IMG/VR virus record: IMGVR_UViG_3300024346_000160
Span: 1 to 42,010 of that record
Origin: a virus
Length of the DNA stretch: 42,010 nucleotides
Reading direction: 5' to 3' (one strand)
Below, piece after piece: positions 1 to 42,010 of this stretch. The notes beneath the pieces were generated by a model that worked only from the letters and a program-made list of their open reading frames with translations, ran no database searches and was not told the DNA's origin. A program made the translations under genes and the position numbers. Each line of letters opens with the position of its first letter. Position 1 is the first letter of the stretch.

Positions 1-181
1 CCCGGATAGTGTCAAAAAGAATATGACTGTAAGCCGTTGTCCTATCTTTAATCCACACCAAGTCAGGTTGGAACGACACCGTGTTTACAGCATTACTAAT
101 CGTCTGCGTTGACCCATTACCCGTATACGTCGTAGCAGCCATCGCCACTCGTCCATCCGGTACTGCAAATGTAGTTGCCAT
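1..181 (-). CDS. tail fibre-like protein, N-terminal fragment (runs off the window)
   Basis: The first 60 codons of a gene that continues past the left edge. It starts at an ATG (bases 179-181) 12 bases beyond the stop of the large LamG fibre gene, with GGAG a few bases ahead of the start (GGAGCAATCATG). The N-terminus reads MATTFAVPDGRVAMAATTYT and is followed by FQPDLVWIKDRTTAYSHILF. The pattern F-x-PDLVWIK-x-R followed by H-x-LFD is a signature of a fibre/appendage family common in aquatic phages that precedes concanavalin-like domains. It is the last gene seen in the tail-fibre region and probably encodes another distal fibre or adhesin subunit. Function is inferred from family and position; the body of the protein is outside the window. 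Confidence 0.7.
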   Translation of the reverse strand, partial: MATTFAVPDGRVAMAATTYTGNGSTQTISNAVNTVSFQPDLVWIKDRTTAYSHILFDTIR

Positions 182-193
182 GATTGCTCCTTA

Positions 194-2785
194 TTAGATG
201 TTGTACGTGTTGAGTGGGAGGAAACCGGTGGGGGCGGTGTAGGTGAAGGGGCGTTGACCAAAGTTAGCACTGCCTACACTATTTTCAAACACAACTGCAC
301 GAGGGAAATAAGTACCCGCAGTTCCTACCGTAGTGTACGTTGGCGTTGTGCCTGTAGATGGATTGCCACCGCCTGACCAAGAACCTTTTGCCCCCAACCA
401 TAACTTGCCAGTAGCTGCATCATAAGCAACCTTCATAGTGTCACCGCTATTAGAACCCCCCAGCCCAGCAGGATCATATGCCCCTGAAGTGGGAGTAGAT
501 ATGCTGTAGTTAGAAAACCCTAAACTATCAGTAGCGTCTATACTGTACAACCCATCGCTACCGCTAATGCCTATTTTAATATTGTCGTACTGAGTTGAAT
601 TTAGAGAATAAGTTGCTAAAGTGTTAATGTATGCTTCAAAGTACCATTTGCCAGTAGCTGGCATTTGAATTGTTGCATTAGTATTAGCGTATGACGTAGC
701 GTTTGCCGTGTATGTCAAATTAGCATTACTAAGAACCATTGCGCTTGTTTTAGTCAACGGATTTAACACAGCATAGTTTGCCACCGTAGCCGAAGTCAGT
801 GTCGGCACATCAGTCAGTGAGTCGTATGTGGACCCGGCTGTGAGGCTGATGTTGTTGGGTGTCCAGTTGTTACCGTTGCTGCTGGAGTCTGCTGTAAGGA
901 CCGTGGTAGTAACAAGGAATGGGGACTGGACAGATGTAACCACCGTGCCGGTGTTGGTGATGGTGAAGGCGTTGGTGCTGTTGTCTACGATGGTGGCGTT
1001 CTGTAGGGTCAACAGGGATGTGTTGGTGATAGCAGTCAGTGCGGCAGTGGGCGGAACAAAGTTGGCGGTATAGACCGCTGTGCCCTTGACTACCCGGAGA
1101 TTAGATATGTACCCAGGGAAATAGCTGCTAGCATTCTGAGCGCCAATGAAAACCGCAGACAATGTAGAAGCTACTAAACTGTAACCCGTAGTTGTCCCTG
1201 TTAACGATTGAGAAACACCATTAAAGTAAATAGTAAGCGTTCCAGAGTTAAACACAACCGCAACATGGGTCCATGTATTAAGAGAAATTGCGGTTGTAGT
1301 ATTTGCGTTTGCGCCAGCAACAAACACGGTATTGGTAGTGCCAAATATTCCAACGTCAAAAGAATTGGTGTTGGAACCGTTCGTTACAATCCGCTTGTTT
1401 CCTGTGGCTGAGGTTAAGTATATCCAAGCCTCAGTAGTTGATGTTGCGCCAAGTGTAAACGCAGTGTCATTGGGGACGGTAAGATATTGCGTTGACCCAT
1501 TAAACAATCCAGCATAAGACGTTGCAGTGCCACCAGAGAACGGCAAATAGAACCCATTGGTCCCGTATGTCCCGGTGTAGGCTTTGGGTAGCCACTGGTT
1601 GTAGATGCTGGATGCGCCAAAGCTCGTGGGGGCTAGGGCTTGACCGTCTACGAAGTTGATCTCGGCTTGCTCACCATCAAATAACGCCCAAAGGCCAGCA
1701 GTCTGAGAGCCGCTAATGTCGTGTTCATATCCTGACGCATTAAAATTGCTTGCGTCGCTTGATCCTGAATTTGCCAACCACGCAACTGATACACCATTAA
1801 CGTAAAGCAAGTTTCTGTTTGCGGCAGTTGCATTGTCAGAGTCAAACACAAACATTATGTGATACCAAGCGGATGGATCACGGTATACCGCAGTGGTATT
1901 AGTTCCTAGAAGATTAACCGCGCCAACTCTATTTTGCACAAATAGTTGGTCGCTTGTGTTAAATCTAAAGTCAAAATAATTACTACCATTTTGAAAACTA
2001 GAAAAAATAGTTTCATTAGCTCCCAATGCGCCGCGCTTAACCCACCCACTCCAAGTCCATTTCTTGTTGTTGGTAGGAGTCCCAAACGTCCTGTTCAGGT
2101 ACGCACTCGCAGAAGACCGGAAGCGCAGGGATTTGTTCAGGAGATAAGCAACTGTTAAACTAAATGTAATTGCTTGTGCTAAGTTTTGATTCTGAGCATC
2201 CTTAACATCTACAGTAAAATTGTATACTGTGTTAACTGAAGGCACTGGACTAATGGTACCACTTAATAAACCACTACTACTTAAAGTAACACCAGGAGGT
2301 AAACTACCACTAGCTAGAGTATATACTAAAGTTGCATCACCTGTGGCTACTAACTGTGTATTGACAGTTAAATTAGCAGTAGCAATAGTCGTCGTGCTCC
2401 AGACTGGGAAGCCTGATATAACCAAGCCAGCTGCCCAAATAGCACCTACTGCAGCGGTATTGAATACTATTAAAGAATATGTACCCACGGTTAACGTGGG
2501 TACAATTATCCTTAATTCGAGTGAGCTGGTAACTGTAGGTGTAATCAATACACCATTAAGATATACTGTAGCTGTAGATAAAAAGCCAGTACCTTTTATT
2601 TTAAGATAACCGCCACTAGTTCCAACTGCTGTATCATCAAGTTCATTGTAACCACTATCACAAACTACTATACTAGTGATAACCAGAGCAGTAGAGTTCT
2701 GTGTACGCTCATTTACAGTCCATACACCGGGTGTATTAACTATAGGCGCTACAGAAGATGTTAATTTTCTTGTAAATTTGGACAT
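194..2785 (-). CDS. large tail fibre/adhesin with Ig-like, two LamG and SPRY-like domains
   Basis: An 863-aa virion protein, probably a distal fibre that binds the cell surface. Domains in order: a short N-terminal part (1-50); an IPT/TIG-like Ig fold (about 55-125, GGYLKIKGTGF); a putative-Ig/cadherin-like fold (about 130-212, SGSLPPGVTLSS); a first concanavalin/LamG domain (about 215-420, WTWSGWVKRG, AWYHIMFVFD, DGQALAPTSFG); a second LamG domain (about 421-629, YLTVPNDTAFTLG, WTHVAVVF, GYISNLRVVKGTAVY); then a SPRY-like domain (about 680-863, GKWYFEAYI, IKIGISG). The phrase that normally joins the first LamG to the SPRY part (YLPFSGG ... ADSSSNGNNWTPNNIS) is split by the second LamG. The start overlaps the upstream stop as TAATG, so translation is coupled. 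Receptor binding is inferred. Confidence 0.85.
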   Translation of the reverse strand: MSKFTRKLTSSVAPIVNTPGVWTVNERTQNSTALVITSIVVCDSGYNELDDTAVGTSGGYLKIKGTGFLSTATVYLNGVLITPTVTSSLELRIIVPTLTVGTYSLIVFNTAAVGAIWAAGLVISGFPVWSTTTIATANLTVNTQLVATGDATLVYTLASGSLPPGVTLSSSGLLSGTISPVPSVNTVYNFTVDVKDAQNQNLAQAITFSLTVAYLLNKSLRFRSSASAYLNRTFGTPTNNKKWTWSGWVKRGALGANETIFSSFQNGSNYFDFRFNTSDQLFVQNRVGAVNLLGTNTTAVYRDPSAWYHIMFVFDSDNATAANRNLLYVNGVSVAWLANSGSSDASNFNASGYEHDISGSQTAGLWALFDGEQAEINFVDGQALAPTSFGASSIYNQWLPKAYTGTYGTNGFYLPFSGGTATSYAGLFNGSTQYLTVPNDTAFTLGATSTTEAWIYLTSATGNKRIVTNGSNTNSFDVGIFGTTNTVFVAGANANTTTAISLNTWTHVAVVFNSGTLTIYFNGVSQSLTGTTTGYSLVASTLSAVFIGAQNASSYFPGYISNLRVVKGTAVYTANFVPPTAALTAITNTSLLTLQNATIVDNSTNAFTITNTGTVVTSVQSPFLVTTTVLTADSSSNGNNWTPNNISLTAGSTYDSLTDVPTLTSATVANYAVLNPLTKTSAMVLSNANLTYTANATSYANTNATIQMPATGKWYFEAYINTLATYSLNSTQYDNIKIGISGSDGLYSIDATDSLGFSNYSISTPTSGAYDPAGLGGSNSGDTMKVAYDAATGKLWLGAKGSWSGGGNPSTGTTPTYTTVGTAGTYFPRAVVFENSVGSANFGQRPFTYTAPTGFLPLNTYNI

Positions 2786-3156
2786 TAACTAATCGTTTCA
2801 TAACTAGTTATGTATTCAATTGAACTGCTGATACTGCTTGTAACTACAAGGCTCTTATCCTCCGTTAAGTATACAAAGTTACCCTTATCAACTAGTTGTA
2901 ATGAACTATTTGCAGGTATTGAAATTTGATAAGCTAATCTATAAGCTGTACCAGCACCTGCCGCACTACTTGTAACTGAAACTGTCGTGGTAGCTGAGCT
3001 TCCTGTTACATTAGTGCAAGTTAATGAATTAATTTTAATTACTGAAGCAGAAGATGCTGCATTAGATACTACTACGTTGGCAGTTGTATTGGCAGGTGCT
3101 GCAACTGCTAGACCTGCTATGATCGTAGTGACGTTTACTATGTTTGGCGCTGCCAT
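2785..3156 (-). CDS. small conserved virion protein
   Basis: A 123-aa protein rich in Ala, Ser, Thr and Val, with no membrane segment. It ends KSLVVTSSISSSIEYITSYE, matching a pattern (LxVxASxxxxxExxxSYExIS) seen in small structural proteins of aquatic T4-like phages. It lies between two fibre genes: its ATG is one base downstream of the preceding fibre's stop and its own stop overlaps the LamG fibre start (TAATG). A role as a small decoration or fibre-associated protein is a guess from position and composition. Confidence 0.7.
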   Translation of the reverse strand: MAAPNIVNVTTIIAGLAVAAPANTTANVVVSNAASSASVIKINSLTCTNVTGSSATTTVSVTSSAAGAGTAYRLAYQISIPANSSLQLVDKGNFVYLTEDKSLVVTSSISSSIEYITSYETIS

Positions 3157-3157
3157 C

Positions 3158-4225
3158 TTAACCTCCGAATATCATCGCCATAGCAATGATTTTACCAACG
3201 CCTACGGCGGGACCTGTTGGACCAATTGGGCCCTGAGGACCTATGTTGCTTGTGACCTGCCACGTTGAACCATCATAGATCAACTGTACCATCAAGCCCT
3301 TAACATCAAGAACTAAATTAGATGCCAATCCTTCGATCGTGGATCCATTGCGCGCAACGGTCAGGTTGTATGTAAACCAGTCGCCAGCGTCCATGAAGTA
3401 GACATAGTCGCCTGCAGCAGGAGTAGCGGGTAGCGTGACAGTGAATGCACCGCCCGCTATAGTGTCTGTTACATACTGCTTCTTAGTAGTTGCAGTAACT
3501 GCAGCAGTAATCTTTGTCCAGGCGCCACCACCAGTAGCGGCGCTAGCCTGAGTCGTACCATCAGGAAACTTAAAACCTGTTGCGGTTGATTCTATCTGTC
3601 CAGCAACAACTAGTTTGCTGCCATCGAACGTCATGTTCGCCGAACCAGCGAAGCTACCCGAGGAGTTAAACTGTACTTGGGTGTTAGATCCACCCGCGGA
3701 AGTAGTGACCGTGGTCCACGTCGGTGTGCCCGCCCCGGCTGATGTTAGTACTTGTCCAGCAGTGCCAACACCTGTGAACGCGTAGGCAGTACCAGTGCCA
3801 TAGGGAACGGCACCTGCTGTAGGAGTTGCTAATGCATTAGTACCGCCAAAGGCGATAGGTAGTTTACCAGTGACAGAAATTGCACCATCAAGAGGTAAGT
3901 AACGAGCATTGGTGAGATCGATGAATGCAGGTACACCAAGACTAGGCGCAACCAGTGTTGGGCTATTAGATAATACTACACCACCAGTACCAGTCGCGGC
4001 TGTGTTACTACCAGTACCACCATTAGCTACAGGAAGTATGCCAGTTACACCAGTCGTCAGAGGCAGTCCGGTTAGTAACGCGGCCGAGCCATTCGTCTCT
4101 AACTTATAAAAGTCTAGTGACTTAAAGTTAGCATCTACTTCTGTGTTTAGGAGCGAAGAACCCTTAGCAGTCGTAGAGGCTGGTATTGTCGGTGAAGTTG
4201 ATACCCTGTAGGTGATGAATGCCAT
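3158..4225 (-). CDS. NGGTG-type tail fibre with collagen-like C-terminus
   Basis: A 355-aa tail-fibre protein. The N-terminus (MAFITYRVSTSP, then LLNTEVDANFKSLDFYKLE) is shared with the 449-aa fibre at 5781-7130, so the two are paralogues probably attaching to the same site. Residues about 60-130 carry the ANGGTGSNTAATGTGG motif and TLVAPSLGVP, typical of beta-structured phage fibre shafts. Near the C-terminus is a short collagen-like Gly-X-Y stretch (GPQGPIGPTGP) before GKIIAMAMIFGG, an ending common in aquatic phage fibres. A T4-type late promoter (TATAAATA, minus strand) lies 65 bases ahead of the start, so it can be transcribed apart from the genes upstream. Confidence 0.8.
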   Translation of the reverse strand: MAFITYRVSTSPTIPASTTAKGSSLLNTEVDANFKSLDFYKLETNGSAALLTGLPLTTGVTGILPVANGGTGSNTAATGTGGVVLSNSPTLVAPSLGVPAFIDLTNARYLPLDGAISVTGKLPIAFGGTNALATPTAGAVPYGTGTAYAFTGVGTAGQVLTSAGAGTPTWTTVTTSAGGSNTQVQFNSSGSFAGSANMTFDGSKLVVAGQIESTATGFKFPDGTTQASAATGGGAWTKITAAVTATTKKQYVTDTIAGGAFTVTLPATPAAGDYVYFMDAGDWFTYNLTVARNGSTIEGLASNLVLDVKGLMVQLIYDGSTWQVTSNIGPQGPIGPTGPAVGVGKIIAMAMIFGG

Positions 4226-4289
4226 GTATTACCTATGTGTGAAGACTGTATGTCCATCATGACCACCTGCATGGGCCGCCCTGTATTCT

Positions 4290-4297
4290 TATTTATA
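4290..4297 (-). promoter_or_regulatory. T4-type late promoter (TATAAATA)
   Basis: On the minus strand these bases read TATAAATA, an exact match to the T4 late promoter core recognised by the gp55 sigma factor. It sits in the 83-base gap between the assembly-chaperone gene and the fibre gene starting at 4225, 65 bases ahead of that start. The motif match is exact and the location is intergenic; use as a promoter is inferred. Confidence 0.6.
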
Positions 4298-4308
4298 GGA
4301 CCCTGGTG

Positions 4309-4794
4309 TTAAGTTGGAGCAACTAACGTAGGCCAGGTAATATCCCATGGATACCCCTCCTGTTTAGTCACATCACGAAGCGCTTGGCGATATGTAGCCC
4401 AACCTTCTTTGACTGCGGCATCAATTGTTACGTCAGACATCTGAGTCCAATCACTTGCCGCAAGCATCGCGTCACGTTGTGCTTTAACTTCAGTTACCTT
4501 AGCATCATAAGCAGCTTTCTTCTCATCATTATTCATAGCTACTTCAATCCATGTCTGAGTGGCGCTCTTATCGGCGTTTAAGACTGGTGTTTCTACGAAC
4601 TTAAAATATTTTTTAGCAGTTGACGCGTCAGGACACGATGATAATTCATATGTTGTTACACCAAAGTCATTAAATAAAGTTTGTGGATTAGGAGGCAATC
4701 CAAATGCAATATGAGGATGTGAACGTCGAAAGTCATCAAAGTTAATCTTGTTCTTTGTTGGTAGGTTGTTTTCGATTTCAATAAGAGTCATCAT
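4309..4794 (-). CDS. tail fibre assembly chaperone (Phage_tail_APC-like)
   Basis: A 161-aa protein. The C-terminal 60 residues carry the signature of phage tail-fibre assembly proteins: RDAMLAASDWTQMSDV, then W-ATYRQALRDVTKQEGYPW and a final W-P. In known phages such proteins help fold or attach the distal fibre and are encoded beside it. The N-terminal half (residues 1-90) is not recognised and may bind the specific fibre. It is preceded by a good Shine-Dalgarno (AAGGA, 6 bases before ATG) and lies between two fibre genes, which fits the role. Confidence 0.8.
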   Translation of the reverse strand: MMTLIEIENNLPTKNKINFDDFRRSHPHIAFGLPPNPQTLFNDFGVTTYELSSCPDASTAKKYFKFVETPVLNADKSATQTWIEVAMNNDEKKAAYDAKVTEVKAQRDAMLAASDWTQMSDVTIDAAVKEGWATYRQALRDVTKQEGYPWDITWPTLVAPT

Positions 4795-4800
4795 TTTTCC

Positions 4801-5775
4801 TTATGCTATAACCATGTTAGCTGTGAGTGTTACACTTCCATTGGAAGATATAGGAGTGACAGCTGTAGTGTAATAACTACCAACTTGAGTTAGTGTCACA
4901 CTTTGTAAATTGTAATACGTTGGTTGATATGCAGTCTCAGCTGATAGAGTAACTGAAATTGTAGTGCCACCATAAGACACCGTGATTGGACCAGGTGTAT
5001 TAGGAATCATCGTATAATTTGGCGATATAGTGTCAACAGTGATTGGATAACTATACACGAGTGGTGTTCTAGTAAAACTAACAGTAGCTAACTTATTAGC
5101 GTCATACCCTGTAGCATATATATCACCTCCTGTTGAATTATATAATCCATCCGCATTTATGAAAGTTGATGTTGCAGTATCTGTATATGGTCCTGGGTAT
5201 CCCGAAGTATTAATTTGATTTACAGATGTTACTACTCCATTAGTAAAAGTTACCATACATGTACCAATTGGAGCAGCACCAAATACACTAGAGTCTGGGA
5301 AGAAAATATATGGAAAAGGTCCGCTAGCAAGTGGTTGAGTTGAAGCAAATGGTGGGCCGCCCCTTCTATATTCACCACCTCTAGTAATAGTAACACTTGC
5401 CAGCGCGCCACCACTGGTGGCAACAGTCTTAGTGCTAGCAGTGAAGCTACCTAGATTATAACCACCATATGTTATGCTACCAGAAGTAGTGTTTACAGTA
5501 GTGCCCATGATACCACCACCATACGTAGTGCTACCAAGTGATGAGTATTGAGTATCGGCGTAGTAATTGCCTGTATTATAGTAGTATCCATTAATCGTGG
5601 CATAATTAAAATAACCTGCAGCACCAGCAGCAGCAGCGGTTGCAAGACCTCCACCCGTGAAGTAAAGAGAAGGAACACTAGCTAATCCAGTAAAGTTACC
5701 GTTGATAGTAACAGATGACACTTTATATTTTGTAGTATTGCCGGTTATCGCCGACATCAACATCGTTTGATTCAT
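4801..5775 (-). CDS. unknown Gly/Ser/Thr/Tyr-rich fibre-region protein
   Basis: A 324-aa protein with no family I recognise. It is very rich in Gly, Ser, Thr and Tyr, poor in charged residues and has no signal peptide or clear membrane helix. Residues 60-130 contain tyrosine- and glycine-rich stretches (YNTGNYYADTQYSS, TYGGGIMG). The C-terminal part has alternating beta-type sequence (SYGGTTISVTLSAE, VTLTQVGSYYTTAV). It lies 5 bases after the stop of the 449-aa fibre and just before the assembly chaperone, so a receptor-binding tip or second fibre subunit is likely. No strong Shine-Dalgarno is visible, which suggests translation coupled to the upstream gene. Confidence 0.7.
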   Translation of the reverse strand: MNQTMLMSAITGNTTKYKVSSVTINGNFTGLASVPSLYFTGGGLATAAAAGAAGYFNYATINGYYYNTGNYYADTQYSSLGSTTYGGGIMGTTVNTTSGSITYGGYNLGSFTASTKTVATSGGALASVTITRGGEYRRGGPPFASTQPLASGPFPYIFFPDSSVFGAAPIGTCMVTFTNGVVTSVNQINTSGYPGPYTDTATSTFINADGLYNSTGGDIYATGYDANKLATVSFTRTPLVYSYPITVDTISPNYTMIPNTPGPITVSYGGTTISVTLSAETAYQPTYYNLQSVTLTQVGSYYTTAVTPISSNGSVTLTANMVIA

Positions 5776-5780
5776 GTTAA

Positions 5781-7130
5781 TTAAACGTAGTTAGTTTGTG
5801 CAGAGGCGCGCCAAGTAGCCCCATTATCATGAGTTAAAAACGTAAATATATGTGTTTTGTTATTTGCAACCGTAGGTACAACACCGTTTGCCCAGTAAAT
5901 AGTTGCTGCACCACCGGTATTATTAAAATAAAGATTGCCAGTAGGATTATTAGCTGCATAAGTAGAGTTTAAGAATATCTCAAGCATAAACATATATGTT
6001 TTACTAGTTGGTACATTACTAAACGTGAAATTTACATTATTAGCATTAACACTAGTCCAAGTCCAAGTCCCATAGAAGTAGTTACCAAGTGAACAATCAA
6101 GTGCAACATTGTTTGCGCTAGCTCCTGATGTATTCAGGGTCACGATGTTCATTGTTTGAGCACCAGTTACAAACAATCCACCAGTAACACCTCCTACTGC
6201 AAGATTACCAGCGACAGTCACTTTACCATCATTGCCAATTCGCATACGTTCAATAGCTGCGGTACTACCATTTAGTGCAGTATTAAATACTATTCTAGAA
6301 CCATGTACACCTACTGCATAATTTTGATCAGCTACTAATAATATTTCAGCAGATGATGCAGTAGCATAAGCCGTACCATTATGTGATTGAGAACCAATAC
6401 CACCTATGATATCGTTTAGTAATATAGCACCACCACTAGAAGGTGATGCCATAGTACTATTAGTGCGCTTAAATATCAACTTTGGTCCTGCAGTTGCAGC
6501 GCCGCCATATGATGATAGCACAATTTGTGCTTCATTAGCATCAATACCGTGTGCGTCTACAATAGTGCCTGTAAGTACTGCAGGGGGAGACGCAGAAGTG
6601 TTTGAGTTAACTAATAAACTATTTGAAGCAGTTAAGAATTTTAGTCTATCACCTGTGGCAATAGTAGTCGTAGTAGAAGCATAGGGTATACCACCAGCAG
6701 TAAGTACATTTAATCCAGTACCACCATTAGCAACTGTTAATTGACCTGTTACGCCAGTAGATCCTAATGGTAGTCCTGTTGCGTTAACTAATGATATAGT
6801 AGGAGTGCCAGTGCAATTATTAAGGATACCTTGACTAGGAGTACCAAGCTGTGGAGTTACGAGTATAGGACTCGTCGATAGTACCAAAGTCCCAGTACCA
6901 GTAGCGGCAGTGGAACTACCAGTACCACCATTGACAACAGCTAAGACGCCTGCAGCATTTCCCATAGGGATCGCTGTTAATGTTGCAGCTGAACCAGTAA
7001 TTTCTACTTTACCAAGATCTAGCGACTTAAAGTTTGCATCAATTTCTGCATTAGATAAAGGTGTGGCTTTAATTGAATTTGAGCCAGGACCTGAGGCAGG
7101 GTTAGATGCTCTATATGTGATGAATGCCAT
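5781..7130 (-). CDS. NGGTG-type tail fibre
   Basis: A 449-aa fibre protein paralogous to the one at 3158-4225. The two share MAFITYR, the N/AEIDANFKSLD block and a long NGGTGSSTAATGTGTLVLS region. A second NGGTG motif (TVANGGTGLNVL) follows at about residue 130. The middle (about 180-320) has alternating short beta segments ending in IERMRIGNDGKVTVAGNLAV, a phrase often found just ahead of fibre C-terminal domains, but no S74 chaperone-protease domain follows. Residues 340-449 form a separate beta-rich end domain. A late-promoter-like CATAAATA stands 29 bases ahead of the start. Confidence 0.8.
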   Translation of the reverse strand: MAFITYRASNPASGPGSNSIKATPLSNAEIDANFKSLDLGKVEITGSAATLTAIPMGNAAGVLAVVNGGTGSSTAATGTGTLVLSTSPILVTPQLGTPSQGILNNCTGTPTISLVNATGLPLGSTGVTGQLTVANGGTGLNVLTAGGIPYASTTTTIATGDRLKFLTASNSLLVNSNTSASPPAVLTGTIVDAHGIDANEAQIVLSSYGGAATAGPKLIFKRTNSTMASPSSGGAILLNDIIGGIGSQSHNGTAYATASSAEILLVADQNYAVGVHGSRIVFNTALNGSTAAIERMRIGNDGKVTVAGNLAVGGVTGGLFVTGAQTMNIVTLNTSGASANNVALDCSLGNYFYGTWTWTSVNANNVNFTFSNVPTSKTYMFMLEIFLNSTYAANNPTGNLYFNNTGGAATIYWANGVVPTVANNKTHIFTFLTHDNGATWRASAQTNYV

Positions 7131-7158
7131 AGTTTACCTATAAGTTATTCTACAAATG

Positions 7159-7166
7159 TATTTATG
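7159..7166 (-). promoter_or_regulatory. late-promoter-like motif (CATAAATA)
   Basis: The minus strand reads CATAAATA, one base off the T4 late core TATAAATA. It sits in the 37-base gap ahead of the 449-aa fibre gene, ending 29 bases before its ATG, the usual distance for a late promoter. Use is inferred. Confidence 0.5.
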
Positions 7167-7167
7167 G

Positions 7168-7404
7168 TTAAACGCAGGATTGACGTTGAATCATAGACAT
7201 TAACATGTTCTTTATTTCGTTTATATCATTCTTAACAAGATTGATTTCATCCTGTTGTTGTTGAAGCATCATGGCATTACTTTGAGCATAGGCTTTTCTA
7301 TTCCTATACTCTGTTATCTTAGACTCATCAGTTTGAAGCACAGCATGTGTCATAGTATCACGTGCCATGCTATCAACTGAATCGATTTTAATGAGATTAT
7401 GCAT
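7168..7404 (-). CDS. small coiled-coil protein of the baseplate/fibre region
   Basis: A 78-aa protein. Its second half (QQQQDEINLVKNDINEIKN, then MLMSMIQRQ) has a heptad pattern typical of a coiled coil. Its start overlaps the end of the 589-aa virion gene by 8 bases. Small coiled-coil proteins sit in the same place, just before the fibres, in related aquatic T4-like phages. A role as a virion assembly factor or fibre connector is possible but unproven. Confidence 0.65.
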   Translation of the reverse strand: MHNLIKIDSVDSMARDTMTHAVLQTDESKITEYRNRKAYAQSNAMMLQQQQDEINLVKNDINEIKNMLMSMIQRQSCV

Positions 7405-9166
7405 ATGCGATTATTCTTAAATCTTTAATACGTGGCACCATTGCAGTATTAGAAGACTTCATCACAAGTTTTACCTTCACTACGTCAAATGCTGCTAAGT
7501 TTTCTATCAAGTATTCAGCTTGACTAAAATCTAATCCATTTGTTGTTTTAACATAAGACGTCTTAGCTGTTGCTAATGTATATCCCTTAGTATTAAAATC
7601 AATGACGGCTCCGCCGCCTGCGACTTTATAATATACATTCACCGCAGCCGCAACTGGAACATTTGCATTAAATAATATACGCAAATTACTAGCTGAACTA
7701 TTTAGGTTAACTTGCTTACTAACATATTTAGCAGCTGCGGTACCACCTGTTGCAGCAGTCTCACCATCACTAAGATTCTCAATAGAATTAGTAACCAAGG
7801 TTGCTGAACATCGACTTAAGTCAATCACTGGTGATAAATTACTACTAGTACTATTTAATGAAACAACTGTTGTAAATCCACCAGTATTAGCAGTTAATGT
7901 AGACCTTGAGGACATATAAATGTTCTCGTCTAATTGCACTGCATTACCAGCATATGTAGCGCTTACAGATGTACCTGCAGGAGTTATATTTGAAACACTT
8001 ATTTGAGCTAGATCATAACCAACATTAACTGCAACATTTTGATTAACTAATGTTATTGCTGCTGTGTTTGTGTCAAATACTGCGCGATTAAGTTGGAATT
8101 TTAAGTCTTGTGTTTGATCCGCGGTCCATGTAGAAGCATTTTGTGATTTGAATAAAACACCAGCGTATGGTTGTGATGTTATTAAACCTGATGTTGTCCC
8201 ATCAGTCTTAGCTACTTCAAATTCACCAATCTGCGCAACCCAAGTTTTATATTTAGAAGAATCAGAGAATACACAGAGCGCATATTCATTTCCATCCAAT
8301 AGATAAACCGGTGACTTAAACTTAAAGTTAGTCGCTTTCTGACCATGAAACTCATCAATGGTAACACTACTTGATTGTAATACAACAGTACTAAATGGTA
8401 AGATCTTTTGTCCAGGATACCCATTAATAACTTCGCGAATTTCTATACGCACTGGTAAGACACTATCTTTTGTTGCAAAATATAAATCAACGTCTGTTAC
8501 AAAAACACCACCATGAACATTAACAAGAAATGTTTGAGCTAATGGATCATACCAATTAACTCTACCTGCACTACTTGATTGTAATGTGCTAATCGTGTTG
8601 TCCAGCGTAACAGTGTCAGTTACTATTTTTGCAGTACGTGTAGACAATACTGTCTGCTGCATTTTATTAATTGTGCCTCTAGCAGTGTATGCTGCGGTAC
8701 CTGAAGTCTTTTCAGCAGATACATCGTTGGTAGAAGTATCACTGAATTTTAATTCTCGAGTTCCTGTTCTAAAACTCGTTGATGAATTATTTGGAATATT
8801 AAATGTGCCAAATAATCTACCAGTATTAGTAGTCTTTAATTCTGTTGGAGTTTGAAATGAAGCCAAATTACCAGTTAATAATTTAACTTCAGCAGGAACA
8901 GCAATACCAGTTGCCAAAGTCTGTTCAGCTTTTAATGTATAACTATTACCCGTGATACTGGTGCCAACTGTTACAGCGGTATCATAACCAAGTGCGCCGC
9001 CTTTAATGTTATCTATGTATAGATAATCATTACCCTCATATGAATCTTGTCCAATGACTATGCAAGTAACTCCAGTTGGAGTAGGAGAAGCACCATTTAC
9101 TGAAACATATTCAGTAAGTACTTCGCCATACGCATATACACCTACTGGGTCAATGGTATTTGCCAT
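7397..9166 (-). CDS. large virion structural protein (baseplate/fibre connector)
   Basis: A 589-aa protein. Residues about 205-345 contain WYDPLAQTFLVN, GGVFVTDVDLYFATKD and YPGQKILPFSTV, then PVYLLDGNEYALCVFSD. In aquatic T4-like phages this block is found in the large DUF4815-type baseplate/fibre proteins. Here it is in a separate gene directly downstream of the DUF4815 gene, so the two may be parts of one assembly, or the product of a gene split. The C-terminus (about 440-589) is beta-rich and ends VKLVMKSSNTAMVPRIKDLR. The start has AAGGA 9 bases upstream. Exact position in the virion is not known from sequence. Confidence 0.75.
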   Translation of the reverse strand: MANTIDPVGVYAYGEVLTEYVSVNGASPTPTGVTCIVIGQDSYEGNDYLYIDNIKGGALGYDTAVTVGTSITGNSYTLKAEQTLATGIAVPAEVKLLTGNLASFQTPTELKTTNTGRLFGTFNIPNNSSTSFRTGTRELKFSDTSTNDVSAEKTSGTAAYTARGTINKMQQTVLSTRTAKIVTDTVTLDNTISTLQSSSAGRVNWYDPLAQTFLVNVHGGVFVTDVDLYFATKDSVLPVRIEIREVINGYPGQKILPFSTVVLQSSSVTIDEFHGQKATNFKFKSPVYLLDGNEYALCVFSDSSKYKTWVAQIGEFEVAKTDGTTSGLITSQPYAGVLFKSQNASTWTADQTQDLKFQLNRAVFDTNTAAITLVNQNVAVNVGYDLAQISVSNITPAGTSVSATYAGNAVQLDENIYMSSRSTLTANTGGFTTVVSLNSTSSNLSPVIDLSRCSATLVTNSIENLSDGETAATGGTAAAKYVSKQVNLNSSASNLRILFNANVPVAAAVNVYYKVAGGGAVIDFNTKGYTLATAKTSYVKTTNGLDFSQAEYLIENLAAFDVVKVKLVMKSSNTAMVPRIKDLRIIAYA

Positions 9167-9192
9167 CTACTATCCTTGAAATTTTTAATTAC

Positions 9193-12100
9193 TTATGCAA
9201 AATACACAGTTACTGATTTAGTATAAAATGGATTTGAGAGGAAAGTCCAAGTTATTACCATACTGCCTGCTGTAGCAACAACTGGTATAGTTACATCCCC
9301 TGTCGTAGTATTAACAGCTGGGTTACCCCCCGTGAAACTACCCGTAACAATTGTTACGTTCGTTAAATTATATTTAGGTGAATAGTCTGTAAAGGTTTTA
9401 ACGGTGCTATCGGTATATGTTGCAGTCCAATCACCAGCTTTAACTATGTTTCCAGCATTAAGTGGTGTTGTAACAGAACCAAGACCAGATGTAATAGTAG
9501 CATTTTTGTTTGGACTGCCATCTGTCATAGTACCAAATGTACCTCTTAGTGTACCATTTGATAGATACACCGCGCCAACTGGTGCTATACGACTTGGCAC
9601 GTGTTGAATAGCATTAAACAAATACGTAGCGCCAACATACCATAATTGATTTACTCTAATACCATCAGGGTAAACATAAATTGGATGTGAAAAGATAAAC
9701 TCGCCGTATGAACTAATTGTACCAAGTAATACATCTTCAAGTACTGTTAATGATGGACTATCTGTTAAGACGCCAGCCAATAGTTGCTGTTTAACAATAA
9801 CCTTACTACCTGGAATCCAACCTTGCCCAGTGACATATTTTGGTTCAGCAAAAGGTGTATACAGATAAAAATCTTTTGTCTTTGGTGATGTAATGGAATT
9901 ATCCATTCCACCAAAATCACTTTCTTTTCCAGCTAATTGAATTTTAAAGTATGGTAGAGCGAGTTCTTTACGAGCCGCAGTGTTTATATTTGAACCAAAA
10001 TTTACGTCTGTTTTAAACGTTGGTACTGTAGTGCCCTTAGCAGATCCTGCTGTAATTACAGTAAGTCGTTTTGCATATGTAATATATGTGTCTACGGGAA
10101 CTTTATCAAAGAACGCATACATTTTAGTGTTAGGCTTAAAGGCTGCGCCCTTAAACATTACACTTCGTGCACGCATATATGGAATTATGTTAACGGACAC
10201 CAATTTGTCATTAATAACAGAAGTTTTTGTACTGGATTCAATGCGTGTATTAGTACCAACTGCACGAGTAGTAATAGACTGTGACGTCACCACACCAACT
10301 TCATCTGCCTTCTTTACAGCACCATCTGATGTTACAAAAAGACGACCGGCTGTATTAACTGTTGATACTCCAGACCAAGTTTCTTGCCACGAATTCCATA
10401 CAGTACCTAAAACACCTGAAGCTACAGCTGCATTAACAACGGCGTCATATTGTCCATTGTCATTAATAATAACATCAGGACTACGCGTTACTTCAAACCA
10501 AGTATCTGACCACGGTGTTAATTCAACATCACCAATAAAACTATATGAATCAAATGGATTAACAGATTCAGTATGTGAAGCACGTAATTGTTTTACTAGA
10601 GGAACCGTAGAAGCAATCTTTAATGTAACTAAATCACCGTTAACAGAATATGGTTGAGCAAGCGCGCTTCTATTTAAGAGAGAGTTAGTAGACTCTACTA
10701 AAGAGATTTGTTGTTGAACAAATGAAGGGCGGAGTTCGTTATTTGTAGAATCAATTGATGCAATCCAATCAGGTGAAGTGGTATCACCAATACCTTGACC
10801 AGTAAATGCATCAACAATAAAACCATTCTGAGGACGTTCAATGCCATACTGATCATATGACTTTATCGCTAATGTGTTTTGTTCAAGTTCTGATAGCGAT
10901 GCGTAATATTCTAAGTTTTTAACGCGATTTTCAATCTTACCGATGTCTCGCATCGTATAACGTTTATTTTCTACCTTTTCACATATAACAGAATTAGTAT
11001 TCGCATTGAATGTATACGGTTCAATATATAACTTATACAAACCCATAGCATTAGTTGGTGAAATTGGTTCACTTGGATTTGCAGACGGCACACCTTCTGT
11101 AATAATATATTTACCAGTAGAATCAAGTGATAACTTATCTGTTCTACCTAGATAATAATTATATGATATAGTAGTCTCTTCGCCATACACCGGCACTACT
11201 GGTAGCGCCATGCCTAATACTGGTATAGCATTAGTACCTGTATTAGTTTTAGTTGGCCTAAAATCTATAGAATTAATTATAGTCTTGCTTAGTTGATTAT
11301 AGTATAATGAAGAATATGAATCAATAGTAGAATAATCACCGCCAGATCTAGCAAAATATGAATATGATGCGTAGACAGTACCACCGGTAATCTTAGCAAT
11401 ACCAAGATTAGCAGTAAGAGTACCACTTGCAACAGAACTACTTACAGTAACAGTAAATGCTGTCGTTGTGGTTACTGTTATTACCCAAGTACCATTAAAT
11501 TTAACTTGTTCAGTTCCAGTTGCATCACTTATTACTATAATATCGCCAGTAGTTAAATTATGTGGAACAAATGTGTTTATAGTAGCAGTAGTACTAGCTG
11601 CACCAATAAAACTAAGTGGTACTACATCTATTAGATAAGCACCTACATTAAGTTTAAGTGATGCTAAATCATAGTGAGTATCGCGTTGCCCGTTATCTAG
11701 TGTGAATTTACTGGTTATATCAATTGCACCAGTTCCAGTGCCCTTCATAATACTTTGAATCTCAAAAGCATCAGCTTTTAATAATGGTGCAATACTAGTT
11801 GCTACAGTTGGTGCACTCGATACAATAGTTGAGGTAAGTTCACCTGCAGCATTAGTAATAGTTTTTGTTATTGGTGATGCGCCAGTGCTTTTCTTTATTG
11901 CGTAAATTAATTCAAAAGTGCCACCACCCGCTACAGTAATAGCAGAAATTGTATCGGTACCAGTTCCGGCTATACTAGTAATAGCTATCGGCGCGCCGGT
12001 GCTAGTACTAATAGCTATATAATTTTTGAATAGTGCAGAAGTGATGTCACTACTAAAGGCAGTGAATAGATAACTTGGTCTTTGAATCGTGGCACTTCCT

Positions 12101-14118
12101 GATGTTAATATACCTGATCTTTCGTAAAATGTATACTGTACATTTGATGTAGACTTTACTGCATACTTTGGAATTAAGTATGTGGAATTTGTCAATGCAG
12201 GAAGATATAGATCAGTCTTTACACGTGAGATATTACTTCCTACCAAAACTGTAGGTGAAACTGCCGTAGTTGTTGCGGCCGAAATAGTCAAAGAAGTGTT
12301 ACTAGCAATAGCGGTGACTTGATACTGTGTATCAGTACCACCACTGTTAATAGTTACATAGTCATATTGTACTAATTGACTTAGAAATAAAGTATTAATA
12401 CCAGTTATAGTTGTAGTACTAGAAGCATTAAGAGTTCCAGTTAACAATATGTTTGATGGTACTACTCTAGCAGAGAATCGAGTTAATGCAGTACCTCCAA
12501 TACTTGAAAATAAGTATTTTGCTTCACGAGCAAAGTCTTTACCGGAAACAATAACCATATTGAACAAGAATACTTTATAGACAGCAGTAGCACCAACGGT
12601 TCCTGAATGATATTGTATCTGTTTAATCCTTGCTGTAGCAATCGCAGTAGTACCAACAATTCCCGCAGCTGCATACGCATTATAGAAAGTAACATCAGTG
12701 TCAATCTTTGGTAGATAATTTACAGCAGTAACTAAAATGTAATTTCCAGGGCTAGTGTCAATAGAAATAGTTTCTGTACTAGAACTAGTTCTTGCTTTAT
12801 TCAAAGTCAAATATTCAGTGGCAGCCTTTTCAATCTCATACCCTCTAACATAAGCCTTTGAAGGATCTACGGCCAATGAAATCTTTGTTGTATCTGGAGT
12901 AATATCAACTTCTGGTGTAAGACTACTTGTTATAATTGGTTGCGCAATAGTGCCTAGTTTATCACTTAATAGTTTTACACCATCATTTAAGCCATAATTA
13001 TATACAGGTGAATTATCAAGAAGCCAATTACTTGCAACTGTAAATGCGGCAGAACCTGATGCTGATGTATGACCTAGAATACATGTATAATAATACGTGT
13101 CACTGTTTACAATATCACCAATGATATATGTTGTTGAATTAACCCATGCACCCCTATAGTTATTCCTATAGTCTTGTAATTTAATAGAAAAATCATTAAC
13201 TGTGTAATCACCAGATTCATCATATGTTCGGCGCGCCAACATATTATCAATCTCATTATACACAGTTTTATTTAAGATAAACTGTATTTCACCAGATTCT
13301 AATGTTAGAAGTGGAATAAAAGTCGTTGTATCGATAGTCTGTGTAATGGGGACAGTTTTTAGCTTTAAGTCAATGCTATAACGTGCTGCACCAGGGGCAG
13401 AATAATTATAAGATCCAAGAGCATTATCTAATAGATTTTCGTCTGTCTCTGGATACACAACAGTTTCAATAACGTCAAGGCCAACTTTAATTGTTGGTGT
13501 TGATGTATATTTTGATAAGATAATATTTTGTGCTTCAACCAATACAAAATTATCTTTAATGTAATACACGCCAGATTCTATATACGCTGTAGAACCAACG
13601 CCAATAAAGTTTGCATCAGTAGTATAGTCTTCTACAAGAAGTGTAAATCCAGTGCCATCAGAGCGCGTTAATGTTTCACCTGTGGTAAAGGTATTACTAT
13701 TAGCGCCGGCACGAGTATATTTTACAAATAAAGTGTCTGCATCTGTGCCACTCAATGCAGATGTTTGTAAAACTATAGCCTCAGCACCAGAAGTTGTTCC
13801 GGTATACTTATATCCAACTGGATTAATAGATGATGAAGATGATAGTAACGAGGTTGATGTACTAGTACCATCAGCAAGAAAAGATTTTAATTTAACATAC
13901 GATGTGTTAACACTATAAAACAACTGGCCAGGAATTACCATAGCGCCATTGACGAATATATGATCGCCATGACGTTTAATCTGTTGTTGAAGAATTGTTT
14001 GTAGTTGAGTTAATTCACGAGCCTGAACCGCGTAACCAGCGCGAAATAAAATTCTATAATATTTGTCTGATGCGGCATAATCATCAAAGAATGGTTGAAC
14101 ATTAAAATTTAGTGCCAT
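9193..14118 (-). CDS. DUF4815 virion protein (baseplate-tail fibre connector, gp9/gp10 position)
   Basis: A 1641-aa structural protein, the largest in the window. The N-terminus carries the DUF4815 signature: NVQPFFDDY, RILFRAGYAVQARELTQLQ, GAMVIPGQLF. It follows gp8, the place held by genes 9-12 in T4, and probably forms part of the outer baseplate that anchors fibres. At least three small modules seem to have been inserted: a carbohydrate-binding-like module at about residues 321-367 (WVNSTTYIIGDIV, YYYTCILGHTS); a module at about 559-626 (TLFLSQLVQYDYVTINSGGT); and a module at about 841-907 (VPHNLTTGDIIVISDA). The last two are of kinds seen repeatedly in phage virion proteins. The C-terminal 130 residues (YSPKYNLTNVTIV) look Ig-like. 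The Shine-Dalgarno is weak. Confidence 0.8.
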   Translation of the reverse strand: MALNFNVQPFFDDYAASDKYYRILFRAGYAVQARELTQLQTILQQQIKRHGDHIFVNGAMVIPGQLFYSVNTSYVKLKSFLADGTSTSTSLLSSSSSINPVGYKYTGTTSGAEAIVLQTSALSGTDADTLFVKYTRAGANSNTFTTGETLTRSDGTGFTLLVEDYTTDANFIGVGSTAYIESGVYYIKDNFVLVEAQNIILSKYTSTPTIKVGLDVIETVVYPETDENLLDNALGSYNYSAPGAARYSIDLKLKTVPITQTIDTTTFIPLLTLESGEIQFILNKTVYNEIDNMLARRTYDESGDYTVNDFSIKLQDYRNNYRGAWVNSTTYIIGDIVNSDTYYYTCILGHTSASGSAAFTVASNWLLDNSPVYNYGLNDGVKLLSDKLGTIAQPIITSSLTPEVDITPDTTKISLAVDPSKAYVRGYEIEKAATEYLTLNKARTSSSTETISIDTSPGNYILVTAVNYLPKIDTDVTFYNAYAAAGIVGTTAIATARIKQIQYHSGTVGATAVYKVFLFNMVIVSGKDFAREAKYLFSSIGGTALTRFSARVVPSNILLTGTLNASSTTTITGINTLFLSQLVQYDYVTINSGGTDTQYQVTAIASNTSLTISAATTTAVSPTVLVGSNISRVKTDLYLPALTNSTYLIPKYAVKSTSNVQYTFYERSGILTSGSATIQRPSYLFTAFSSDITSALFKNYIAISTSTGAPIAITSIAGTGTDTISAITVAGGGTFELIYAIKKSTGASPITKTITNAAGELTSTIVSSAPTVATSIAPLLKADAFEIQSIMKGTGTGAIDITSKFTLDNGQRDTHYDLASLKLNVGAYLIDVVPLSFIGAASTTATINTFVPHNLTTGDIIVISDATGTEQVKFNGTWVITVTTTTAFTVTVSSSVASGTLTANLGIAKITGGTVYASYSYFARSGGDYSTIDSYSSLYYNQLSKTIINSIDFRPTKTNTGTNAIPVLGMALPVVPVYGEETTISYNYYLGRTDKLSLDSTGKYIITEGVPSANPSEPISPTNAMGLYKLYIEPYTFNANTNSVICEKVENKRYTMRDIGKIENRVKNLEYYASLSELEQNTLAIKSYDQYGIERPQNGFIVDAFTGQGIGDTTSPDWIASIDSTNNELRPSFVQQQISLVESTNSLLNRSALAQPYSVNGDLVTLKIASTVPLVKQLRASHTESVNPFDSYSFIGDVELTPWSDTWFEVTRSPDVIINDNGQYDAVVNAAVASGVLGTVWNSWQETWSGVSTVNTAGRLFVTSDGAVKKADEVGVVTSQSITTRAVGTNTRIESSTKTSVINDKLVSVNIIPYMRARSVMFKGAAFKPNTKMYAFFDKVPVDTYITYAKRLTVITAGSAKGTTVPTFKTDVNFGSNINTAARKELALPYFKIQLAGKESDFGGMDNSITSPKTKDFYLYTPFAEPKYVTGQGWIPGSKVIVKQQLLAGVLTDSPSLTVLEDVLLGTISSYGEFIFSHPIYVYPDGIRVNQLWYVGATYLFNAIQHVPSRIAPVGAVYLSNGTLRGTFGTMTDGSPNKNATITSGLGSVTTPLNAGNIVKAGDWTATYTDSTVKTFTDYSPKYNLTNVTIVTGSFTGGNPAVNTTTGDVTIPVVATAGSMVITWTFLSNPFYTKSVTVYFA

Positions 14119-14158
14119 GCTTTTCTCTTATTAAGTTGTTTGTCGTAAACAATGCATA

Positions 14159-17100
14159 TTAAAACTTTAGTGTAGTCTTAATAATTATGCCTTGCTCAGC
14201 ACTAAATTCAAAATATGATTCATTTGATACGTAGAGCAGTTTACCAGTATATTTATTCACGCCTGGAGTACTTATAATGCCAACACCCGTAGAAGGAACA
14301 TTATATGCTGCATTATTTCTAGAAACCGCAGTCAACGCAGAGTTAAATGAACTAATGATTTGAGATCCTAATGGTTGTAAAATAACCGTCCCTGAAGCTA
14401 ATCCTGTGCTTTCACCATCACCATAAAAATTCACTACTCTAAATTTCTTAATGCCACCATCAACAACATATTCTAGAATTTCATCTAAAACTAAACCTGC
14501 CAAACTTGTAAAATTCACGGTATATGCAACTACGTCTTTATCTCCTCGATAGGCCGAGGTTGAATCAAATTGACTTGGATTCTTTAAGAAAGTAAATTGA
14601 CGATAATCTTGTGCTACATTAGTTAATACATCGGTGATGAAAGGATCTTTCTTCAATGTTGTATTTATTGATAGTGTATCTGCATATAGTTCGGTTACAG
14701 CATTAAATCCATGACCATTAGCTGGAGGCAAACATACGTACGCTGTGGCCGCTGTAGTTATATTACCAGTAGTTGTAAATACTACATTAGCATATGTATA
14801 TCCAACACCCGGTTCAGTGACAACAACTCGGATAATACGCGAATTAAGCATAACAGCATTAGCAACACAACCACTACCATCACCTGTTACAGTCACGGTG
14901 ACGTCACCACTATATTGATTTAATGTTGGATTTGTTACTACTATTTTATAAATTGCCCCATCGCCAGACCAAGCAGCGCCTTCAACAATAGATTGATCAG
15001 AGATAAAATTTGAACCCGATATAATAGGTCTAATGATTGCGCCTGCGCCAGATCCTATTACAGTTAATATTGCGCGCGTATATCGTTGGCCTGGTGAATC
15101 AACAACTACATCAATTACTTGTCCTGCGCTATTGACAACAGGTGTAAATATAGCGCCATCACCATCACCTGTTACAGTAATAGTTGTGCTAGTTGCAGCA
15201 CCATATAATTTTCCAGGATCAGTGATGTTAACCCTAACGACAGAACCATTGAATAATACTGGTGATACAGTTGCTGGACCAGGCGCTGCAACAGGCCCAT
15301 AGATGCCAACACCTAATTGTGTAGCACGTGTATCTACTACAGTTAATGTTGGGGCTGTTAAGTATCCACTTCCAGGATCGGTGATAGTAACATGGTCAAT
15401 ATATCCACTTGAAGATACTGCCGGTACAAATACACCACCACCAATAGAAATAGAAACTGTATCACCTGATACGTAACCTGTTCCTGAATTTACTATAGTA
15501 TAGTTAGTAATTGTGCCAGCGTCATCCATAACTGGTGTAATTACTGCGCCAGATCCAGTACTAGTAATAATTCTAACAGTAGCACCTTTAGTATATCCAA
15601 CACCACCAGATAATCCTGACATTAATGAAACAGTAAATGTTTTTGATCCATCTGTATTCAAATCAGCGAGAGTTGTAACATCAAAAGAACCAATAGTTGA
15701 ATTAATTACAAATGAACCGGTGGTTCTAAAAAAATCAGAATTAGTTGTAGTGCCATGATTAATCATCCAGTACAATGTTGTACCTTCGCGATTAACTTGG
15801 CCAGTACCAGTTCCAACGCCAGTTGCAACAAATATTGTGCCAGCTATCGGTTGACCCGTAATAGTAGTTGCTGCAGCAACGGTTTGACTGGTGCTAATAG
15901 TATATGTACCAGTGCCGCCAGTTCCTGTACCAAGTGCCGTGATATATGTACCAGCAACAATACTACCCCCAGTAATATATGTGCCAATAGCTAGAGCACC
16001 AGATGTTACTGCAGATACAGTAAGTGTTGTTGTAGATATAGTGCCGGTCACCACTGCTGTAGATGCAGCTCCAATGGCATTAAAATTAGTTGTTCCTAGA
16101 GATACAATTTTATATTGTAATCCTGGTGTAATAGTAGTAGCATTAATAGTGCCACCAATTACTGAAACATTAAACGTAGAAGTAACACCTTCGTTCATCG
16201 ATGTTGGTTGCGATGAAAAACTATATACAGCTGATGCTGCTGATACGTCAACGATAGTTACTGATGTAGATGTAGCTACAATTGTACCAGTAATAGATCC
16301 AGTTCTAATGCTTACTGTAAAACTTCTAGAACCATCATTGATAAGATCAGAAATAGGAGTAATATTAAAAGATCCAGTATTACTTGTTATAGTAAATGAT
16401 CCAGATAACGCTGTAAAATCTGCGTTTGAACTACTAATATTATTAACAGTAAAATATAGCGTTGTAGCATTAGCTACGTTAACAGTAGTAATAGTAAAAG
16501 AGCCTGCAGAACCTTCATTGATAGAAGTAGGAGTAGTAGAAAATGTATAAGTTGTTCCGGGTGTTATTGATGTATCATTAATCGTGCATACATTAGATGT
16601 AGCTACAATTGTACCAGTAACAGATCCAGTTCTAACACTAATTGTAAAAGTTTCAGGACCTTCTGTTGTAAGATCAGATGCTAGTGTTACTGTAAAAGAT
16701 CCAGCATTATTAGTTATGGTAAATGATCCGGATGGCGAAGAAAAATCAGCATTAGAAGTACTAATGTTATTAACTGCCCAATATAGAGTCGTACCATTAG
16801 CAATGCCAACTGTGTTGATACTGAATAAGCCACTGCTACCTTCATCAGTTGATTGCGCAATTGAATATACTAATGTTGGAGTTAGTGATGTATCTATAAG
16901 TGTAACTGATGTAGATGTAGCTACAATTGGACCTGTGGTAGATCCAGTCCTAATACTTACAGTAAAAGTTTGACTTCCTTCTGTTAAATTATCTGCAGTA
17001 GGAGTAATAGTAAATGATCCGGTGCCAGAAATCGCAGATCCAGTTATAACAACAGATCCAGAAGATGCAACGAAATCTGCATCACTTGTTGTAACATGAT

Positions 17101-18169
17101 TAATTTTATAAAATAGAGTTGTACCGGCCGTTACTTTAGTAGTATTAAATGTAAACGTACCAGGTGTAGTTTCATTGAATGAACCAGGCGGAGAAACAAA
17201 TGTATATGTTGCATCACTAGCAGTTTGAGATGTATCTGCAATAGTTACTGTATTAGACGTAAGAAGTATTGTACCAGTGTTAGTAGATGTTACGCTTGCA
17301 ATACCACCAGTTCCAGTTAATGTTTTTGTTGCACTGGCGCCGCTACCAGTAGTAGTACCACCAGAAACAGTGATTGTTGTATTTTGCACACCACTATAAC
17401 CTGAACCAGAATTAACGACGGCAATTGATTCTATGGAACCATTATTATAAAAACTATCAGTAAGTGCTTGCTGTACCGGTATATTAACTAGAGATGAAAA
17501 TTTATAACTTTTGAAAGATGGTATATTATACATATACTTCCATAGATAACCATCGCTGGTTCTAAATGGATAGTATGCGTTGCCAGTTGGTTTATCTATT
17601 GACGCCACATTTGCGTTATCTAAGCATTTATAAACATTATTATCAGAAGTTACAACATAAAAATTTCGGCCACGCATCACCACAGTGTGATCCCAGAATG
17701 GATACGTGGTGCCAGTTACCCAGTTATAGCGTGTAGTTACTAGTGATACATCATTACCAACGATCTTCTTTAGATAAAGAATATTATTTCTAATATCAGT
17801 ATCTTCTTTAGAAGAATCAACAGATGTAGCTGATGTAATAGTAGTTGATGCAACACTCTGACTATTATTAACTATGTAAGTACCAACATTACCAGTACCG
17901 GTACCAACTGCAGTAATAAATGTATTTTCAGTTATACCTATACCTGTAATATACGTATTAGCCGTAATTGTACCTACACCAACCGCGGTTACAGTTAATG
18001 TAGTTCCAGATATAAAACCCGTAAATGATAATGGTATTACTAAGTCGCCCCCGCCCCACGGTTCGATCTTCCCAAGACCATAGTAGTAATTAGATCTCTG
18101 GTAATAGATGTCATTTAGCATCAAAGATGCTAATTCTGTATGAAATTCTGATCGAATAAGGCTAGGCAT
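14159..18169 (-). CDS. gp8: baseplate wedge protein gp8, greatly expanded by inserted repeats
   Basis: A 1336-aa protein. T4 gp8 is about 330 aa. The gp8 core is visible at both ends. The N-terminal core holds [15 protein letters not shown] (26-39), [14 protein letters not shown] (140-153), [20 protein letters not shown] (179-198), [17 protein letters not shown] (204-220) and [15 protein letters not shown] (230-244). The C-terminal core holds [20 protein letters not shown] (1177-1196). Between them are a four-unit array of about 107-residue Calx-beta-like repeats (about 296-852), with the last unit broken by a nested insert (about 680-792), then GSGY/GDGDGA-type repeats (about 870-1120) usual in aquatic phage gp8. 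A further small inserted module lies at 54-113. gp8 joins gp7, gp10 and gp6 in each wedge; the extra domains probably project outward. The core assignment is firm; the function of the inserts is not known. Confidence 0.85.
15614..17284 (-). repeat. tandem Calx-beta-like domain repeats inside gp8 (4 units, permuted)
   Basis: This stretch encodes residues about 296-852 of gp8. Each full unit runs: N/DEG-x-S-x-x-FTI, (A)N-x-TTLY(F/W)xVNNIS, SNADF, (L)SGSFTIT, GSF-x-(I/V)T, (D)GS-x-(S/T)FTVS(I)[15 protein letters not shown]-x-D-x-S. Units begin near residues 320, 434, 541 and 648. The array opens with only the last part of a unit ([17 protein letters not shown], from about 298) and closes just before that part is reached (FTVSLMSG, 845-852), so it holds four unit-equivalents in permuted phase. 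Unit 4 is broken by a nested insert at about 15794-16132. Confidence 0.75.
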
Positions 18170-18177
18170 GTTAGACT

Positions 18178-18642
18178 TTAGCTAATTGTGATGGTCCAAT
18201 TAATGGTAAGCGTATCATTTGCGTCTTTATTTACAGCATTAAATGTGGTATGACATAACAAGATGCCGCCAGATTGTGCAGTAAAAATTCCAGCTTCTGT
18301 AAGCGCTGCCGTACCTACACCACCTGCAAATGTATTACTATAAGTAATTTTATTAACATCGGCACCAGTTCCCATTGTAGAACTTAATGCTCCGTTTACT
18401 CTAGTGCTAGCAGCTTCAGTAAACAGTGTTTGTTGAGTACCACCAACGGTACCAGAACCAGTACCTAATGCCATATGTGTTGGAGCTACTGCAGTTGTAG
18501 TTACCATTATACGTTGTGCAATTAGACTTTTACCTAAAGTGGTAATTGCATTAGGAACAGTGCGTTGTTCTTTAATATTTCCAAATTGATCGCGAAGAAC
18601 TATGTTTAGTTCACCGTTTGGTTTAATTTTATCATTGATCAT
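18178..18642 (-). CDS. conserved virion protein
   Basis: A 154-aa protein beginning with [19 protein letters not shown], followed by [16 protein letters not shown] and a middle part with [10 protein letters not shown]. This plan (an N-terminal description of a field quantity, the ALGTGSG phrase, a C-terminal TLTINWTI(T/S)) is seen in small virion proteins of many tailed phages. It sits between the gp7-position protein and gp8, which suggests it belongs to the baseplate wedge or its periphery. AGGA lies about 9 bases ahead of the ATG. The exact role is unknown. Confidence 0.7.
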
Positions 18643-18644
18643 GA

Positions 18645-20474
18645 TTATTGTCCTATTGTTAATGTTGTTACTATTGCAGAGTAATTCTCGGCAAAGTAAT
18701 CAGTAGAATAACCTAGATATGCTACTGTGGTTGTGTTGCTTGAACTAGCAGTGACGCTCTCGACAGCTAATGTTTTAGTTAGAGCAAGAATTTTAGGATC
18801 AGTTGCCGTAATACTTTCGACAGCTAATGTTTTATTTATATTAAGTATCTTAGGATCAGTTGCGGTAATACCATCTAGTAATAACTTAACCGCGGTTTTA
18901 CTAGTTATTGATTCACTAGGAGTAAGTGAATCTGTCCTTAACTTAGTAATAAGCTTACTAGTTATTTGCTCACTGGCAGTAGAAGGACTCTCTGTAAATT
19001 TTTTGGTTAATCCATTAATAAATGCATCATTACTAAAGATATTATCAATGATATATTTAGTATCAATACTTTTAGTACTAACTATTTGAACAGCGAATTG
19101 AGTGTCTACTTCTTTTAAGATTTGCGAAAATAATTTTAATCCAGCTGGATGAACTGTCGTTAAAATATCTTTAAAGTTAGATCTATCTTGTTTTGTTTCA
19201 ATTAAGTATGAGAACAGTTGATAATAATAACTATCCTGAATTCTCATCTGTTGATTAGAAATCTGTCCCGCGTCTGATGTATATCGGCCTTTAGTCTTAC
19301 CAATAACATCAAACTCATATGTTAATACTAATAATGAATCTAGCCAAGCTAGATACTCTACTGGTAATATAATATTAGTTGATGATGATGTAGTTATTGG
19401 TTCAGTTGACGTTGCAATTACCGTAGCGCCACTATAAAAATCTGCAGTTATAAAATATGATTCTAATGCGTAACCCGTACCACTGCTTAATGAATTTGTA
19501 ATACCTACAACATTATCACCAGTTGCGATACTTTCAGCCGCATTAATTATATAATTATAAGTTAATGGTGATGATGAAGTTACTGTTCTAGTTATTGAAG
19601 ATGCTGGAACAAATGTGAATGGTGATCGCTGAAATGTTTCATTTTCAATGTGTGGATAACCATGCTCAATTATTTCTAACGTTAAAACGCTACCTATTGA
19701 TGTAGTATCTAAAACTCGTGCAATTGTCTTTTTTGTGTTTAATGTAACACTATCTGTGCCAATATTAATTACTTGGCCTCTACTATAATCAGTTCCAGGT
19801 AATACTATTTTAAGTCTAGCTGGCGATAGTTTTATGATGCCACTATATATTAAAATAGGTTCGCCAAGCGCATTAACACCAAAAGCTTTTACTATATCAC
19901 CTTTGACAAGTGTTAATTTAATGTTACTATCATAATAAAATCTCTTAACTAAACCATCGATGCCAATATCAATTATATCAATAATATCTACAACATAATT
20001 ACCATAATTATTAGTTATCGATAACTGTGTAATAGTCTTGTTTGCAACTAATTCTACAGTTTGTTCAACCGTAATAAAATTAGATTGTTCCCAGTTACCA
20101 TCTGAAGTTTTAAGAATATTCTCAGATGGATGGGTGATCGTAACATCTTCATTAAAGAAGGCACGAAATATAAACTTATAAGATTCTTCTGAACCACGAG
20201 TCTTAAAGAATTCACGTAATCGTTGTAAAACGAATCTTTCATCAGCAAGTTGATGTGTTGGAAAGAGCGCTGATAGTTCTTTCTTAAATTGAACAACAAA
20301 AACATCAAGTGTGTCTTCAATAGAATGAAGTGACTCTAGATCTTTATAGTTAGGTTGTGTTTCTTCAATGAATTGATAGTAAGCTTTTATAAAATCAACG
20401 AACGCGCCATATTCATCCCGTATATATGCCGGGATTTGACGACTAACTACAGTAGAAATTGGCGTTTTTGACAT
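18645..20474 (-). CDS. baseplate wedge protein in gp7 position
   Basis: A 609-aa virion protein. The N-terminus (VVSRQIPAYIRDEYGAFVDF, then FIKAYYQFIEETQ, RFVLQRLREFFKTRGSEESY, KFIFRAFFNEDV) matches a conserved structural protein of aquatic T4-like phages that stands between gp6 and gp8, the place of T4 gp7. Whether it is a true gp7 homologue cannot be settled by eye. T4 gp7 is larger, at about 1030 aa. The C-terminal 110 residues contain short tandem repeats of 19-20 residues (VESITATDPKILNINKTLA and variants). The start codon overlaps the gp6 stop as TAATG. Confidence 0.7.
   Translation of the reverse strand: MSKTPISTVVSRQIPAYIRDEYGAFVDFIKAYYQFIEETQPNYKDLESLHSIEDTLDVFVVQFKKELSALFPTHQLADERFVLQRLREFFKTRGSEESYKFIFRAFFNEDVTITHPSENILKTSDGNWEQSNFITVEQTVELVANKTITQLSITNNYGNYVVDIIDIIDIGIDGLVKRFYYDSNIKLTLVKGDIVKAFGVNALGEPILIYSGIIKLSPARLKIVLPGTDYSRGQVINIGTDSVTLNTKKTIARVLDTTSIGSVLTLEIIEHGYPHIENETFQRSPFTFVPASSITRTVTSSSPLTYNYIINAAESIATGDNVVGITNSLSSGTGYALESYFITADFYSGATVIATSTEPITTSSSTNIILPVEYLAWLDSLLVLTYEFDVIGKTKGRYTSDAGQISNQQMRIQDSYYYQLFSYLIETKQDRSNFKDILTTVHPAGLKLFSQILKEVDTQFAVQIVSTKSIDTKYIIDNIFSNDAFINGLTKKFTESPSTASEQITSKLITKLRTDSLTPSESITSKTAVKLLLDGITATDPKILNINKTLAVESITATDPKILALTKTLAVESVTASSSNTTTVAYLGYSTDYFAENYSAIVTTLTIGQ
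18745..19000 (-). repeat. short tandem repeats in the C-terminus of the gp7-position protein
   Basis: Two copies of a 57-base unit are clear on the plus strand, one starting near 18761 (CGACAGCTAATGTTTTA) and one at 18818, each ending with TTAGGATCAGTTGC. Older, more diverged copies extend to about 19000. The encoded pattern is (V)ESITATDPKIL-x(4)-KTLA and variants with SESITSK. Such repeats probably form a rod or spacer and are prone to copy-number change. Confidence 0.65.
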
Positions 20475-22279
20475 TACATTTGTGTGTTTTCTTGGATAGC
20501 AGTAATTATGATATTGTCGGTATCCGAACGAATATCAACTATCTGATTGTATTTAGCTAATACATTTTCATTTCTATGTGTGACAATGAATTCTAGATCT
20601 GAACCTACTAAACCTGTTATAAAAGCACTATAAACTATAATTAAACCACTAGTATAATCAACACTGCCAAATTCAGCATTAACAATTACTTTTGCTTGAG
20701 TAGTATCATTATAATAAAATAATCTTAAAGACCCCAATCCATCATCATCGATATAGTAAGTCTTACGATCTGCGTCTAATGTTATGTAAAACCCTGTTGA
20801 CATAATATATTCTTCACCAAATCCTGCTTGAGGAATTGGGTTATTAAATGTTACTACATATTGTGCTGTTGTATTATAAACAACTGTTACAATTTTTCGT
20901 AAATGCATTGATATTACACTATTAGTAATACTGATATCAGTATCATCAATACTTCGGCTTAATCGCGATTGACGAAGTGCTCCACCAAACTTAAGTAAGT
21001 TACTTGTATTATAGTCAGCAATCGATTGGCGCACAAGAGTTTCAAGTTGAGTCGATGACTTATTAGTCATATTCGCATTGTAGTAAAACTTCACATTTAG
21101 TTGTACAATGATGTACTCTGGGTCGACCAGTTCTGGATAAATGCCGATTACAGCTTTTGGTTTTAATATAGTATCTCTTATGTACGTACGTTGAGTTGCA
21201 GTTAATACATACGCGTTTGTAGGTTTAATAGCAATATAAACTTTGCCATATACAGGAGGATTAGCTGTCTCACCACCCCAACATGTAATGGCATCTACCG
21301 AGCCATAGTCAGACTTAATGATACTAACATAGTCGTCTGCTGTGACTGCTCGATCTTGTGTCCTAAACTTATGTGAAACGTTATACTTAATCTCATCATT
21401 GGATTCAATGTCTTTACCACCAATTGAAGTAGTTGGCAGAGTGATAATTGGTGTACCAATGCCAGATGCTAAAGTTGTGCCATCATAGGAGAATAGTTTT
21501 ATGCCATTAGCGGCACTACCGCTTGTGATCATATACTCAACAGTAACAACTGAACCAATGCCAGGCTCGTATCCTAGATTATTTTTACCAAAATACACTT
21601 TATACTTAGAGTCTTCAGTCTCCTTGACAAAGTACACCTTGCTGGTGTTGGTGAGTGTTATCATGTTATCAACAAAGGAATACATGGTGGAAGTAAATGA
21701 TTCTGCTACATCTTGAACAGTAACTTTAAGAGTGCTGGTATCGATGTTTGTATTATTAAGCATCATCATACTATCACTCGACTGAAATATCGTGAACTTT
21801 TCCGTTACAGGCGTGCCTTCAACTAGTTCAATGTTTGGTATTTCAAAATTAGTGCCAACTATTCCTCCAGAAGCTTCTATAATATTATAGAAGTTATATT
21901 TAATTCCATTGATCGTAGAACTAAAGGCACTGTATTTAGGTAGCACTAGTGATAAATTAGTTGACGTACCCTTTGGCACAACCAGTTTAATCGTAGCTCT
22001 TGATGCATGCCTAGACACAGGGAGATAACCAAAGTTATTAGCTATGGACACAACACTATTCCGCTTGCTCGCTGAGTCAAGGAACATTTCATTGAATGCT
22101 AGGTTGGTGTACATAGCATTGTAATGTGTATTGTACGCCAATACGTCTAATAGTACGCTTAAACCTGAGCCTTCGAAGTCATAGTCTGTATATTCTGACT
22201 GAGCAGTAAGAAAAGTTTTTAGGTTTGCCTTTATCTGATCAAAATCTAAGTCTGATATTTTTATTTTATTCGTTGACAT
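20474..22279 (-). CDS. gp6: baseplate wedge protein gp6 (Baseplate_J-like)
   Basis: A 601-aa homologue of T4 gp6, which forms the inner ring of the baseplate by joining neighbouring wedges. T4 gp6 is about 660 aa. The N-terminal block (DLDFDQIKANLKTFLTAQ, then DYDFEGSGLSVLLDVLAYNT, HYNAMYTNLAFNEMFLDSA) is highly characteristic of gp6 and related baseplate J proteins. The middle holds the usual FRTQDRAVTADDYVSIIKSD and the C-terminal third the VYIAIKP and YIRDTILKPKA blocks. Start overlaps the gp25 stop (TGATG) and stop overlaps the next start (TAATG), so the wedge genes are translated as a coupled set. Confidence 0.93.
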   Translation of the reverse strand: MSTNKIKISDLDFDQIKANLKTFLTAQSEYTDYDFEGSGLSVLLDVLAYNTHYNAMYTNLAFNEMFLDSASKRNSVVSIANNFGYLPVSRHASRATIKLVVPKGTSTNLSLVLPKYSAFSSTINGIKYNFYNIIEASGGIVGTNFEIPNIELVEGTPVTEKFTIFQSSDSMMMLNNTNIDTSTLKVTVQDVAESFTSTMYSFVDNMITLTNTSKVYFVKETEDSKYKVYFGKNNLGYEPGIGSVVTVEYMITSGSAANGIKLFSYDGTTLASGIGTPIITLPTTSIGGKDIESNDEIKYNVSHKFRTQDRAVTADDYVSIIKSDYGSVDAITCWGGETANPPVYGKVYIAIKPTNAYVLTATQRTYIRDTILKPKAVIGIYPELVDPEYIIVQLNVKFYYNANMTNKSSTQLETLVRQSIADYNTSNLLKFGGALRQSRLSRSIDDTDISITNSVISMHLRKIVTVVYNTTAQYVVTFNNPIPQAGFGEEYIMSTGFYITLDADRKTYYIDDDGLGSLRLFYYNDTTQAKVIVNAEFGSVDYTSGLIIVYSAFITGLVGSDLEFIVTHRNENVLAKYNQIVDIRSDTDNIIITAIQENTQM

Positions 22280-22671
22280 CAGCGTGTTCTTTCTAAAGTA
22301 AGACTCATAGTTATAGGTGTCACTGTATTAATGATCGCAAACACGATTGTGACATATAAACTATTACTGTCCGGTGTGAGTAGAACAGAAATGTCTATTA
22401 ACTTAGCCCTTGGCTCAAACGTATTGATTGTGTTCTGGATAATCTGTTTAACTAGATTCGGTGTGATGTTTGATATAGGCTCGAACAAGACGTTATATAT
22501 CTGAGAACCGATTGAACTATTAAACGGCCTCTCATAGTTTCGTGTCATTACTAAGTTCTTAATCGACTGCTTTACTGCGTTTTCGTCGTACTTCTTAGAG
22601 AGGTCACCCGTAACTGGATTAGCTATAAACGTTAAGTCTATGTCAGAGAAGTTTCTAGTGTTTTTTGCCAT
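22279..22671 (-). CDS. gp25: baseplate wedge protein gp25 (GPW_gp25 family)
   Basis: A 130-aa homologue of T4 gp25, the small wedge protein that touches the tail sheath and helps start sheath assembly. Family features seen: DIDLTFIANPVTGDLSKKYD near the start, then NLVMTRNYERPFNSSIGSQI (about 38-57) and VLFEPISNITPNLV. Length is typical of the family. It is coupled to gp6 by a TGATG overlap and follows the PAAR gene by 10 bases. Confidence 0.93.
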   Translation of the reverse strand: MAKNTRNFSDIDLTFIANPVTGDLSKKYDENAVKQSIKNLVMTRNYERPFNSSIGSQIYNVLFEPISNITPNLVKQIIQNTINTFEPRAKLIDISVLLTPDSNSLYVTIVFAIINTVTPITMSLTLERTR

Positions 22672-22681
22672 ATCTTATTTA

Positions 22682-23026
22682 TCACCCACTAAAGACGCGT
22701 GATGAACCAGATATGATGGGATGGTCACCACCATATGCATCTCCTATTCTACCTAAACCCTTGCCTTCAACAAATACACGACTAGAACCAGTGTCTAGTT
22801 TTGGAGGTGTTGGTGCTACTGCACTATGAAGTAAACCACCAACCATAAAGTGATCAGTCATTGGATCACCCTGCCTTACAGCACCAATGCCTCCAATCAA
22901 CACTCGACTTGAACCCTCATTGGTAAATTGTGTTGAAGGCATCTTATATTTTGGTTTAGTCTTTGGGTTCTCGCCATGTGGAGAGAATACCCTGTCAGTC
23001 CCGCTTTTTCTAGCTACAGCTGGCAT
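22682..23026 (-). CDS. PAAR-like spike tip protein (gp5.4-like)
   Basis: A 114-aa protein rich in Gly, Pro and His, with the repeated phrase GSSRVL/F (three copies: GSSRVLIGG, GSSRVFVEG, GSSRVFSG). Between these are AVRQGDPMTDHFMVGG and GKGLGRIGDAYGGDH, the layout of PAAR-repeat proteins that cap phage and type VI secretion spikes with a metal-stabilised cone. T4 gp5.4 is the equivalent. Position after the spike gene and before gp25 supports the call. The start overlaps the upstream stop (TAATG). Confidence 0.85.
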   Translation of the reverse strand: MPAVARKSGTDRVFSPHGENPKTKPKYKMPSTQFTNEGSSRVLIGGIGAVRQGDPMTDHFMVGGLLHSAVAPTPPKLDTGSSRVFVEGKGLGRIGDAYGGDHPIISGSSRVFSG

Positions 23027-23559
23027 TACACGCTCCCCTTAGCTAATAAGGTTCTGAATGACGTTAACGCAGTACCAAGTTGCCAGTTCACAGTCTGAGC
23101 TATCGTTGTTGTATTTATAACTGTAGTGAAGCTATTGGTAATGCTCGTTGTTATAACATGACTCAATTCAAAGGTCTTTATAGTTGGAGGGTGCCATTCG
23201 ATTAGTCCAACGTATGGAGTCGTGGTGTTCTCAGGCAGTTGTTGGATAGTTCCTCTATCGTCTATAAGGAAGGCATAGTAGTTATCAGTAAAGACACTAC
23301 TTGAACCACCATTCATTTGAAGCGTGCTTGTTGTGGCTGAAGTTAGAGGAGGACCATTAACACCATTGATCGTATAGGAAGTCACCGTTACCGTAGATGG
23401 TGCACCAATATTCACGCCATCGTCATAGACGTATTGTATCTGAATGGAAAACGTAGACCCTTCATAGAATCCAGGTATTCTAAGCTCGGCACCAGTTAAC
23501 TCCTCATCGCCAAGACCAGGAAATCCAACTGGATTAATAAGTGATACAGTGACGGTCAC
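23026..23559 (-). CDS. unknown baseplate-region protein with GTG start
   Basis: A 177-aa protein with no recognised family. It begins at a GTG that overlaps the spike gene stop (GTGTGA; 4-base overlap); the encoded start is MTVTVSLINPVGFPG. It is rich in Thr, Ser and Val and is probably mostly beta-strand (STVTVTSYTINGVNGPP). The second half contains NYYAFLIDDRGTIQQLPE, then a stretch rich in Thr, Ile and Val. It lies between the spike and its PAAR tip, so it may be a hub or spike accessory protein. That is inference from position. Confidence 0.7.
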   Translation of the reverse strand: MTVTVSLINPVGFPGLGDEELTGAELRIPGFYEGSTFSIQIQYVYDDGVNIGAPSTVTVTSYTINGVNGPPLTSATTSTLQMNGGSSSVFTDNYYAFLIDDRGTIQQLPENTTTPYVGLIEWHPPTIKTFELSHVITTSITNSFTTVINTTTIAQTVNWQLGTALTSFRTLLAKGSV

Positions 23560-26282
23560 ACTTCACCCAGCAACACTAGTTCATTCTTCTTATATGTCTT
23601 ATCGTTTAAGAACGTCATCAGTTCTTTTTTGCCTGCACCATAGTTGTTGTAAGAGATATGAATCCATTGATAGCGTTTAGGATGTCCTTTGTCTGCATCT
23701 CTATACTCAAGTAGCAGTTGGTCAAAGGGAAGTATCGCTGCAAGTTTAACGGCCCAATCGTAGTTCGCTTTGTAACCATAGTTACCTGCAGGTGATATGT
23801 CAACCGCGCATCCACTTAAGTGTTGACTAGTCGCAGAACCACCAGAAGGTACGTATGATCTATAGCATGACGTCATTGTCCAAGCCTTACCAACTGTGCC
23901 GATAGCTTCATTGATAGGACCAAGAATGTTAACACACAAAGCCTTAAGATTACACACTATGTCTTGACTAGTCATGGCCTTTGTACCACGGCCAGGACCT
24001 GTACTATAAGTGCCAGGTGTAAGTTTGTTGTTATTCAAGACCTTACCAACAGTCCAGTTATAACCAGTCTTATCGGTGTATAGCACGAATGAATCGGGGA
24101 ATGAAGCCATACCATGAATGATGCCGCAATCCGAGTCAGTGGATGTCGCAGCATTTACAGGAGCTGGTGCAGACTCTGCTGTAGTAGGGGGTGTTTCAGA
24201 GACAGGTCTTTCTTCATGATATGCTGTAGCACCAGGAGTTTTATTCTCATCAGGTGTCTCATATCCAAGATCAGCTTCTATGTTACGTGGGGGTGGTTGA
24301 AGTTGCTTAAACGACTGTGTGTTCTTAGTGCCAGCTTTAGGAGGACTACCTAAACCAGAAGGCGCAGCAGAAGCGGCGCCATTCGCTAGGTTAACTATTG
24401 AACCTTCGATGTTGGCATTGCCACCTGCGTTGACTTCAAAGTTGCCTGAAGACGTCAACTTATTCGTGCCTCCTGCAGTTACATTAACGTCTGCCACAGA
24501 CTCTATTAAAATGTTATTGGCCTTTATCTTTAGGTCAGTGCCAGCATTCAAAGATATGCTTCCAGCAGCAGCTGCAGATATGTTACCGCCAACCGTAAGT
24601 GTGGTGTCACCTATCACGTCAATCACCGCATCTGCGTTTACTAGCACACGTGCTGTGCCATTGATGGTTACGTTACAATCGCCACCAATGTAAACGTAAC
24701 CATTATGTTCGGTGATGACATACCCATCGCCAACTATACGATTGACCTGTGTACCATTGGCGTCTATCTCGGTGTATGTTCCCTTACGATGATAGATGTG
24801 CACCCGCTCGTTTTCAGGCGTATCATCAAACTCCATGATGTGGCCAGACTCAGTCTCCATCACCTTATTGTAGGGATACTTACCATTGTAGGGAATAGCA
24901 GGTTGCTTCCAAGTCACACCGCCTCCGGTCATGACATTGTCAAGTAGCTTTTGATCCTTGAATTCTACGATGGTGCCTTCAATCTTACCGCGCGCGAGTC
25001 TATTGGTATCGGGTTCACCAATGTAAGCACGAAGCGGATACTTCATATTAGGATCAACGAAACCCATGACTAAGTTTTGTTGCCTATCCGCGGGTAATCC
25101 GTTCTCGGCTACGGGTACTGATTGTGCTTCTTCACCAGGACTAGAACTCTTGTCAGTCTGCTGAGGCGGAGGTGTAGGATCACCAAGGAAATACTGGTAG
25201 AATGATTCCTTCTTTGGCCATCCACTTTGAGCGCCACCAATTGCTTTTAAGCCGGCTTGAAAATAACTTGGATCTGAATCAGACGTCTTTACTCGATCTT
25301 TGAAGTATGCTACAGCAACCCTAGCAGACTGAGCATAGTCGTCATTCAATAAGTCTGGCTGAGACACCAGATCAATGCCCGCTAACTTACCGTACTTCGT
25401 GTAGTTAGCGCGCCCAGTCAACTGAATAAACCCTCGGCCGTAGTACTTACCTCCATCTGTTGGTTGTGTGTTACCTAGTGATCCACCATTATTTGCAGGA
25501 GCGTAAACAAAGTTGAAGAATGTCTCGCGAGTTCCCTTCCATCGAGCGTACTGTGCGATTAGATCAGGTTTATTAGAAAACGTCTTTGCAAAAATCTTAG
25601 GCAGTGATTCAGCTGAGTAACTGTAACCTTCAGGCTTTGGCACCCAAGCGCACTCGCCTCCTGCGATACCAAGTATAGTTGCACGACCATATTTCCCCGT
25701 GAAACCAACTGCATCCATCGCAGCATTGAGTGCATCGATGCCAGCCTTCGCGCTTGCTGGAGGCACTGTTCCAGTCGTAATGGTTGGACTAGTGGGTTTA
25801 GGATCAGGCGCAGGAGTAGGGTTAGTGGTAGCAGTACCTGTTGTTACTGGTGTACCATCACTTGATACAACTGGTGTACCATCAGAACTTGTTAGTACGC
25901 TACCGCTTCCATCTACAGTGTTACCAGATTGTGCATTGGTGTCAGTGACATCACCATCAACATTAAGTTGAAGTGCAGAGTTGTCGGATGTTGGAGCAAC
26001 CATAGTCTGCTCAATCCCACCAATTGATCCAATCATGATTGGATACTGATTGTCTTCATCCTGAAAGACAACTAGAACCCAAGTGCCTTCTACTAAACCA
26101 AGCGGAGTTGATCCAATACCACTCATCGCGGCCGAGGTGATCGACTGCATAGGCAAAGCCCAGGGCAAATCTTCAGTAGGCAGTACTGTCTTATCGTGAG
26201 TATGTAGACCAATTATTCTAACTTGACAGCGACCAAGCTTTAAGGGGTCACTGCGAGATTCTACACAACCTGTATATATCAT
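23556..26282 (-). CDS. gp5: baseplate spike gp5-like with GH19-like and M15-like cell-wall enzymes
   Basis: A 908-aa central spike protein. T4 gp5 (575 aa) has an OB fold, a T4-lysozyme domain and a triple beta-helix. Here residues 1-95 form the OB-type N-terminus (GRCQVRIIGLHTHD, GTWVLVVFQDEDNQYPIMIG). A low-complexity linker follows (96-178). Residues 179-365 form a GH19-like domain (ILGIAGGECAW with Glu210, SAESLPKIF, YYGRGFIQLTGRANYTKYG) in place of the T4 lysozyme. Residues about 400-635 are the spike connector and beta-helix (HIMEFDDTPENERVHIYHRK, GYVYIGGDCNVTING). After a Pro-rich linker, residues about 765-880 form an M15-type peptidase (SCYRS, SQHLSGCAVDIS with His821 and Asp828, LLLEY with Glu859, WIHIS with His875). 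The spike can thus attack both the glycan and the peptide parts of the cell wall on entry. Activity is inferred from intact motifs. Confidence 0.9.
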   Translation of the reverse strand: MIYTGCVESRSDPLKLGRCQVRIIGLHTHDKTVLPTEDLPWALPMQSITSAAMSGIGSTPLGLVEGTWVLVVFQDEDNQYPIMIGSIGGIEQTMVAPTSDNSALQLNVDGDVTDTNAQSGNTVDGSGSVLTSSDGTPVVSSDGTPVTTGTATTNPTPAPDPKPTSPTITTGTVPPASAKAGIDALNAAMDAVGFTGKYGRATILGIAGGECAWVPKPEGYSYSAESLPKIFAKTFSNKPDLIAQYARWKGTRETFFNFVYAPANNGGSLGNTQPTDGGKYYGRGFIQLTGRANYTKYGKLAGIDLVSQPDLLNDDYAQSARVAVAYFKDRVKTSDSDPSYFQAGLKAIGGAQSGWPKKESFYQYFLGDPTPPPQQTDKSSSPGEEAQSVPVAENGLPADRQQNLVMGFVDPNMKYPLRAYIGEPDTNRLARGKIEGTIVEFKDQKLLDNVMTGGGVTWKQPAIPYNGKYPYNKVMETESGHIMEFDDTPENERVHIYHRKGTYTEIDANGTQVNRIVGDGYVITEHNGYVYIGGDCNVTINGTARVLVNADAVIDVIGDTTLTVGGNISAAAAGSISLNAGTDLKIKANNILIESVADVNVTAGGTNKLTSSGNFEVNAGGNANIEGSIVNLANGAASAAPSGLGSPPKAGTKNTQSFKQLQPPPRNIEADLGYETPDENKTPGATAYHEERPVSETPPTTAESAPAPVNAATSTDSDCGIIHGMASFPDSFVLYTDKTGYNWTVGKVLNNNKLTPGTYSTGPGRGTKAMTSQDIVCNLKALCVNILGPINEAIGTVGKAWTMTSCYRSYVPSGGSATSQHLSGCAVDISPAGNYGYKANYDWAVKLAAILPFDQLLLEYRDADKGHPKRYQWIHISYNNYGAGKKELMTFLNDKTYKKNELVLLGEV

Positions 26283-26285
26283 TGT

Positions 26286-27578
26286 TTATTCCACTGAAGA
26301 ATCTTTGCACAACTCAAGGATCGCAGTATGATTTTCGCGATTAATGATGTTATTTATTGCGGTGATCAGATAATTGCCTGAGAGCATACTATCAATCATG
26401 CCTGTAGCATTATTAAGATCAGCCGTATCATTTTCATTTATAGGAGCAGGTTTAGGAACCTCAATATAAACTTTCTGACCTACAGTGTAGTCAGTCCTAC
26501 CATTAACTCTTATCTCTATCATATTGCTTTTCAACAACTGAATAGCAGAAGCTCGAGCTTGCATAGTCTCTGTGTTTGAAACATCATTAAATCCATTGAA
26601 CACCGAGAAGTGTCTAACATTATTGTAAATAAAATTAACAGGTTTTGTTGGTAATTGATCTGAGTTTATAGAGAAGTCGTTGAGATGATTGATCTCACCA
26701 AATTCATCATACGCTACATAGTCTTTAACGTAGTATTTCTTTCGAAGCATATCATAAGAGTATATCCTAGACGCATAGGTACCGGCGTTAATATTCTTAA
26801 GGATGTCAAAGTTAGTACGCACCTTGATCTCTATGATCTGTTGATATTCCTTCTGTATATTTCTAATAGACTTACCATCAGGCAGTGTATCACGGACATA
26901 ACTGCTATCAGTAAACGTTTGATACACTGGTAAATCATATAATAGATCAAGAGATACAAAGTTAAATCCTTCTCTGTTTTCAAAGAACAGATATGTAGGA
27001 TTATCATTCTTATTAATTGCAGTAGCTGCTATATAATTTAAGTTCTTTATTGGAGACCAAAAATTAGAGATATACTTTGTTGTATTCTGTGTAGGCTCAA
27101 TGTTAATATTCTTTTCGGTGTTTAATCCATCTTTACCAAGCAGTGATGCAGCAATCTCTGCAATATTACCTTTGTTTGCCTTAGATAACTTAACGTTTAA
27201 GTCTGTTAATGCTTCATATGATACACAATATAATGTATAAACAGAGTTGCGATCTGTAATCAATTCACGATCAGCTAATTTATAAACATAAAATTTACCA
27301 CTTATCGTAGTATTTGGTTTATTAAATGTTGGTGTGGCTAATTCTATGGTGATTATCTCTTCGCCACGTATTGGTAGAACATTAATAAAATCGAGTGATT
27401 CACGGAGCGTCACCGCCATTGTAATAAATGGCGAAAAGATGTCTTCATATACCTCGATACTTAGTATTTGATCTCTAATGTCTAATTTGAAATTAGCAGA
27501 GGATAATAGTTCTATCTTTCGAAGAACTATTTCTCCTGCAAAATTAAGAGATTCAGTTGAAGTATCAGCAGTACTCAT
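26286..27578 (-). CDS. gp27: baseplate hub protein gp27-like
   Basis: A 430-aa protein lying directly before the spike gene, the place of the hub protein that carries the spike in myophages. The N-terminal block (GEIVLRKIELLSS, ILSIEVYEDIFSPFITMAV) and RGEEIITIEL are typical of hub proteins of the gp27/gpD class in aquatic T4-like phages. Further on are YTLYCVSYEALTDLN and, near the end, RVNGRTDYTVGQKVYIEVP. T4 gp27 is about 390 aa. Start overlaps the gp53 stop as ATGA. Confidence 0.82.
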   Translation of the reverse strand: MSTADTSTESLNFAGEIVLRKIELLSSANFKLDIRDQILSIEVYEDIFSPFITMAVTLRESLDFINVLPIRGEEIITIELATPTFNKPNTTISGKFYVYKLADRELITDRNSVYTLYCVSYEALTDLNVKLSKANKGNIAEIAASLLGKDGLNTEKNINIEPTQNTTKYISNFWSPIKNLNYIAATAINKNDNPTYLFFENREGFNFVSLDLLYDLPVYQTFTDSSYVRDTLPDGKSIRNIQKEYQQIIEIKVRTNFDILKNINAGTYASRIYSYDMLRKKYYVKDYVAYDEFGEINHLNDFSINSDQLPTKPVNFIYNNVRHFSVFNGFNDVSNTETMQARASAIQLLKSNMIEIRVNGRTDYTVGQKVYIEVPKPAPINENDTADLNNATGMIDSMLSGNYLITAINNIINRENHTAILELCKDSSVE

Positions 27579-28351
27579 AGCATACCATTAAATTCTTTTA
27601 GTATAGTCGCAACCAATTGTGGATCAATGATTTTTATTTTGCGTTTTGCTTCATTTTGAGTGTATTCATATTGCGCATTAGATACTGCGCTATATAACGG
27701 TGTTAATGCGAATGATGAGACAATTAAGATGCCAGGATTCAGAGCACTTATATTAACTATATTCCTAATCGTAGGTTTAGTTTGATCAGGTGCAACAGAT
27801 CTTAATACAGATACTGATGCATCTGTATTAAAGTTACCCAACCTCATTCTACAAGTTATCGTTAATGTTGATACGTCTACTGAATCAACACGAGCTGTAT
27901 AACCATTAACGTTGTTCTTTAAGATGTCACCAACATTAATAACTGCTAGCAATGTTGCAGCTGATCCTGTTATAGCAGAAAAACCAATCTTTACGATGCC
28001 TTCTGAGGTAGCACCATTGTACAAGAAATGATGTGTATCTTCGCCTGATGAATACAACGCTGCTATCTTAGACTCAAGTTCAAACTGTGCTAGCGGAAAA
28101 TCTTCTATGTAATCATATCGCTGATTAGCCAACATGATAATCCAATGATAGTAGGGTGTACCATAGATCTTTTCAGAGATGATCTCGGGCGTCTCACCCT
28201 CTGCTATATCATAGTAGTCATAGAGCGTAATGTTATCTAAGATAGCTTTTCGGAATCGCACATTACGAGTAATGTCGGCAATTAATCGATAATCTTTTCC
28301 GTTTGGTAAGTCAAAGTCATGTACGACTGTTGGAAAATTACTAAAGTACAT
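27575..28351 (-). CDS. gp53: baseplate wedge protein gp53
   Basis: A 258-aa homologue of T4 gp53 (about 196 aa), a wedge protein that clamps neighbouring wedges together. The N-terminus MYFSNFPTVVHDFDL and the phrases ITRNVRFRKAILDNITLYDY, then ISEKIYGTPYYHWIIMLAN and DYIEDFPL are highly typical. The extra length lies in residues about 115-200 (GIVKIGFSAITGSAATLLAV, YTARVDSVDVSTLTITC), which reads as an inserted small beta domain before the C-terminal ALTPLYSAVSNAQYEYTQNE. Start overlaps the gp48 stop (TAATG). Confidence 0.92.
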   Translation of the reverse strand: MYFSNFPTVVHDFDLPNGKDYRLIADITRNVRFRKAILDNITLYDYYDIAEGETPEIISEKIYGTPYYHWIIMLANQRYDYIEDFPLAQFELESKIAALYSSGEDTHHFLYNGATSEGIVKIGFSAITGSAATLLAVINVGDILKNNVNGYTARVDSVDVSTLTITCRMRLGNFNTDASVSVLRSVAPDQTKPTIRNIVNISALNPGILIVSSFALTPLYSAVSNAQYEYTQNEAKRKIKIIDPQLVATILKEFNGML

Positions 28352-29466
28352 TACATACCCCTTGTAACAGATTCTTTTGTAACGATAGCCAATTCCTTAA
28401 ACGTCATATTGATGCCTATCTGTGTAGGCATACCATTCCTAAACGTATTGAACATACCCTGAGGTGTATAGTTAACGTTCATTTCAGTCAATACACAGGA
28501 GGTATGACGATGAATGTTTAAGTTTTCCCTGCCACCATTAAAGTATGTGATGTCAAACTCAGACGGATAGAGGAACAAAAAGTTGCCCCCGCCCTTGTAC
28601 TCAGGCAGCATGTGATACTTAAACGCTTTGATGATCCCTAAAACGTTTTGTGCTTCAGCCTCATTCCTAGGAGCAAACATATACTCCATCGTGAATGACC
28701 TGAAGTCAACACCATTAAATATTTGCTCCTTCATTGGATTAGGTGCCAACCCAGTTACGGCTTGTAAAGCAGCACCTCCAATAACGCCTGCTCCCTTTAA
28801 TGTAGTGGCTGCAAATATAGCCGAAGCAATGCTAGCGGTTTCTGGAAGTGAACGCAACTTATCTTCTGTTGCTCGACCGATAGCATTAGGCACTGCTAAT
28901 GCGGCTTGAAATGCAAATGTGTCAGTACTGTTCCAATCAGCACTATATCTAATAGATAGTTGATTAGGAACGTTTAATGCTATAGCGGTCTTAAGTCTTT
29001 TTTGACTACGTTGAAAAGTAGCACCAGTCTGTAAATTTAAGTTGGCAATTGATGCACCAGCTACCGCACCACCTTTCAGCGCACCTTTTATAGTTGCATT
29101 TTTCTCTGTACTATTTGAGTTTGCTGCAGCCCCAGTAGCAGCACCTATAGCAATTGCTGTACTAGCTACAGAAAGACCACTAATGTTTTGACTGCTTAAC
29201 GTGCTCTTATCACGCTCAGACGCGTCGATGTCAACTGTACCGGCTTGATTATTCTCTACCATCTTAGCTGCGTCATTGACGTTGATGTAGAAGATCACAT
29301 AGTTGTTGCCATACTCCGTAAGATTTCCCATAAGATCAGAGGGATAGGAATGATTGCTGACGTCGTACTTTGATCCAGTGGTGTCAAAACTCTTACCCGA
29401 ATAACCGCTCTCAGGCACAGCTGTAGTAGGTCCTATGCCGGGTTCTGCGATGCTGTCAGGTTCCAT
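28351..29466 (-). CDS. gp48: baseplate tail-tube cap protein gp48
   Basis: A 371-aa homologue of T4 gp48, which caps the baseplate hub and starts tail-tube growth together with gp54. Features: SYPSDLMGNLTEYGNNYVIF followed by YINVNDAAKM near residues 42-70; an Ala/Gly-rich middle (about 100-145); then FRSFTMEYMFAPRNEAEAQN, FKYHMLPEYK, NFLFLYPSEFDITYF and the ending VNYTPQGMF, INMTFKELAIVTKE. It is the first gene of the minus-strand structural operon, with a late-promoter-like GATAAATA 35 bases ahead of the start. Confidence 0.88.
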   Translation of the reverse strand: MEPDSIAEPGIGPTTAVPESGYSGKSFDTTGSKYDVSNHSYPSDLMGNLTEYGNNYVIFYINVNDAAKMVENNQAGTVDIDASERDKSTLSSQNISGLSVASTAIAIGAATGAAANSNSTEKNATIKGALKGGAVAGASIANLNLQTGATFQRSQKRLKTAIALNVPNQLSIRYSADWNSTDTFAFQAALAVPNAIGRATEDKLRSLPETASIASAIFAATTLKGAGVIGGAALQAVTGLAPNPMKEQIFNGVDFRSFTMEYMFAPRNEAEAQNVLGIIKAFKYHMLPEYKGGGNFLFLYPSEFDITYFNGGRENLNIHRHTSCVLTEMNVNYTPQGMFNTFRNGMPTQIGINMTFKELAIVTKESVTRGM

Positions 29467-29477
29467 GCTTTACATCC

Positions 29478-29485
29478 TATAAATA
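29478..29485 (+). promoter_or_regulatory. T4-type late promoter for the plus-strand operon (TATAAATA)
   Basis: An exact TATAAATA in the 43-base gap between the divergent gp48 and gp4 genes, with its end 24 bases ahead of the gp4 ATG. This is the core element recognised by the T4 late sigma gp55. The presence of gp33 in the same genome supports late control of this kind. Confidence 0.7.
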
Positions 29486-29500
29486 GTTGTATATTCTTTA

Positions 29501-29508
29501 TATTTATC
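29501..29508 (-). promoter_or_regulatory. late-promoter-like motif for the minus-strand operon (GATAAATA)
   Basis: The minus strand reads GATAAATA, one base off the T4 late core, ending 34 bases before the gp48 ATG. Together with the TATAAATA 15 bases away on the other strand it makes a compact divergent late control region serving both structural operons. Confidence 0.6.
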
Positions 29509-29509
29509 T

Positions 29510-29947
29510 ATGTTTCACAAACGCAAGTACACTCCCATCAACACACATAAATACGTTGGTGATCCAACGAACATCATCATGCGGTCAAGCTGGGAGACTA
29601 AGTTTGCTATATGGTGCGATACTAATTCGTCTGTGCTTAAGTGGAACTCAGAGGAGACTGTTGTACCCTACATATCACCAGTTGACAATAGAGCACATCG
29701 GTACTTCATAGACTTCAAGATTCAAGTGCGGGATAAATCAGGTACACTTAAAACCTATTTAGTAGAAATAAAACCAGACCAACAAACTCGGCCGCCAGTA
29801 CCTCCATCACGAAAGACCAAGCGCTATATCACCGAGGTGATGACTTGGGGCGTGAATGACGCTAAGTGGAAAGCCGCTACAAATTATGCTAAAGATAGAG
29901 GATGGGATTTTGTGGTGTTGACAGAGTATCACCTAGGGATAAAATGA
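29510..29947 (+). CDS. gp4: head completion protein gp4 (nuclease-like)
   Basis: A 145-aa homologue of T4 gp4 (also called gp50/65), needed to finish filled heads before tail joining. The order of motifs is characteristic: HKYVGDPTNIIMRSSWE (Glu29), KWNSEETVVPYISP, RYFIDFKI (Asp68), YLVEIKP (Glu86, Lys88), QQTRPP. The Glu...Asp...Glu-x-Lys pattern is that of PD-(D/E)xK nucleases, so the protein may trim DNA ends. It is the first gene of the plus-strand operon, 24 bases after an exact TATAAATA. Its last bases overlap the next start as ATGA. Confidence 0.92.
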   Translation: MFHKRKYTPINTHKYVGDPTNIIMRSSWETKFAIWCDTNSSVLKWNSEETVVPYISPVDNRAHRYFIDFKIQVRDKSGTLKTYLVEIKPDQQTRPPVPPSRKTKRYITEVMTWGVNDAKWKAATNYAKDRGWDFVVLTEYHLGIK

Positions 29948-30516
29948 ACTTCTTAAACGTCTTCGAACAGTACAAATACGATCAGACTATCGTCGCTAAG
30001 TCACGAGTCTGGTTTCAGCAACAGGCGCTGCTGCTTCGTAAGCAAGGTGTAACAACAAATAAAGTCTATAAGAACTCTGGTCGAGTTGTTTCAAAGATAC
30101 AACCAGGTAACCTATACATGTTCTTCTATGACCCTAAGTACAAAGAAACACTACCCCATTACGACAGGTTTCCTCTAGTGTTTCCCTTTGAAAAGACTGA
30201 GAATGGGTTCCTTGGTCTCAACATGCACTACCTATCATATAAGCTCAGGATTGGTGTACTTGAAAACCTCATGCGATTCAAAACGACTAAGGGAATCGAA
30301 GAGAAGACTCGACTCAGGTATTCCTATAGCATGTTGCAGGGCATTGCGAAGTTTGGTCTTGCTAAACATTGTGTTAAGCATTACCTAAGTGAACACATCG
30401 TAACTCAACTCAAGATCATAGAGCCTGCTGACTGGACAACAGCGATGATGTTACCAGTCGAAAGCTTCGCTAAGGCTACGACTACACAGGTCTGGAAGAC
30501 CACAGGAGGCACCTAA
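29944..30516 (+). CDS. conserved T4-like phage protein, function uncertain
   Basis: A 190-aa protein. I take the ATG that overlaps the gp4 stop (ATGA) as the start; an in-frame ATG 42 bases upstream lies inside gp4 and is less likely. Features: GNLYMFFYDPKYKETLPHYD, then RFPLVFPFEKTENGFLGLNM with HYLSYKLRIGVLENLMRF, TRLRYSYSMLQGIAKFGLAK and a final W-KTTGGT. This 'YDRFPLVFP...FLGLNMHYL' family is common in aquatic T4-like phages next to gp4. Some are labelled DNA end protector or minor virion protein; I cannot confirm either. The stop overlaps the next start (TAATG). Confidence 0.75.
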   Translation: MNFLNVFEQYKYDQTIVAKSRVWFQQQALLLRKQGVTTNKVYKNSGRVVSKIQPGNLYMFFYDPKYKETLPHYDRFPLVFPFEKTENGFLGLNMHYLSYKLRIGVLENLMRFKTTKGIEEKTRLRYSYSMLQGIAKFGLAKHCVKHYLSEHIVTQLKIIEPADWTTAMMLPVESFAKATTTQVWKTTGGT

Positions 30517-31247
30517 TGGCTAGTCCATCACTATATGACTTCATCAGCCAAATAAAGGGTGAAGGCTTAAGTAGAACGAACCGGTTCTTAGTAAACATAG
30601 CAAGTCCGGCCGCATTAGGTGGTAGTGATGCTAGATTGATACAACTTTACTGTGAACAAGCTGCTCTACCTGGAATGGCATACGCTTCTACTCCGGTAAG
30701 ATCTTTCGGTGAGAATCGTGAAGTAGTATACGAACGAAACTTTGAACCTATCGCATTGACGTTCTATGTTGATAGAAAGATGAGCGTATTGAGTTTCTTT
30801 AATGATTGGATGGATGCTATAGTTAATCCAAACACTAGAGTAAATAGTTATTATGATGATTATACAACACAGATGAATATCACAGTGCAGGACGTAGCAG
30901 ACAATGATACCTACGAGGTAGAATTTCGTGAAGTGTATCCTAAATCAGTTGGTGCTATACAACTTGACTATAACTCTAAAGATGTTGCTAAGCTAACTGT
31001 TACCTTTAATTATAAATACCACATAAACAAGCGTAAGGATCCCGGTGGTGGTTATGGTGAATTGCTGCAACAAGCTGGTCTGCCATTCGTTCCTGGAAGT
31101 GATGTTTATCCAGACTTTGATAATTCTGGTAACTATGCTGAGTTTAGCAGAAATGATGTCCCTGATTCATTAACAGGTGACGCTACTAGTTATTATAATG
31201 ATGGTATTGACATTCCTATCGACTATACAGAAGAAGAGTCCATATAA
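30516..31247 (+). CDS. gp54: tail tube-fold protein, baseplate-tail tube initiator gp54-like
   Basis: A 243-aa protein with the layout of the gp19/gp54 tube fold: LSRTNRFLVNIASP, then LYCEQAALPGMAYAS (the 'CEQAxLPG' phrase), ERNFEPIALTFYVDRKMSVL, SFFNDWMDAIVNP and YDDYTTQMNITVQD, then EVYPKSVGAIQLDYNSKDVA and KLTVTFNYKYH. T4 gp54 (about 320 aa) starts the tube on top of gp48, and gp19 builds it. Position away from sheath genes and close to baseplate genes favours gp54 over the main tube protein, but a gp19 role cannot be ruled out. Coupled to the upstream gene by TAATG. Confidence 0.78.
   Translation: MASPSLYDFISQIKGEGLSRTNRFLVNIASPAALGGSDARLIQLYCEQAALPGMAYASTPVRSFGENREVVYERNFEPIALTFYVDRKMSVLSFFNDWMDAIVNPNTRVNSYYDDYTTQMNITVQDVADNDTYEVEFREVYPKSVGAIQLDYNSKDVAKLTVTFNYKYHINKRKDPGGGYGELLQQAGLPFVPGSDVYPDFDNSGNYAEFSRNDVPDSLTGDATSYYNDGIDIPIDYTEEESI
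31011..31018 (+). promoter_or_regulatory. possible internal late promoter (TATAAATA)
   Basis: An exact TATAAATA inside the gp54-like gene, 231 bases ahead of the holin start. It could give extra late transcription of holin, gp16, gp26 and tape measure. It lies in coding sequence, so chance is a real alternative. Confidence 0.3.
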
Positions 31248-31248
31248 A

Positions 31249-31755
31249 ATGGTAACCAAAAAACTCCCTACAAGGCCAGTTAAGAAAGAAGACTGGATGC
31301 AGACGCAATGGCGTCCGTTGATGGCCATGATGTATCTTAGTGTATGTACATTTGACTTTATCATAGCCCCTGTGCTATGGAGTGTTCTTCAAGGCCTTGA
31401 TAAAGGTAATATCTCTAGTCAATGGTCACCAATAACACTTCAAGGTGCTGGACTGTTTCACTTAGCTATGGGTGGTATACTAGGCATTGCGGCATATGGT
31501 CGCACACAGGAGAAGATCAATGGCACTGCCACTAATCCTATGAACACAACAACCTCGACTACATCATCATATACTCCATCATCATATACCCCTTCGACTT
31601 CAGCGTCTACATCATATACACCCGCTGCAGCTTCTACACCTTGGACTAGTAACACTACTACTTCTACGACTACGACTCCATTACCAGATGCTATGCCAGA
31701 TCCGGATCCAACACCAGTAGATGCGGCGCCAGTACGAGTTAGACGACAACGGTAA
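31249..31755 (+). CDS. holin
   Basis: A 168-aa membrane protein; the start is the ATG two bases after the gp54-like stop. The N-terminus (VKKEDWMQTQWRPLMAMMYL) leads into a first membrane segment (about 22-45: YLSVCTFDFIIAPVLWSVL). After the polar stretch with SSQWSPITLQGAG comes a second one (about 62-82: LFHLAMGGILGIAAYG), followed by RTQEK. This order is shared by a family of phage holins that make the timed lesion in the inner membrane at lysis. The C-terminal 75 residues are low complexity (Thr/Ser/Pro repeats such as SSYTPSSYTPS) and end in basic RVRRQR. It sits inside a structural operon, with no canonical endolysin gene beside it. Confidence 0.75.
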   Translation: MVTKKLPTRPVKKEDWMQTQWRPLMAMMYLSVCTFDFIIAPVLWSVLQGLDKGNISSQWSPITLQGAGLFHLAMGGILGIAAYGRTQEKINGTATNPMNTTTSTTSSYTPSSYTPSTSASTSYTPAAASTPWTSNTTTSTTTTPLPDAMPDPDPTPVDAAPVRVRRQR

Positions 31756-31759
31756 TACC

Positions 31760-32158
31760 ATGAAGATTCGTGATAAACTAAGTGAAGTATTTGATGTAAC
31801 TACCATACAGAGTAGGCCGGTGACAGTCATCGAGGATCGTCCAAAGGATGACACCCTCGATGACGATTATAGTGTTAGTCGTAGAAACCTCCACTCTCTA
31901 CTGGAACAGGGTCAGGAGGCGTTGTTCCATGCGCTAGAGGTTGCTAAGCAATCTGAACATCCTCGTGCATTTGAGGTTGTTGGCAACCTAATGAAGCAAC
32001 TCGCTGACATCAACCACCAACTGCTTGACCTACACTCAAAGAAGCAGAAGATAGAGTCTCCTAAGGGAGAGCAGTCAAACGTGACTAATAATGCAATATT
32101 CGTTGGCAACACGACAGAGTTAAGTCGTATGCTTGAAAACTTGAAAAGAGGAATATAA
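31760..32158 (+). CDS. gp16: small terminase subunit gp16
   Basis: A 132-aa homologue of T4 gp16, which recognises DNA and regulates the packaging motor. Family features: KIRDKLSEVFDV at the start, then DDDYSVSRRNLHSLLEQGQE with ALFHALEVAKQSEHPRAFEV and VGNLMKQLADINHQLLDLHS. I start at the ATG 5 bases after the holin stop; another in-frame ATG at 31721 lies within the holin gene and would add 13 residues. The stop overlaps the gp26 start (TAATG). The large terminase gene (gp17), which often follows gp16, is not here. Confidence 0.85.
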   Translation: MKIRDKLSEVFDVTTIQSRPVTVIEDRPKDDTLDDDYSVSRRNLHSLLEQGQEALFHALEVAKQSEHPRAFEVVGNLMKQLADINHQLLDLHSKKQKIESPKGEQSNVTNNAIFVGNTTELSRMLENLKRGI

Positions 32159-32871
32159 TGGCACTACCATCAGCAGCAACACCGAAGTACAAGCTCGTCA
32201 TCCCATCACTTAAGAAGTCTGTGACCTATCGACAGTTCTTGGTGAAGGAGGAGAAGGCATTGCTCATCGCTCAGCATAGCGAAGATCCAGACGTAATGCT
32301 AGATACGCTTAAGGGCGTCATCGCATCCTGTATCACCGAGAAGATCAACGTCGACGACCTAGCACTCTTTGATGTTGAGTACATCTTTGCGCAGCTCAGG
32401 GCTAAGTCAGTGGGTGAGATAGTTGACCTTGTTTTGAAGTGTGACACCTGCACCGATCCGCTGGCGACTGTTAAATACTCCATCGATTTGACCAAACTCT
32501 CCGTAGACATCGCAGAGGGGCATGACAAGAAGATTCTCCTATTCGACGACGTAGGTGTAATCATGAAGTATCCCTCCTTCAGCATGATCAAGCGGATGGA
32601 GGGTATCGACACTGACAACATCGATGGCCTGTTTGAGGTCATCTGTCTATGTATCGAAGCAGTCTACAATAGCGAAGAGATGTTCTACGCTCGTGATCAG
32701 TCTATGGAAGAACTACGAGACTTCGTGAACAATCTGACACAGACACAGTTTAAGAAACTGCAGCGATTCTTTGATACCATGCCAAAGCTTGAGCAGCGAG
32801 TGGTGTTCAAGTGTCCGTTATGTCATAAAGACCACGACAAGATGATCAGAGGCCTCGATTCTTTTTTCTGA
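32158..32871 (+). CDS. gp26: baseplate hub assembly chaperone gp26
   Basis: A 237-aa homologue of T4 gp26 (208 aa), needed for hub assembly. Typical features: PKYKLVIPSLKKSVTYRQFL then VKEEKALLIAQHSED, and in the middle FAQLRAKSVGEIVDL. Two Cys pairs (Cys95/Cys98 in KCDTCTD and Cys219/Cys222 in KCPLCHKDHD) could bind zinc. The last codons are TCT TTT TTC followed by TGA. The heptamer T TTT TTC is a classical -1 slippery site and the -1 frame stays open through the next small ORF, so a longer 300-aa gp26 fusion product is likely. Confidence 0.88.
   Translation: MALPSAATPKYKLVIPSLKKSVTYRQFLVKEEKALLIAQHSEDPDVMLDTLKGVIASCITEKINVDDLALFDVEYIFAQLRAKSVGEIVDLVLKCDTCTDPLATVKYSIDLTKLSVDIAEGHDKKILLFDDVGVIMKYPSFSMIKRMEGIDTDNIDGLFEVICLCIEAVYNSEEMFYARDQSMEELRDFVNNLTQTQFKKLQRFFDTMPKLEQRVVFKCPLCHKDHDKMIRGLDSFF
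32862..32868 (+). other. candidate programmed -1 frameshift site (T TTT TTC)
   Basis: In the gp26 frame the bases read TCT TTT TTC TGA, so the heptamer has the X XXY YYZ form with the zero-frame stop directly after it. Slipping back one base gives TTT TTT CTG ATC TGC and the new frame is open to the TAA at 33057-33059, adding 63 residues (LICLYHDTLMNYYKMNFS and onward). No clear downstream hairpin was found by eye. Confidence 0.65.
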
Positions 32872-32894
32872 TCTGCCTCTATCACGACACCTTG

Positions 32895-33059
32895 ATGAAC
32901 TACTACAAGATGAACTTCTCCTTAATGCAGTACCATAAATACTCATTAACCGAGATCGAGTCTATGATTCCCTTCGAGCGCGAGATATACACTGCGCTGC
33001 TGATCCAGCACCTCGAGGAAGAGAAGGCTCGGATAGAGGCACAGAAACAACGAGTATAA
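32895..33059 (+). CDS. 54-aa ORF after gp26, probable -1 frameshift extension of gp26
   Basis: As a free ORF it would start MNYYKMNFSLMQYHKYS, followed by LTEIESMIPFEREIYTALLI and QHLEEEKARIEAQKQRV. The sequence is protein-like: amphipathic helices and a charged coiled-coil-like tail. No Shine-Dalgarno precedes the ATG (CACGACACCTTG). The frame is open upstream to the slippery site at the end of gp26, so it is more likely expressed as a C-terminal extension of gp26. It stands between gp26 and the tape measure, exactly where G-GT type tail-assembly chaperone pairs are found in other tailed phages. In T4 the corresponding function may belong to gp51, but I do not claim homology. Confidence 0.7.
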   Translation: MNYYKMNFSLMQYHKYSLTEIESMIPFEREIYTALLIQHLEEEKARIEAQKQRV

Positions 33060-33074
33060 AAACAGGGATAACGA

Positions 33075-35543
33075 ATGACTGTCATAACCGCTTCACCAAC
33101 GAGCTTTCAGCAACTACTACAGTTGCAGCGCGCCTCAGTTGAACACCTTGACAGCATTCGTAGTCTGCTACAGGTTGGTGATCCTACTGCACAACTTAAG
33201 ATACTTGAGAAGCTCGAGCAGTTATCTAATGTCGACGCCAAGACACAGGCGCAACAACTTCAGGTCTCTAATACCACCAACATCATCAACGAAAAGAACG
33301 TTGAGAACATCAAGAATCTAGAGTCAACCGTCGATTCTCTTAGGACTGAGTTATCTAACACAAGCAACGCCAGTAATGCCAGTAACACAAGCAACGCCAG
33401 TAATAAATCATTAGAGTCTAAGATTGAGTCACTTAAGGTAGTTAGCAAAGAGTCGCTGAAAACTCAGATTGAAGCTCTTAAGACTGCACACGAACAAAGT
33501 AAAATCAGCGTAGAGTCACGTGTTGCAGCAAGGGAATCATTAACGACAATGCAACCCATGAGCGAGAGGTCAATCAAGACCGCAGATGAGATAAAACAAG
33601 AGATCAAGTTGATGAGGGCCGACAACGCGAAGGCTCTAAAGTTACAGATCGAGGCGATCACAACTCAACACAACACCCATACCGATGAACAGGCTAATGC
33701 TGTTGCTAAAGTAGCGGAACCTATTGAACAATATAAATCTGTTGGTGAAAAACTTAGTGATTTTAAGAACAGCGTCAAGGGTAGTGTCAGCAACGTAGTC
33801 AAGGGGATGCGTGAGTCTCCAGGCGCTATGATCAGGGGTGGTGCACAGAGTCTTGCAGCCGGCATGGTATCATCAGGTACCATCAAGAAAGGTGGGCTAA
33901 CAGACACGTTATTTGGTATCAGCAAGCGTGAAGCACGTAACGCGTTCGTCAAGAAGCAGCAGGCTCTCGACAGCGAGAAGACTGTACCTGAGTTACATAG
34001 AGACTTCGTGATCGCAGGCAAGACCGCTGCTAACATCAAAGGTGTCGACTCTAAGATCGAAGACTTTAAGAAATCAACCGGTGTAGATGACGCCACGATG
34101 GCTAAGACAAAGCAGGGCCGTGCACTGCTCGATGAAAAGGCTAAGCTCACCACTGAGTACGCCAAGGTTGATAAGGCCGGCCAGTTCGCAGCTGAGTCGA
34201 TCGGTGACGGGCGAAAAGAAGCGGAGCACAAGAATACCTCTCCAGTGCGTATGCCTGGTAGCAGAAAGTTAAGTGAGACTCCAGCGTTGATCGCAACAGT
34301 CGATCAGGCTGACGCACCTAAAGCTGCTGCAGCAGAATCAATCAAGGCTGGTAGGGTGGCTACTCTGTCTGAAGAAGATAAGAATGAACAGCTCGCAGTT
34401 GTAAAAGAACAGACGACGCTGCTCTCAAAGATTGAGGAAAACACTCGCGGCCTCATCACAACTAATACGTCTAATAGGACAGAGACAACCGCACCTAGTG
34501 ATAGTGGAGGTGGCGGTATACTAGGAAAAGCTCTAGGAGTGGCAGGTGACGCAGCCTCTGCGGCAGGATCATGGCTTAGTAAAAAGGGTGGTAAGCTAGG
34601 TAAGTTTGGTAAGATCTTAGGTATCGGTGGCATGATGGCTGGTGGCGCAGGTGCTCTAGCTGAAGGTGACGTCCTAGGTGCTGCCGCCTCAACTGGTGTA
34701 GACTTATTGGGTAGCGGCGCAACTATTGCTGAAGGCGCCGCAGGTACAGCAGCTAAAGGCGCTGGCATACTAGGCAAAGGCCTTTCCATCGCTAAGGGCT
34801 TAACTGGTGGTGTAGGTGGACTAGTAGGTGGACTAGCTTTAGACTACGCTTCTGATAAACTTAAAGAATCAGGTCATGAGAAACTAGCTGCGACCGCAGA
34901 CATAGGAAGTTCAGCGGCGTCTGGTGCAGGTGTTGGTGCTAGTATCGGAGCACTCTTTGGAGGTGTTGGTGCCATTCCTGGTGCAGCCATCGGAGGTCTA
35001 GTAGGTGGCGCTTATGGTCTCTATAAAAACGCAGGTACATTGTTTAGCAGTGAAGATGCCAAAGGCCCAAACATACCTGGGGTCGTAGAAGCAGCTGGAA
35101 GGTCAGCTCAACTCAACACTGCACAGAAGAGTGCTATGCAAGAAGCTTCTGATGCAGTTAGAACAGGAAAAGTTAAAGATTATAACTCTCAATTAGATCT
35201 AACTGATACGATCGTAGAAAAATATGGTAAAGATCTAAGCCCAATGAGTAAGACAATGTTAGAAGGTCAGGTTAGAAGGTCGATACAAGACAACATATCT
35301 AACCCAATATCTAACAAAGCAGATCTAATGAAGCCAACCACAACTACTGGTGTGATAGTAGAAGATCTAACGACTAAAGTTGGTGCACTGAAGGAACAAG
35401 CACCGGTTACGTCTAACAACACAGTCATAGCACCAAGCAACACCACTGTGAACAACACGACTAATACGTCTAGGATGTTTCCACCAGCTAGGAATGAAGA
35501 CTCTTCAATGGATCGTTATAGGTTCTCTAGGGGTAACTACTAA
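33075..35543 (+). CDS. tape measure-like tail protein (gp29 position)
   Basis: An 822-aa protein with good Shine-Dalgarno (AGGGA). The N-terminal third (1-215) is coiled coil (SFQQLLQLQRASVEHLDSIR; LEKLEQL), including a short SNT/SNA repeat at about 94-111. The middle (about 475-660) is Gly/Ala-rich and hydrophobic (GKALGVAGDAASAAGSWLSK, GIGGMMAGGAGALAEGDVLG, LVGGLALDYASDKLKE), like the membrane-inserting part of tape measure proteins. The C-terminus is Asn/Thr-rich and ends SSMDRYRFSRGNY. At roughly 0.15 nm per residue it would set a tail of about 120 nm; this is a family rule of thumb. It follows gp26, as T4 gp29 belongs with the hub genes. The plus-strand operon ends here. Confidence 0.78.
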   Translation: MTVITASPTSFQQLLQLQRASVEHLDSIRSLLQVGDPTAQLKILEKLEQLSNVDAKTQAQQLQVSNTTNIINEKNVENIKNLESTVDSLRTELSNTSNASNASNTSNASNKSLESKIESLKVVSKESLKTQIEALKTAHEQSKISVESRVAARESLTTMQPMSERSIKTADEIKQEIKLMRADNAKALKLQIEAITTQHNTHTDEQANAVAKVAEPIEQYKSVGEKLSDFKNSVKGSVSNVVKGMRESPGAMIRGGAQSLAAGMVSSGTIKKGGLTDTLFGISKREARNAFVKKQQALDSEKTVPELHRDFVIAGKTAANIKGVDSKIEDFKKSTGVDDATMAKTKQGRALLDEKAKLTTEYAKVDKAGQFAAESIGDGRKEAEHKNTSPVRMPGSRKLSETPALIATVDQADAPKAAAAESIKAGRVATLSEEDKNEQLAVVKEQTTLLSKIEENTRGLITTNTSNRTETTAPSDSGGGGILGKALGVAGDAASAAGSWLSKKGGKLGKFGKILGIGGMMAGGAGALAEGDVLGAAASTGVDLLGSGATIAEGAAGTAAKGAGILGKGLSIAKGLTGGVGGLVGGLALDYASDKLKESGHEKLAATADIGSSAASGAGVGASIGALFGGVGAIPGAAIGGLVGGAYGLYKNAGTLFSSEDAKGPNIPGVVEAAGRSAQLNTAQKSAMQEASDAVRTGKVKDYNSQLDLTDTIVEKYGKDLSPMSKTMLEGQVRRSIQDNISNPISNKADLMKPTTTTGVIVEDLTTKVGALKEQAPVTSNNTVIAPSNTTVNNTTNTSRMFPPARNEDSSMDRYRFSRGNY

Positions 35544-35549
35544 CCTGTT

Positions 35550-35562
35550 ACCCCTTCGGGGT
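35550..35562 (+). terminator. hairpin terminator after the plus-strand operon
   Basis: ACCCC-TTC-GGGGT, a 5-bp stem just 7 bases after the tape measure stop, followed by TTGTTCC. It resembles the short ACCCCTTCGGGGT terminators frequent in phages, but the T-run is poor, so termination may be partial. Confidence 0.55.
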
Positions 35563-35662
35563 TGTTCCACTATCTGGTTGTTATATTATTGGTTACCGGA
35601 AGATACATTATACCATCACTGCTAGAGTCTGTACAATCTTTGTGTAATTGACCGGCAAAAGA

Positions 35663-35682
35663 AAAGGTGCCGAAGCACCTTT
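35663..35682 (-). terminator. rho-independent terminator after gp32
   Basis: AAAGGTGC-CGAA-GCACCTTT on the plus strand. Read on the minus strand it is an 8-bp stem with a TTCG tetraloop, followed by TTTTCTTTT when stem T's are counted. It lies 18 bases after the gp32 stop and closes the early/middle minus-strand transcript where it converges with the plus-strand operon. Confidence 0.85.
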
Positions 35683-35700
35683 GTTGTATCACGGGGAGGT

Positions 35701-36633
35701 TTAATCCTCAGTCGCGATCTTCTTGAAGTACGCCATAGCGTCTTCATCCTCATCCTCAGTCGCAGCATGCACACGAACCGGTGCCTTCTTGACCTCGATG
35801 CGCTTAGGTGCCACGTAGAGGTCGTCCTCAGAGATCGAGGACATCGCAGTAGAAGCTGTGACAGCAGCCTCGGTGTTGAGTACAGACGCCATCTTACGCG
35901 CCAGCTCTTCGTAGGTTTTGAAGTTCTTACGATCCAAGAACTCTGCGAGCTTGTGTTGGCTATTAACGATCTTAAGGATAGCCTCTTCATCGTTACCGTT
36001 GCTGGTACCAGCAATAGGAGACGGCTCAAGGAAAGCCGACTGATCGTAGTTGGCGTAGCCCTCGACCTTACGTTGACGCAACTTAAAGTCTGCACCTTCC
36101 CATAAGTCGAACACGTTCACAGGCTTCTCATCCTCAAAGGTAGGACGAGCTTTGTCCATGATCTTGTCAAAGATCTTCTTGCCGAACTTGAAGAGTCGAA
36201 CCTGACCCTCGTTCTCGGGATGCTTAGGATCAGCAACGATCAGCACGTTGGCGATGTAAGACAGGCGACGCTTCTGCTTGCGCGCGACTTCCTTATCCTT
36301 CTCATCACCAGTGTTCCAGAGACGAGAATTCAACTCGCCGACTGGATCGTTCTCACCCAGTGTGGTCAAGGAGTTCTCGATGTACCACTTGCCGGTAGGA
36401 CCCTGAAAGCCGTGGTTGAAGATACGAACCCATGGAAGCTCGTCCCCTTCAGTCTTTGGAAGGAACCGGATAGTAGCGGTTGCGTTTCCAGCCTTGTCGG
36501 CTTCAAGCTTCCACATCCTGTCGTCCTGATATGACTTAGCGCCACCCGAGGAGGGATTGGCGATGTTGTTGAACTCGGAAGAGATCTTACCAAAGTCCGA
36601 AGTACGCATTTTACGAAGTGTATTAATGTCCAT
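35701..36633 (-). CDS. gp32: single-stranded DNA-binding protein gp32
   Basis: A 310-aa homologue of T4 gp32 (301 aa), which coats single-stranded DNA in replication, recombination and repair. The N-terminus holds a basic cooperativity motif (RKMRTSDFGK). The core contains ATIRFLPKTEGDELPWVRIF, HGFQGPTGKWYIENSLTTLG, RLSYIANVLIVADPKHPEN and RLFKFGKKIFDKIMD. The C-terminus is acidic (ATEDEDEDAMAYFKKIATED), as needed to contact gp59 and other replisome proteins. There is no cysteine in the whole protein, so the zinc site of T4 gp32 (one His, three Cys) is lost. Good Shine-Dalgarno (AAGGAC). It follows gp59, the same order as T4 33-59-32. Confidence 0.95.
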   Translation of the reverse strand: MDINTLRKMRTSDFGKISSEFNNIANPSSGGAKSYQDDRMWKLEADKAGNATATIRFLPKTEGDELPWVRIFNHGFQGPTGKWYIENSLTTLGENDPVGELNSRLWNTGDEKDKEVARKQKRRLSYIANVLIVADPKHPENEGQVRLFKFGKKIFDKIMDKARPTFEDEKPVNVFDLWEGADFKLRQRKVEGYANYDQSAFLEPSPIAGTSNGNDEEAILKIVNSQHKLAEFLDRKNFKTYEELARKMASVLNTEAAVTASTAMSSISEDDLYVAPKRIEVKKAPVRVHAATEDEDEDAMAYFKKIATED

Positions 36634-36642
36634 TGTGTGTCC

Positions 36643-36852
36643 TTATGTTACGCGATATTGCGGTGTGTTTACGATGTATTGCTGCTCTGTGTCATCCTTA
36701 GAATCATCGGGAGCGTAACCCTCAATCTCCTCGGACCAGCTATTTATCACCCTCATGCCGTGGCCAGGTGAGTTCCTTGAGTGCTTGACTTTCTTTTTGA
36801 TCTTAAGACGGCCCTCTTCGTCTTCTCGATAGTTATATGCAGTGCGGCCCAT
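36643..36852 (-). CDS. small basic protein between gp59 and gp32, unknown
   Basis: A 69-aa protein starting at the ATG two bases after the gp59 stop (MGRTAYNYREDEEGRLKIKK). An upstream in-frame start inside gp59 is less likely. The first half is basic (KIKKKVKHSRNSPGHGMRV) and the second half acidic (SEEIEGYAPDDSKDD). No family is recognised. It is in the same transcript as gp33, gp59 and gp32. A late-promoter-like GATAAATA (minus strand) at 36741-36748 inside it could give extra gp32 transcription. Confidence 0.65.
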   Translation of the reverse strand: MGRTAYNYREDEEGRLKIKKKVKHSRNSPGHGMRVINSWSEEIEGYAPDDSKDDTEQQYIVNTPQYRVT

Positions 36853-36853
36853 T

Positions 36854-37453
36854 TTATAGTTCTGACATGTTCTCTTTGTGTTGTTGATAGATTGATTGTA
36901 CCCTGGCTGTGTCCCATTGTACAAACCTTTTGCACTTCCTTATGGTGAGGAAGTGATCGTGCCAAAGCATGATTAGGGGTTCCCATTTAGGGAGGTAGTC
37001 TTCAAGCTCCTGAAGCATCACCATAGTCTCTAGCGTGACGTGTCCGCCAACGTAGAGCTTGAGCAACTCTGGAACTTCGTTCTCGATCGAGTAGAGGCTG
37101 GACTCTTTGAGTTTACCCGATGTCACGTGTATAAAGATCTTGTGTAGGTCCATCTCAAAGATTCGTGACCGAGACTCCTTACGACGTAGCCAAGTCGTGT
37201 AGTAGTCGTCAGAGTCCTTGGAGTAGATCACATTCTTGTTGCCGTAGGCTAGGTTGGCCACAAGGAACTGTATCAACTGTTGGTCGGTGTCAAAGTTGTC
37301 AGCGAGCTTCTCAAACAGGCCGCGGTCGTTGCGCTTCTCAAAGGTAGCCTGTGTTCCTGACACACGACCGCGCTTCTCGAACAGGTCGTACTTCTCGGTG
37401 GTGAAGTGGAGCTTCACAGCCATGAAATACTTGTAAGCCTGATAGCCATTCAT
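36854..37453 (-). CDS. gp59: helicase loader gp59
   Basis: A 199-aa homologue of T4 gp59 (217 aa), which loads the gp41 helicase on gp32-coated DNA at forks. The N-terminal part aligns by eye with T4: YKYFMAVKLHFTTEKYDLFE, then EKRNDRGLFEKLADNF and a LIQFLVANLAYGNKN block; further on are YYTTWLRRKESRSRIFEMDL and HVTLETMVMLQELEDYL. Position just before gp32 is the same as in T4. Start overlaps the gp33 stop as TAATG. Confidence 0.88.
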   Translation of the reverse strand: MNGYQAYKYFMAVKLHFTTEKYDLFEKRGRVSGTQATFEKRNDRGLFEKLADNFDTDQQLIQFLVANLAYGNKNVIYSKDSDDYYTTWLRRKESRSRIFEMDLHKIFIHVTSGKLKESSLYSIENEVPELLKLYVGGHVTLETMVMLQELEDYLPKWEPLIMLWHDHFLTIRKCKRFVQWDTARVQSIYQQHKENMSEL

Positions 37454-37668
37454 TATACGTCCAGTGTAGCTTGCTTTGGTAGCATGTTCGCGGCCCTCAT
37501 GTCGGCCTCGATTTTATCTCGTAGGGGCTTATTTATCAGGCTCTTGATCTCATCTGGCTCAACGTAGTTGTCGGCACAGTAGAGTAGTACAGCGTCCATA
37601 TGTGAGATCTTCTTAGCAACCGAGATCTCCTCGATGTGTAACGAGAACGCCGTAGGTCCCTTAAACAC
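37453..37668 (-). CDS. gp33: late transcription co-activator gp33
   Basis: A 71-aa protein: FSLHIEEISVAKKISHMDAV, then LLYCADNYVEPDEIKSLINK with PLRDKIEADMRAANMLPKQA. This matches the short gp33-type proteins of aquatic T4-like phages and stands ahead of gp59 as in T4. gp33 links the RNA polymerase flap, the late sigma gp55 and the sliding clamp. T4 gp33 is longer (112 aa) and the similarity is limited, so position carries much of the weight. The TATAAATA promoters of the structural operons fit its presence. The gene overlaps the upstream one by 8 bases. Confidence 0.68.
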   Translation of the reverse strand: MFKGPTAFSLHIEEISVAKKISHMDAVLLYCADNYVEPDEIKSLINKPLRDKIEADMRAANMLPKQATLDV

Positions 37669-37933
37669 TCGGCGCTTTCATGTAGTGTTCTGCAGTACGG
37701 ATTACTGTATTGATGTCAGAGTACTCCTCGAACTTGGCGTTGTAACACCTCATGATGGGATGCGTACGACCAACTTCATCCATCTTCTCACTATACATGT
37801 CAAGGAACTTGTTGAACCAGCGGTCCAGCTTTCCCTTCATGTTGATGAGCTTGATGTACGCTTCTTGGATAGTCTGTAGATCATTGGCAGCGTAGGCGGA
37901 GATGATCTCGTTTTGGATGGTGTGTTTGTTCAT
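37661..37933 (-). CDS. small unknown early protein
   Basis: A 90-aa protein from the ATG at 37933 (an ATG two codons upstream is also possible). Mostly helical: NEIISAYAANDLQTIQEAYI, KGKLDRWFNKFLDMYSEKMD and NAKFEEYSDINTVIRTAEHY. No family with a known role is recognised. A sigma70-like promoter (TGTACA, 17 bases, TATAAT) lies so close that transcription would start at about the ATG itself, which would make a leaderless message. The gene heads the gp33-gp59-gp32 set and overlaps gp33 by 8 bases. Confidence 0.65.
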   Translation of the reverse strand: MNKHTIQNEIISAYAANDLQTIQEAYIKLINMKGKLDRWFNKFLDMYSEKMDEVGRTHPIMRCYNAKFEEYSDINTVIRTAEHYMKAPSV

Positions 37934-37939
37934 AGTCAT

Positions 37940-37968
37940 ATTATATCACAAGTGGGAATTGTTGTACA
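37940..37968 (-). promoter_or_regulatory. sigma70-like promoter ahead of the gp33-gp59-gp32 set
   Basis: On the minus strand TGTACA (37963-37968), 17 bases, then TATAAT (37940-37945). The hexamers and spacing are the same as in the duplicated promoter cassettes at 39398 and 40140. The stop codon of the upstream 69-aa gene lies in the -10 box, so some of the match could be chance. Confidence 0.45.
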
Positions 37969-38150
37969 GGAGTTTTTTGTGAAGGTTGGACACAGGGTTC
38001 ACCGTTGACCCAGCGTTGCCGCATCTTCTCGGCGTCTTGCGCGTTATAGAAGAAGAACTTTGTGGTGTACTCTGAGTCTTCAAAGCAGTAGACGTTCCAG
38101 ATGAAGTCGTCACCAGAGTCAACGAGACCTACATAAGCTTTTAGTTCCAT
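37941..38150 (-). CDS. small unknown early protein
   Basis: A 69-aa protein (MELKAYVGLVDSGDDFIWNV, then YCFEDSEYTTKFFFYNAQDA and EKMRQRWVNGEPCV). It looks like a small beta-alpha domain ending in a Pro/Gln-rich tail. No known family is recognised. The ATG lies two bases after the stop of the upstream gene. Confidence 0.65.
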   Translation of the reverse strand: MELKAYVGLVDSGDDFIWNVYCFEDSEYTTKFFFYNAQDAEKMRQRWVNGEPCVQPSQKTPVQQFPLVI

Positions 38151-38152
38151 AA

Positions 38153-38488
38153 CTATCCCCTGCGCATACGCGCGATGTCGATGGCTTCCTCGTCCGAGAA
38201 GACAGGGACTGCGTTTGACTTGTGCATCGTACCGATACCGATGATCTTGGTACCGGTGTACTTTGGTGTCTGCTTGGTGCTTACCGGACCAGTGACCCAG
38301 GCGTTGAGGCTCTGGATCTTGGGTTGCGGCTCGGGTACCTGCTTGACGACGGGCTTCACAAACCTAGGCCTTGCGGCCGGCTTCGTGGCGTGCTTCTTGA
38401 GCAACTCCTCCCACTCAACCTGAAGCGTGCGCTGCTCGGCGTTAGGCTTAGGATCTTTCTTCCGCTTTCGATTGTCGTAGATGATCAT
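38153..38488 (-). CDS. unknown basic phage protein
   Basis: A 111-aa protein starting at the ATG one base after the upstream stop (MIIYDNRKRKKDPKPNAEQR). An upstream in-frame ATG within the preceding gene would add 12 residues and is less likely. The first half is Lys/Arg-rich with a Pro-rich linker (KPVVKQVPEPQPK). The second half (VTGPVSTKQTPKYTGTKIIG, then IGTMHKSNAVPVFSDEEAID, IARMRRG) is a conserved phrase in phage proteins of unknown function. Confidence 0.7.
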   Translation of the reverse strand: MIIYDNRKRKKDPKPNAEQRTLQVEWEELLKKHATKPAARPRFVKPVVKQVPEPQPKIQSLNAWVTGPVSTKQTPKYTGTKIIGIGTMHKSNAVPVFSDEEAIDIARMRRG

Positions 38489-38489
38489 C

Positions 38490-38693
38490 TTAGTACGTGT
38501 TGGGATAGACAGCGTTGTAGGCATTGTAGAAATCCATCGCCCAGTCCTCTACGTCATAGACGTTGACACAGGTGCTCTCGCTCATCTCATGATACCAGCG
38601 ATAGGCAGGTTGAACCCAGGGATTGATCTCAAGCATGTCGTGGATTGCCCACAACTGGCGTTGAGTAAAAGTAAAAGTAGAGTTCACATGCAC
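38490..38693 (-). CDS. small unknown early protein
   Basis: A 67-aa protein (MHVNSTFTFTQRQLWAIHDM, then LEINPWVQPAYRWYHEMSES, VYDVEDWAMDFYNAYNAVYP). Rich in Trp and Tyr, mostly helical by pattern. Its start overlaps the upstream gene by 10 bases and its stop is one base before the next ATG. Function unknown. Confidence 0.6.
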   Translation of the reverse strand: MHVNSTFTFTQRQLWAIHDMLEINPWVQPAYRWYHEMSESTCVNVYDVEDWAMDFYNAYNAVYPNTY

Positions 38694-38908
38694 CTCTGAA
38701 TCATGCTGCGGGCTTCACCAAGACTACGACACTTCACGGTATTCACGGTGATATTGCGGTTGGTGACGATCTTGACCTTGATGCCGGTAGTACTAAGGGT
38801 CACCGAGTCTGAGTCCTTGGTCTTGACCGGCACACGACCATCAACGAAGAAGAGCGTATCGTAGAGCGCGTCGGAGGCGATCTTACGCATGAAGTGTACG
38901 TTTGCCAT
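38684..38908 (-). CDS. small unknown early protein
   Basis: A 74-aa protein. I take the ATG that overlaps the upstream stop (TAATG at 38908) as the start: MANVHFMRKIASDALYDTLF. A longer form starting further upstream would overlap the previous gene and is unlikely. Beta-type middle (DSVTLSTTGIKVKIVTNRNI) and a helical end (CRSLGEARSMIQRCM). No family recognised. Confidence 0.6.
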   Translation of the reverse strand: MANVHFMRKIASDALYDTLFFVDGRVPVKTKDSDSVTLSTTGIKVKIVTNRNITVNTVKCRSLGEARSMIQRCM

Positions 38909-39096
38909 TATTGTGAGTTTGAATCTTCCAAGTATTTGATCTGTTGCTTGAGCGTGTCGATCGTCAACAGCAACCACTCGACGCGACTAACGGTGTCTCC
39001 GGCTACCCAGTCCTTGCTACCTGCAAACAAAGTCTTGGGGAGCATGGATCGGATCTCAATGAACAGATTTGCTTTTTCTTTATCACTCTGAGACAT
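38908..39096 (-). CDS. small unknown early protein
   Basis: A 62-aa protein (MSQSDKEKANLFIEIRSMLP, then GDTVSRVEWLLLTIDTLKQQ and IKYLEDSNSQ). The C-terminal half has a coiled-coil pattern. AAGGTGG just upstream, in the end of the preceding gene, serves as ribosome site. Function unknown. Confidence 0.6.
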   Translation of the reverse strand: MSQSDKEKANLFIEIRSMLPKTLFAGSKDWVAGDTVSRVEWLLLTIDTLKQQIKYLEDSNSQ

Positions 39097-39097
39097 T

Positions 39098-39367
39098 TTA
39101 GACCACCTTCAATAGTGAAGCGTTTACATTCCAGCGACCATCACGGCCGGCATCGACCTCGACCATCTTGATCTTAACCTTAGTGACGATGCCAGTCACT
39201 GGACGACCAACCCGGCCAGTCCAAGTAACCGTGGCACCGATCGTGAGCTTGTTGGCCGCGGCTCGCACTTTGGCTTGGGTCTTTTCTTTGACCATTGAAA
39301 CAATAACCCGGTTGAGGGCGATGAGTTCGTCGATGGAAGCGGCGTTGAGTTTGTCGAAGCTGATCAT
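39098..39367 (-). CDS. small beta-barrel-like early protein driven by promoter cassette 1
   Basis: An 89-aa protein starting MISFDKLNAASIDELIALNR at the first ATG after the duplicated promoter cassette, with AAGGA 8 bases ahead. The N-terminal half is a helix ending in Lys/Ala-rich KEKTQAKVRAAANK; the second half (TIGATVTWTGRVGRPVTGIV, then VDAGRDGRWNVN) reads as a small KOW/SH3-like barrel. Proteins of this plan occur in many phages but the role is not known. The upstream frame is open through the cassette (to a TTG), but the promoter elements make the ATG the better start. Confidence 0.65.
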   Translation of the reverse strand: MISFDKLNAASIDELIALNRVIVSMVKEKTQAKVRAAANKLTIGATVTWTGRVGRPVTGIVTKVKIKMVEVDAGRDGRWNVNASLLKVV

Positions 39368-39368
39368 T

Positions 39369-39454
39369 TTGCAGTCCTTGTTTGATTTGATAGAACCATT
39401 ATACCAAGATCTTGAATTACTGTACACCAATAGTTGACCGTTCTTGTCAACTAC
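39369..39454 (-). repeat. promoter cassette repeat, copy 1 (86 bp)
   Basis: Matches 40111-40196 at 82 of 86 positions with no gap. Both copies lie at the same distance (one base) ahead of the ATG of a small early gene. The repeat includes a stem-loop, a sigma70-like promoter and the Shine-Dalgarno, but no coding sequence of the gene it serves. Confidence 0.9.
39398..39453 (-). promoter_or_regulatory. stem-loop plus sigma70-like promoter, copy 1 (PeSL-like)
   Basis: On the minus strand: inverted repeat TAGTTGAC-7-GTCAACTA (39431-39453), then TGTACA (39421-39426), 17 bases, then TATAAT (39398-39403). The start of transcription would be near 39391, about 24 bases before the ATG at 39367. The stem overlaps the stop of the upstream 65-aa gene. 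Confidence 0.75.
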
Positions 39455-39648
39455 CGTCCTAAGACTTCTTGCCTACGGAGCAGGGCGGTCTCAGCATCCA
39501 ACATGGATCGCATATCATTTAGAATTTGACTGTAAGTCCAGTTTGGGTGAGCATTATGGGTTTCATGTTGCTCCATGTCAATAACCAGCAGCATCGCATC
39601 GATTGACGCTTGCAGATAGTTTACCAAATGTTTTTGATTTGAAATCAT
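39451..39648 (-). CDS. small unknown early protein
   Basis: A 65-aa protein from the ATG at 39648, chosen because AAGGA lies 6-8 bases before it (an ATG 24 bases upstream has no such site). Sequence MISNQKHLVNYLQASIDAML, then LVIDMEQHETHNAHPNWTYS and QILNDMRSMLDAETALLRRQ. All-helical by pattern. Its stop codon lies in the stem of promoter cassette 1. Function unknown. Confidence 0.6.
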   Translation of the reverse strand: MISNQKHLVNYLQASIDAMLLVIDMEQHETHNAHPNWTYSQILNDMRSMLDAETALLRRQEVLGR

Positions 39649-39675
39649 CTTGCTTCCTTTTGCGTTGTCCATGTG

Positions 39676-39864
39676 TTATGATCCAATCACCTCAAATGTG
39701 ATACGAACCCGAGAACCCACTGGCAAATTGTCGCTGAACCAGTAGTATTCTTCGGGCAAGCTGTTCTTTGAATGATCAAACAATGCTTCAAGACGATTTA
39801 GTATGGTTAAGTCTTTTGCCGTTTCTGCATCGTCCCACAACGTCATTTCAAAGATTGCTTTCAT
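39676..39864 (-). CDS. small unknown early protein behind a consensus promoter
   Basis: A 62-aa protein (MKAIFEMTLWDDAETAKDLT, then ILNRLEALFDHSKNSLPEEY, VGSRVRITFEVIGS). Short beta-alpha-beta plan. The ATG has AGGAG 6 bases upstream, and an exact consensus sigma70 promoter lies just ahead. Function unknown. Confidence 0.65.
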   Translation of the reverse strand: MKAIFEMTLWDDAETAKDLTILNRLEALFDHSKNSLPEEYYWFSDNLPVGSRVRITFEVIGS

Positions 39865-39887
39865 TATTTCTCCTGTTTTGCTAGTGT

Positions 39888-39916
39888 ATTATAACAAGGA
39901 CCTTAGACGATGTCAA
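39888..39916 (-). promoter_or_regulatory. exact consensus sigma70 promoter
   Basis: On the minus strand TTGACA (39911-39916), 17 bases, TATAAT (39888-39893): both hexamers and spacing are perfect. It lies 24 bases ahead of the 62-aa gene and its -35 box is formed by the last codons of the 68-aa gene. Expected to be a strong early promoter using unmodified host polymerase. Confidence 0.8.
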
Positions 39917-40109
39917 CCATCTCATCTTCATTTATCAACAAACGATCAGTGGGCTCGGTGCGCCACCGCAACTGAATGGGTTGATCCAGGATCAACAGGT
40001 GTTGAACTTTGCCTGCGCCATACTTTACACGACTGGACTCCACGGTGCCACTAACCCGCTGCCCTTGATACATTGCAGTGATTTTCTCGCCTTGTTTATT
40101 CCAGTTCAT
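39903..40109 (-). CDS. small conserved phage protein driven by promoter cassette 2
   Basis: A 68-aa protein starting MNWNKQGEKITAMYQGQRVS at the ATG after promoter cassette 2, with AAGGA 8 bases ahead. Further: GTVESSRVKYGAGKVQHLLI, LDQPIQLRWRTEPTDRLLIN. A small all-beta domain of a type seen in other phage early regions; no known function. It is unlike the 89-aa gene behind cassette 1, so only the control region, and not the gene, was duplicated. Confidence 0.65.
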   Translation of the reverse strand: MNWNKQGEKITAMYQGQRVSGTVESSRVKYGAGKVQHLLILDQPIQLRWRTEPTDRLLINEDEMVDIV

Positions 40110-40110
40110 C

Positions 40111-40196
40111 TTGCAGTCCTTGTTTGATTTGATAGAACCATTATACCCAGATCCGGAATTACTGTACACCAGTAGTTGACCGTTCTTGTCAACTAC
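40111..40196 (-). repeat. promoter cassette repeat, copy 2 (86 bp)
   Basis: Second copy of the 86-bp cassette at 39369-39454. The four differences are three in the promoter spacer and one that lengthens the inverted-repeat arms here to 9 bp. Confidence 0.9.
40140..40195 (-). promoter_or_regulatory. stem-loop plus sigma70-like promoter, copy 2 (PeSL-like)
   Basis: Inverted repeat TAGTTGAC-7-GTCAACTA (40173-40195), then TGTACA (40163-40168), 17 bases, TATAAT (40140-40145) on the minus strand. Same spacing to the ATG as in copy 1. Confidence 0.75.
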
Positions 40197-40285
40197 TCCA
40201 AGTGCACCAGGTGTCATAGAGGACTAAGAAGTGGGGATCTACCAACGGGAAGGAATTCTAGGCATTCTGGCACTACGCATCATCG

Positions 40286-40312
40286 TAAGTTGTTGATTCA
40301 TATGGCTTTTTT
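40286..40312. repeat. 27-bp direct repeat, copy 1
   Basis: Begins TAAGTTGTTGATTCATATGG and ends in a C and six T's; identical to 40399-40425, 113 bases away. Origin unknown. Confidence 0.85.
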
Positions 40313-40378
40313 TAGGTCTCGTTGCGTGGGAGTGACACTGTACGATCTTGGCCCTTGGTTACCCCTTACCAAGTAAAA

Positions 40379-40397
40379 AGAGCCCAAAAAGGGCTCT
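40379..40397 (-). terminator. rho-independent terminator after the ClpP operon
   Basis: AGAGCCC-AAAAA-GGGCTCT on the plus strand; on the minus strand the 7-bp stem is followed by TTTTTAC. It lies about 60 bases after the ClpP stop and ends that minus-strand transcript. Confidence 0.75.
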
Positions 40398-40398
40398 C

Positions 40399-40425
40399 TA
40401 AGTTGTTGATTCATATGGCTTTTTT
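40399..40425. repeat. 27-bp direct repeat, copy 2
   Basis: Identical to 40286-40312. It directly follows the terminator hairpin. Confidence 0.85.
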
Positions 40426-40456
40426 CTGGCACTTTCGTGTTAAACTGAATAGTCTC

Positions 40457-41080
40457 CTATTTCTTTGGCTTAGTTTTTGGAGTTGCTTTAATCTCTGCTG
40501 CTATAACCTTATCAGCTTCCATATTCATCTTATCAATCTTTAATTTAATTCGAGTAATTACTTCCTCACCGTCCATCCATATATCTCGGTTATCTAGTAT
40601 AGAGGTTATCTCTGCTTCTGATAGAAAATCTTTATATACTTCACGAAGTAACCGCTCAGACCATTTACGTTCGTGCCGAATCTGGTCAATCATCTCGCCG
40701 CCCTTGCCGATGGTACCACCCGAGTAATTGTGGAACATGAACATGGAGTGTGGCGTCACCTCGAACATGTCGGCCGACAGGAACACCAGCGTCGCGGCTG
40801 ACATACACATACCCTCGACGGAACATACCACAGTGGCGTTCGTGTCCTGTAGGACGCTCATGAACTGGATTGCTGAGTAGATGTCCCCGCCGTAACTGTT
40901 GATGAAAATCTTGATGATGTCGTTCTCACCAGCGTGACGCATGGTGTCAAACCACTCGACATATTCGCCTGCTTCCTTAAGCTCACCGTTCAAGTAGTAC
41001 TCATACACACTCGACACGGTCTTTGGCGCGATCCTACCGTTTGAGCTTCCACTCTTGATCTCGATTGTTTCTTCTGTCAT
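40457..41080 (-). CDS. ClpP-like serine protease
   Basis: A 207-aa protease of the ClpP fold. The full triad is visible: Ser94 in GMCMSAAT, His117 in MFMFHNYSGG and Asp166 in LDNRDIWM, with IFINSYGGDIYSAIQFM at about 58-74 forming the oxyanion region. The C-terminus is Lys-rich (KATPKTKPKK). Some tailed phages use ClpP-fold enzymes for head maturation, while others carry stand-alone copies that may act with, or against, the host Clp system. The gene is far from any head gene here and shares a transcript with a SleB-type hydrolase (4-base ATGA overlap), so the second idea is favoured, by inference only. No Clp ATPase gene is in the window. Confidence 0.85.
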   Translation of the reverse strand: MTEETIEIKSGSSNGRIAPKTVSSVYEYYLNGELKEAGEYVEWFDTMRHAGENDIIKIFINSYGGDIYSAIQFMSVLQDTNATVVCSVEGMCMSAATLVFLSADMFEVTPHSMFMFHNYSGGTIGKGGEMIDQIRHERKWSERLLREVYKDFLSEAEITSILDNRDIWMDGEEVITRIKLKIDKMNMEADKVIAAEIKATPKTKPKK

Positions 41081-41592
41081 GATGCTCCTATGGGTTTGTA
41101 AAACACGTGCTGTCCAACTTGGGCGACCACCTTCACGTTCTTCCAGTTTGGCTTGATGTCCTTCGCATGGAAGAACAACGCACCGTTCATATAGTCGTGA
41201 ATCAAGGAGCGGTTAATGAACACCTTCGTTGACAACTCTCTGGTATAGTTATACACATTAGGATTGACCTTGCTCTGACCAGACTTGACGCAGGTCCAGG
41301 AGAACTGGCACGTGCCATTGCGACTCTGGTGCACCACTCGGCAGACGGTGTTCTTAAACTTCCCGCTCTGTACCCTGTTCATAGTTACTATCGCCACCGC
41401 GAGCTGCCCGCTTACACTCTCGTATCCCGCTTCACGGTAGACGTTCATGGCTAGGCAGTCCACCTGCGCGCGCTGAGACTTCGTGAGTTGATCGTAGTTG
41501 ATCCCACGATGAAAGGGATCTGCGTTGACCTCGTTGTATGTTCCCGTCGTGACTATCATTGACAGGATTAATCCGATGGTGAGTCTCTTCAT
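41077..41592 (-). CDS. secreted SleB-type cell-wall hydrolase
   Basis: A 171-aa protein. The N-terminus (KRLTIGLILSMIVTTGTYNE, ending VNA before DPFHRG) is a Sec-type signal peptide with cleavage likely after VNA at about residue 24. The rest matches the Hydrolase_2/SleB family: VDCLAMNVYREAGYE (catalytic Glu expected in YREA), GQLAVAIVTMNRVQSGKF, NTVCRVVHQ, TCQFSWTC, then ALFFHAKDIKPNW. It probably cuts peptidoglycan in the periplasm and may be the lysis enzyme, exported by the host Sec system rather than through the holin. A strong AGGAGG stands 7 bases before the ATG. Confidence 0.85.
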   Translation of the reverse strand: MKRLTIGLILSMIVTTGTYNEVNADPFHRGINYDQLTKSQRAQVDCLAMNVYREAGYESVSGQLAVAIVTMNRVQSGKFKNTVCRVVHQSRNGTCQFSWTCVKSGQSKVNPNVYNYTRELSTKVFINRSLIHDYMNGALFFHAKDIKPNWKNVKVVAQVGQHVFYKPIGAS

Positions 41593-41615
41593 CTATCCCT
41601 CCTACAATAAGAAAA

Positions 41616-41631
41616 GGCACCCGAAGGTGCC
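41616..41631 (-). terminator. rho-independent terminator after the Ala/Pro/Lys-rich gene
   Basis: GGCACC-CGAA-GGTGCC on the plus strand; read on the minus strand the stem has a TTCG loop followed by TTTTCTTATTG. It lies between the secreted Ala/Pro/Lys-rich gene and the SleB gene, so read-through or an unseen promoter must supply the latter. Confidence 0.8.
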
Positions 41632-41650
41632 CTTCCCTGAGCAGTGCTTC

Positions 41651-41878
41651 TTACTTACTAGTCGCAGAAGCTGCAGGCTTTGCAACAGCTGCTTCTTTCT
41701 TATCAGCCTTTTTAGCTTCCGCCTTAGCTTCAGTTTTATGCGCAGGCTTGTGCTTAGGCGCTGAGGCTGCAGCCGCTGGAGCAGAAGCCGCGGCTGGTGC
41801 TGAGGCTGCTTTAGGTGCATCAGCCGCAAATGCTGAGGCTGCGATGAGTGATGCTACTAGTACAATGATTTTTTTCAT
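41651..41878 (-). CDS. small secreted Ala/Pro/Lys-rich protein
   Basis: A 75-aa protein with a textbook signal peptide (MKKIIVLVASLIAASAFA, cut before ADAPKAA). The mature part of about 57 residues has only low-complexity sequence: Ala/Pro/Ser repeats (AASAPAAASAPAAAASAP) then Lys/Ala/Glu (KTEAKAEAKKADKKEAAV). Similar short periplasmic proteins are common in Betaproteobacteria, so it may have been taken from a host. AAAGGA lies 6 bases before the ATG and a terminator directly follows the gene. A role in altering the periplasm or envelope during infection is a guess. Confidence 0.75.
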   Translation of the reverse strand: MKKIIVLVASLIAASAFAADAPKAASAPAAASAPAAAASAPKHKPAHKTEAKAEAKKADKKEAAVAKPAASATSK

Positions 41879-41896
41879 GATATTCCTTTGATTGAG

Positions 41897-42010
41897 TTAG
41901 TTTGATTCGGCCTCGTCGCCATCGATCAGTCTAAGACGTCTATGGACGCCGAGCACTGCACCTGGCAAGACTAACCAACCGGGGGTATTAGTGGAACCCC
42001 CCAGAACCCG
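41897..42010 (-). CDS. C-terminal fragment of a gene running off the right edge
   Basis: The only open frame on the minus strand from the window end reads RVLGGSTNTPGWLVLPGAVL, then GVHRRLRLIDGDEAESN and stop, 37 codons. The other two minus-strand frames have stops within 45 bases. It ends 18 bases before the next ATG (41878). The GWLVLPGAVLG stretch is hydrophobic. Too short to assign; a real gene end is likely but not certain. Confidence 0.4.
   Translation of the reverse strand, partial: RVLGGSTNTPGWLVLPGAVLGVHRRLRLIDGDEAESN

Follow-up and report, generated by a model that had tools for sequence, protein, structure and literature searches.

In phage lambda, G binds the tape measure and T binds the tube protein, and G-T frameshifting was described by Atkins et al. 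2016 as widely conserved 'except T4' (PMC5009743). The T4 proteins gp26 and gp51 are classed as hub assembly chaperones (PMC3004832). Sullivan et al. 2010 reported that the gp51 of cyanophages and of marine vibriophage is without the first ~200 residues, the cyanophage gp51 amounting to only ~20% of the full length (PMC3037559). Tail assembly chaperones of T4-like phages were identified by Vladimirov, Gautam & Davidson 2022 (doi 10.1016/j.virol.2021.11.003). As that work is presented in PMC10885494 and PMC12846349, the general idea of a chaperone pair in T4-like phages was already published in 2022, and the locus analysed here is a new and diverged member.

The window, meaning the whole stretch of 42,010 nucleotides that was analysed, carries a gp26-like gene whose 237-aa product gave profile matches to PF12322 T4_baseplate (E=4e-56) and to PHROG150 baseplate hub (E=4e-60). 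The closest named gp26 proteins are those of cyanophages, with no more than about 44% identity, and such similarities place the phage in a T4-like yet divergent lineage. The protein ends in ..RGLDSFF and the final codons of its gene are TCT TTT TTC TGA. As claimed in the initial annotation, a perfect T TTT TTC heptamer precedes the stop (Table 1); it sits in zero-frame phase (X XXY YYZ form) inside the overlap of gp26 and a -1 frame that is open from 43 nt before the gp26 stop. This frame runs, again as claimed, through a 54-aa open reading frame whose ATG lies within a longer extension of 63 residues (LICLYHDTLMNYYKMNFSLMQYHKYSLTEIESMIPFEREIYTALLIQHLEEEKARIEAQKQRV). The predicted gp26-extension fusion has the 300 aa initially proposed, with the junction peptide ..GLDSFFLICLYHDTLMNYYK... 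In-frame T TTT TTY is rare in the main genes of the window, occurring just twice in 12,785 codons (one besides the gp26 site).

Table 1 Positions of the elements of the proposed recoding locus in the window
Feature	Position	Strand	Basis
gp26-like gene; its zero-frame product of 237 aa is the proposed short tail assembly chaperone (TAC-N / G-like)	32158..32871	+	PF12322, PHROG150
SD-like stimulator AGAGG, 10-14 nt 5' of the heptamer	32848..32852	+	anti-SD duplex, codon preference
Slippery heptamer T TTT TTC, zero-frame stop TGA (32869-32871) directly after	32862..32868	+	at this codon in all 89 distinct relatives
Extension in the -1 frame (63 codons, then TAA at 33057-33059); T-like domain; cyanophage 'gp51'	32868..33059	+	PHROG634, PHROG150
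ATG inside the extension, first codon of the annotatable 54-aa ORF; regarded as not a genuine start	32895..32897	+	without SD; ATG there in 3/89 relatives only
Candidate tape measure gene encoding 822 aa, next after the extension	33075..35543	+	position, length, Gly/Ala-rich hydrophobic segments

Two scans of IMG/VR yielded 89 related loci differing by more than 5% around the site; these loci are interrelated and not independent, hence no combined probability is stated. The initial annotation had asked whether relatives keep the slippery site and the -1 open frame. All 89 loci, in addition to named phages, retain both: the heptamer occupies the same codon pair throughout (T TTT TTC in 59, T TTT TTT in 30) and is followed in each locus by a homologous extension in the -1 frame. 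The codon ahead of the two Phe codons is AGT, AAT, TCT, GAT or GCT, and thus specifies four different amino acids while ending in T in every case. The other 85 FF dipeptides of the same genes served as a control; only two of them were encoded as T TTT TTY, codon usage leading one to expect ~0.28 per FF. With so clear a within-gene control, conservation of the heptamer is beyond chance. Over 150 nt the extension frame was free of stops in all 87 loci compared, and each other frame was closed in 87 of 87. Substitutions in the extension are distributed over codon positions 1, 2 and 3 of the -1 frame as 31, 15 and 53%, and the frame downstream of the site is under protein selection.

Analysis of the flanking sequence added to the site a signal that the initial annotation, correct as to heptamer and frame, had overlooked. 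A motif of the form (G)AGGG or AGAGG is conserved among the relatives 10-14 nt upstream of the heptamer. Its predicted duplex with the 16S anti-SD has an energy of -5.8 kcal/mol in the window and a mean of -6.66 kcal/mol over the 89 loci, which is the peak of the profile. Where this position encodes Glu, the codon is GAG in 50 loci and GAA in 8, whereas elsewhere in the genes the ratio is 492:1493 (odds ratio 19, p=6e-22). The SD-like element is under selection. Downstream of the site, predicted folding in the relatives was stronger than in control stretches (mean z -1.58 vs -0.60, p=1e-5). The window itself displays no stable downstream pseudoknot or hairpin (z +0.38), no Rfam match was found in 32700-33200, and the window contains no tRNA genes.

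Profile comparisons of the extension connect it with the C-terminus of gp51. Its hits are the profile PHROG634 (E=9e-27), named baseplate hub assembly catalyst, and positions 237-279 of PHROG150 (E=3e-6); since the latter are the last part of that profile, PHROG150 already has members that join both parts in one protein. T4 gp26 and gp51 both belong to PF12322 and PHROG150. T4 gp51 spans the gp26 domain and the extension (PHROG150 13-280, PF12322 1-219), and T4 gp26 ends before the extension part of the PHROG150 profile. When virtual fusions from the window lineage were aligned to T4-type gp51 with hhalign, the match had a probability of 98.5% (E=2.9e-15) and was free of gaps across the junction. 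By sequence comparison, T4 gp51 is a paralogue of gp26 that carries the same extension as an in-frame fusion. No -1 extension follows T4 gp26, and T4-type gp26 nevertheless keeps ..GLKEFF.., encoded GAG/GAA TTC TTT; the heptamer is therefore no by-product of two consecutive Phe residues. In a small tree the T4-type gp26 set and the gp51 set each fell on one branch, apart from the frameshifted proteins, with the root and the exact order unsettled. The window represents a 42-kb part of the genome, and the remainder may hold a separate gp51 gene of full length. One related contig (L122) holds a T4-type gp51 gene at 2001-2746 with a frame break that falls in the middle of the gene and not at the junction; an error of sequencing or assembly is its most likely cause.

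From the site, the frame, their conservation, the selected signals and the homology of the extension to T4 gp51, all of them read in the sequence, we infer shifting, its efficiency and the binding roles of the products. Our main reading, to which we assign a probability of about 0.9, is that gp26 and gp26-extension form a pair of tail assembly chaperones, one short (G type) and one long (G-T type), made from one gene by a -1 shift. Most ribosomes would stop at the TGA at 32869 and release the 237-aa gp26 as the short chaperone. Some would slip back one base on T TTT TTC, where both Phe tRNAs could re-pair (UUU UUC to UUU UUU), presumably aided by the SD-like AGAGG ten bases upstream. Shifted ribosomes would read on to 33059 and produce the 300-aa fusion as the long chaperone. 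By analogy with lambda gpG and gpGT, both forms may bind the product of the neighbouring candidate tape measure gene, and tube or hub proteins may be recruited by the helical extension; the extension might, as initially supposed, bring the tape measure to the hub. T4 and its close kin make the same two products from gene 26 (short) and gene 51 (long, an in-frame fusion). The proposal that gp26 and its extension are the counterpart of the G/GT pair, and the accompanying link of the T4 hub chaperones to that scheme, agree with the finding that gp26 matches the N-terminal part of gp51 and the extension its C-terminus.

The 300-aa fusion could be questioned on several grounds. Many cyanophage records annotate the extension as a separate gene from internal starts, and the ATG at 32895 would permit the same reading in the window, in which case the extension would be a separate small gene (gp51) with its own internal start, perhaps coupled to the gp26 stop. 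The initial annotation rightly noted that the 54-aa ORF has no Shine-Dalgarno sequence, and it named an own start and ribosome site in relatives as evidence against a shift; a start codon with SD within the first 20 codons of the extension was found in 0 of 89 loci. Start positions are likewise not conserved, the SD-like element lies some 25 nt before the nearest common ATG and is too distant to serve it, conservation of the extension protein reaches upstream of the usual annotated starts as far as the slip site, and T4 gp51 carries the same region fused in frame. We consequently rejected an independent start of the 54-aa ORF, and a separate gene is very improbable. Equally small is the chance that the fusion arises by transcriptional slippage on the T run instead of a ribosomal shift. 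T runs of 7-8 do occur in about a third of the relatives, but in the window and most relatives (59/89) the run stops at six T and a C comes next, the heptamer keeps one fixed phase, and the stimulator under selection is a ribosomal one; with six T in the window, slippage as the main route was rejected. An artefact of sequencing or assembly, or a single 300-aa frame broken only recently, was suggested by the fact that one single-base change would join the two frames. It is refuted, and its probability practically nil, because the same -1 layout is present in four near-identical separate contigs (99-100%) and the arrangement is shared by 89 diverged loci and by named phages.

An objection of a different kind accepts the frameshift and concerns what the products do: gp26 and gp26-extension may serve hub assembly in a manner that departs from lambda G/GT, such as catalysing the folding of the hub. 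The hub assembly class of T4 gp26 and gp51 (PMC3004832) favours such a role, and the binding role of the extension is drawn by analogy. The position before the tape measure slot and the existence of a short and a long form speak for the lambda-like role, as does a hint from the predicted fold. AlphaFold2 models of window gp26 (pLDDT 85.8) and of a T4-type gp51 (pLDDT 84.6) have a similar order of elements, with additional C-terminal helices in gp51. A Foldseek search of the PDB with the gp26 model returned the HK97 tail assembly chaperone 2ob9 with by far the top probability (0.84-0.87), though with a poor E-value (0.56) and a TM-score of 0.24/0.48; 2ob9 was absent among the matches listed for the gp51 model, and there were no credible solved structures related by sequence. 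The fold search thus points weakly toward the HK97 chaperone for the modelled gp26. Taken with its position and the two forms, this makes a hub assembly role different from that of lambda G/GT unlikely, and we retain the chaperone pair as the preferred reading.

A long ORF follows the extension in 78 relatives with a median gap of 0 nt. Profile and pairwise comparison of the 33075-35543 product with annotated tape measures gave no significant match, and the gene is a candidate tape measure gene by its position, length and composition. The extension itself contains ATAAATA, the core of a T4-type late promoter, at its HKY codons (window 32934-32941, + strand); 54 of the 87 relatives have this motif, where codon usage would predict roughly 36, and it is perhaps a promoter for the downstream gene. 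Other features of the window were also recorded. A holin-like ORF (31177-31755, + strand, PHROG3427 E=3e-6) is situated between the genes for the tail tube and the small terminase; its likely start is the ATG at 31249, shortly past the stop codon of the tube gene. Through a 91-nt direct repeat (95%) at 39364-39454 and 40106-40196, two minus-strand ORFs share the N-terminal stretch VYSNS..YNGSIKSNKDCKM. Another repeat, perfect over 27 nt, is present at 40286 and 40399.

Among named phages, T TTT TTY and the -1 frame were found in S-CAM3, P-SSM2, Syn33, ACG-2014e, S-B68, HTVC008M and Melnitz-3 (Kyanoviridae), likewise in phiM12, phiW-14 and ACP17, and within the Straboviridae in VH7D (Schizotequatrovirus), AS-szw and VmeM-32 (Emmerichvirinae). 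Ackermannviridae and Vibrio phage D493 have a similar -1 extension after gp26 (loci L108, from Salmonella phage S117, L112, and L113, from D493); their site reads ATTTTC or CTTTTC, not the canonical heptamer, and is possibly a single-tRNA slip variant. The slippery site and unannotated -1 extension of Aeromonas phage AS-szw, which we take to be of the Aeh1 kind (Ceceduovirus), lie just after position 4196 of its locus (L124). This extension may account for the gp51 reported absent in Aeh1 (PMC3037559), and a frameshift in cyanophage gp26 explains the 'truncated' gp51 remarked by Sullivan et al. 2010. Such annotation puzzles thereby turn into a recoding event that can be tested, in marine viruses of very high abundance; in many database records the extension figures as a gene of its own whose start was chosen arbitrarily. 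We consider it fairly probable that frameshifted gp26 is ancestral in the T4 superfamily and was replaced by duplication in the T4 branch, where gene 26 would have lost the slippery codons and the extension and gene 51 would have fixed the fusion. If so, the frameshift was kept even in some Straboviridae (Schizotequatrovirus VH7D, Emmerichvirinae), a two-part cassette of SD-like element and T TTT TTY is conserved outside the T4 branch, and the superfamily offers a natural experiment in which translational control of the ratio was traded for separate genes. Our results support T4 being an exception through gene duplication, not through lacking the chaperone pair. The initial annotation's link of T4-type chaperones to G/GT is upheld, but the idea itself belongs to Vladimirov et al. 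2022; what is gained over that concept is evidence, breadth and the SD-like stimulator, not a new principle. No earlier report of the selected SD-like element, or of the occurrence in VH7D and Emmerichvirinae, was found in the portion of the literature covered.

Comparison with described systems serves to define the locus further. The E. coli dnaX frameshift cassette has an SD-like element about 10 nt upstream of its slippery heptamer and resembles the window in this placing; it differs in the heptamer and in its cellular function, and its downstream hairpin has no evident equivalent in the window. Lambda gpG/gpGT resembles the window in having a short extension, reached by a -1 shift at the 3' terminus of the gene for the short chaperone, directly ahead of the tape measure slot, whereas the slippery sequence differs (T TTT TTC in the window), an SD-like stimulator is present here, and no sequence link of window gp26 to lambda G was seen. 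In phage Adele (Vandenendeviridae/Andersonviridae) the chaperone locus also has a poly-T motif and a -1 open frame, both conserved, before the tape measure (PMC12846349); with a GTTTTT motif and in other phage families, this locus is likened to ours by layout. The gp26 and 'gp51' of cyanophages (Kyanoviridae) are identical to the window in layout, heptamer and extension, although the window phage is diverged from them (its gp26 reaches no more than about 44% identity with any named record). T4 possesses the same two forms, the PF12322 domain alone and the domain with the same C-terminal extension, but encodes them in two separate genes on opposite strands, whereas the window phage has one gene and a -1 shift.
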